Positions 1 through 41,818 of a stretch of DNA of 41,818 nt are shown one piece after another (within the stretch, counting starts at the first letter, position 1; each line of letters starts with the position of its first letter). Source of the stretch: Patescibacteria group bacterium (GTDB lineage Bacteria; Patescibacteriota; Minisyncoccia; Minisyncoccales; RBG-13-36-15); NCBI GenBank assembly GCA_022574775.1, contig JACZRI010000007.1, positions 1 through 41,818 on the forward strand, read 5' to 3'. The position numbers were made by a program, and so were the translations under genes. The notes below the pieces were generated by a model. It was not told the origin of the DNA and ran no database searches. It worked only from the letters and a program-made list of their open reading frames with translations.

Positions 1-129
1 ATCAATAGTCCCAGCGACAAAGATGTTTCCAGTTGAAGTCTCGGTGTCATTGAAGAATGCGATCGTACCCCCAACTGCAACAGCAGCAGCAATCCCTATA
101 ATGCTTATACTAATCAGTATTTTTTTCAT
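1..129 (-). CDS. N-terminal part of a SipW-class signal peptide (TasA/camelysin-like) protein, truncated by window edge
   Basis: Reverse complement reads MKKILISISIIGIAAAVAVGGTIAFFNDTETSTGNIFVAGTID, nearly matching the N-terminus of the next ORF; open at window start. Confidence 0.75.
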   Translation of the reverse strand, partial: MKKILISISIIGIAAAVAVGGTIAFFNDTETSTGNIFVAGTID

Positions 130-207
130 GGTAGTTAATTATCCCTCCCCGCCACTCTTAAGAATGGCAGGGAAAGAGAAAACTTAAATCAATCAGTTCA
201 GTAAAGG

Positions 208-1011
208 TTAGTTGCCGCAAACAAAGTTAGCGTTGTTTCGTGACTGCACTGCAGTAAAGGACATATTGCCCATTACACTATCTGATTGTGATGCGTTGTT
301 TACTAATTCACCATCACAGGTAAATCCTGGATTATCTGAAGGGCTATTTGGTCCCGGAGCAACTGGAGTTTGAAGTAGTGTACCGAAGCAAAATGCCTTG
401 CCGATATGCACGGTTGTTTGTCCAGGAAGAGGCTGACCATTCGTACCAAACAAGTTAAACTGAGAGTCAACAATTGGGAATGTCTGTCCAGGGTTACCAT
501 CTCCTGACGGAAGATCGCTTGGAGATCCCGAAAGTACAACCTGTTCATTATCCTCTAACACATTATCTCCATCGTCTGCCCAGAAAATAAAGCTCAGTTC
601 TTTTCCTAACTCACCATTCCAGTCATTACCTGTTGCACAGTTAGGATCATCTCCAACCTCTGGCTCTGTACAAGTAACATCAGAGTCCTTGGTGATAGTC
701 AGGTTCGCACAAACCCAGGAAGGATTGTCATCAACGCGTATGCTAATTGTGTCTTCTTCCCAGTCGCCTGGTTTCAAGTCAGTGTAGTTAAAAAAGAGTT
801 GATTTGTTAAGTCAGACAATTCCCATGTGAATTGACTTTGAGGCTGACCATTAAACCAAGCATCGTTGCCAATCTTCAAGTCAATGCTTCCTGCTGTAAA
901 TGTGTTTCCTGTTGAGGTTTCTGTATCACTAAAGAAGGCAATAGTTCCGCCAATACCAATAGCGGCAACTAAAGCGATTACGCTTACGCTAATTAGAATT
1001 TTTTTATTCAT
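208..1011 (-). CDS. SipW-cognate signal peptide protein, TasA/camelysin-like secreted protein
   Basis: MNKKILISVSVIALVAAIGIGGTIAFFSDTETSTGNTFTAGSIDLKI is a typical SipW-class N-terminus; 267 aa. Confidence 0.75.
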   Translation of the reverse strand: MNKKILISVSVIALVAAIGIGGTIAFFSDTETSTGNTFTAGSIDLKIGNDAWFNGQPQSQFTWELSDLTNQLFFNYTDLKPGDWEEDTISIRVDDNPSWVCANLTITKDSDVTCTEPEVGDDPNCATGNDWNGELGKELSFIFWADDGDNVLEDNEQVVLSGSPSDLPSGDGNPGQTFPIVDSQFNLFGTNGQPLPGQTTVHIGKAFCFGTLLQTPVAPGPNSPSDNPGFTCDGELVNNASQSDSVMGNMSFTAVQSRNNANFVCGN

Positions 1012-1685
1012 TTTGTTTTTCTGTTAACTGTTATTTTTTATTATCTTCAAGTGGCTCGCCTTAGGTCCTCCTGGCCTAGGCTTTCCTCCCCTTGCCCGCC
1101 TAAGTTTTTCTTCAAAAAACTTGGGAGGGCTTGCCCGCTTAAGTCGCAGCACATAAAGTTTATGTGTTCGATTTTTGCAGGCACTGTCCTCCTAGCTAGG
1201 ATAAGGAGAACTTAGGGTAAACCACTTCTCGATCGACCTTTGCTCCTTGCCCCGTATACCAAGCACATAAGTATTATGTGTTTCGGTTTTCGGGGCAAAT
1301 AAAAAACGGAGCACAAGTTTTAGCGCATAAAAATTACGAGCTAAGACTTGGACTCCTTTTTCTAAAAACCAAAGCATTCCCTTTTTAGAAAAAATGCTGT
1401 AATAAATTTTTCTGTTAGTCTGCCAATAAAGCAGCACTGCTTCTTTATCTCGTTCCTCCGCGAGATAGATTTTTGTATGTCATTATACTATTATTAAATA
1501 AGAAAAGAGTCAAGAAAGAGTTATCCACACCCTGTGAGAAACTTTCTTTGGGCTCCCAAGTCAGGGAGGAAATCCGCCTACCTAAAATTTGCAAAACAAA
1601 TTTAAGCAGGTCTACTAACTGGGTGCCCAAAGAAAATCTCCCTTGTCCGCATAAATTTTACAAGATAAATTTTGGCGGGCTTATA

Positions 1686-1714
1686 AAAATAAAAAACACA
1701 GTCAAAAACTGTGT
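1686..1714 (-). terminator. Intrinsic terminator, probably of the rplJ-rplL unit
   Basis: Minus strand ACACAGT-TTTTG-ACTGTGT followed by TTTTTTATTTT. Confidence 0.65.
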
Positions 1715-1993
1715 CAACAAAAAAACCACCTCCGTTCCTCTCTCCAATTTGGTTGTGTTTCTTGAGATTTCCCTTCATTATCTGAATCTCTCTCCTTCTC
1801 TGGCTCGCCCTTGTGGGCGGCCTATCCCTCCTTGAATTCCTTTTTTACCCCGTAGGCCGAGCACATAAAGTATTATGTGCTTCAGTCCTTCGGAGCTTGG
1901 TGGTTTAATACTTTCAATAATAAATATAACGGACTAAAAAAACTCTGTCAACCCATTCGATTTTACTCAGGGTTAACGCTGATTAACGCTGAG

Positions 1994-2010
1994 CTTGACG
2001 AAGCGTCAAG
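1994..2010. repeat. Palindrome CTTGACG-AAG-CGTCAAG next to a tandem TTAACGCTGA repeat
   Basis: Direct reading; resembles the element at 8801-8841. Confidence 0.6.
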
Positions 2011-2035
2011 AATCTAAAATGTCCTACCCCTTGTC

Positions 2036-2476
2036 CTACTTTAACTCAACTTTGGCTCCGGCTGTCTCTAATTTCTTTTTTATTTCCTCTGCCTCTTCTT
2101 TCTTGGAGTTCTCTTTCACGGTTTGGGCTGAACTGGCAGCCGCATCAACTAAATCTTTTGCCTCTTTCAAGCCCTTTCCAGTAACATCTCTTACAACCTT
2201 GATCACTTCAATTTTCTTATCCCCCACTTCCTTCAACTCAATAGTAAAGATAGATTTCTCTTCTACCGCTGATACGGCATCTGCAGCCTCTGCAGCTGCC
2301 GGAGCTGCAGCCATAACTGGAGCTTGAGCTGAAACACCAAACTTTTCCTCTAAAATCTTTACCAATTCTGACAAATCCAAAACCGAAAGTTTCTCTATTT
2401 TTTCTACGAGTTCCTTGAATTTCTCCGGTACCTCAATTTTTTTCTCCTTTTTATCTTGATTTTTTTCTTCGGCCAT
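2036..2476 (-). CDS. rplL: Ribosomal protein bL12 (L7/L12) with charged N-terminal extension
   Basis: L7/L12 C-terminal domain ([40 protein letters not shown]) and Ala-rich hinge. Confidence 0.95.
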
Positions 2477-2538
2477 ATAAATATAATCCTAATCTGCTAA
2501 TTTATCCGAATGCCGCGAATATTCGGAGAATTCGGATA

Positions 2539-3069
2539 TCATTCGTTGATTGGGATTGCTTTATTTTTTATTGCGCTTAAAACATATATTAGACCTCTAA
2601 TATTTCCCTGTAAAACATTTACCAAGCCAGAAATAGGGCTTGAAATACTTCCGACCAATCTTGTTAAAAGCTCTTCCCTGCTCGGTAACTGGGCTAATGC
2701 AACAACTTTTTCTTTCTCAATAAATTTTTCTTCAAAAACACCGGCTAAAATTTTTAAACTCTTATTAGTCTGTGAAAATTTATAAACTGTCTTTAAAATG
2801 GAAAGCGGGTCTTCAAAGGCAAAAACCAAAGCGAGTTCCCCTTCCAGCTCTTTTTCCAGTTTAAGCCCTGTTTTTTCCAAAGCTATTTTTATCAAGGTTT
2901 TTTTCGCCACCTTCAATTGACCCCCAACTTCTTTTATCTTTTGCCGAAGATCAACCATATCTTTGACTTTCAAACCCTGAAAGTCAACAAAAGCCACTGC
3001 CTTTTGACTGTTAAGGCTTTGCGTCAAATCCTCTATGACTTTCTGTTTTTGAGCTTTTGTAAATGCCAT
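2539..3069 (-). CDS. rplJ: Ribosomal protein uL10
   Basis: MAFTKAQKQKVIEDLTQSLNSQKAVAFVDFQGLKVKDMVDLR; start trimmed from the 3138 ORF start; upstream of rplL. Confidence 0.93.
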   Translation of the reverse strand: MAFTKAQKQKVIEDLTQSLNSQKAVAFVDFQGLKVKDMVDLRQKIKEVGGQLKVAKKTLIKIALEKTGLKLEKELEGELALVFAFEDPLSILKTVYKFSQTNKSLKILAGVFEEKFIEKEKVVALAQLPSREELLTRLVGSISSPISGLVNVLQGNIRGLIYVLSAIKNKAIPINE

Positions 3070-3091
3070 ACCCTTATACCCCGTAGGAAAT

Positions 3092-3230
3092 AAAAAATGC
3101 CTGTTTCCACAGACAATCTCCAATCTTATGAGGTTCAACCTCGTAAAATTAGTTCACAGAGATTCGGCCTCTGTTAAACTCATCCTAAACAGGTCTTATT
3201 GAATGCCTGTTGTCTGTGGATTGTAATTAG
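3092..3230 (-). promoter_or_regulatory. rplJ (L10) leader with mutually exclusive antiterminator and terminator helices
   Basis: Long stem TCCACAGACAA (3106-3116) / TTGTCTGTGGA (3210-3220) overlaps a terminator hairpin (3098-3115) followed in RNA by U6. Confidence 0.75.
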
Positions 3231-3317
3231 TTAAAAAAATAGCTCGCCACACAACCCCTTTTCTGGACCCGAAACTCCAGTTATTGCGCTCTCCTCTCAA
3301 CTGGCCTAACATCTCTT

Positions 3318-3345
3318 ATCTTAATTAAGTAAAAAGCATTGTCAA
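3318..3345 (-). promoter_or_regulatory. Predicted promoter of rplJL
   Basis: TTGACA - 16 nt - TAAGAT on minus strand. Confidence 0.55.
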
Positions 3346-3884
3346 GCCTTCAAAGCCTCAATGACAGCCTCGGCAAAACTTTTGGCAGAATCAGGACCGT
3401 CAGCCGTAATAATTTTTCCATCAATTACGACAGGGTCAGATTGATATTTTACTCCTTCTTCTTTTAAAACTTTGACTGCAGACTTATCCATATTATCTGC
3501 CCAAACAGTAGCTTTTTTTCCAGAAAGGACTCCTGCTTTAGCTAAAATAACAGGCGCTATACAAATTGCTCCCAAAAGTATATCTTTTTGAACAACTTCC
3601 TTGGCTATCTGATGAGCTTGAGAATCATCAATATATTTTGCCGCCCCAGAACCACCGATAAATAAAACAGCGTTATAATCCCCTACATTCAAATCATCCA
3701 ACAAGAGATCAACCTTTGCTTCACCTCCCATCATCCCTATTGCCTGGCCCAAAGAAGTACTGATTGTTTTGATTTCAGCCCCAGCTTCTTTTAAAATCTG
3801 TTCTGGAATAAAATATTCCTCGTCCCAAAAATCCCGAAAAGCAATAAGTAGAGCAATAGATTTTCCTTCTAAGATTTGGGGCAT
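3342..3884 (-). CDS. DJ-1/PfpI family protein
   Basis: GSGAAKYIDDSQAHQIAKEVVQKDILLGAICIAPVILAKAGVLSGKKAT, DJ-1/PfpI nucleophile-elbow region (AICIAP). Confidence 0.88.
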   Translation of the reverse strand: MPQILEGKSIALLIAFRDFWDEEYFIPEQILKEAGAEIKTISTSLGQAIGMMGGEAKVDLLLDDLNVGDYNAVLFIGGSGAAKYIDDSQAHQIAKEVVQKDILLGAICIAPVILAKAGVLSGKKATVWADNMDKSAVKVLKEEGVKYQSDPVVIDGKIITADGPDSAKSFAEAVIEALKA

Positions 3885-3948
3885 TAGAAATTAGAAATTT
3901 ATCTAAGGCGGGACTGTTTTCCAACACGGGGGAAACCACTTTTTGGTA

Positions 3949-4935
3949 TTATTTTAAATATTTTGATTTGGCGATATTATGCTCTTCCAAAGTTCTACTG
4001 AATATATTTTCTCCTTCTGGCGTTGATAAATAATACCAAAAAGGGCTGTCTTTAGGATAAACTGAAGCCAAAATACTTTCAATGCCCGGGTTGGAAATTG
4101 GCCCCACAGGAAGACCCGGGTATTTATAGGTATTATAAGGAGAATCAATCTTAGTCTCTTCTTTAGAAACTCTGGTTGTCTTTTTCCCGGTGATGTAAAT
4201 AATGGTTGCGTCAACCTGTAATGGAATGCCATTCTCTAATCTTTTCCATAAAACTCCAGAAACCAATGTTCTGTCTTCAAAATTGTTCACCTCTTTTTCA
4301 ATCAAAGAAGCCATAGTAACTATTGCAAAAATTGATTTATTTTGTCCGGCTATTTCTTCTCTTATTTCAGAGTTTAATTGTTTGTCAAAATTATCAAGCA
4401 TTTTTCGCAAAACCCCATCTGCATTAATCTTATAAGAAAATTGATAAGTATCTGGGAACAAAAAACCTTCTAAAGAAGCGTTATTTGGAGCTGCTGCCAA
4501 AAATCCAAAATCTTGTTTAAAATAATTTACGGTAAAATTGCTGATTTTTAATTTTAACTCTCTATTTAGTCTTTCTTCAATTTGATTTATTGTGAATCCT
4601 TCTGGTATCGTTATTTTTATCCCAACCACCTTTCCGGAAATAAATTTTTCTGTGATTTCAGGAACGGTCATTCCAGGAAACAATAAATACTCTCCAGCTT
4701 GCAGCCTTCCTGAAATTCCTTTAAGAAAAGTATAAACTCTAAACAAAGACCCTGATCTGATAAAACCTTCTTTTTCTAAATTATAAGCAATTTCACTTGT
4801 AGCCTCTCCTTTTTCAACTATAAAAACTTTTTCCACATTTGAATCTGTGTCCATTGGTAAATAAATCCCCTTCCAGAAAAAAACTCCAAAAATTAATAAG
4901 AGAAATAAAATAAAAAATAAAAAATATTTTCTCAT
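3949..4935 (-). CDS. mltG: Endolytic murein transglycosylase MltG (YceG-like)
   Basis: TM N-terminus, LEGFLFPDTYQF, ASLIEKEV, SPYNTYKYPGLPVGPISNPG motifs. Confidence 0.93.
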   Translation of the reverse strand: MRKYFLFFILFLLLIFGVFFWKGIYLPMDTDSNVEKVFIVEKGEATSEIAYNLEKEGFIRSGSLFRVYTFLKGISGRLQAGEYLLFPGMTVPEITEKFISGKVVGIKITIPEGFTINQIEERLNRELKLKISNFTVNYFKQDFGFLAAAPNNASLEGFLFPDTYQFSYKINADGVLRKMLDNFDKQLNSEIREEIAGQNKSIFAIVTMASLIEKEVNNFEDRTLVSGVLWKRLENGIPLQVDATIIYITGKKTTRVSKEETKIDSPYNTYKYPGLPVGPISNPGIESILASVYPKDSPFWYYLSTPEGENIFSRTLEEHNIAKSKYLK

Positions 4936-5567
4936 TTTGTGATTAAAGGCACAAAGGTAAATCCTGGGTATTCGGTTTCTTTAAATTGATTTTCAGATTC
5001 TTTCTGAAATAACCAGATAGAATTGCCAATCGGAGTAACAATTCTTCCTCCTACCTTTACTTGATCTTTCCAGGCTTGTGGAATCTTCTTAGCGCTTGCT
5101 GACGCAAGAATATTATCAAACCCATCGGTAAGCTCAGAACGAGATGATAGGTCAGAATAACCCTTTGAGCCATCACCCAAAATGACCTCAACTATCCCAT
5201 TTTTTATAAAATTGTATTTAGAAACATTACTTTCTCCAAATTCTTTAATTTCCGGGACAATTTCAATTGCAATAACTTTGCCTTTTTGGCCAACTATCTC
5301 AGCTAAGAGAGCTGTTGTCCAGCCAGAGCCATATCCAATATCAAGGATTTTATCTCCCAGATGAGGCTGTAAGAGTTCCAACATAAAAGCAACTACCAAG
5401 GGTTGAGAAATGGTTTGTCCAGAACCAATTGGCAAGGCTTCATTCAATTCTGCTAAATTCTTTATATCTTCGGGGAGAAAATCTACCCTTTTTATTTTTA
5501 AAAAAGCCTCAATAATATTAGAGGTCTTCAGCCAATTTTCAGTAATTAAAGAATCAATAAGAGACAT
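4932..5567 (-). CDS. pcm: Protein-L-isoaspartate O-methyltransferase-like SAM methyltransferase
   Basis: FLPEDIKNLAELNEALPIGSGQTISQPLVVAFMLELLQP...KILDIGYGSGWTTALLA; 4-bp overlap with mltG. Confidence 0.88.
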   Translation of the reverse strand: MSLIDSLITENWLKTSNIIEAFLKIKRVDFLPEDIKNLAELNEALPIGSGQTISQPLVVAFMLELLQPHLGDKILDIGYGSGWTTALLAEIVGQKGKVIAIEIVPEIKEFGESNVSKYNFIKNGIVEVILGDGSKGYSDLSSRSELTDGFDNILASASAKKIPQAWKDQVKVGGRIVTPIGNSIWLFQKESENQFKETEYPGFTFVPLITK

Positions 5568-5582
5568 CTTTTTAGATTATAT

Positions 5583-6230
5583 TTATTTCCTCCGAGATAT
5601 TTTTCTGAAAAACTTAGAATCAATCGCTTTTAGAAACTCCAATAAAATAGGATCATCAAAAATTTCCCTGGACCACCTTTTCCAAAGCCTATGTTGAATT
5701 TTTCCCTGTTTCTTCCAGTATTCAATACCCTGTAAAAAATTTTCCATTTTATCTACTTGTTTCACAAATCTTCCTTCTGGAGTTAAACCGTAAGTAAAAT
5801 CCAGCCAGAGATTTTTTATTTCAGTCTTTATGTTGGGAGGTAATTTATAAATAAGCCTTTCTAAACCTTTAAGTTCATCTTTATACTTTATTAATTCTTT
5901 TTTCTTTTTTTGAGCAAGAGAGAATTTCGGCCATTTTTCCAGAATTGCTTTTATTTTCTTTTTCTCTTTTGGAGATTTTGGCAAAAGAGGGTCGTAGGGA
6001 GTCGCATCAAATGAATAAACTTCACAGATATCATGAATAAGAGCCATTTTTATCGCTCTCTCAAAATTAAACATTTTTTTCTTATTTCCTAAAACCCATG
6101 CTAAGAGAGCTGTCCTGAAAATATGTTCAGCTGTACTTTCTGATCGTTTTATATCGTGGAAAATCCAACCTCTTCTTTTTTTTCCTTTTAATTTTCCTAC
6201 TTCTATAAAAAAGCTAAGAATATCTTTCAT
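5583..6230 (-). CDS. HD-domain hydrolase (YfbR/HDDC2-like)
   Basis: STAEHIFRTALLAWVLG...ALIHDICEVYSFDATPYDP gives the H...HD...D pattern. Confidence 0.8.
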   Translation of the reverse strand: MKDILSFFIEVGKLKGKKRRGWIFHDIKRSESTAEHIFRTALLAWVLGNKKKMFNFERAIKMALIHDICEVYSFDATPYDPLLPKSPKEKKKIKAILEKWPKFSLAQKKKKELIKYKDELKGLERLIYKLPPNIKTEIKNLWLDFTYGLTPEGRFVKQVDKMENFLQGIEYWKKQGKIQHRLWKRWSREIFDDPILLEFLKAIDSKFFRKISRRK

Positions 6231-6298
6231 ATTTTTTTATACTAAAACCAGGCTAAGCCTGGTTTATTTATATCAAAAATCCAGATATCTTACAACTT

Positions 6299-6772
6299 TT
6301 AACTCAAGTATCTAATTCTCTTAACTTTATATAATACCTTAATTGGTGAGGAAATAACAATTTCCTCCCCTATTTTATGACCTAAAAGCGCCTTTCCTAC
6401 CGGGGACTCATTGCTGATTTCTCCCGTAGCAGGATTAGCCTCAAGCGATCCAACAATAATAAATTCGTCTGCCTGACCATCAACCTCAACTAATACTTTA
6501 GCTCCCAAATGAATAATATCCTGCCTTGCTTTAGAAGGGATCCTGATAAGCTTTACGTTCTTTAGAATTGCTTCCAATTCAGCCAATCTTATTTCAAGCA
6601 AACTTAGATCTTCCTGGAAGGAAAGATATTCTGGATTTAAATCTTCAGAATGCCAGACCTGAGGAAATTCTCCTTTTGTTTTAGCAGACCTCAACCTTAT
6701 TAAATGTTGATATTCTGCCTTCAATCTCACCAATCCTTTTTCAGTTAGATGATATTCTTTATCGTTTAACAT
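6299..6772 (-). CDS. greA: GreA/GreB family transcription elongation factor
   Basis: YHLTEKGLVRLKAEYQHL coiled-coil N-term and SNESPVGKALLGHKIGEEIVI C-term. Confidence 0.9.
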   Translation of the reverse strand: MLNDKEYHLTEKGLVRLKAEYQHLIRLRSAKTKGEFPQVWHSEDLNPEYLSFQEDLSLLEIRLAELEAILKNVKLIRIPSKARQDIIHLGAKVLVEVDGQADEFIIVGSLEANPATGEISNESPVGKALLGHKIGEEIVISSPIKVLYKVKRIRYLS

Positions 6773-6869
6773 ATTTTAGTTTCTAAAGGGGTTTTATACA
6801 AATAGTTTAAAAATATATCTGAAACTATATTTTCGGTTTAGTTTCTAACACTTTTATACTACAACCCTT

Positions 6870-6897
6870 ACTTTATTACTTCAAGAATGCTTGTCAA
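6870..6897 (-). promoter_or_regulatory. Predicted promoter of greA-like gene
   Basis: TTGACA - 16 nt - TAAAGT on minus strand. Confidence 0.5.
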
Positions 6898-6911
6898 GGG
6901 GTGCTGTGGAT

Positions 6912-6985
6912 AACCCCCAACATTTTTGGACAAAAGCATTCGCTTTGAATTATCTGCGAAGTATTGTCTAAAAATGGCGGGGGTT
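6912..6985. repeat. Large 22-bp inverted repeat (74-nt hairpin) at the 3' end of the PRTase-Lrp gene
   Basis: AACCCCCAACATTTTTGGACAA / TTGTCTAAAAATGGCGGGGGTT, 3 mismatches. Confidence 0.7.
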
Positions 6986-7853
6986 AAAAAGTTGCTTTGT
7001 TGATTCCTTTCGGAATAATTGGCAAGGATCCTACGTTTACTTCAATGGACCTTACTCCTGGTTCAGTTTTTATCTGTTCTTCTATAAATTCTTCCATTGT
7101 TTTTAAATTAGGGGCTACAATATCTACGATTAAGTTCTTGTTGGCGCCAGACACTCTAACTAAGCCATAAACTAAAGGAAGATTCTCAAGTCTTTTTATT
7201 AATTTTTTACAAGTTTCCTTATCAGAATCAATGCTAATATTGGCGCTGACCGAATAAAACTTTGCAATATTTAATAATCCTTTAATTTGAAAAATGTTCT
7301 TTTTAAACAACTTCTCTACTCTCTTTTTAACACCTACTGAACTTAGTTCGATTTCTTTGGCAATTTCCACAAAAGATTTTCTTCCATCTTGAGAAAGGAA
7401 CTGAATAATTTTTAAATCCAGAGCATCTAAATCCTGCAGGTTCCAAGGAGTATCAGGTAAGTATCCTGTTACCGAAAAATCAGCTAATCCCGTTCTATCA
7501 GAAAACACGGCAAATTTTACATCTTTAATATGCAGCCTGCTCTTCCTCAACCTCATTGCCTCTATTACTCTTTTGTATCCCTTACCAGTTACAATATCAT
7601 TATCTACAATAAGAATTTTTCTCCCCCGTAGCTTTTCCTCTTCTAAATCTTTCCCGTCGTCATCCATTGTGGCTAAGGTTATATTTTTCTTATTCCCGAG
7701 CCATTTCCAAAGTCCCTGTCCGTAGAAAATTCCGTCTGGCAGTAAATAAATGATACATCCTTTATCTTTGCCGAAATATTTTTTTATCTCTTGGCCGACT
7801 TCGTTAATAAATTCTTGAACTGGGCTGTATTTTAAAAGATTAGATTTTGACAT
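6984..7853 (-). CDS. Phosphoribosyltransferase-like domain fused to AsnC/Lrp-type HTH and RAM-like domain
   Basis: PRPP-loop-like KILIVDNDIVTGKGYKRV; HTH LDALDLKIIQFLSQDGRKSFVEIAKEIELSSVGVKKRVEKLFKKNIF; C-terminal ACT/RAM-like segment. Confidence 0.75.
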   Translation of the reverse strand: MSKSNLLKYSPVQEFINEVGQEIKKYFGKDKGCIIYLLPDGIFYGQGLWKWLGNKKNITLATMDDDGKDLEEEKLRGRKILIVDNDIVTGKGYKRVIEAMRLRKSRLHIKDVKFAVFSDRTGLADFSVTGYLPDTPWNLQDLDALDLKIIQFLSQDGRKSFVEIAKEIELSSVGVKKRVEKLFKKNIFQIKGLLNIAKFYSVSANISIDSDKETCKKLIKRLENLPLVYGLVRVSGANKNLIVDIVAPNLKTMEEFIEEQIKTEPGVRSIEVNVGSLPIIPKGINKATF

Positions 7854-7856
7854 ATT

Positions 7857-8741
7857 TTAGAAAGAGCACCTTTCGGCGTATTTTTTAACATAATACTTTA
7901 TTAATTCATCTCGAAGTTCAGAAGTAGTAGCGGCGATTAATAAATCTATTTTATCATGTTGTTTTCCCGGAAAAAATTCGTAATCTTTATAACTTCCATC
8001 GGAATTAACGCTAACCACGGAACATCCTGCTTTCTTGGCGATTGGAAAACCAGGGTCTATCTCTGAACGAGGCTCATCAAACATTACATAGGCATTCACT
8101 AATCCAGAAGCTAGATAGGAATAAATAAACGACCCCCCTTGCGGATAAAGCAAAGCCTTTGGATGCATGTCTTTAAGTAAATCTCTGAAAATATCTAAGA
8201 ATTTAGAAGAATATTGAGAACTCATCACATAACTTGCTAAAACAATGGGCTCTGATAATTTCTTTTCAGTTGCAGGAAAAATCTCTTTTTTCTGCCCAGT
8301 TTTCATATCAAACATATAATTTCCTTCTTTTCCAGAAAAATAGAATTTTTCATTCAAAATGTCGGCGGTACCACAACAAATAGGGTTTCTTTTTTTATCG
8401 TAAAAACTTAGAACGGTATACCAATTGTGCTCAAATCCTCTCAAGAAAAGCATTGAACCATCGAAAGGATCAATGGAACCGTAAATATCAAGGTAATCTC
8501 CGTTCTTAATATCTCTGCCTTCAGGCTCTGAAAATACGATTGCATTTATATTGTTCTTTTTAATCAGCTTTTCCAAAATTTCCTCCCCCACCCTATCAAT
8601 GCCAATTTCAACATCTTCAGGCCTGTTGATTACCTCCCCAACAATTTGTCTACCATCTCCTCTTTTTGCTTTCTCTCTAACTTCTTTTGTAGTTGCTGTT
8701 AAATAATCAATTAACAGGTTTTCAATCTTTTTATAATCCAT
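7857..8741 (-). CDS. Inositol monophosphatase family protein
   Basis: SEPEGRDIKNGDYLDIYGSIDPFDGSMLFLRG (DPxDG motif); SEIDPGFPIAKKAGCSVV. Confidence 0.82.
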   Translation of the reverse strand: MDYKKIENLLIDYLTATTKEVREKAKRGDGRQIVGEVINRPEDVEIGIDRVGEEILEKLIKKNNINAIVFSEPEGRDIKNGDYLDIYGSIDPFDGSMLFLRGFEHNWYTVLSFYDKKRNPICCGTADILNEKFYFSGKEGNYMFDMKTGQKKEIFPATEKKLSEPIVLASYVMSSQYSSKFLDIFRDLLKDMHPKALLYPQGGSFIYSYLASGLVNAYVMFDEPRSEIDPGFPIAKKAGCSVVSVNSDGSYKDYEFFPGKQHDKIDLLIAATTSELRDELIKYYVKKYAERCSF

Positions 8742-8765
8742 ATAACTATGTTTTTTGTCTTATTA

Positions 8766-8793
8766 ATTTTACTCTCTTGTAAAAAATAGTCAA
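8766..8793 (-). promoter_or_regulatory. Predicted promoter of the IMPase / PRTase-Lrp pair
   Basis: TTGACT - 16 nt - TAAAAT on minus strand, just upstream of 8741. Confidence 0.45.
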
Positions 8794-8800
8794 TCCTTCG

Positions 8801-8841
8801 GCAGGCTCAAAGTTAATGCTGAGTTTATCGAAGCATTAACT
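8801..8841. repeat. REP-like palindromic element
   Basis: AGTTAATGCT (8811-8820) / AGCATTAACT (8832-8841) perfect inverted repeat within GGCAGGCTCAAAGTTAATGCTGAGTTTATCGAAG. Confidence 0.65.
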
Positions 8842-8917
8842 CTTCGATTTTTCAACCCAAACCGCGGGTTTTGTATAGAAAGTTAATGCATTGTACGAAA
8901 TTTTCTAGCTGATAATT

Positions 8918-9979
8918 TTATGTAAAAATCTCCTTAAATATTTCAATAAATCGTTCAGTATCTTTTAACGTACCAATGCTAATCCTTATTGCTCCCTTGC
9001 CATCATGAGCGGATTTGAACCTTACTAAAACGCCTTTAGATTTTAAGCCGTCAATTATCTTTTGAGGGTTTTGTATCCTCAAGAGTAAAAAATTAGCTGC
9101 GCTTGGATAAAAGAAAATATTCTTTTCTGTTAAAAACTCTTCTAATTTTGGCTTGGATTTTTCCATCACCTCTTTAGTATAATCTTTCATATATTTTAAA
9201 TTCTCCAAAGCCGCCAGAACAGCAGTCTTGGCAAACATATTCACATCATAAGGACCTCTGATCTTTAATAATTCTTGCACATTAGCCTCTTGGGTAATAA
9301 CATAACCTGCCCGCGTTGAAACCAAACCGAAAGCTTTGGAAAAAGTTCTTACAATAAAAAGATTGTCAAAATCTGAAACAATATCTTTAGCTGTAATTCC
9401 TGAAAATTCAAAATACGCTTCATCATGTAAAACCGCTATTTTTTTCTCTTTAGCCTGCTTTAAAATTTTTTCAACATCATCAATTAGTATTGAACTCCCG
9501 AGAGGATTATTAGGGTTGCAAAGAATAATCAGCTTCACCCCATTAGAAAGCAATTCAAGGGTTTCTTCTAAAGGGAAAGATCCATCCTGTCTGTAAGCAG
9601 GCTCTAAAACTTCAGCTCCCTGCACTTTTACCGATTGATAATGCATGGCAAAACCCGGGAACGGTATAATAACTTTATCTCCTTCATCAAAACAAGCTCT
9701 GCATATAATATCAATTCCTTGATCCCCTCCATTGGTAGCCATCACTTGAGAGCTTAAAACTCCAGCATATTTTGCAATCTTTACTTCTAAATCTCCATAC
9801 TCTGGATAGACTTGCAGTTTTCCAGAGTCAATAAATTTTTTTAATGCCTCCTTCACTTTCTGGCTGGGGCCTATCGTCCTCTCGTTAAAATCCAATAATA
9901 AATAATCTCTTGATGCTCTTCCTTCTAAAGGAGGCTCATAAGGATTCATTTTTTTAATATTTTCTCGAAAGTTTGCCAT
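8918..9979 (-). CDS. hisC: Histidinol-phosphate aminotransferase
   Basis: Fold-type I aminotransferase; LIILCNPNNPLGSS, HDEAYFEFSG, VRTFSKAFGLVSTRAGYVI; next to hisB. Confidence 0.9.
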   Translation of the reverse strand: MANFRENIKKMNPYEPPLEGRASRDYLLLDFNERTIGPSQKVKEALKKFIDSGKLQVYPEYGDLEVKIAKYAGVLSSQVMATNGGDQGIDIICRACFDEGDKVIIPFPGFAMHYQSVKVQGAEVLEPAYRQDGSFPLEETLELLSNGVKLIILCNPNNPLGSSILIDDVEKILKQAKEKKIAVLHDEAYFEFSGITAKDIVSDFDNLFIVRTFSKAFGLVSTRAGYVITQEANVQELLKIRGPYDVNMFAKTAVLAALENLKYMKDYTKEVMEKSKPKLEEFLTEKNIFFYPSAANFLLLRIQNPQKIIDGLKSKGVLVRFKSAHDGKGAIRISIGTLKDTERFIEIFKEIFT

Positions 9980-9982
9980 TTT

Positions 9983-10573
9983 TTAGATGATTCCTTTTGT
10001 TGTGGGAAGGTCTTGTAAGATTCTTTTGTCTTTGGAACAGGCCATTTTCATTGCCTTGCCGAAAGCTTTAAACATTGCTTCTGATTTGTGGTGATCATTT
10101 TCTCCGTAAAGAAGCCTGATATGGATTGTCGCCTCCAAAGCTCTTGCGAAACCCCAGAAAAATTCTTTTATAACATCCGATTCCAAATCTCCAATTTTCT
10201 CTTTGGAAAATTTTGCGTCAAAATTCACCAATGCCCTGCCTGAAATATCAACTGCCACGATAGCTAAAGCTTCATCCATGGGAAAGGCGAAAAAACCTGA
10301 TCGATTGATCCCTTTTTTATTTCCTAAAGCTTTTCCAAAAGCCTCCCCTAGTGAAATTCCGATATCCTCAACCGTATGATGCTGATCAATCTCAAGATCC
10401 CCCTTTGCTTTAATTTTTAAATCAAAAAGTCCATGCTTTGAAAAACTGGATAAAAGGTGATTGAAAAAAGGAATGGAAATTGAAATTTGATTCTTTCCTT
10501 TCCCATCCACATTCAAATCTACTTTAATATTTGTTTCTTTTGTTTTTCTATGATGAGAGATTTTTCTTTTCAT
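9983..10573 (-). CDS. hisB: Imidazoleglycerol-phosphate dehydratase
   Basis: FFNHLLSSFSKHGLFDL, DQHHTVEDIGISLGEA, NDHHKSEAMFKAFGKA motifs. Confidence 0.96.
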   Translation of the reverse strand: MKRKISHHRKTKETNIKVDLNVDGKGKNQISISIPFFNHLLSSFSKHGLFDLKIKAKGDLEIDQHHTVEDIGISLGEAFGKALGNKKGINRSGFFAFPMDEALAIVAVDISGRALVNFDAKFSKEKIGDLESDVIKEFFWGFARALEATIHIRLLYGENDHHKSEAMFKAFGKAMKMACSKDKRILQDLPTTKGII

Positions 10574-10601
10574 ATTTTGAGTATAACGCTTTTTGCGAAA
10601 G

Positions 10602-10632
10602 AAAAAAAGCGTCCTTAGTGGGATTGGACGCT
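10602..10632 (-). terminator. Intrinsic terminator of ORF 10653-10943
   Basis: Minus strand AGCGTCC-AATCCCACTAA-GGACGCT followed by T7. Confidence 0.8.
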
Positions 10633-10652
10633 GTTAATTTGAGATCTTTGCC

Positions 10653-10943
10653 TTAATCTCCTTCCAGCAGAACTCTTATTCTGAGTTCTGTAGCTTCTGG
10701 CCAAATCTCTTGAGGTACTTCGAGCCAATGGATCGTATGACGTTCACAACTACATACTTCAAAATGTGAAGCTTCGGCTATTTCGCTATTATAGGCTTCT
10801 TTACTATATTCCTCAGGAAAACAAGATGGAAATTCTCCTCGCTGACTCTCACTTAAGATTACCTCTTCTCCGAAATCTCCATTTCTAAGTATTTCGATTC
10901 GCCTATAGTCATAAACAATGTTCCCTAGTTGTACTGGAGCCAT
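10653..10943 (-). CDS. Hypothetical small protein with strong SD
   Basis: 96 aa; AAGGAGGTG upstream of ATG; own promoter and terminator. Confidence 0.7.
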   Translation of the reverse strand: MAPVQLGNIVYDYRRIEILRNGDFGEEVILSESQRGEFPSCFPEEYSKEAYNSEIAEASHFEVCSCERHTIHWLEVPQEIWPEATELRIRVLLEGD

Positions 10944-10992
10944 CGAACACCTCCTTGTTCATTCCATTTTATTTGTTCAAGGTTCTATTATT

Positions 10993-11020
10993 ATTCTACA
11001 AAACCTCTGTTATTTGTCAA
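10993..11020 (-). promoter_or_regulatory. Predicted promoter of ORF 10653-10943
   Basis: TTGACA - 16 nt - TAGAAT, overlapping the def stop codon. Confidence 0.55.
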
Positions 11021-11499
11021 GTACTCAATCCCTTTAGCTGTTTCCTAATCTTAAATCTCTCAAAAAAGCTTATTCTGTCAATGATCAACCTTCCTTCAAT
11101 ATGGTCTATTTCATGCTGAAAAATTTGCGCTTGGAGGTTTTTGGCCTCAATCTGTAAAACTTTACCATCAACATCTAAGGCATCAACTAAAATTTCTTTA
11201 GATCTCTTGATAGACAGTGGAATCCCGGGCAGACTTAAACATCCTTCTTCTAAAACTTTTGCTTCACTGCTCTTTTTTAAAATCTTAGGGTTTATAAAAG
11301 CCTCCGGTCCTTTTTCAGTCAAAACAACAATTATTTTCTTTCCTATCCCAACTTGATTAGCAGCTAGACCAACTCCTTCAGCCTCAATTATTTTCTTTTT
11401 CATATTTTCAATAAGTTTTAAAACATCATCATCAATCTCTTTAACTTCTCGGCACTCTTTTCTCAAAATTGGCTCTGGATATTTTTTAATCTCAAGCAT
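11017..11499 (-). CDS. def: Peptide deformylase
   Basis: GVGLAANQVGIGK, EEGCLSLPG, FQHEIDHIEGRLIIDR motifs; start trimmed to MLEIKKYPEPIL because the longer ORF runs into tRNA-Trp. Confidence 0.96.
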   Translation of the reverse strand: MLEIKKYPEPILRKECREVKEIDDDVLKLIENMKKKIIEAEGVGLAANQVGIGKKIIVVLTEKGPEAFINPKILKKSSEAKVLEEGCLSLPGIPLSIKRSKEILVDALDVDGKVLQIEAKNLQAQIFQHEIDHIEGRLIIDRISFFERFKIRKQLKGLST

Positions 11500-11531
11500 A
11501 AAAAAATAAAAATAGCTTGTCTTCCGAAATA

Positions 11532-11605
11532 TGGCAGGGGTGGAGAGAATCGAACTCCCACCGATGGTTTTGGAGACCATCATTCTACCATTAAACTACA
11601 CCCCC
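11532..11605 (-). tRNA. tRNA-Trp (anticodon CCA), CCA end encoded
   Basis: GGGGGTGTAGTTTAATGGTAGAATGATGGTCTCCAAAACCATCGGTGGGAGTTCGATTCTCTCCACCCCTGCCA folds as a cloverleaf. Confidence 0.95.
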
Positions 11606-11610
11606 AAGAT

Positions 11611-11658
11611 ATAAGGACGGTTTTGGATACTGCTATTTTACCGTTAAACTAAACCCCC
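11611..11658 (-). pseudogene. Truncated tRNA-Trp copy (5' half only)
   Basis: GGGGGTTTAGTTTAACGGTAAAATAGCAGTATCCAAAACCGTC resembles the 5' 43 nt of the adjacent tRNA-Trp, then diverges; no T-arm or 3' acceptor strand. Confidence 0.75.
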
Positions 11659-11662
11659 ATAT

Positions 11663-11824
11663 TTATTTCTTCCCCTCCTTATGTAAGGTATGTTTACGGC
11701 ACCAGCGACAGAATTTTTTCAATTCTAACTTCTTCTCACCTAACAATTGTTTTGACTTGTGAGTATAATAATTGATTTTTTTGCATTCCTGGCACTGAAG
11801 TTTGACAAAAGGTTTTTTAGCCAT
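11663..11824 (-). CDS. rpmG: Ribosomal protein bL33
   Basis: MAKKPFVKLQCQECKKINYYTHKSKQLLGEKKLELKKFCRWCRKHTLHKEGKK, C4 zinc-binding L33. Confidence 0.93.
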   Translation of the reverse strand: MAKKPFVKLQCQECKKINYYTHKSKQLLGEKKLELKKFCRWCRKHTLHKEGKK

Positions 11825-11898
11825 GGAGCCGAGGATGGGAATCGAACCCATGCTCTCTTTCTTACCAAGAAAGTGTTTTACCACTAAACTACCCCGGC
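11824..11898 (-). tRNA. tRNA-Thr (anticodon GGT), CCA end encoded
   Basis: GCCGGGGTAGTTTAGTGGTAAAACACTTTCTTGGTAAGAAAGAGAGCATGGGTTCGATTCCCATCCTCGGCTCCA folds as a cloverleaf. Confidence 0.95.
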
Positions 11899-11904
11899 AA
11901 ATAG

Positions 11905-11989
11905 TGGGTGCGGTCGGAGTCGAACCGACGGGGCCCTTATGGACAACTGTTTTACAGACAGATCCCACCCCCTATGGGACTACGCACCC
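11905..11989 (-). tRNA. tRNA-Tyr (anticodon GTA), long variable arm, no encoded CCA
   Basis: GGGTGCG...CTGTAAA anticodon loop...GGTTCGACTCCGACCGCACCCA; followed by CTA. Confidence 0.93.
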
Positions 11990-12055
11990 CCATTTTCCTT
12001 CCTATTTTATCATAAATGAATTATTTTTTCCACCTTTGCTAAATACTACATAGTT

Positions 12056-12778
12056 TTAACTGCGGCTGGCAATAATTTTCTTGTGTTTCCTTCTCCATTC
12101 TTCAATCTTTTTATGATCCCCTGATAATAAAACTTTTGGCACTCTCCACTTTACCCTTTTTTTAGGACTAAAAATCTCTGGTCTTGTGTACTGCTGGAAC
12201 TCAATAAATCCCTTTTCTTTTGAAATCCTTTCTTTCAACAAACTTGGCTTTCCTAAAACTCCAGGAATTAATCTTGCCACCGCCTCCACAATAATCATAG
12301 CTGGCAACTCACCTCCCATTAATACATAGTCACCAATTGATAATTCAACATCGGCAATATGCTTTGCTACCCTTTCATCAACCCCTTCATACCTTCCGCA
12401 TATGAAAATAAGCTGATCCAGCTGCGAGAACTGATAAGCCATTCTCTGGTTAAATTTCTTCCCTCTTGGAGTGAAAAGGATCACTTTCGTTTTTTTGCCT
12501 GCTCCGTACCGAGCTTGCCCTTGTATTTTGTTTTTGGATTTTTGTCTTTCTTTTTTTAAAAACTGAACCGTCTTATAAATAGGTTCAACTTTTAACACCA
12601 TCCCAATTCCTCCACCATAGGGTTTATCATCAACTGTTTTATGAGAATCTTCAGTCCAATCTCTCAAATTATGAATATTAATCTTAATTAAACCATTTTT
12701 CAAAGCTCTTTTAATGATTGATTCTTTGAAATAAGAATAAAAAATATCAGGAAAAATTGTAATGATGTTGAATGTCAT
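12056..12778 (-). CDS. trmD: tRNA (guanine-N1)-methyltransferase TrmD
   Basis: [68 protein letters not shown]. Confidence 0.97.
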
Positions 12779-12855
12779 AGAAACAAACGAAAACCGCACT
12801 ACCAATTTAATGATAGCACGGCTCTCCTTTTTCTGTAAAACTTTAAAGTTGAATT

Positions 12856-13182
12856 TTACAGTTTTAGTTCTTCCAGCTCTTCCCCTCCGGTAGAAGCTGT
12901 TTTATTTTCTCGAGTAGGTCTGGTTGATCCATCTGGTTCCTCAATCTTTAAGTTGACCCGGGCATTGTTTTTCAAACCAACAATCCTGACTAAGGATCTA
13001 ATTGCTTTTGCGGTAGAACCTTCTCTACCAATAATCTGACCCATGTCTTCAGGGTTTACTTTCAAAGAAAGCAAAACTCCCATTTCGTCAACTTTTCTGT
13101 CAACCTTGACGTCTTCTGGATTATCAACCAAGCCTTTAATAAGAAACTCAAGGAATTCCTGATCAGAATTTGTTTTTGCCAT
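12856..13182 (-). CDS. khpA: KH-domain RNA-binding protein (KhpA/YlqC-like)
   Basis: [57 protein letters not shown] (GxxG loop). Confidence 0.92.
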
Positions 13183-13225
13183 AATTCTTACTTGATTTAC
13201 CGATTTAACTTGATTTAATCATTTC

Positions 13226-13320
13226 TAGTAGCTGCGACCTTTCAAGCGATTCTCTCATCCAACAATACGTGAGAATCCGACTCTCTCGACGAATACGCCG
13301 ATAAAGCGTGAAAGCTACTA
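13226..13320 (-). promoter_or_regulatory. Structured 5' leader / candidate cis-RNA upstream of khpA-like gene
   Basis: Closing stem TAGTAGCT/AGCTACTA with inner hairpins CGGCG/CGTCG and GATTCTC/GAGAATC; predicted TSS coincides with the stem base. Confidence 0.6.
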
Positions 13321-13327
13321 TTCTATT

Positions 13328-13355
13328 ATTTTATTAATTTCTCTGTATTTGTCAA
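13328..13355 (-). promoter_or_regulatory. Predicted promoter of khpA-trmD unit
   Basis: TTGACA - 16 nt - TAAAAT on minus strand. Confidence 0.6.
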
Positions 13356-13367
13356 CCCCTTTAAGAC

Positions 13368-13460
13368 CAGAGGCGCTCCCGCAATAGGATAGGAGAGAGA
13401 TTCTCGTCCCGAGATCGCCATATGGCGAACTCGGGATTACCTATTACGAAAGCACCTCTG
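13368..13460 (-). ncRNA. Strongly foldable ~93-nt element of unknown function; strand assumed from the operon
   Basis: Nested stems: CAGAGGCGCT/AGCACCTCTG, CGCAATAGG/CCTATTACG, TCCCGAG/CTCGGGA, GCC/GGC; no ORF. Confidence 0.5.
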
Positions 13461-13482
13461 ACCTCACTAAAAATATTGTTAT

Positions 13483-13518
13483 GGAGAGGAAGACATCAGA
13501 CCTGATGTCTTCCTCTCC
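13483..13518 (-). terminator. 17-bp perfect hairpin, putative 3' boundary of the ORFan operon
   Basis: GGAGAGGAAGACATCAG-AC-CTGATGTCTTCCTCTCC; a T5 follows some nt downstream on minus. Confidence 0.5.
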
Positions 13519-13539
13519 TTGCTTGGCGGAACAGAGATG

Positions 13540-13785
13540 TTATTTGAGACCGCTGAATCGCCGTCCAACAAGCTGTTCAGCCTCTGCTTCAGAGTGACCG
13601 ACAGCCATCGCGAGGTTCTTTAAACATTTCTTTTCATGCTCGCGAAGCTCTGGACCAGATAGACTGCTGATGTCCACTCCATCAAGATCCACAGCCTGCT
13701 TAACGATCTCACCAGCCTCTTCTGCCGACTGACCACTTTCTACGGCTAAATCAAGAAGCAAGTGAGCTAAAACTTTTCTGTTCAT
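13540..13785 (-). CDS. Hypothetical small protein (81 aa)
   Basis: MNRKVLAHLLLDLAVESGQSAEEAGEIV...; AAAGGAGG SD 8-9 nt upstream of ATG at 13785 supports this start over 13968. Confidence 0.7.
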   Translation of the reverse strand: MNRKVLAHLLLDLAVESGQSAEEAGEIVKQAVDLDGVDISSLSGPELREHEKKCLKNLAMAVGHSEAEAEQLVGRRFSGLK

Positions 13786-13909
13786 GTGTGCACCTCCTTT
13801 CATCAATACTCCCGCCGAAGCTCCTCTCAAATGTTTTAAGAAAAATTTCGGAGGGACTAATAATTGACGAGGACAGTTCTCGTCAAGTTGATCTAAAATA
13901 TGGGTTGGA

Positions 13910-13982
13910 GGAGGAGGCTCACGGGTTAAACCCAGAGGTTGTTCGCTCTGACGAGCGAGCGACTTCATTATGAGCCTCCTCC
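13910..13982. repeat. Compound palindrome: 12-bp outer arms with two inner hairpins
   Basis: GGAGGAGGCTCA...TGAGCCTCCTCC enclosing GGGTTAAACCC and TCGCTCTGACGAGCGA. Confidence 0.8.
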
Positions 13983-13988
13983 TTGTGG

Positions 13989-14192
13989 TCAGCGCGGGTA
14001 CGCAGCTATCAAAGCGATTACTGCCAGTGCTATTACGGGAATTATCATCCGTCCCGCAACATTAAGGATCCACTGCGTCGTGATGTTTGAGGAACTCAAT
14101 CCCTCGAAGAAAAAAGCTCCTACAATCATCAACACAGCTGCTATCCCTATACCGGTAAACCCAACTGCAAGACGCTGAACGAATACTTTCAC
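13989..14192 (-). CDS. Hypothetical small membrane protein, two predicted TM helices
   Basis: GTG start at 14192 preceded by AAAGGAGG; hydrophobic GFTGIGIAAVLMIVGAFFF and MIIPVIALAVIALIAAY. Confidence 0.65.
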   Translation of the reverse strand: MKVFVQRLAVGFTGIGIAAVLMIVGAFFFEGLSSSNITTQWILNVAGRMIIPVIALAVIALIAAYPR

Positions 14193-14268
14193 CTTATTGC
14201 CTCCTTTCATCTGCTATCTTTCAATCTCTCAAATTCACGACACCATTGTCTCAAACTTGAAAGACTGA

Positions 14269-14387
14269 GGGAGCTTTCTGGAGAGTAACCTCTCAAGAAA
14301 GCTCCCTGCTGTTGCGCAGCTAAGAATATCGCATCTCGCGATTAGAGTCAGCCGCCTTGCGAGATGCCTCTTGGGCCGTACGCCCAA
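14269..14387. repeat. Cluster of four successive hairpins between two ORFan genes
   Basis: GGGAGCTTTCT/AGAAAGCTCCC; GCTG/CAGC; GCATCTCGC/GCGAGATGC; TTGGGC/GCCCAA. Confidence 0.75.
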
Positions 14388-14445
14388 AGTGAAGGCATCC
14401 ACTTTTATCCGGGCAGTAATACATAGCGCTTCCTTTCGCTCACTG

Positions 14446-14685
14446 TCATGCTTTTCTCAGATATTCTTCAGACACATTTGCCAGGACCGCATCTACTCTC
14501 TCTTCACAAGCAAGATCACGAAGAGCAAAGTAGCTAGAGAAAATGGATCTCTTTAGAAGCATTTTGCCAGCTTCGATGAGCTCGCCATCATACTCTTTTA
14601 ACAGTCTGACTAAACGCCTCAGCCTCACCAGATTAACCTCTTTTAGGATCTCTGGTTGGACTATTTGAGACATAACTAGTGCCAT
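14446..14685 (-). CDS. Hypothetical small protein (79 aa)
   Basis: MALVMSQIVQPEILKEVNLVRLRRLVRLLKEYDG...; AAAGGAGG immediately upstream. Confidence 0.65.
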   Translation of the reverse strand: MALVMSQIVQPEILKEVNLVRLRRLVRLLKEYDGELIEAGKMLLKRSIFSSYFALRDLACEERVDAVLANVSEEYLRKA

Positions 14686-14760
14686 CTCGAGCCTCCTTTC
14701 TGAACTATTCCCCCCGAAGCTTCTCTTCTTACGAGGCTCAGCCTCGTAAGATCGTTACTA

Positions 14761-15114
14761 TCAGCTTCCTATCTCCTCACAGAGGATATCGGAAGCCAAC
14801 TCCAGAAAACTGGATATGAGCACGGCGATCTCAGGGTCACCGAAACTCTCAATGCCTACTCTTAGTTTCTCTATCGTTTCCTTCTCTATGCACACCAACT
14901 CTTGAGGTATTTGGGAGAAAAATGCTGAAGTCTTCAGCTCCAAACAACCTTCCTCCTTTCGGCACCCAGGGTCTTCCGACTCCATAACCGGAAGCTTTAG
15001 TCCTCCCGGGAACTGGATCTCCTTGATAGGAACAGGTTGATCTGTTCCTCCGCATGCTGAAATCAGCAGTAGGACAAAAATCACCCCGAACGCTACCAGT
15101 ACAAACCTTTGCAT
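14761..15114 (-). CDS. Small putative lipoprotein (117 aa)
   Basis: MQRFVLVAFGVIFVLLLISACGG has a lipobox; GGAGAT SD. Confidence 0.7.
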   Translation of the reverse strand: MQRFVLVAFGVIFVLLLISACGGTDQPVPIKEIQFPGGLKLPVMESEDPGCRKEEGCLELKTSAFFSQIPQELVCIEKETIEKLRVGIESFGDPEIAVLISSFLELASDILCEEIGS

Positions 15115-15468
15115 TTCCAGATCTCCTTTCTATACTACTCCCACCGAAGCTTCTCTCAAATGTTTTAAGAGAAATTTCGGAAGGATTAGTCGTTTCTATC
15201 CCCGCCGAAATTTCTTTCAGAAACTTAGGCGGGCAAGCCTTATTAAATTCTCAAAGTTCTGGCCTGTCCTTTTATGAAAAATGGACTCTCAAAAGAGAGC
15301 CCACTTTTCGATAGGTCTAGTCGCTATCGATAATGACTATTTTACCCAGTCCGTCGATGAAACGGATTAGGCACTCTCTCTCCCTTTGCCCTCCGAAGCT
15401 TTACGCGTAGGAGGGTTTATTTTTTTACTATGTTTTTAAAGAATACTACTTTATTCTCTTACATCTGT

Positions 15469-15496
15469 ATTATAGCATACCCTCAGAACTTGTCAA
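15469..15496 (-). promoter_or_regulatory. Promoter P1 of ORFan operon
   Basis: TTGACA - 16 nt - TATAAT with extended -10 TGC. Confidence 0.75.
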
Positions 15497-15555
15497 GTCT
15501 TTTTGGGTTATTTTCTTTTATTTCTCCAAAATCCCCTTATCCCCTTCATGTCTAT

Positions 15556-15583
15556 ATTATAGCATATACAAATAATTTGTCAA
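15556..15583 (-). promoter_or_regulatory. Promoter P2 of ORFan operon
   Basis: TTGACA - 16 nt - TATAAT with extended -10 TGC. Confidence 0.75.
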
Positions 15584-15610
15584 GCCTTAAGAGCTATTTT
15601 CTACGCTATT

Positions 15611-15633
15611 AAATAAAAAGGCCCATAAGGACC
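15611..15633 (-). terminator. Intrinsic terminator of rpsP unit
   Basis: GGTCC-TTAT-GGGCC followed by TTTTTATTT on minus. Confidence 0.7.
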
Positions 15634-15736
15634 GTAGATTGGAAAGGATGAGTTGGAGCCCTGGAAGTATGGTCGTACCAAAACACTTTACCTCCCCCGG
15701 TTAATTTTGCCAACCCATTCTCATGAAAAAGAATTA

Positions 15737-16360
15737 TTATTCTTTTGGTTTTTCTTCCTGTTTCTTTTCCTCTGTTTTTAGCTTCTTTTCTTCTGACGGT
15801 TTCTCTGCCTGTGGTTTTTCTTCTTTCGGAGACTCCCCTTCTTTTGACTTCTCTTTTCCTTCGGGTTTTTTAGTCTGCGGCTCTTCAAAAGGTTTTTCTT
15901 CTGTTTTCTCTCCTTTTGAAGGCTTTTCTTCCTTTGTTTTCTCTTTGCCCGCCGTAGCAGAGTCAGACTCAGTGGAGGCAGGTTCTTTTGACTTCTCTTC
16001 ATTCTGAATCTCTTTTACAGATTTCTCTGATACTGGTTTTTTCTCATTCTCGGGAATTTTTTCGGAAGGCTCTTTTGGCTTTTCTTCTTTTTTGGACTTT
16101 TTATGGAGAGGAATCTTTTTGCCCTCAATAATTTTTTCTGAAACTAATAAATTATAGACTGTGTCTGAAAGCTTAGCTCCAACAGACAGCCAATATTTAA
16201 TTCGTTCTCCTTTTAAGACTTTTTCTTTTGTTAAAGGATTATAAAAACCAACCTGTTCTACAAACCGGCCAGCTTTTGGCGGATTCCTTTTATCAGTAAC
16301 CACTATCTTAAAGGAAGGCTGATTTTTTTTACCTACTCTTAAAAAACGGATAACTAGCAT
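15737..16360 (-). CDS. rpsP: Ribosomal protein bS16 with ~115-aa Lys/Glu/Pro-rich C-terminal extension
   Basis: MLVIRFLRVGKKNQPSFKIVVTDKRNPPKAGRFVEQVGFYNP then KEEKPKEPSEK-type low complexity. Confidence 0.95.
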   Translation of the reverse strand: MLVIRFLRVGKKNQPSFKIVVTDKRNPPKAGRFVEQVGFYNPLTKEKVLKGERIKYWLSVGAKLSDTVYNLLVSEKIIEGKKIPLHKKSKKEEKPKEPSEKIPENEKKPVSEKSVKEIQNEEKSKEPASTESDSATAGKEKTKEEKPSKGEKTEEKPFEEPQTKKPEGKEKSKEGESPKEEKPQAEKPSEEKKLKTEEKKQEEKPKE

Positions 16361-16446
16361 AATTTAACCACTAACATTCCACGAATTCATTCACCAATAA
16401 ACATAAATGAATGCTACGCGCCATTAGTAATATTACAGATTAGTAT

Positions 16447-17148
16447 CTATTCACGGATATACCAATTTTTAATCTGAAGGGCGTTTTTCGCCGCAGCTTC
16501 CTCGGCTTCTTGCTTTGAAGAACCTTCTCCTTCTGCCGCTAATTCTTTATCCAAAAAGACACCCATCATAAAACGTTTATCATGATCCGGCCCCCACTCT
16601 TTCAAGACTTCGTAAGTAGGTGTAATTCCTACCCTTTCCTGTGCTTCTTCCTGAAAACGAGACTTGGAATCTTTGTATAAACCTTTTTCGATAATTTCAG
16701 ATAATTCTTTAGTCAAATGTTCCATGATAAACTCTTGGCATTTCCTATATCCCTGATCCAGATAAAAAGCCCCTATGAAGGTCTCAAAAGTATTAGCTAA
16801 AATATATTCGCGGGCTTTGCCGGTTTCTTTAATTTCCCCCCGAGAGAGCAAAAGGAAAGGATTAAAACCTAACCTTCTGGCAATCTTTGAAAGCATTTTG
16901 GCATTAACTAATGCCGCCCGCCAGTTCGTTAATTCACCCTCTGCTTTCTGTGGATATTTTTGATATAAATATTCAGTAATTACTAATTCCAAGACGGCAT
17001 CTCCTAAAAATTCTAATCTTTCATTATGTCCAAGATGAAAATCCGGATTTTCGTTTAAATAAGAACGGTGGCAAAATGCCTGAATTAAAAAATCTTTATT
17101 TTTGAATTTGATATTAAGTTTTTCTTCAAGCTTAGAAAATTCTTTCAT
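16447..17148 (-). CDS. rnc: Ribonuclease III
   Basis: NERLEFLGDAVLELVITEYLY signature; C-terminal dsRBD. Confidence 0.97.
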   Translation of the reverse strand: MKEFSKLEEKLNIKFKNKDFLIQAFCHRSYLNENPDFHLGHNERLEFLGDAVLELVITEYLYQKYPQKAEGELTNWRAALVNAKMLSKIARRLGFNPFLLLSRGEIKETGKAREYILANTFETFIGAFYLDQGYRKCQEFIMEHLTKELSEIIEKGLYKDSKSRFQEEAQERVGITPTYEVLKEWGPDHDKRFMMGVFLDKELAAEGEGSSKQEAEEAAAKNALQIKNWYIRE

Positions 17149-17207
17149 TTTTCTATTTCTTTAATTTCGGAATTTATATATGTTCTTCCTTGCCGAAATC
17201 AAGGTTC

Positions 17208-17282
17208 TTAAGCCGAAGGCTCAAGGTTCTTATGAACTGTCCCTAAAACTCCATTTATGAACTTTCCGGAACTCTCACCGCC
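17208..17282 (-). pseudogene. Partial duplicate of the nusB 3' end
   Basis: Minus-strand frame reads [24 protein letters not shown]-stop; 16 residues identical to the NusB C-terminus. Confidence 0.85.
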
Positions 17283-17313
17283 GTCGCTTCGCTCCTTTGC
17301 GGCGGCTCATCTT

Positions 17314-17751
17314 TTAAGCCTTTTCCTCTGGTTCAGCTATTTCCTTATAGACCGTACCGAGTACGCCATTAATGAATTTCCCTGAAGACTCGCCGCCGAA
17401 AGTTTTTGCTAATTCAATTGCCTCATTAATTGCTACTTTTGGAGGAACTTCTTCTTTTTTCCCAAATAATAATTCATAAAGCCCGATTCTCAAGACATTG
17501 CGGTCAACGACATTAATTTGTCTAATTGGCCATTCCGGAGCTGCTTTTTCAATAATTTTATCAATCTGGGATAAATTTTCCACCACCCCATTTACCAGCT
17601 GCCAGACAAAAGTTTGATCTTCCAATCCTGGGCCGAATTCTTTTATATTCCTTTCAATAATCTTTTTAAGCTTTTCTGGTTTTTGACCGGAGAAATCCCA
17701 TTCGTATAAACTTTGGATTACAATTGAACGTGAAAGATGACGACTAGCCAC
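17314..17751 (-). CDS. nusB: Transcription antitermination factor NusB
   Basis: [21 protein letters not shown]...[32 protein letters not shown]. Confidence 0.96.
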
Positions 17752-17823
17752 TTTTGAAGCAAAAAGTATGAAACATGAAGAAACGAAAAAAACTTCGGTT
17801 CTTCAGACTTCAGACTTCAGACT

Positions 17824-18117
17824 TTACTTTTTTGAGAGTCCTTCCCATGTTAAAGATTTTTCTTTTTCCACTCCTTTTTCTTCTTTTTCTTTAGCCTTCA
17901 TCTCTTTTTCTCTCTTTTTCTTTTCTTTTCTATCCAATTTCTTTAAAACATCAACCACTTCTCTGCCCTTATAATAACCACAATTGAGGCAAGTCGTGTG
18001 CGGTAAAATCTCTTTGCTGCATTTTCCGCAAAGCGATAAAACGGGTGCCTTAAGAAAAAGATGCATTCTACGCTTATTCCTTCTCGATTTTGTATGCCTC
18101 TGTTTTGGTACAGCCAT
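17824..18117 (-). CDS. rpmF: Ribosomal protein bL32 with Lys/Glu-rich C-terminal extension
   Basis: MAVPKQRHTKSRRNKRRMHLFLKAPVLSLCGKCSKEILPHTTCLNCGYYKGREV. Confidence 0.95.
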   Translation of the reverse strand: MAVPKQRHTKSRRNKRRMHLFLKAPVLSLCGKCSKEILPHTTCLNCGYYKGREVVDVLKKLDRKEKKKREKEMKAKEKEEKGVEKEKSLTWEGLSKK

Positions 18118-18293
18118 GTTTAGACAGAAAATGTTAATTGAAATAAATTTCTCTTGAGTTAGTCGATAATACTAAATACAAAATGACAGAAAGGGGTCGG
18201 GAAAACTGGGTGTTTTCCCGTGTAGGACAACAGGGAACGAAGTGACCGCCAGAAACCGAGAGGTGTCTGGAGAACGAGCCCGGAGCGAGTGAT

Positions 18294-18325
18294 GATTTTG
18301 TATGCCTCTGCTTTGGTACTGCCAT
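18294..18325 (-). pseudogene. Partial duplicate of the rpmF 5' end
   Basis: ATGGCAGTACCAAAGCAGAGGCATACAAAATC encodes MAVPKQRHTKS, same as the rpmF start with two nt differences, then unrelated sequence. Confidence 0.85.
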
Positions 18326-18410
18326 AGTTTTAAAGCTTAAAAGAATAAAAATCCATAAATAGATATTAACAAAGAAAGGGAAATTTTACAAGAAGTCTAT
18401 ATTTAGTTTT

Positions 18411-19109
18411 TTAAATTTTTATATTTTTTAAATTAGCAACTGGTTTAAATGTCTTTCTGTGGATTTTACAAGGGCCATATTTTTTCAACATTCTCTTGTG
18501 ATGTTTTGTAGGATAGCCCTTGTGTTTATCAAACCCGTATTGGGGATACAGCTTATGGTATCTCTCCATTATTCTGTCACGATGGACTTTAGCGACAATC
18601 GAAGCTACCTGACAACTAAAAACCTTTTCATCTGCTTTTATAATTGATTTTTGAAGAATTGGCAAGTCTATATTAAAATTCCCATCCAGAATTAAAAAAT
18701 TAATTATACCATGATTTCTACGATCGCGGGAAATATGGTATTTATGTCTTTTTGATGTGGATGAAAGTTTCTTCTCTAAGTTTTTCACAGCCTTTTTCAT
18801 TGCTACTTTTGTTGCTTCCAAGATGTTTATTTTATCAATAACCTTTTCTGAAACTCTGCCTATCCCCCACTCTATACAGAAATTATTAGTGAGAATTTTA
18901 TATAGCGTTTCTCTTTTTAACGGCGTTAGTTTTTTAGAATCATCCACTGCCAATTTTCGGAAGTTCAACTTCTGAAAATTTGTTAAAGTGATGGCTGCTG
19001 CCACAACAGGACCTGACAAAGGGCCTCTTCCCACTTCATCCAGACCAGCAACATTTTGATAACCCTTTTTCCATAATTTTTTCTCCTCTCTTAAATTTAC
19101 ACCTTTCAT
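18411..19109 (-). CDS. rnhB: Ribonuclease HII
   Basis: GLDEVGRGPLSGPVVAAA, DDSKKLTPLKRE, SIVAKVHRDRIM, GFDKHKGYPTKHH. Confidence 0.96.
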   Translation of the reverse strand: MKGVNLREEKKLWKKGYQNVAGLDEVGRGPLSGPVVAAAITLTNFQKLNFRKLAVDDSKKLTPLKRETLYKILTNNFCIEWGIGRVSEKVIDKINILEATKVAMKKAVKNLEKKLSSTSKRHKYHISRDRRNHGIINFLILDGNFNIDLPILQKSIIKADEKVFSCQVASIVAKVHRDRIMERYHKLYPQYGFDKHKGYPTKHHKRMLKKYGPCKIHRKTFKPVANLKNIKI

Positions 19110-19255
19110 TCATTTATTATATCACTTTTAAAATAGAAATCTCTGATGATGAAAATTATATTTTTACTTCGCAAAAATTTCGCAACATTACTGGATTCAG
19201 GAATTATAAATAAAACCCGCAATCTTGTATTTTACACATTTTTATATCAAAAACA

Positions 19256-19285
19256 AAAAGAGCGATCGGTCAGACCGCTCTTGAA
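19256..19285 (-). terminator. Terminator after GT4 gene 1
   Basis: AAGAGCGGTCTGACCGATCGCTCTTTTTGTTTTTG on minus. Confidence 0.65.
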
Positions 19286-19296
19286 AAAGCTTTCTT

Positions 19297-20328
19297 TTAT
19301 TTCCTTTCGAATATATGCTCGTAAACATCTAAGTAGTTTTGTACCATTATTGGTGCGTCAAAGTTCTGTTCCACGTGTTGACGACAAGCAATTCTATCTA
19401 TCCAGGAAATATTCTTGACAGCTGCCACCATAGCTTCAATGCCGTCAACTATGAATCCTGTTTTACCATTGTCAATTATCTCTGGCACAGCTCCTTTGTT
19501 GAAAGCAACAGGCGGCGTGCCACAAACCATAGCCTCAATAAACTGGAGGCCGAACGGCTCTTCCCAGTCAATTGGAGCCAAAAGACAATCAGCCCGAACC
19601 AAAAGTTCTCTCTTTTGAGCTTGGTTCGCTTCACCAAAGTAATGGATCAACTTCCCATCAATTTTCGGTTCAATCTCATCTCGGAAATAATCCCGGAACT
19701 CCTCGTTGATGTTTCCGGCAATTACCAACTTCCTCTGTAATCTTTGGGCAACCTCAATTGCAATATGAGCACCCTTGTAAGGAAGAAGCGAAGCCAGAAA
19801 AAGCAAGTAGCCTTCCCGGTCATCGTTGTCAGAGAAAGGAAAAGAATCGCAGTTAATAGCATTGTACACGGTCCCGACATACCTCTCTTTATCTGGCAAG
19901 CAAGTTTTCTGGGAGTGGCTTACAGTATTGTACCAACCTCTGTATTTCAAAAACAAGTCTCCCATCCCGTTAAGATTTTCGTGGAAGGTAGTAAGAGTAG
20001 GTGTTCCAGAGAGGCCAGCCATAGCTAATCCTTCTGGAAAACTGTGATTATGGATTATGTCGAATTCGCCTGCCCTCTCTAGACAATCCAAAACGTTCGC
20101 CATTGACAGCATGTGTCTTGTTCTGACAGGTATATTCGAATCCTTCAATTCATATTTACTTCCTGGAACTAGTTCAGCACTAGTTATCGAGTCACCACTG
20201 GCAAAGAGAGTTACTTCATGCCCTCTCCTTATCAGTGCCTCGGTAAGAATGTGAACTATCAACTGAGTTCCTCCATAAGCTTTCGGGGGAACCGAACTGC
20301 TTAATGGAGCAATCTGGGCAATTCGCAT
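19297..20328 (-). CDS. Glycosyltransferase family 4 protein
   Basis: MRIAQIAPLSSSVPPKAYGGTQLIVHILTEALIRRGHEVTLFASGDS...EPFGLQFIEAMVCGTPPVAFNKGAVPEII; AAAGGAGG SD. Confidence 0.9.
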   Translation of the reverse strand: MRIAQIAPLSSSVPPKAYGGTQLIVHILTEALIRRGHEVTLFASGDSITSAELVPGSKYELKDSNIPVRTRHMLSMANVLDCLERAGEFDIIHNHSFPEGLAMAGLSGTPTLTTFHENLNGMGDLFLKYRGWYNTVSHSQKTCLPDKERYVGTVYNAINCDSFPFSDNDDREGYLLFLASLLPYKGAHIAIEVAQRLQRKLVIAGNINEEFRDYFRDEIEPKIDGKLIHYFGEANQAQKRELLVRADCLLAPIDWEEPFGLQFIEAMVCGTPPVAFNKGAVPEIIDNGKTGFIVDGIEAMVAAVKNISWIDRIACRQHVEQNFDAPIMVQNYLDVYEHIFERK

Positions 20329-20398
20329 TGCTTTTCCTCCTTTCTTGATTTCTTCCCTGCAACACTTATTCAATTGTTAATGTGCCGCCCTACATATT

Positions 20399-20513
20399 TA
20401 TGACGCAGGGAAATATGTCTTGTTACGCTTCAACTATAACATACCTTGAAAAAATGTCAATTATTTTATCCTGAGATGCGTTAAAAATAAAAAGAGCGAT
20501 CGATCAGACCACT
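20399..20513 (-). promoter_or_regulatory. Shared terminator/promoter/leader cassette, copy 1
   Basis: TTGACA(16)TATAGT, -10 at 20433-20438 and -35 at 20455-20460; near-identical to 22977-23091. Confidence 0.75.
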
Positions 20514-20540
20514 TCTGATTTTTGTTATTTTAAAATATTT

Positions 20541-21551
20541 CTAGTTTTTGATATTAAATTTTTTAAGCTCTTCAAGTAAATCGCTGATCTTTACTGTAGC
20601 TAAACAACAAACCTTATCTGCGCCTCCATAGTAAACAAACAACATTCCATCTTTCACTATTGTTCCCTCCGGAAAAACCACATCAGGGACATCTCCTTTT
20701 TTTTCGTATTCTTCTTCCGGCTCAAGTACGGGATAAGGTAACCTGGCAATAACTCTTGAAGGATCCTGAAGATCAAGTAAAGCTATCCCTGCTCGATAGA
20801 CTTTGTTTTCGTCCACTCCATGATAAATTAAAATCCATCCCTCAGAAATTCTTATAGGTGGAGGACCAACACCTATCTTACTGGACTCCCATTTTTCCTT
20901 GGGTTCCATGACAATTTTATAGCCAGTCCATTCCTTCAGATTAGAAGAAGAAGCAATCCAAATACTAGGTTTTTCGGGCAGATCACGAATGAGGCAAGGA
21001 AGCCAGGGTTTTTCTTCACTCGTTTTCATTTCTTTCAACCATTTTCTTGTCCATCTGAAAGGACGGTGAAGCATTACGAATTTTTTATCAATTTTTTCAG
21101 AAAAAAGGACAACATCTCTATTATCTGAGCCCTTAGGGGTAATAATCCCTAATCTTTCAAATTCTTTAAAGGATTGGTTCTCTATTAATGCCAATGCTGT
21201 GTGAGCTGGTTCCTTACCTTCTCTCGGATGTCGAAAATGGGCTACATAGGTCATATAAAGCTTGCCCTCCAAAAACATCAACCTGGGATCTTCACAAGCT
21301 TCTTTTTCATAATTTTCTTTTGGTTCAAAAACTGGTAAGTTGCTTGTTTTTAAAAAATGAAACCCATCCTTACTTACCGCATATCCTAATCGAGAAGTAT
21401 ATCTCACATATTCTCCTATTGCTCGATAAAGAAGATGGATTAATTTTCCATCATACCAAGCTGCACAATTAAAAACGGCGGCTTTCTCCCACCAATTTTT
21501 TGGGTCAGGTTTTAAGATTAGATTATTTTTATAACGTTTTAATTTTAGCAT
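20541..21551 (-). CDS. GH130-like glycoside phosphorylase/hydrolase
   Basis: NPKNWWEKAAVFNCAAWYDGKLIHLLYRA...EDPRLMFLEGKLYMTYV...WILIYHGVDENKVYRAGIALLDLQDPSRVIAR...YYGGADKV. Confidence 0.85.
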   Translation of the reverse strand: MLKLKRYKNNLILKPDPKNWWEKAAVFNCAAWYDGKLIHLLYRAIGEYVRYTSRLGYAVSKDGFHFLKTSNLPVFEPKENYEKEACEDPRLMFLEGKLYMTYVAHFRHPREGKEPAHTALALIENQSFKEFERLGIITPKGSDNRDVVLFSEKIDKKFVMLHRPFRWTRKWLKEMKTSEEKPWLPCLIRDLPEKPSIWIASSSNLKEWTGYKIVMEPKEKWESSKIGVGPPPIRISEGWILIYHGVDENKVYRAGIALLDLQDPSRVIARLPYPVLEPEEEYEKKGDVPDVVFPEGTIVKDGMLFVYYGGADKVCCLATVKISDLLEELKKFNIKN

Positions 21552-21572
21552 TTTTGACTTTTTCTTTAAGAG

Positions 21573-21735
21573 TGCAGGATTCGAATCAGAGTCAGTTTGA
21601 GAAGCTGAAAGATGAGGTGATTTCGCGACGCGACGACAAAGGAATAGTTGGAAACTACTTCAAGGAGAAGCAATAAAGGAGCTTGCCTGAATTCGCTCCG
21701 CTCAATTGATTCTGGTTCGAACCTTGTACTCTTGT
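21573..21735. repeat. ~160-bp MITE-like element with imperfect terminal inverted repeats
   Basis: AAGAGTGCAGGATTCGAATCAGAGTCAGTTTGAG vs reverse complement of right end AAGAGTACAAGGTTCGAACCAGAATCAATTGAG. Confidence 0.55.
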
Positions 21736-21849
21736 ATTAAAATATCATTTTTACTTATGGAACACAAATTGAAAAAACTAATTTTCTTTTATAGCCAGTG
21801 TTATTTATTATACTTATCAATGTATGTATGGTGAAGAAAATTAACTATA

Positions 21850-21885
21850 ACAAAAAGTGGCCCAGATATTGGACCACTTCAATCA
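21850..21885 (-). terminator. Terminator after second GH130 gene
   Basis: AAGTGGTCC...GGGCCACTTTTTG on minus. Confidence 0.65.
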
Positions 21886-21886
21886 G

Positions 21887-22885
21887 TTAGTAACAAATTC
21901 CCACCAATTGTTCTTTTTTGAGTACACCGCCAGCGATAACGTTATCTGCGGCGCCATAGTAAATGTAAATGTCATCTCCTCCCGTATCTACCGCGGCGCA
22001 ACAGAAGCATACATTAGGTACACATCCAATAGTTTCGTATTCTTCAGTAGGCCACAAAATGGGCTCAGGATGAATATAGTTTACCTTGGTTGGATCATGC
22101 AGATCCAAAACCGCAAATCCAAGACTGTATATCTTCTTCGGATCAGAACGGCTCTCTTTGTTAGAAACATTAATCAGCACTAACCAGCCTTTTGGAGTCC
22201 TTATAGGTGGCGGGCCTATGCCAATTTTCCAAGGCTTAGCTCCATTATGTGGATTTAGGTATAATTCTTTTGGTCTAATGAGAATCTGACCGCCCTGCCA
22301 GCTATTATCAAGGCCGAAGCCTTCACTCTTTGAAATCAAGATATGCGGAAACGTTCTATGAATTAAAAATGCGAAATTCCCTATTGGTTCAGGAAAGACC
22401 ACAGTATTCCTGTCTATTCGATTAAAAGAAAAACCTACCCATTCATACTCAAAGAAGTCCTTTGTTCTGAAAATTCCTACTCGCACACCGGCAGATTTGA
22501 CGGCGGCAGATTTGACGGCGGCAAAGATATAATACCATCCGTCAACCCATTGAATAATTCTTGGGTCTTCGATGCCTCGTACACAGTATTGGTTAAAGCC
22601 TCTCTTTAATACCGGCTCATCATGGACAGACCAGTTTTTTCCATCCTCACTTAAGGCCAACCCAATATCAGAATATTGGTGGTCTTTGCGAGAAGTGGCT
22701 CTAAACAACATTCTATACAAACCATCGTCACTTTTGATTACGCCGCAATTAAATACCGCAACGTTCATCCAAGAACTATTTGGATCAGGAATTATTAAAG
22801 GGTTATTAGGAAATCTCTCAATTTGGATTCTTCTCTGTTTTTGTGTAGAAGATCTTTCCAACTTTGGAATCTCGGCGGTTACCAT
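21887..22885 (-). CDS. GH130-like glycoside phosphorylase/hydrolase, paralog
   Basis: IERFPNNPLIIPDPNSSWMNVAVFNCGV...GIEDPRIIQWVDGWYYIFAA...IGIGPPPIRTPKGWLVLIN...YYGAADNVI; AGGAGGAGG SD. Confidence 0.85.
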   Translation of the reverse strand: MVTAEIPKLERSSTQKQRRIQIERFPNNPLIIPDPNSSWMNVAVFNCGVIKSDDGLYRMLFRATSRKDHQYSDIGLALSEDGKNWSVHDEPVLKRGFNQYCVRGIEDPRIIQWVDGWYYIFAAVKSAAVKSAGVRVGIFRTKDFFEYEWVGFSFNRIDRNTVVFPEPIGNFAFLIHRTFPHILISKSEGFGLDNSWQGGQILIRPKELYLNPHNGAKPWKIGIGPPPIRTPKGWLVLINVSNKESRSDPKKIYSLGFAVLDLHDPTKVNYIHPEPILWPTEEYETIGCVPNVCFCCAAVDTGGDDIYIYYGAADNVIAGGVLKKEQLVGICY

Positions 22886-22976
22886 TTTCTTACCTCCTCC
22901 TTTCTCTTGGTCTTATTCAGTACATCTTCGCTACGTCCATTATTCAGTTGTCAACGTGCTTATCCCTTTACAATTA

Positions 22977-23091
22977 TGACGCAGGGAAATATGTCTTGTT
23001 ACGCTTCAACTATAGCATACCTTGAAAAAATGTCAATTATTTTATTCGGAGATGCGTTAAAAATAAAAAGAGTGATCGGTCAGACCACTCT
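22977..23091 (-). promoter_or_regulatory. Shared terminator/promoter/leader cassette, copy 2
   Basis: TTGACA(16)TATAGT, -10 at 23009-23014 and -35 at 23031-23036; same leader as 20399-20513. Confidence 0.75.
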
Positions 23092-23112
23092 TGAGATTTC
23101 TCTTTTGCTTTC

Positions 23113-24168
23113 TTACTCCAGAATATGGCGATACTTTTCGAGATAGATATCAACCATAATGTCCACACTGAATCTTTCTTCGACACGCCTTCTACACTGC
23201 GCCCTATTAATATGGGGCACATTCATAACGGCTACCATCATATCCACCACATTATCCGGCTCTACCACAAAACCAGTTTCATTATGACTGATCACTTCTT
23301 GCGCAGATCCTCTACGAAAGGTCACGACTGGCACCCCTGAAGCCATTGCCTCAATGAAGTACATACCGAAACCTTCTTGCCAAGCAATAGGAGCTAAAAG
23401 GCAATCAGCTTGAGCAAATAATTTTCTCTTTTGCTGTTCATTAACCTCGCCGACATATTGAATCAAATCACCATCAATTTCAGGTTCCACTTTAGTCTGA
23501 AAGTATTCTCGCGCAGGTTCGTAGACAGCGCCGATAAGCAACAGTTTTCTGCCCAAACGTCTGGCTACTTCGATTGCCAGGTGAGGAGCCTTATTTGGGG
23601 TCAAACTACCCAGAAAAAGAAGATAGCCTTCTCTTACTCCATCGTTAAATGGATAAGATTGGAAGTCAATGCCATTGTAGGTTACTCCGGCAAACTTTTC
23701 TTTCTCGGGTAAGAGTTGTTTTGTTGACAAACTGATCGTGCTATAGTACCCAGGGTAAGCCAAAAACAACTGACGCTCACACTCATCTAGTTCCCTGTGA
23801 GGACCATGAAGAGTAGCAAGAACAGGTGTTCTCGAGGAACCGCAAAGAAATAACTTTTCAAGGGCCAATCCTTCACTCAAAAGATGAAGGTTAATGATAT
23901 CAAATTCGCTTGCCCTTTCTAGACAAGCCATCACATTACGTTTTTCTAGTGCAGCTTTTTCCTCGAGAGATTTATCAGAATTTCTTAGGAAACGTTCTGA
24001 TCCTGGAACGAGTCTAGCTTCAGTCACCGAGTCTCCGCTGGCAAAAAGAGTCACATCATGTCCTCTCCTTATCAGCGCCTCGGTAATGAGACTAACTACG
24101 AGCTCAATCCCTCCATAAGCCTCTGGCGGCACTCTTATTTCTAAGGGTGCGATCATGGCAATTTTCAT
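23113..24168 (-). CDS. Glycosyltransferase family 4 protein, paralog of 19297-20328
   Basis: MKIAMIAPLEIRVPPEAYGGIELVVSLITEALIRRGHDVTLFASGDS...GFGMYFIEAMASGVPVVTFRRGSAQEVI. Confidence 0.9.
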   Translation of the reverse strand: MKIAMIAPLEIRVPPEAYGGIELVVSLITEALIRRGHDVTLFASGDSVTEARLVPGSERFLRNSDKSLEEKAALEKRNVMACLERASEFDIINLHLLSEGLALEKLFLCGSSRTPVLATLHGPHRELDECERQLFLAYPGYYSTISLSTKQLLPEKEKFAGVTYNGIDFQSYPFNDGVREGYLLFLGSLTPNKAPHLAIEVARRLGRKLLLIGAVYEPAREYFQTKVEPEIDGDLIQYVGEVNEQQKRKLFAQADCLLAPIAWQEGFGMYFIEAMASGVPVVTFRRGSAQEVISHNETGFVVEPDNVVDMMVAVMNVPHINRAQCRRRVEERFSVDIMVDIYLEKYRHILE

Positions 24169-24241
24169 GCCTCTTTCTCCTTTCTTGATTTCCTCTATTT
24201 CAGTCCTTATTAAATTGTAAACGAGCTACCCTACATACTTT

Positions 24242-24306
24242 TTATGACGCAGGGAAATATGTCTTGTTATGTTTCAACTATAGCATACCCTGAAAAAAAT
24301 GTCAAC
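24242..24306 (-). promoter_or_regulatory. Shared promoter/leader cassette, copy 3
   Basis: TTGACA(17)TATAGT with conserved CATATTTCCCTGCGTCATAA leader. Confidence 0.7.
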
Positions 24307-24453
24307 GATAAAAAGTTTTCCACAGGGTTACCTTTCTTTCTCTGCAGAATTTTTCTATAATAGACTAATTTTACTCGTATAAGCAAAGGTCGAAGGCTTG
24401 GGCAAATCGTGTCCAAAGCTCAAATATACAAGCTTAAATTTTTAAATATATCT

Positions 24454-24786
24454 ATGAATTTGGTAACTATCGGCCATTGGTCCTTACTCGGAGGAATTAT
24501 CTTGGCTGTTATTGCCGGCGCTGGCCTTACGCAAATTGCGGGATTAGCAGCGATTCTATTCATCTTAGGTTTGATTGTAGGTTTTCTCAATGTTACCGAG
24601 ACAGAGAGTACTCCATTCTTGGTAGCAGTAATCGCTTTGATTGTAATTGGAGTAGCTGGTTTGCAATTCGGTCAATTAAGCCCAATGGTCACAGCAATTC
24701 TTGAGAACTTCATTGCCTTTGTAGGAGCTGCCGGTCTTGTAGTGTCAATCAAACAAATACTCACTGTAGCCAAACCAACTTCCTAA
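24454..24786 (+). CDS. Small multi-TM membrane protein of unknown function
   Basis: MNLVTIGHWSLLGGIILAVIAGAGLTQIAGLAAILFILGLIVGFLNVTETESTPFLVAVIALIVIG. Confidence 0.7.
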   Translation: MNLVTIGHWSLLGGIILAVIAGAGLTQIAGLAAILFILGLIVGFLNVTETESTPFLVAVIALIVIGVAGLQFGQLSPMVTAILENFIAFVGAAGLVVSIKQILTVAKPTS

Positions 24787-24877
24787 AGTAGAAAAAAAAA
24801 GACTTGAGAATCTTTTGAGAACTAGTCTATGTTGGAATTATTCTGTTTTTGGTGTAGAATAAAGATGTAAAATATTT

Positions 24878-24908
24878 ATTGCCCATATTGCACAGCAATT
24901 TGGGCAAT
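24878..24908 (+). promoter_or_regulatory. Perfect nested hairpin in the dnaE 5' UTR
   Basis: ATTGCCCA-T-ATTGC-ACA-GCAAT-T-TGGGCAAT, downstream of TTGGAA(17)TAGAAT. Confidence 0.6.
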
Positions 24909-24934
24909 ATTTATGTTTCATTTATATTCCATTT

Positions 24935-27900
24935 ATGGATAAGAAATTCACTCATCTACACGTTCATAGCCACTATTCATTGCTTGACGGCCTACCTAAG
25001 ATAGACCAGCTTTTAGATTATGCGATAGAGCTGGGGATGAATTCTATAGCTTTAACCGATCATGGAAACTTATACGGAGCAATAGAATTTTATCAAAAAG
25101 CAAAGAAAAGAAACATCAAACCAATTTTGGGCTGCGAAATTTATTTAGCTCAGGAAGGAATGCTCAAAAAAAGGCCAAATATTGACGACAAAAGATATCA
25201 TATGATTTTGCTGGTGAAAAATGAAGAAGGGTATAAAAATTTAGTTAAACTAATAACGAAAGCACACCTTGAAGGATTCTATTATAAACCAAGAGTAGAT
25301 ATGGAGCTGCTTCAAAAATTATCTTCCGGCCTCATTGGTCTTTCGGGCTGCATGCAGGGAAAAATCTCAAGACTTATTATATCAAAAAACTTCAGAGAAG
25401 CAGAAAATATCTCTTTGCAATTCCAAGAAATCTTTGGAAAAGATAATTTTTATTTTGAGCTTCAAAACCACCCCAATCTTCCAGAGCAAAAGATTATAAA
25501 TGATGGCCTAGTTTATCTTTCTAAAAAATTGAGAATTCCAATTGTAGCCACACATGATATTCACTATTTAAAACCGGAAGATGCCAGAGCCCAAGATATT
25601 CTCATGCTTATTAATACAGGGGCCAACCCAAATGATTCAGAAAGATTAACGATGAATACTGATGATTTCTCGATGAAGAATGCAACTGAGATGGAAAAAC
25701 TTTTCAAAGATCTACCAGAAGCTATTGAAAATACTCAAAGAATCAAAGATAGCTGCAACTTCAATTTGCAATTTGGAAAAACCAAGCTTCCTTATTTTAA
25801 ACTTCCGGAAGGTAAAACTGAAAATGAGTACCTTAAAGAACTCTCTTATCAAGGTATAGAAAAAAGAAAAATAAAGAAAACAAAAGAAATTATTGAAAGG
25901 CTGGAATACGAGTTATCAGTTATTAAAAAAACAGGTTTTGCTCACTATTTCTTAATTGTTCAGGATTTCGTCAACTGGGCAAGAGGAAAAAGAATCACAG
26001 TAGGTCCAGGTCGCGGATCGGTCGCAGGGTCTCTGGTAGCTTATCTTTTGAAAATCACCAATGTTGATCCTTTAAAATATAATTTATTGTTTGAAAGATT
26101 TTTAGGAGAGGGAAGAATATCTCTTCCTGATATTGACCTTGATTTTGCTGACACAAGAAGAGATGAGGTAATAGATTATGTTGCACAAAAATACGGAAGA
26201 AAAAAAGTAGCGCAAATCATAACATTCGGAACAATGGCGGCAAAAGCCGTAGTGCGTGATGTTGGAAGAGCTTTAGGGTACGACTACAGCTTTTGCGACA
26301 AGATTGCTAAAATGATTCCTATGCAGTTTACACTGGAAGAAACTTTAGAAAAAGTAAAAGAATTTCGGCTTCTTTACGATCAAGATGAAAAAGCAAAAGA
26401 ATTAATTGATCTTTCCAAAAAATTAGAAGGAGTAGCGCGTCACGCCTCAACGCATGCCTGCGGAGTGGTAATCTCTTCTGAAAACTTAGAAAATATTATT
26501 CCCCTGCAACACCCCACCCAAAACGATACGGTTATTATCACTCAGTATGAAATGAATGCTATTGAAAATTTGGGTTTATTGAAAATGGATTTTCTCGGTT
26601 TAAAGAATCTAACCATCATTGAAGACACTTTGTCTAGAATTTATAAAGTTAGAGATATTAAATTAGATATAGAAAACATTCCATTAGACGACAAAAAAAC
26701 TTACGAGCTTTTACGGAACGCAGATAGTACAGGCATCTTTCAGCTTGAAAGTTCGGGTATGAAAAGATATTTGAAAGAATTAAAGCCGAATGAATTTGAA
26801 GACATAGTGGCCCTTATCGCGCTCTATCGCCCAGGCCCAATGGAGTTAATTCCTGAATATATTAAGAGAAAGCATAAAAAAAAGAAAGTTGAGTACATCC
26901 ATCCGAAACTAAAACCGATTTTACAAAACACTTATGGAATTTGCATCTACCAGGAACAGCTAATGGAAATTGCCAAGCAATTAGCAGGATTAACGCTTGC
27001 TGAAGCTGATATTTTAAGGAAGGCTGTTGGAAAGAAAATTGAATCTCTCTTAATTGCCCAAAAAGAAAAGATGATGAAAGGAATGGAAAAAAATGGAATA
27101 CAGAAAGAAGTTGCTCAAAAAATTTGGAACTGGATTCTGCCTTTTGCCCGTTATGGATTTAATAAAAGTCATTCTACCTCCTATGCTATGTTGGCCTATC
27201 AAACAGCCTATCTTAAAACTCATTATGCCGTAGAATTTATGTCTGCCCTTTTAACTTCAGAAAAGACGGACGTTGACAGAATAGGATTTTTAATCGGAGA
27301 GTGTAATAAAATGGGGATCAAAGTTCTTCCTCCTGATATAAATGAAAGTTTTAGAAACTTTAGCGTAATACCAAAAGAAAATAAAATAAGATTTGGCTTG
27401 TTTGCTATTAAAAATGTCGGACATAATATTGTCTCTGTAATCGTAGAAGAAAAAAAAGAAAAAGGACCATTCAAGTCAATCTTTGACTTTATCTCCAGGA
27501 TAGATTCGAAAAACCTGCACAAAAAATCTCTGGAGAGTATTGTGAAGGCTGGCTGTTTTGATAAACTGGAGGAGAGAAACAAAATCCTTTCTAATTTAGA
27601 AAAATTATTAGAATGGAGCAGGAATAATCAAAAAACTAAAATGCAGGGTCAAAAGGCTCTCTTTGAAGAGAAAAACGGCTTTAATATAAATTCTCATTTT
27701 ACCTTAGATGACACAAAACCTGCCACTAAAACAGAAAAGTTAAACTGGGAGAAGGAATTGCTGGGTCTTTATATCACCTCTCATCCTTTAGAAAATTTCG
27801 GGGGGGTTTTCAGTAAAAAAGTCTGGCCAATCTCTAAAATTTCAGCAGATCTCTCGCAAAGAGTAATAAAAATTGGAGGAATAATTTCTCGTGTAAAAAA

Positions 27901-28114
27901 AATAATGACGAAAACAGGAAGACCAATGCTTTTTTTGAGTTTAGAAGATTTGACAGATAAAATTGAGGTTGTTGCCTTTCCAAGGATTGTTGAGAAAAAC
28001 CCGACTATTTTTCAAGAAAATAAAATCGTCCTGATTTCAGGCAGAGTTGACAACAGAGAAGGAATTCCCAAGATAATTTGCGAAGAAATAGAAGAAATAG
28101 TTGAAAGTAGTTAA
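24935..28114 (+). CDS. dnaE: DNA polymerase III alpha subunit
   Basis: FTHLHVHSHYSLLDGLPKIDQL (PHP), GPGRGSVAGSLVAYLL, PDIDLDFADTRRDEVI, C-terminal OB fold. Confidence 0.98.
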   Translation: MDKKFTHLHVHSHYSLLDGLPKIDQLLDYAIELGMNSIALTDHGNLYGAIEFYQKAKKRNIKPILGCEIYLAQEGMLKKRPNIDDKRYHMILLVKNEEGYKNLVKLITKAHLEGFYYKPRVDMELLQKLSSGLIGLSGCMQGKISRLIISKNFREAENISLQFQEIFGKDNFYFELQNHPNLPEQKIINDGLVYLSKKLRIPIVATHDIHYLKPEDARAQDILMLINTGANPNDSERLTMNTDDFSMKNATEMEKLFKDLPEAIENTQRIKDSCNFNLQFGKTKLPYFKLPEGKTENEYLKELSYQGIEKRKIKKTKEIIERLEYELSVIKKTGFAHYFLIVQDFVNWARGKRITVGPGRGSVAGSLVAYLLKITNVDPLKYNLLFERFLGEGRISLPDIDLDFADTRRDEVIDYVAQKYGRKKVAQIITFGTMAAKAVVRDVGRALGYDYSFCDKIAKMIPMQFTLEETLEKVKEFRLLYDQDEKAKELIDLSKKLEGVARHASTHACGVVISSENLENIIPLQHPTQNDTVIITQYEMNAIENLGLLKMDFLGLKNLTIIEDTLSRIYKVRDIKLDIENIPLDDKKTYELLRNADSTGIFQLESSGMKRYLKELKPNEFEDIVALIALYRPGPMELIPEYIKRKHKKKKVEYIHPKLKPILQNTYGICIYQEQLMEIAKQLAGLTLAEADILRKAVGKKIESLLIAQKEKMMKGMEKNGIQKEVAQKIWNWILPFARYGFNKSHSTSYAMLAYQTAYLKTHYAVEFMSALLTSEKTDVDRIGFLIGECNKMGIKVLPPDINESFRNFSVIPKENKIRFGLFAIKNVGHNIVSVIVEEKKEKGPFKSIFDFISRIDSKNLHKKSLESIVKAGCFDKLEERNKILSNLEKLLEWSRNNQKTKMQGQKALFEEKNGFNINSHFTLDDTKPATKTEKLNWEKELLGLYITSHPLENFGGVFSKKVWPISKISADLSQRVIKIGGIISRVKKIMTKTGRPMLFLSLEDLTDKIEVVAFPRIVEKNPTIFQENKIVLISGRVDNREGIPKIICEEIEEIVESS

Positions 28115-28148
28115 TCAGGAATTAGCTTTTTAGCTTATTAGCTTTTAA

Positions 28149-28176
28149 ACCGAGAACTGTTCTCGGTGTTTTATTT
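28149..28176 (+). terminator. Intrinsic terminator after dnaE
   Basis: ACCGAGAA-CTG-TTCTCGGTGTTTTATTTT. Confidence 0.75.
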
Positions 28177-28267
28177 TGCCTTTGAGGTTTTTATGATAGA
28201 ATAGAACTATTAAAGATTTATGATAAAAAAAAGGAGGCCCTCCTTCGCCCTCGCATCCGTCAAAACT

Positions 28268-30004
28268 ATGTCTGACAAAAAGGCTACGGAGGGTAAACAA
28301 AAAATAGATACAATTAGGCACTCGCTTGCACATATAATGGCGGCTGCGATCCAGGAATTATTTCCTGGAACAAAGTTTGGAATTGGACCGGTTATTAAAA
28401 ATGGCTTTTATTATGACTTTGATCTAAAAAATGGTTTGGCTTCAGATGATTTGCCAAAAACTGAGGCGAAAATGAGAGAATTTATTAAACAAGATATTGC
28501 TTTCAAAAAGAAATTAATTTCAAAAAAGGAAACTGAGAGAATTTTTAAAAATCAACCCTATAAATTAGAGTTGATAAAAGAAGTGCCAGGAAAGAAAGTA
28601 TCCACATATGAATCAGGTAAGTTTTTAGATCTTTGTTTGGGACCTCATGTAAAATCCACTAAAGAAATTCCTCCAGATTCCTTCAAATTAACAAAAATTG
28701 CAGGAGCTTACTGGCGAGGATCTGAAAAAAACCCTATGCTTACCAGAATTTACGGGGTAGCTTTCGCTAATAAAAAAGAGTTGAATAATTATTTAAGATT
28801 ACAGACAGAAATAGAAAAAAGAAATCATCGAAAATTAGGGACCCAGCTTGATTTATTCAGTTTCCACGAGGTATCGCCCGGGGCTGCTTTCTGGCATCCA
28901 AAAGGAATGATTATAATAAAAGAGCTTGAAAAATGGTGGAGGCAAGAACACGAAAAGAGAGGATATCTGGAAACCTCCACGCCAACAATAGTCAAAAAAG
29001 AATTATTTGAACAATCCGGCCATTGGAAACATTATAAGGAAAATATTTTCACTTTTGATGTAGAAGGGCAAATCTTCGTTTTAAAACCCATGAACTGCCC
29101 AGAGAGTACTATTATTTATTCAAGCAAAATTCGGAGTTATAAAGATTTACCCCTCAGGCTTTCTGAAATTGGTAATTTGTATCGCAATGAACTATCTGGA
29201 GTGCTAGCTGGGCTTTTCCGCGTTAGACAGCTTACTATGGATGACGCCCATATTTATTGTACTCCAGAACAAATCCAAACGGAAATAAAGAATATTTTAA
29301 AATTTATTCAAGAATTTTATCGTTTATTTAAGTTGAATCCTGAATTCAAATTAGCCACACGCCCCGAAAATTATATGGGAGATAAAAAACTTTGGAAAAA
29401 AGCAGAAAAGGCCCTCGAATTTAGTCTCAAACAAAGGAAAATAAAATATGAATTAAAACCAAAAGATGGAGCTTTCTACGGTCCCAAAATAGATGTCCAT
29501 ATTACCGATGCCCTGGAAAGATCCTGGCAAATAGCAACCGTGCAGTTAGACTTCCAAATGCCAGAACGTTTTCAACTCACCTATATTGACCAGAAAGGAA
29601 GAAAAAAAAGACCAGTGATAATCCACCGCGCTATCTTTGGATCTTTTGAAAGATTTATTGGAATTTTACTCGAGCATTACGCAGGAGCTCTTCCCTTGTG
29701 GTTATCTCCTATTCAAATTTGGATAATCCCCGTTGGCTCCCGTCACAAAAAGTATGCAAAAACTCTGAAAGAAAAGCTCTCTGCCTTAAGTATTCGAGTA
29801 GAAACAAAAGATACAGCTGAAACTGTTTCAAAAAAAATCCGAGATGGAGAACTCCAAAAAATACCCTATCTTTTAGTAGTTGGAGATAAAGAAATGGCGA
29901 AAAAAGGGGTTCGGGTAAGAGAAAAAGGTAAGGGAGATATTGGAGTAATGAAATTAAATAAATTTCTGGAAAGAGTTAGAAAAGAGATCAAAGGAAAAAA
30001 ATGA
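28268..30004 (+). CDS. thrS: Threonyl-tRNA synthetase
   Basis: RHSLAHIMAAAIQELFPG, KPMNCPESTIIY, GAFYGPKIDVHI, PVIIHRAIFGSFERFIGILLEHYAGALPLWLSP; start trimmed from 28220. Confidence 0.96.
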   Translation: MSDKKATEGKQKIDTIRHSLAHIMAAAIQELFPGTKFGIGPVIKNGFYYDFDLKNGLASDDLPKTEAKMREFIKQDIAFKKKLISKKETERIFKNQPYKLELIKEVPGKKVSTYESGKFLDLCLGPHVKSTKEIPPDSFKLTKIAGAYWRGSEKNPMLTRIYGVAFANKKELNNYLRLQTEIEKRNHRKLGTQLDLFSFHEVSPGAAFWHPKGMIIIKELEKWWRQEHEKRGYLETSTPTIVKKELFEQSGHWKHYKENIFTFDVEGQIFVLKPMNCPESTIIYSSKIRSYKDLPLRLSEIGNLYRNELSGVLAGLFRVRQLTMDDAHIYCTPEQIQTEIKNILKFIQEFYRLFKLNPEFKLATRPENYMGDKKLWKKAEKALEFSLKQRKIKYELKPKDGAFYGPKIDVHITDALERSWQIATVQLDFQMPERFQLTYIDQKGRKKRPVIIHRAIFGSFERFIGILLEHYAGALPLWLSPIQIWIIPVGSRHKKYAKTLKEKLSALSIRVETKDTAETVSKKIRDGELQKIPYLLVVGDKEMAKKGVRVREKGKGDIGVMKLNKFLERVRKEIKGKK

Positions 30005-30077
30005 CCAATAGCCAATAACTATGGATTCAGACATTAAATATTTAAGAATTAGACATTAATTAGAAATTAGACAATTT

Positions 30078-31745
30078 ATGGCAGATTTATCCCAACCAAC
30101 CAAGAAATTAATCTCCAGATATCAAGCTTGGCACCAATCTCTCCAAAAAAAAGAAGAGATTCCTGTGCTACACGTGGATGAAGTCGCCAGCAAGGTGGCT
30201 GCTTTTTATGAGAAAATAAGAGGGGTTATTGAATGGAGGGAAGAACATTTATTAAGAAAAACAGCTATTGAGAGAATATTAAAAAGGAGATTGCTTTTAA
30301 TAAAAGAAGGAGAAAAAATTGCTCTTCCTTTTGTTTTGGAATTAATTAGAGGAGGTCATTTCCCGAACGACACGATTGAAGAATCAAAAGTAAAAGAGAT
30401 ACAGAAAATAATAGATAAATATATTTTTATTCTCAAAAATAAACCAAATAGAGCTGAAAAAGAGAAATCCCAGACCAGAGCAAGTTTTGGTGCGGGACCA
30501 ACTCCGCACCGAAATGAAGTTTCTGGTACGGGGCTTCAGCTCTACAACTGGCTTCTAGGAATTGCAGCATGTGAAGTGGAAGAATGCCTTTCTTATCCTT
30601 TAAAAGAAAACGCTCTAATTGAATATATGACGGATATAATGAAAGAACGGATTGTGGTAAAAGAAGGGGCGATTGTTATCGGAGGAATCATGGAAGCAGA
30701 AAAAAATACCCAAATTTATATTGCCTGCCAGAGAGCTCTTTTTAAAATGGATCCTTCTTTAATAAGTTTCCATCTTTTGGAGCAAAAATTCTCAAACTGG
30801 TCTTCACTGACTCAAGAAGAACTGAAAGAGTTAGCCCAAAACATCTATTCTATAAAAGAAGGTGTTGAGATGGATTTAGCTCATCCTTTATCTGAAAAAT
30901 TTTATTCAATCTGCGAAAAATATGATACGCCTTATTTAATTTTAGGGGACATTATTTCGCAAAACCAAGAAAAAGCTGCTGAAGTTCTATCCAATCCAGA
31001 AGAATTGGAAGGCCTTATCACGCAAACCTATCAACAAAGGCTTCAAAAACTAAAAGAAAAAATCAAAAGGGCAGCCATCTACAGCACTATTTCAATTTTT
31101 GTTACCAAAATTCTTTTAGTTTTAGCGGTTGAAGCTCCCTTTGATAAATATATAACCGGCCAATTTGACTATTTAACTTTAGGATTAAATACCTTCATCC
31201 CACCATTTATAATGATGGTTATGATAGCTACCATTCGTTCACCAGCACAGGAAAATCTCCAAAAAGTGATAATGGAATTTATGAAAATAACCAAAGAGAT
31301 AGAAAGAAAGGAAACCTATCAAATAAAAGCCTTGCACAAAATGGGCTTTATAATGAAAAGTGCGTTGTTAATTTTTTATGTCTTTAGTTTCATTATATCT
31401 TTTGGTACTATTATATGGGGACTTCAAAAATTAAATTTCGGTATTCCTTCTATTCTTATATTTCTTCTCTTTATTTCTTTAATTTTATTTACCTCAACCA
31501 GAATTAGACAAAGAGCAAAGGAACTGCATGTAGGAGATGAAAAAGAAAGCATTTTAACCTCCATCTTTGACTTTCTTACCTTACCTCTCGTTCAAGTAGG
31601 AAGATTTATCTCTAAGAAATGGGAGAGATATAATATTTTGGTAGTTTTGTTGAATATTCTCATTGAACTTCCATTCCAGCTTTTCACTGAATTCTTAGAA
31701 CAATGGAGATATTTCTTAAAAGAAAAAAAAGAAGAAATCCACTAA
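30078..31745 (+). CDS. Hypothetical protein with C-terminal TM helices
   Basis: 555 aa; hydrophobic segments near 335-395 and 430-485; no recognised family. Confidence 0.7.
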   Translation: MADLSQPTKKLISRYQAWHQSLQKKEEIPVLHVDEVASKVAAFYEKIRGVIEWREEHLLRKTAIERILKRRLLLIKEGEKIALPFVLELIRGGHFPNDTIEESKVKEIQKIIDKYIFILKNKPNRAEKEKSQTRASFGAGPTPHRNEVSGTGLQLYNWLLGIAACEVEECLSYPLKENALIEYMTDIMKERIVVKEGAIVIGGIMEAEKNTQIYIACQRALFKMDPSLISFHLLEQKFSNWSSLTQEELKELAQNIYSIKEGVEMDLAHPLSEKFYSICEKYDTPYLILGDIISQNQEKAAEVLSNPEELEGLITQTYQQRLQKLKEKIKRAAIYSTISIFVTKILLVLAVEAPFDKYITGQFDYLTLGLNTFIPPFIMMVMIATIRSPAQENLQKVIMEFMKITKEIERKETYQIKALHKMGFIMKSALLIFYVFSFIISFGTIIWGLQKLNFGIPSILIFLLFISLILFTSTRIRQRAKELHVGDEKESILTSIFDFLTLPLVQVGRFISKKWERYNILVVLLNILIELPFQLFTEFLEQWRYFLKEKKEEIH

Positions 31746-31835
31746 TGCAATCCTAATCTACGAATTACATCCTAATATACGAATCATTCATTCGGAGCAT
31801 TCGGATATAATTCGGAACATTCAGATTATATTTTT

Positions 31836-33302
31836 ATGTCTAACGCAGCCAAACTTTTTATCATCATACTTACTATTGGATTTTTAGGATTGGGTTTTTC
31901 TGTTTTTGCCCAAGACGTAACTGAAGAAGTGGACCTAGATGAAAATATTCAAGCAGAGGATTTAGAGGTTGAAGATCCTCGAATCTTGCCAGATAGTCCA
32001 TTTTACTTCCTAAAAAACTGGGGTAGAGGTATTCGCTCTTTATTTGCCTTCAGCCCCTTAGCCAAGTCTGAATTAAGATCAAGGTTTGCCAATGAAAAAT
32101 TGATAGAAATAAAAAAGATGGTAGAAAAGAAAAAAGGCTTTGAAGCAATTAAAAAAGCAACAGACAGTTATCAAAAAGAAATAGAAAAAATTCGATCTGA
32201 GGCCGCAAAAATCAAAGAAAAAGCAAGAGAAAATCCAAAGGTTGAAAAATTTTTAGACAAATTTATTCACCAGCAAATATTGCATCAAAAACTCCTGCAA
32301 AGATTAGAGAATCAAGTACCAGAACAGGCTTTTGAGAAAATAAAAGAAACCAGAGAACGACACTTGGAAAAGTTTCAAGAGGTTATGTTAAGATTAGAGG
32401 ATAGAAAAGAAAAAATTACTGAAAAACTAAATGACGTTTTGGAGAAACAAAAAGGGAGCCGCTTTAAACACTTCAAAAACTTAGAAATTTTGTTAGAGCT
32501 TGAAGAAAAAGTGCCGGAAAACGCAAAGGAAGCCATAAGAAAAGCTCAGGAAAATTCTCTCACAAGACTGAAAGATAATTTAGAAAATATGTCTCCTGAA
32601 GACCAAGATAAATTCAAGGAGTATTTAGAAAAAATTTCCGGAGAAAAAGAAAAGCATCTGGAAATTATAGAGAATCTCAGATTAGAAGCCAAAGAAATAC
32701 CTTCTGAATTAAGAAAAACATTAGAGGACGAAAGAATAAGAATACTAAAGGAATTAAAAGAAACATTAGAGAAATCATCAAGATTTCCTCTCTGTCCTCG
32801 CCTTGTCTGGATTGATCCGGGATCTTGTACTGCAGGAAGAATAATTATTGAAAGGGATTCTCGGGGCTGTCCTCTAGCCCCAAAATGTGTAATAACGGCT
32901 TCCCCACCCCCATCCCTTCCTCCTGAAGGACAAGTTTGTATCGCATTATTTGATCCGGTCTGTGGGAAAGACGAAAAAACCTATTCCAACGAGTGTTTTG
33001 CAAAAATAGCTAGGGTGGAGGTAGATTATAAAGGAGTGTGTAGAGAATATGAATATTATATTCACGGCACCTTTACTCGCGAGGCAAGCGATGAGAACAT
33101 TAAAGATCTACTGAGAATAGCAGAAAGATTTCAGGCTGGCGCAGGTATTATGGAGAGCTTCCCTATGCAATTTCAAGTTTACCCGCTTATCAACGAGAAT
33201 TGTCCTGAGGTAAGAAGAATTTTGGGTACACGTGAATACATCACCCATTTTAGTGATTGTAGATCAAGACCCACTCAGCCGTCGCCTGGGTTGCGGGAAT
33301 AA
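31836..33302 (+). CDS. Secreted DUF5667-like coiled-coil protein with C-terminal Cys-rich and Kazal-like modules
   Basis: Signal peptide; PDSPFYFLKNWGRGIRSLFAFSPLAKSELRSRFANEKL; C-terminal CIALFDPVCGKDEKTYSNECFAKIARVEVDYKGVC is Kazal-like. Confidence 0.75.
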   Translation: MSNAAKLFIIILTIGFLGLGFSVFAQDVTEEVDLDENIQAEDLEVEDPRILPDSPFYFLKNWGRGIRSLFAFSPLAKSELRSRFANEKLIEIKKMVEKKKGFEAIKKATDSYQKEIEKIRSEAAKIKEKARENPKVEKFLDKFIHQQILHQKLLQRLENQVPEQAFEKIKETRERHLEKFQEVMLRLEDRKEKITEKLNDVLEKQKGSRFKHFKNLEILLELEEKVPENAKEAIRKAQENSLTRLKDNLENMSPEDQDKFKEYLEKISGEKEKHLEIIENLRLEAKEIPSELRKTLEDERIRILKELKETLEKSSRFPLCPRLVWIDPGSCTAGRIIIERDSRGCPLAPKCVITASPPPSLPPEGQVCIALFDPVCGKDEKTYSNECFAKIARVEVDYKGVCREYEYYIHGTFTREASDENIKDLLRIAERFQAGAGIMESFPMQFQVYPLINENCPEVRRILGTREYITHFSDCRSRPTQPSPGLRE

Positions 33303-33354
33303 CCAGTAGAGAAAGAACTTTTACCTTAAACCAGCTCAGAGGAATTCTGTTCTT

Positions 33355-33381
33355 AAAAACCTCGTTGAAAGCGAGGTTTTT
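33355..33381 (+). terminator. Intrinsic terminator after 33302
   Basis: AAAAACCTCG-TTGAAAG-CGAGGTTTTT. Confidence 0.75.
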
Positions 33382-33419
33382 GAGTTAAAAAAAATCGAAA
33401 AATTTGTTAAGATTAAGAT

Positions 33420-34334
33420 ATGGAAAAAACAAAGCCTAAATTAATTGTTATTCTAGGGCAAACAGCTTCCGGAAAAAGCAGTTTGGCGATTAAGCTCGCT
33501 AAAAAATTTGATGGAGAAATTGTTTCTGCTGACTCCCGGCAAATTTATCGAGGAATGGATATTGGGACAGCAAAACTACTCAATCATGAAAGTATCCCCC
33601 ATCACTTGATTGACATCGTGAATCCTGACGAGGAATTTACTCTTGCTGAATACAAGAAAATTGCTGTTAGGAAAATTAACGAAATCCTTGAAAGAGGAAA
33701 AATCCCTTTTTTGGTTGGAGGCACTGGTCTTTATGTTAAAGCGGTTGTTGATAATTTTGGGATTCCAAAAGTTGCCTCTAATAAAGCTTTAAGGAAAAAA
33801 TTAGAAAAGAAACCTACTCAAGAACTTTTTGAAGATTTGAAGCGGTTTGATCCAAAAACAGCAGAAAGTATTGATTCTAAAAATAAAAGAAGGTTAATTC
33901 GGGCCTTGGAGGTAAAAATCTTTTCTGGAGTTTCTTTTGTTTCGGCTAAAAAAATTGCGGATCCCTATTTTAATACATTACAAATTGGAATCAAAATCTC
34001 GCGTGAAAAACTTTATAAAAATATTGACCAAAGAGTAGAAGAACAAATTGAAATGGGGCTAGAATCAGAAGTTAAGAGTATATTTGAAGAGCTCTCTGAA
34101 AAAATAGAAAAAGAAAAGATTTGGTCTTTACCCTCAATGTCTGGAATTTGCTATCAGGAATTTAAAGAATATTTTGAAGCTAAAACAGGGTTAGAGAAAG
34201 TTATTCAAAAAATCAAACTTCACAACCGTCAATATGCAAGGCGCCAGATGACCTGGTTTAAAAGAGACAAAAGGATTCATTGGATTGAAAAGCCAGAAAC
34301 AGCAGAAAAATTAATCTCAGAATTTTTAAGCTGA
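33420..34334 (+). CDS. miaA: tRNA dimethylallyltransferase MiaA
   Basis: IVILGQTASGKSSLAIKLAKKFDGEIVSADSRQIYRGMDIGTAK; RQYARRQMTWFKRD; ends in TGA. Confidence 0.97.
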   Translation: MEKTKPKLIVILGQTASGKSSLAIKLAKKFDGEIVSADSRQIYRGMDIGTAKLLNHESIPHHLIDIVNPDEEFTLAEYKKIAVRKINEILERGKIPFLVGGTGLYVKAVVDNFGIPKVASNKALRKKLEKKPTQELFEDLKRFDPKTAESIDSKNKRRLIRALEVKIFSGVSFVSAKKIADPYFNTLQIGIKISREKLYKNIDQRVEEQIEMGLESEVKSIFEELSEKIEKEKIWSLPSMSGICYQEFKEYFEAKTGLEKVIQKIKLHNRQYARRQMTWFKRDKRIHWIEKPETAEKLISEFLS

Positions 34335-34562
34335 CAAAAAGAGGTCTCTTAGAGACCTCTTGTTTCCAAAAGGACAAAAGGCAGAAGATACTCCCGACCA
34401 AAACTCATAGTTCAATGATTGGTAGAATCGAACTTCATTCGTCATCCGATTCAAGCATAAAATCTGGGGCAATAACGCTACAGCCATCACAGATTCGCTA
34501 AACACAATCAGGAATTCAAGTAAAGAAACTGCTCTTTCTTCCCCCCAAAAACTCTCCTCCAT
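34326..34562 (-). CDS. Hypothetical small protein
   Basis: 78 aa; AAAGGAGG SD; hairpin terminator 34340-34360 overlaps its 3' end. Confidence 0.5.
   Translation of the reverse strand: MEESFWGEERAVSLLEFLIVFSESVMAVALLPQILCLNRMTNEVRFYQSLNYEFWSGVSSAFCPFGNKRSLRDLFLSA
34340..34360 (-). terminator. Hairpin terminator between convergent miaA and ORF 34326-34562
   Basis: AGAGGTCTC-TAA-GAGACCTCT-TTTTG on minus. Confidence 0.6.
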
Positions 34563-34585
34563 TTTAACCTCCTTTCCTATACTTT

Positions 34586-34801
34586 CTAACCAATTTTTTC
34601 ACCCTGATGAACAGCTACTCTTTTTTTCTTTTTTTCCCTTGCTATCGATATTAATCCTAAGCTTTCTAGAGTTAGATCAGGTACTGTTTCTTCCCAGCCG
34701 CACATATAGCAGCTGAACCATTTACCCGACCAGTGATTTTCAATCGTCACTGTTCCCATTTTTCCACAATGTGGGCAGGCAAATGAACAGACAACATTCA
34801 T
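34586..34801 (-). CDS. Small zinc-ribbon-like protein
   Basis: CPHCGKMGTVTIENHWSGKWFSCYMCGWEE (CxxC...CxxC); GGAGGAG SD; promoter TTGACA(17)TATAAG upstream. Confidence 0.65.
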   Translation of the reverse strand: MNVVCSFACPHCGKMGTVTIENHWSGKWFSCYMCGWEETVPDLTLESLGLISIAREKKKKRVAVHQGEKIG

Positions 34802-34884
34802 CTTTCACTCCTCCTTTTCACTTGCTACTTTAAGGGCTATTTCTACTTATATCACCCTCTTTAATTTCTGTCAAATGTAAAACT

Positions 34885-36486
34885 TTAAGTAATCAACTTT
34901 TTTAAAAAATCAGCTGCTATTTGTGGATCCGCTTTTCCTCTTGATTCCTTCATCACTTGACCAACTAAAAACTGCAAAGTTCCTTCTTTTCCTTTTTTAT
35001 AATCTTTGACTGCTTTCTGGTCTTGAGCAAGAACAACTTTAACAATTTTCTCAATTTCTGCAGTATCGGTTATAAGTTCCAAGCCCTTCTCTTTGATAAT
35101 ATGGGAAGGATCAGCTCCGGTTTGAAACATTTCGTTCAATATCATTTTTGCAATTTTACTTGATATTTTTCCTTCATAAATTAAAGTGATAAATTCGGCA
35201 AAATTTTCCGGTGTAATCAAGAAATCCTTACCACTTACTGAAATTCCTTGGCTTCGACTAAGCTCAGCCGAATGTCTTAAAAGAGCTTGGAGATCAGTTA
35301 AAATATAGTTCGAGGCTAATTTGATTAGTCTCTGAAATTCATTTTCAGATATCTTCGTTTTAAGTTCCACCTCTTTTACCCAATTTCTAAGCTCTGACAT
35401 TACTTTTTCAAAATATTCCCCAAGATCTTTGAAAAAAACCAAAATCTCAATTTCTTCATCTGGAAGCTGGTATTCTTTTTGAAAACGTTCTCTTTTTTGC
35501 TGAGGGAGCTCTGGAATTTCTGATTTAATTCCCTCAATCTCCTTTTTGGTGATATGCAAGACAGGAAGATCGGGTTCTGGAAAATATCTATAGTCATGAG
35601 CTTGTTCTTTTTCTCTTTGTGAAACCGTTACCTCTTTACTATCTGACCAACCCCTGGTTTCTTGAATAATCTTTTTCCCCGATTTTAAAATTTCTGCCTG
35701 TCTCTCAATTTCATAATCTATGGCTTTTTCCACCACTCGTAATGAGTTTAAGTTTTTAATTTCCACTTTTGTTCCCATCTTTGATTGACCAACCTGAATT
35801 CCACTTTTCCCGTCACTATGACTATTAGCACGGATAAGAGATATGTTAACTTCCACTCTTAATTGGCCTTTTTCCATATCAGCATCTGAAACTTTTAAAT
35901 ATCTCAGAATTAACCTTAATTCTTCAGCAAATCTTCGAGCATCAACTGCTGACCTAAAATCAGGATCGGTAACTAATTCCATCAATGGGATTCCTGCCCG
36001 GTTAAAATCAACCAAAGAATAGCTTTCCTTCTCGGGATGAATTAAACGACCAGTATCTTCTTCTAAATGTATCCTTTGAATTCTAATTTTTTTAGGAACT
36101 TGCCTTGCCGCCTTTTGATTAGATTCAAGGCGACCTTGATCCTGTCGAAGAATCGAAGGGTTAATATTTAAAAAACCACCCTTGCAAAGTGGCATATCAT
36201 ATTGACTTATTTGGTAACCCTTAGGAAGATCAGGATAGAAATAATTTTTTCTGTCAAATTTAGAATATTCAGGAATCTGACAGTTAAGAGCTAATCCTGT
36301 CTTTATCACAGATCTAACAGCAATCTTGTTTATCACCGGAAGCGTTCCCGGATGAGCAAGACATATCGGGCATATATTAACATTAGGATGCCTCTCACTT
36401 AAATCATTCGGACAAGAACAGAACATTTTTGACCGTGTATTCAACTCGACGTGGACTTCGAGACCGATTATTGGTTGATAGTTCAT
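34885..36486 (-). CDS. gatB: Asp-tRNA(Asn)/Glu-tRNA(Gln) amidotransferase subunit B
   Basis: IIGLEVHVELNTRSKMFCSC, HLEEDTGRLIH, DFNRAGIPLMELVTDPD, HDYRYFPEPDLP. Confidence 0.98.
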   Translation of the reverse strand: MNYQPIIGLEVHVELNTRSKMFCSCPNDLSERHPNVNICPICLAHPGTLPVINKIAVRSVIKTGLALNCQIPEYSKFDRKNYFYPDLPKGYQISQYDMPLCKGGFLNINPSILRQDQGRLESNQKAARQVPKKIRIQRIHLEEDTGRLIHPEKESYSLVDFNRAGIPLMELVTDPDFRSAVDARRFAEELRLILRYLKVSDADMEKGQLRVEVNISLIRANSHSDGKSGIQVGQSKMGTKVEIKNLNSLRVVEKAIDYEIERQAEILKSGKKIIQETRGWSDSKEVTVSQREKEQAHDYRYFPEPDLPVLHITKKEIEGIKSEIPELPQQKRERFQKEYQLPDEEIEILVFFKDLGEYFEKVMSELRNWVKEVELKTKISENEFQRLIKLASNYILTDLQALLRHSAELSRSQGISVSGKDFLITPENFAEFITLIYEGKISSKIAKMILNEMFQTGADPSHIIKEKGLELITDTAEIEKIVKVVLAQDQKAVKDYKKGKEGTLQFLVGQVMKESRGKADPQIAADFLKKLIT

Positions 36487-36599
36487 ATTTTTATTCTAAC
36501 AAATTCAAGTAAAGAAAAAAGCCCAGAACTAAAACAAAGCATGGTTCAAGGCGCAGCCTTTGAAAAATCAGGATATTTTCAACCTACTACCTTTCCTTT

Positions 36600-37217
36600 T
36601 CATGAATAAACCTGAGAGTGTAAAAGAGCTTTAATTTTGGAAAAAACCTGTTTAATCGGCTTTTCTCCGCCAATGATATGAACGTTTGCAAAACGCTTGG
36701 GTAAAATCTGGTAAGTTTGCCAGATTTTTCTGAGTTTCTTCTCCTCTTCAAAGAGAGTCTTTGGATCTCCCCTTTTTTCAATTCTCTTCAAACAAATTGC
36801 AGGAAATACTTTTAAAATGAGAGTTAAGTCTGGCAATAAAAATTCATCGTTGATTTGAATCAACCATTCTAGATCAACTCCTGAACTAACTCCAAAAGCG
36901 AAAGAAGAAAAATAATAACGGTCAGAGATTACTACTTCTCCTGCCTTCAATGCGGGAATAATAACGTTTTCTAAGTGTTCCCTTCTATCTTTTGCAAATA
37001 ACTGTTGTAGTATATTCGGTCTTATTTCCAATTTTCCATCCAAGACTTTTCTGATTTTCCTCCCGACTACAGAATCTTGAGTAGGTTCTTTTGTTAAAAC
37101 AATTCGGCATCCTTTTCTTTTTAAGAAAATTCTTAAAAAATTAGCCTGAGTTGTTTTTCCAGAACCATCAAGACCTTCAAATACTATGAATTTCCCAGGA
37201 TGAGGGTTTCTTTTCAT
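36600..37217 (-). CDS. tmk: Thymidylate kinase
   Basis: GKFIVFEGLDGSGKTTQANFL, ISDRYYFSSFAFG; start trimmed. Confidence 0.95.
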   Translation of the reverse strand: MKRNPHPGKFIVFEGLDGSGKTTQANFLRIFLKRKGCRIVLTKEPTQDSVVGRKIRKVLDGKLEIRPNILQQLFAKDRREHLENVIIPALKAGEVVISDRYYFSSFAFGVSSGVDLEWLIQINDEFLLPDLTLILKVFPAICLKRIEKRGDPKTLFEEEKKLRKIWQTYQILPKRFANVHIIGGEKPIKQVFSKIKALLHSQVYS

Positions 37218-37283
37218 CTTCAGACTTCCTTTCTGTGAAAGGTTTTCTGGTTTATTCGAAAAAAAGGTTATCAAATACGAAAA

Positions 37284-37715
37284 TTATTCATCAGTACTTC
37301 CAAAGCCTCCACGGCTTTGTTTTTGTATTTTTGATATTTCCTGCCACTTGGCAATATCAATTTTTACGAAAATTCCTTGGGCCACTCTCTCTCCTTTTTT
37401 TATTAAAACATCTTTGTTGGAAAAATTATAAAAGTGGGCTAAAACTTCATCTTTTGAGCCACAATAATCTTGATCAAGTATTCCTATACCGTGAGGCATA
37501 GAAATACCTTTTTTGGTTGGAGTGCTTGAGCGGGCAACTATTAATAAAGCATAATCCTTCGGTACTTCAATAATCACATTCGAGGGAATAAAACCCATCT
37601 CTCCTTTTTTTATTAAAGTGCTTTCTCTAGTTATTAAATCAAAACCAACGGAACCTCTTGTTTTATAGATTGGTAGTGGAAGGCTTTTATCAATTCTTGT
37701 TATCTTAACTTTCAT
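37284..37715 (-). CDS. dut: dUTP diphosphatase (dUTPase family)
   Basis: GSVGFDLITRES, ARSSTPTKKGISM, GILDQDYCGSKDE, KKGERVAQGIF, C-terminal RGGFGSTD. Confidence 0.93.
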   Translation of the reverse strand: MKVKITRIDKSLPLPIYKTRGSVGFDLITRESTLIKKGEMGFIPSNVIIEVPKDYALLIVARSSTPTKKGISMPHGIGILDQDYCGSKDEVLAHFYNFSNKDVLIKKGERVAQGIFVKIDIAKWQEISKIQKQSRGGFGSTDE

Positions 37716-38285
37716 TTAAAATTCTTTATTAATTCTACTTGCGCGGGGAGAATTTTGGCGAGAGTATTTCTGGCCTCTTTTTTTATGGTAAGGAATCTCG
37801 CATGGACTCGTTAAAGGTTCAAAAGAAATCGCGCAAATCCTCATTCCAGGATATAAAGCAACAGGAAGGATCCCCAAATTACCGAGTTCTATTACCGCAT
37901 TTCCTTTCCAGCCAGGGTCAAATCTGGCAGCGGTAATATGAATAATTATCCCTAATCTTGCTAAAGATGACCTTCCATCAATTCTAGCAGCTATATCCGA
38001 GGGAAGCTCAATTGACTCTTTAGTGGTGGCAATAATAAAATCCCCAGGCTGAACAATTAGAGGTTTTCCCGAGGGTAATTTAATTTCTGTCATTAGTTTC
38101 TCAATTGGAATTTTTGCCTTAAGATCAATGAAAGGAAATTCAACTCGCTTAAAGGTTTTAAAAACCTCTCCTAAATGCAAATCTAAAGAACAAGGACCTA
38201 ACTGTTTTTCAAAATCTGGCTTAGGGATAATTTTAATTTTGCCCTCCCTAATATATTTTTTAATATCTCGATCTGATAAAAGCAT
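37716..38285 (-). CDS. dcd: dCTP deaminase (Dcd family)
   Basis: LGPCSLDLHLGEVF, IDGRSSLARLGIIIHITAARFDPGWKGNAVIELGN. Confidence 0.93.
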   Translation of the reverse strand: MLLSDRDIKKYIREGKIKIIPKPDFEKQLGPCSLDLHLGEVFKTFKRVEFPFIDLKAKIPIEKLMTEIKLPSGKPLIVQPGDFIIATTKESIELPSDIAARIDGRSSLARLGIIIHITAARFDPGWKGNAVIELGNLGILPVALYPGMRICAISFEPLTSPCEIPYHKKRGQKYSRQNSPRASRINKEF

Positions 38286-38408
38286 AGTACATAAATAGCG
38301 AAACCTTTAGCCTCGTCTTCGCCGAAGCGAAGCGGGCGGCGGAAGCCTGTTTTCTGTATGGAAGAATAACCAATCCTCCCGACCCTTCCTTTACAAAAAT
38401 ATGGAAAA

Positions 38409-38828
38409 TTACTCAACCGTAATTCCCATATTTTTGGCCGTTCCTGCAATAATTTTCATTGCCTGGTCAATGTCTTGTGTGTTTAAATCAGATAATTTTT
38501 TTTGAGCAATTTCTCGAAGTTGAGCTTTCGTAATTTTGCCGACTTTCGTCTTTTGAGGCTCTCCAGATCCTTTTTCAATCCCAGCAGTCTTTTTCAAAAG
38601 CTCGGAAGCTGGCGGCTGCTTTAACTTAAAATCATACGTCCCATCTTCGTATATGGTTATCTCAACGGGTAATTTCCAACCTGCTTGAGCCTTGGTTGCA
38701 TCATTAAATTTTTGGCAAAATTCTCCAAGATTCAAGCCATGAGGAGCCAAAGCCGGCCCTACGGGCGGCGCAGGTGTTGCTTGACCCGCGAGAATTTGCA
38801 GTTTGATTATAGCTTTAATTTTTTTCAT
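38409..38828 (-). CDS. rplK: Ribosomal protein uL11
   Basis: [35 protein letters not shown]. Confidence 0.97.
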
Positions 38829-38906
38829 TTGAGCATCTAAACATTTTAACATCTAAACAGATTTTAAATTTGTTTAAATGTTTATATGCTTATATGTTTA
38901 AATGAT

Positions 38907-39452
38907 TTATATTTTCTTAATCTGCAGCAGGTCCAGTTCAACCGGCGTGTCTCTGCCAAACATATTAATGAAAACTTTCACTTTTCCTCTTTCTTCATCA
39001 ATTTCTGAAACCTTCCCGTCAAAATCCTTGAAAGGACCGTCAGTTATATTCACCGTATCCCCTATTTTAAAATCAATCTTAAGCCTATGTGTTCCCACCC
39101 CCATTCGTTTTTGTAAAAATTCAATCTCCTCGCGGGAAACTGGTACAGGAGTAGTCCCGGACCCAACAAAACCAGTAACATTTGGAGTATTCCTAACTAC
39201 ATACCAGGAATCATCAGTAACAATCATTTCCACTAAAACATACCCTGGATAGACTTTTTCTTCTACTACCTTTCTTTTTCCGTCTTTTATCTTTATTTTC
39301 TTTTCTTTAGGGACTAAAACATTGAAGATTCTATCTTCCATTCCTAAAGACTCAATCCTTTGTTTTAAGTTCTTAGACACAGCATCTTCATAGCCAGAAT
39401 ATGTGTGCAGAACATACCAGTTTCTCTCTTGTGGAAGTCTTTGCCTGGGCAT
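38907..39452 (-). CDS. nusG: Transcription termination/antitermination protein NusG
   Basis: RNWYVLHTYSGYEDAVSKNLKQR, VYPGYVLVEMIVTDDSWYVVRNTPNVTGFVG, KOW motif. Confidence 0.97.
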   Translation of the reverse strand: MPRQRLPQERNWYVLHTYSGYEDAVSKNLKQRIESLGMEDRIFNVLVPKEKKIKIKDGKRKVVEEKVYPGYVLVEMIVTDDSWYVVRNTPNVTGFVGSGTTPVPVSREEIEFLQKRMGVGTHRLKIDFKIGDTVNITDGPFKDFDGKVSEIDEERGKVKVFINMFGRDTPVELDLLQIKKI

Positions 39453-39481
39453 AATATTGGTGCTTAGCGATTAGCTATTAG

Positions 39482-39682
39482 TTAAAATACGAATTTGTTC
39501 AATAAAGTGGTAAATATGAAATCAACTGTTCCTAAAAAAATAGCTACTGCTGTTGAAAGCGCAATAACAATTAAAGTATAATTTAAAGTTTGCTGCCTGG
39601 TCGGCCAGCTAACCTTTTTCGTTTCAAGGTATACTTCTTTCAAATAAGTAATAAGTTTCTGCGGAAGATTGGCGATTTTCAT
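39482..39682 (-). CDS. secE: Preprotein translocase subunit SecE
   Basis: KLITYLKEVYLETKKVSWPTRQQTLNYTLIVIALSTAVAIFLGTVDFIF. Confidence 0.93.
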   Translation of the reverse strand: MKIANLPQKLITYLKEVYLETKKVSWPTRQQTLNYTLIVIALSTAVAIFLGTVDFIFTTLLNKFVF

Positions 39683-39717
39683 AGTTTTTAAAAAGCCCCT
39701 AAAGGGCACTTTATTTG

Positions 39718-39746
39718 ATTTTATAAAACCGTTACTCCGATGTCAA
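39718..39746 (-). promoter_or_regulatory. Predicted promoter of secE-nusG-rplK
   Basis: TTGACA - 17 nt - TAAAAT on minus. Confidence 0.55.
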
Positions 39747-39756
39747 GGGCGCAACT

Positions 39757-39981
39757 AAAAAAAGAGCCGCCATATGTGCGATAGCGGTATGAATGAAAGA
39801 GCTAACGTTGGACAGCCGACAGGCAAAGGCCATTTGTGGCACGCTCGAGAAAACGCAATGTTCTCCTATAAGCAGCACTCTTTTTCCCTCAGTAGCTATC
39901 CAGTAAACTGATCACCAATTTTCTAACTTTCCTGCAACAATTTTTGAAAGACTGATGATCAATTTGCTGGACAACTATTAT
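39757..39981 (-). ncRNA. Candidate stand-alone structured ncRNA (~225 nt)
   Basis: Own TTGACA(16)TATAAT promoter (39988-40015), no convincing ORF, long stem TCCAGCAAATTGATCA/TGATCAGTTTACTGGA, hairpin plus T7 at 39757-39787. Confidence 0.55.
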
Positions 39982-39987
39982 AGAAGT

Positions 39988-40015
39988 ATTATAACAAACC
40001 AGAAAAATTTGTCAA
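39988..40015 (-). promoter_or_regulatory. Promoter of candidate ncRNA
   Basis: TTGACA - 16 nt - TATAAT, extended -10 TGT. Confidence 0.7.
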
Positions 40016-40183
40016 GAGTTTGGGATGTTTAAAAAACCTTACAGCGAGGCGACAAGTCTCAAAGTAACTCTCGGAGCCCCGACAGCATGGTCCGAGCACA
40101 CATAACACGTTGTATGCTCGGTGTTTGTTAGGGCGAGAGCATAGGAGCGTAGGATTCAAACCAGAATCAGTTGAGCGGAGCGA

Positions 40184-41818
40184 TTATATATCTAAGTTCT
40201 TCACCTTTTTTGCGTGGGCCTGGATAAACTTCTTCCGGGGTAGCACTTCATCCCCCATCAAGATATCAAAAATGCGATCTGCTTGTTTTGCGTCTTCAAT
40301 AATAACTTTATTTAAAACTCTATTTTCAGGATTCATCGTGGTTAACCATAATTCTTCTGGATTCATTTCGCCCAAACCCTTATATCGCTGGATAGAAGGA
40401 GTCCCAGTTTTTTGTTTTTGCATAGAGGCTAAAATTTCTTCCTTGTCTTGTTCGTTATAAGCATATTCTATTTGTTTGCCAGCCTGAATTTTATAAAGCG
40501 GAGGTTGGGCAATATAAAGATAACCTCTATCAATTAACGGCTTGAAATGACGATAAAAGAGGGTTAAAAGCAATGTTTTTATGTGATTTCCATCAGAATC
40601 CGCGTCTGCCATTAAGATGATCCGGTGATACCTTACTTTATCTGGATTGAAATCCTGCGCTATAGCTGTTCCCAAAGCAATAATCAAGGCTCGGATTTCC
40701 TTGGATGCTAAAATTTTATCCAATCTTGCCCTTTCCACATTTAAAATCTTTCCTCTTAAAGGTAAAATTGCCTGGAACTGTCTGTCTCTTGCCTGTTTCC
40801 CGCTGCCTCCAGCTGACTCTCCCTCAACAATATAGAGTTCTGACTCTTCTGGCTTTCGGGAAATACAATCTGCAAGTTTTCCCGGCAGGGAAAGGCCATC
40901 CAAAACTCCTTTTCTTAAAACTGTTTGTCTTGCAGCCTTTGCTGCTTTTCTTGCTTTTGCTGAAAGCAAACATTTCTCAATGATTGCCCTTGCGTCTTGA
41001 GGGTTCCTCTCCAAGAAATCAGCCAAACCATTGGAAACTATAGTTTCCACAGCCAATTTTGCTTCGGGATTCCCCAGCTTAGCTTTCGTCTGACCCTCAA
41101 ATTGAGGATCTTTTAGCTTAACCGAAACCACCCCGGTCAACCCCCCCCTGATGTCTTCACCGCTTAGATTTTCTCCAAGATCTTTCAAATAATCATTTCT
41201 CCTTGCATAATCGTTTAAAGTTCTTGTTAAAGCGGACCTGAAGCCGGTTAAGTGAGATCCTCCTTCTTCCGTATGAATATTATTGGCAAAACCCTCTTCA
41301 TAACACTCATACTCTTGAGTATATTGAAAAGCAGCTTCAACTAAAATATCATCTTTCTCTCCGATGCAATAAAAAATATTGAAATGAGTAAGATTTTGCC
41401 CGCGAATCAAATGTTTGACATAAGATATCAAACCACCTTCAAAATAAAAAGTGTAGTCTTTTTTCTCTCCGTCTCTCTGGTCAGAGATAGTGATCCTTGT
41501 CCCTTTCGTTAAATAAGCTTGTTGACGAAGATGCTTGAGAATTCTTTTTAAGTCAAACTTAATCTCTTTAAAAATTTCAACATCTGGCTCAAAAATAATA
41601 GTAGTACCTGACTGCCTGCATTTTCCTACTTTTTCAACTTTTGTCTTTGCTTTGCCTTTGGAATAATCTTGAGCATATTTAACACCTCCCCTGCAAACTT
41701 CCGCCCTTAAGTGCTTTGAAAGGGCGCAAACTACTGAAACTCCCACCCCATGCAAACCCCCTGCCACTTGATATGCTTTTCCTCCAAATTTTGCTCCAGC
41801 GTGCAAAGTAGTCATTAC
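40184..41818 (-). CDS. gyrB: DNA gyrase subunit B (5' end beyond window)
   Basis: GGLHGVGVSVVCALSKHL, ELYIVEGESAGGSGKQARDRQFQAILPLRGKILNVE, MADADSDGNHIKTLLLTLFYRH; frame open through the window end. Confidence 0.95.
   Translation of the reverse strand, partial: VMTTLHAGAKFGGKAYQVAGGLHGVGVSVVCALSKHLRAEVCRGGVKYAQDYSKGKAKTKVEKVGKCRQSGTTIIFEPDVEIFKEIKFDLKRILKHLRQQAYLTKGTRITISDQRDGEKKDYTFYFEGGLISYVKHLIRGQNLTHFNIFYCIGEKDDILVEAAFQYTQEYECYEEGFANNIHTEEGGSHLTGFRSALTRTLNDYARRNDYLKDLGENLSGEDIRGGLTGVVSVKLKDPQFEGQTKAKLGNPEAKLAVETIVSNGLADFLERNPQDARAIIEKCLLSAKARKAAKAARQTVLRKGVLDGLSLPGKLADCISRKPEESELYIVEGESAGGSGKQARDRQFQAILPLRGKILNVERARLDKILASKEIRALIIALGTAIAQDFNPDKVRYHRIILMADADSDGNHIKTLLLTLFYRHFKPLIDRGYLYIAQPPLYKIQAGKQIEYAYNEQDKEEILASMQKQKTGTPSIQRYKGLGEMNPEELWLTTMNPENRVLNKVIIEDAKQADRIFDILMGDEVLPRKKFIQAHAKKVKNLDI

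Follow-up and report, generated by a model that had tools for sequence, protein, structure and literature searches.

The window analysed here is the whole 41,818-nt stretch of contig JACZRI010000007.1 from a Patescibacteria group bacterium, whose genome (702,600 bases or 0.70 Mb, in 10 contigs) is referred to below as G000; G001, G002 and G003 are genomes of the same family. Between rnhB and rnc, the minus strand carries in order a 5' fragment of rpmF, a GC-rich insert, intact rpmF, intact nusB, a GC-rich palindrome and a 3' fragment of nusB (Table 1). This gene order with duplicated ends of rpmF and nusB is exactly that of the original prediction, as judged from the sequence, the ORFs and, for the nusB fragment, from tblastn, which found the fragment independently at 17220-17294; the junctions are also foldable, as had been supposed. 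The insert had been put at about 180 bp, and the distance from the rpmF fragment to the intact rpmF start is indeed about 176 bp, in which the repeat core with its tail takes up only 18187-18293 and the rest consists of X', an inverted arm described below, and spacer. The spacer between rpmF and nusB (17752-17825) is filled by a second, different dispersed repeat, an imperfect palindrome of the (A)AGTCTGAAGTCTGAAG...CTTCGTACTTC type that has about a dozen copies in the genome. Elsewhere in the window an ORF read as rpsP (ribosomal protein S16; 15737-16360) bears a long Lys/Glu-rich C-terminal extension, for a total of 207 aa.

Table 1. Features of the rnhB-rnc interval and a further repeat copy in the window.
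Feature	Position	Strand	Basis and remarks
Fragment of rpmF 5' end (displaced start, X fragment)	18294..18325	-	30/32 identical to intact rpmF start; MAVPKQRHTK; adjoins B end of the repeat
Copy 1, B-end tail joined to rpmF fragment	18279..18293	+	from sequence
Copy 1, repeat core	18187..18278	+	A end 18187, B end 18278; model R1 97 bits, cmsearch E 2.8e-24; related copies dispersed in genome
Copy 1, X'	18176..18184	+	reverse complement of rpmF codons 8-11, beside A end; ATACAAAAT/ATTTTGTAT, inverted-repeat match
Intact rpmF, 97 aa	17824..18117	-	ORF
Intact nusB, 145 aa (native body, last ~100 nt replaced)	17314..17751	-	ORF; window identities to relatives
Copy 2, X' (GCCGCCG)	17300..17306	-	complementary to nusB CGGCGG at break; sequence and folding
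Copy 2, putative core-deleted micro-element CAAAGGAGCGAAGCGA	17284..17299	-	CA.. start and ..GGAGCGAAGCGA/C end as in full copies
Fragment of nusB 3' end with stop codon (displaced native end)	17208..17283	-	with spacer to rnc, 131/146 to G001 and 127/145 to G002
Third, decayed repeat copy	38267..38392	-	3' end of gene read as rplK; R1 match 26 bits; X' CCATATTTTTGT vs CAAAAATATGG in gene end

The rpmF insert belongs to a dispersed repeat family. Used as a query against its own genome, it returned seven places, and a covariance model of the repeat core (R1, copies counted at E<=0.001) finds 12 copies in G000, 24 in G001, 8 in G003 and 1 in G002. Across the order, R1 matches occur in 64 of 196 genomes; their spread is patchy, and copy numbers reach 20 or more. 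When public genomes were scanned for the exact core pattern, the only records returned, where the title names a group, were of Patescibacteria/Parcubacteria type, and the core pattern gave no repeat in the viral contigs scanned. The core is non-coding and 75-150 nt in size, and a larger, coding version was not met among the copies examined. Nothing in Rfam 15 matched the core at the gathering score, the best hits being far below it and chance-like, and a search of the open-access literature gave no description of the repeat. At the nusB junction, only CAAAGGAGCGAAGCGA stands between X' and the fragment (CGGCGG..), and its bases are those with which full copies begin and end; by this reading the rpmF and nusB junctions would therefore belong to one repeat family, with the copy complete at rpmF and core-deleted at nusB, where the micro-copy is too short for scoring with R1. 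At the third copy of the window X' is present and the duplicated end is no longer recognisable.

The core has a covarying structure. In alignments of 89 distinct copies, which were fitted to the model and so somewhat favour the structure, 98.9% of the cells of 17 pairs are standard pairs and both sides have changed in 12 of the 17; none of 500 shuffles reached any of five covariation measures, and sliding the partners by one column lowers pairing to 52-62%. A second alignment set agrees except for the count of further pair types. On the A-to-B strand there are 24 G.U pairs vs 10 A.C mismatches, an excess that is mild evidence that this strand acts as RNA. Two copies (L031 and L049) have a circularly permuted core, in which the first hairpin has been opened and is now the closing stem. 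In both, the opening in hairpin 1 carries one and the same tail (T[AG]TGATCGT) as well as X/X'; the two copies sit at the 5' end of rpsT and in a galT-like gene.

Around the copies the A-to-B order is gene body (D), X, T, spacer, X', core, X, T and downstream sequence. X' repeats the beginning of X in reverse complement, mostly over 14-20 nt, and abuts the A end of the core; the B end, nearly always ..GCGA(C/T), lies directly against the second X in most duplication-positive copies. Base composition at the break shows no strong consensus on either side, the only constant part being the element's own ..GCGA(C/T) end. The flank duplications are not chance: at 36 of 115 copies the direct repeats in the flanks lie above the 99th percentile of controls with mismatched flanks. 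About two thirds of the copies have no detectable flank duplication, and these may be decayed or may have inserted without one. X' matches at 12 or more of 14 positions in 28 of the 34 duplication-positive copies, a level that shuffles reach in 0.4%, and with equal search space it fits the intact copy better in 21 cases, both equally in 12 and the fragment better in 1. At 30 of the 34 duplication-positive loci a long reading frame overlaps the duplicated part on the A side; the remaining four are three tRNA 3' ends (L090, L146 and L167) and a short rpmJ gene (L169). The A-side orientation is presumably the only one tolerated because the gene is rebuilt only in that orientation. Duplicated ends range in length from about 25 to 113 bp, and their sequences often differ. 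The same arrangement is seen at other, single gene ends of G000, those of fusA, secG and a glycosyltransferase. At the tRNA 3' end of L167, in G023, there is a tandem array of X-spacer-X'-core with a period of about 163 bp. At L170, a histidine kinase, the stump keeps a C-terminus different from that of the intact copy; the intact copy reads through the spacer and X', and would thus have gained a new C-terminus.

Comparison with relatives bears on which of the two ends is native. In each of G001, G002 and G003 the rpmF start and the nusB end occur just once, so the duplicated ends are not shared, in keeping with the original prediction. Taken together with the spacer that leads to rnc, the nusB fragment is close to G001 (about 91%) and to G002 (counts in Table 1), whereas the intact nusB end diverges from both, its best match being the G003 end (56/67). 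Against the nearest relative, G001, three windows of the nusB body (nt 1-330) give 83-85% identity, a level like that of rnc (81-86%), and the departure from G001 is confined to the last ~100 nt of intact nusB. Since the fragment with its spacer and the body are both native, the fragment is the displaced native end and the intact gene has received a new one, which contradicts the insertion of a block that is foreign throughout. The fragment had been taken for a foreign or older allele; foreign sequence is involved, but with the polarity reversed, the affinities of the two ends having come out the other way round. A native stump beside a non-native intact end does not derive from one local allele, and simple tandem duplication or slippage fails on this point at nusB. 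The fusA stumps of G000 and G001 are followed by the family's shared downstream sequence, giving the same polarity as at nusB; the rpmF fragment, at 32 nt, is too short to tell native from foreign. In G003 the fusA gene (L220) has a non-native-looking tail, then about 200 nt of unrelated sequence and then the family's native downstream, possibly an old event with the stump lost.

The differences between fragment and intact copies are largely silent. In the coding duplications 204 codons have changed, 126 of them synonymously, vs 37 expected from random change, and the stop codon of the gene still ends most stumps, suggesting that the two ends are two functional alleles and not a gene end with its decayed duplicate. 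At L164, L167, L168 and L174 the end copies are identical or nearly so over 62-113 bp, and local duplication or gene conversion must therefore also occur; at L168 and L174 the identity ends exactly at the stop codon.

Near-identical cores occur at unrelated sites, with differences at 3 of 98 nt both within one genome (L044/L048) and across families (L042/L112). Certain gene ends are hit repeatedly across genomes, namely those of fusA, rpsG, gapA, pgk, murC, a carboxy-terminal protease (ctp) and an extracellular solute-binding protein, and in gapA, fusA, murC and the protease the breaks of different genomes coincide to the codon or lie about one codon apart. These gene names come from our own reading of the translated ORFs and were not taken from database searches. 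Cores that share a site in different genomes are no closer than random pairs between those genomes, on which ground locus-specific element lineages spreading by homing were rejected. Repeated hits on the same genes and sites across families require a targeting rule. The simplest reading is that X is conserved between donor and recipient; X would have to be so in both, and the breaks would therefore fall at a conserved motif near the gene end.

It is proposed that the two junctions of the window probably go back to two independent insertions of one small non-coding mobile family, each of which supplied a gene end and displaced the native one. The insertion would split the gene at a point near its end, and the inserted unit would bring a working end, derived from a diverged relative and in frame with the gene body, which would let the gene survive, while the native end would be left as a stump beyond the core. 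The predicted layout after insertion is gene body, new end (X + T1), short spacer, X', core and displaced native end (X + T2). The unit X-T1-spacer-X'-core may come in whole at a break in X, with the short conserved X on the incoming foreign DNA serving as homology and natural transformation as a plausible source of that DNA, and a trans-acting protein may recognise the folded core together with the X'/X stem.

Local transposition with a long target-site duplication, in which a target of 25-113 bp is copied to both sides along with a short inverted copy and diverges later, would explain why the duplicated sequence adjoins the B end precisely and why the copies at L164, L167, L168 and L174 are identical or near-identical. 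Neutral stumps, however, should decay without codon bias, whereas the observed changes are mostly synonymous; the identity at L168 and L174 stops at the stop codon; and at nusB and fusA it is the stump with its downstream sequence that is native and not the intact end, so this explanation seems unlikely. Two independent insertions with long target duplications had been offered as an alternative in the original prediction, and of this the two insertions of one repeat are retained and the long target duplication is disfavoured by the nusB polarity.

A more exciting reading than that of a conserved X, which is the simplest, is a guide-directed cut. X' and the folded core would then act as a guide RNA (or single-stranded DNA) for a trans-acting nuclease or integrase that opens conserved motifs near gene ends, with a new repeat copy being installed together with the foreign end. 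The narrow length range of X', its position relative to the core, its better fit to the intact copy, the permuted cores of L031 and L049 and the recurrent conserved sites are all compatible with such a role but no proof of it, and we regard it as distinctly unlikely.

Strong covariation, the mild excess of G.U over A.C on the A-to-B strand and the many copies beside ribosomal and glycolytic genes would also suit a cis-regulatory RNA, with the core and X'/X hairpins kept as regulators in the 3'-UTR or between cistrons, as terminators or as processing signals, and with the duplications as by-products. This is quite improbable given that the orientation relative to transcription flips between 5'-end and 3'-end insertions, that the distribution is patchy and that cores at the same gene end are no closer across genomes than random pairs. 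The main claim of the original prediction, that a foreign rpmF-nusB block was inserted complete into a resident locus and now lies between its two ends, agrees with the layout of two stumps and with a native nusB stump; it is highly improbable in view of the native nusB body and of the single gene ends in G000 with the same arrangement. An assembly chimera of two co-occurring strains might be suspected in a draft of 10 contigs where the locus is known from the assembly alone, but is hardly credible when many genomes that were assembled independently show the same anatomy with a common repeat core at the junction.

The preferred reading, two insertions of a gene-end-supplying repeat, leads to the question of class. 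Like MITEs and REP/REPIN elements (PMC10969869, PMC3116915), the repeat is short, dispersed, structured, non-coding and multicopy. It differs from MITEs in lacking terminal inverted repeats common to the copies, the X'/X arms being locus-specific with the inverted arm copied from the target gene, and in lacking a short target duplication of fixed length, the ends running from about 25 to 113 bp. Nor is there a consistent Y1 transposase partner. Y1 is present in 12 of 18 many-copy genomes and in 7 of 18 without, a difference that cannot be called from this sample, and Y1_Tnp had no match in G001, G020, G023, G102, G103 and G116, which carry 7 to 24 copies; a REP/REPIN with a RAYT (Y1) partner thus fails in six high-copy genomes. 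A retroelement, group II intron or SINE-like origin was rejected on the basis of the Pfam model RVT_1, the only one used for this class, which is absent from nine high-copy, mostly complete genomes (G000, G001, G003, G006, G020, G023, G031, G103 and G116). An IS605-type TnpB with guide RNA was rejected likewise, PF07282 being over the cut-off in only 2 of 36 genomes. None of RVT_1, Y1 and TnpB tracks the repeat. Integrative elements and prophages that use the 3' ends of genes or tRNAs as integration sites rebuild those ends, as e14 does in icd, and resemble the repeat in carrying an alternative gene end with synonymous differences; they have one attB per integrase and encode that integrase, whereas the core family occupies dozens of unrelated sites and encodes nothing, its elements having no ORF, which speaks against a gene-end integrative element that carries its own tyrosine integrase. 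A known structured RNA family is rejected by the Rfam 15 search. Because each of these classes fails a tested feature, the repeat is not filed under MITE, REPIN, retroelement, TnpB or integrase-type elements, and we rate it as a kind of gene-end-replacing mobile element outside the named families.

Rickettsia palindromic elements are short palindromic repeats that are dispersed in a reduced genome and touch coding genes, all of which holds for the present repeat. They insert in frame inside genes, whereas the Patescibacteria repeats are located at the ends of genes, which they duplicate or replace. They are named in PMC10969869. The closest parallel that we found in the open-access literature is the mobile ORFs (mORFs) of fungal mitochondria, which carry foreign gene C-termini in atp6, atp9, cox2 and nad3 of Glomus sp. 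and in atp6 of Allomyces (PMC3630166). In both systems an insertion near the 3' end of a gene gives it a foreign in-frame end and displaces the native end downstream (PMC3630166), a likeness that extends here to the polarity at nusB and fusA and to the synonymous differences. At atp6 all differences between the native stump and its relative are synonymous, and mORF native ends group with the host's relatives, from which they differ synonymously (PMC3630166). The mORFs are 0.4-1 kb and encode LAGLIDADG or GIY-YIG endonucleases (PMC3630166), whereas the Patescibacteria repeat, at 75-150 nt, is too short for a homing endonuclease gene, is non-coding and RNA-like, has a target-specific inverted arm X' and is also found at 5' ends and tRNA 3' ends.

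The repeat would be a widespread, unannotated mobile element in a bacterial radiation of which little more than sequences is known. It would edit essential genes (fusA, gapA, pgk, ribosomal proteins and tRNAs) at their ends without destroying them. Dozens of conserved genes in many related genomes are affected by the same repeat family. It would explain duplicated gene-end fragments that resemble assembly errors or pseudogenes, would provide a folded RNA or DNA element, and would preserve a natural record of genes that distant lineages have exchanged over short homologies. Were X' to be a guide after all, this would be an RNA-guided gene-end replacement system and categorically new.
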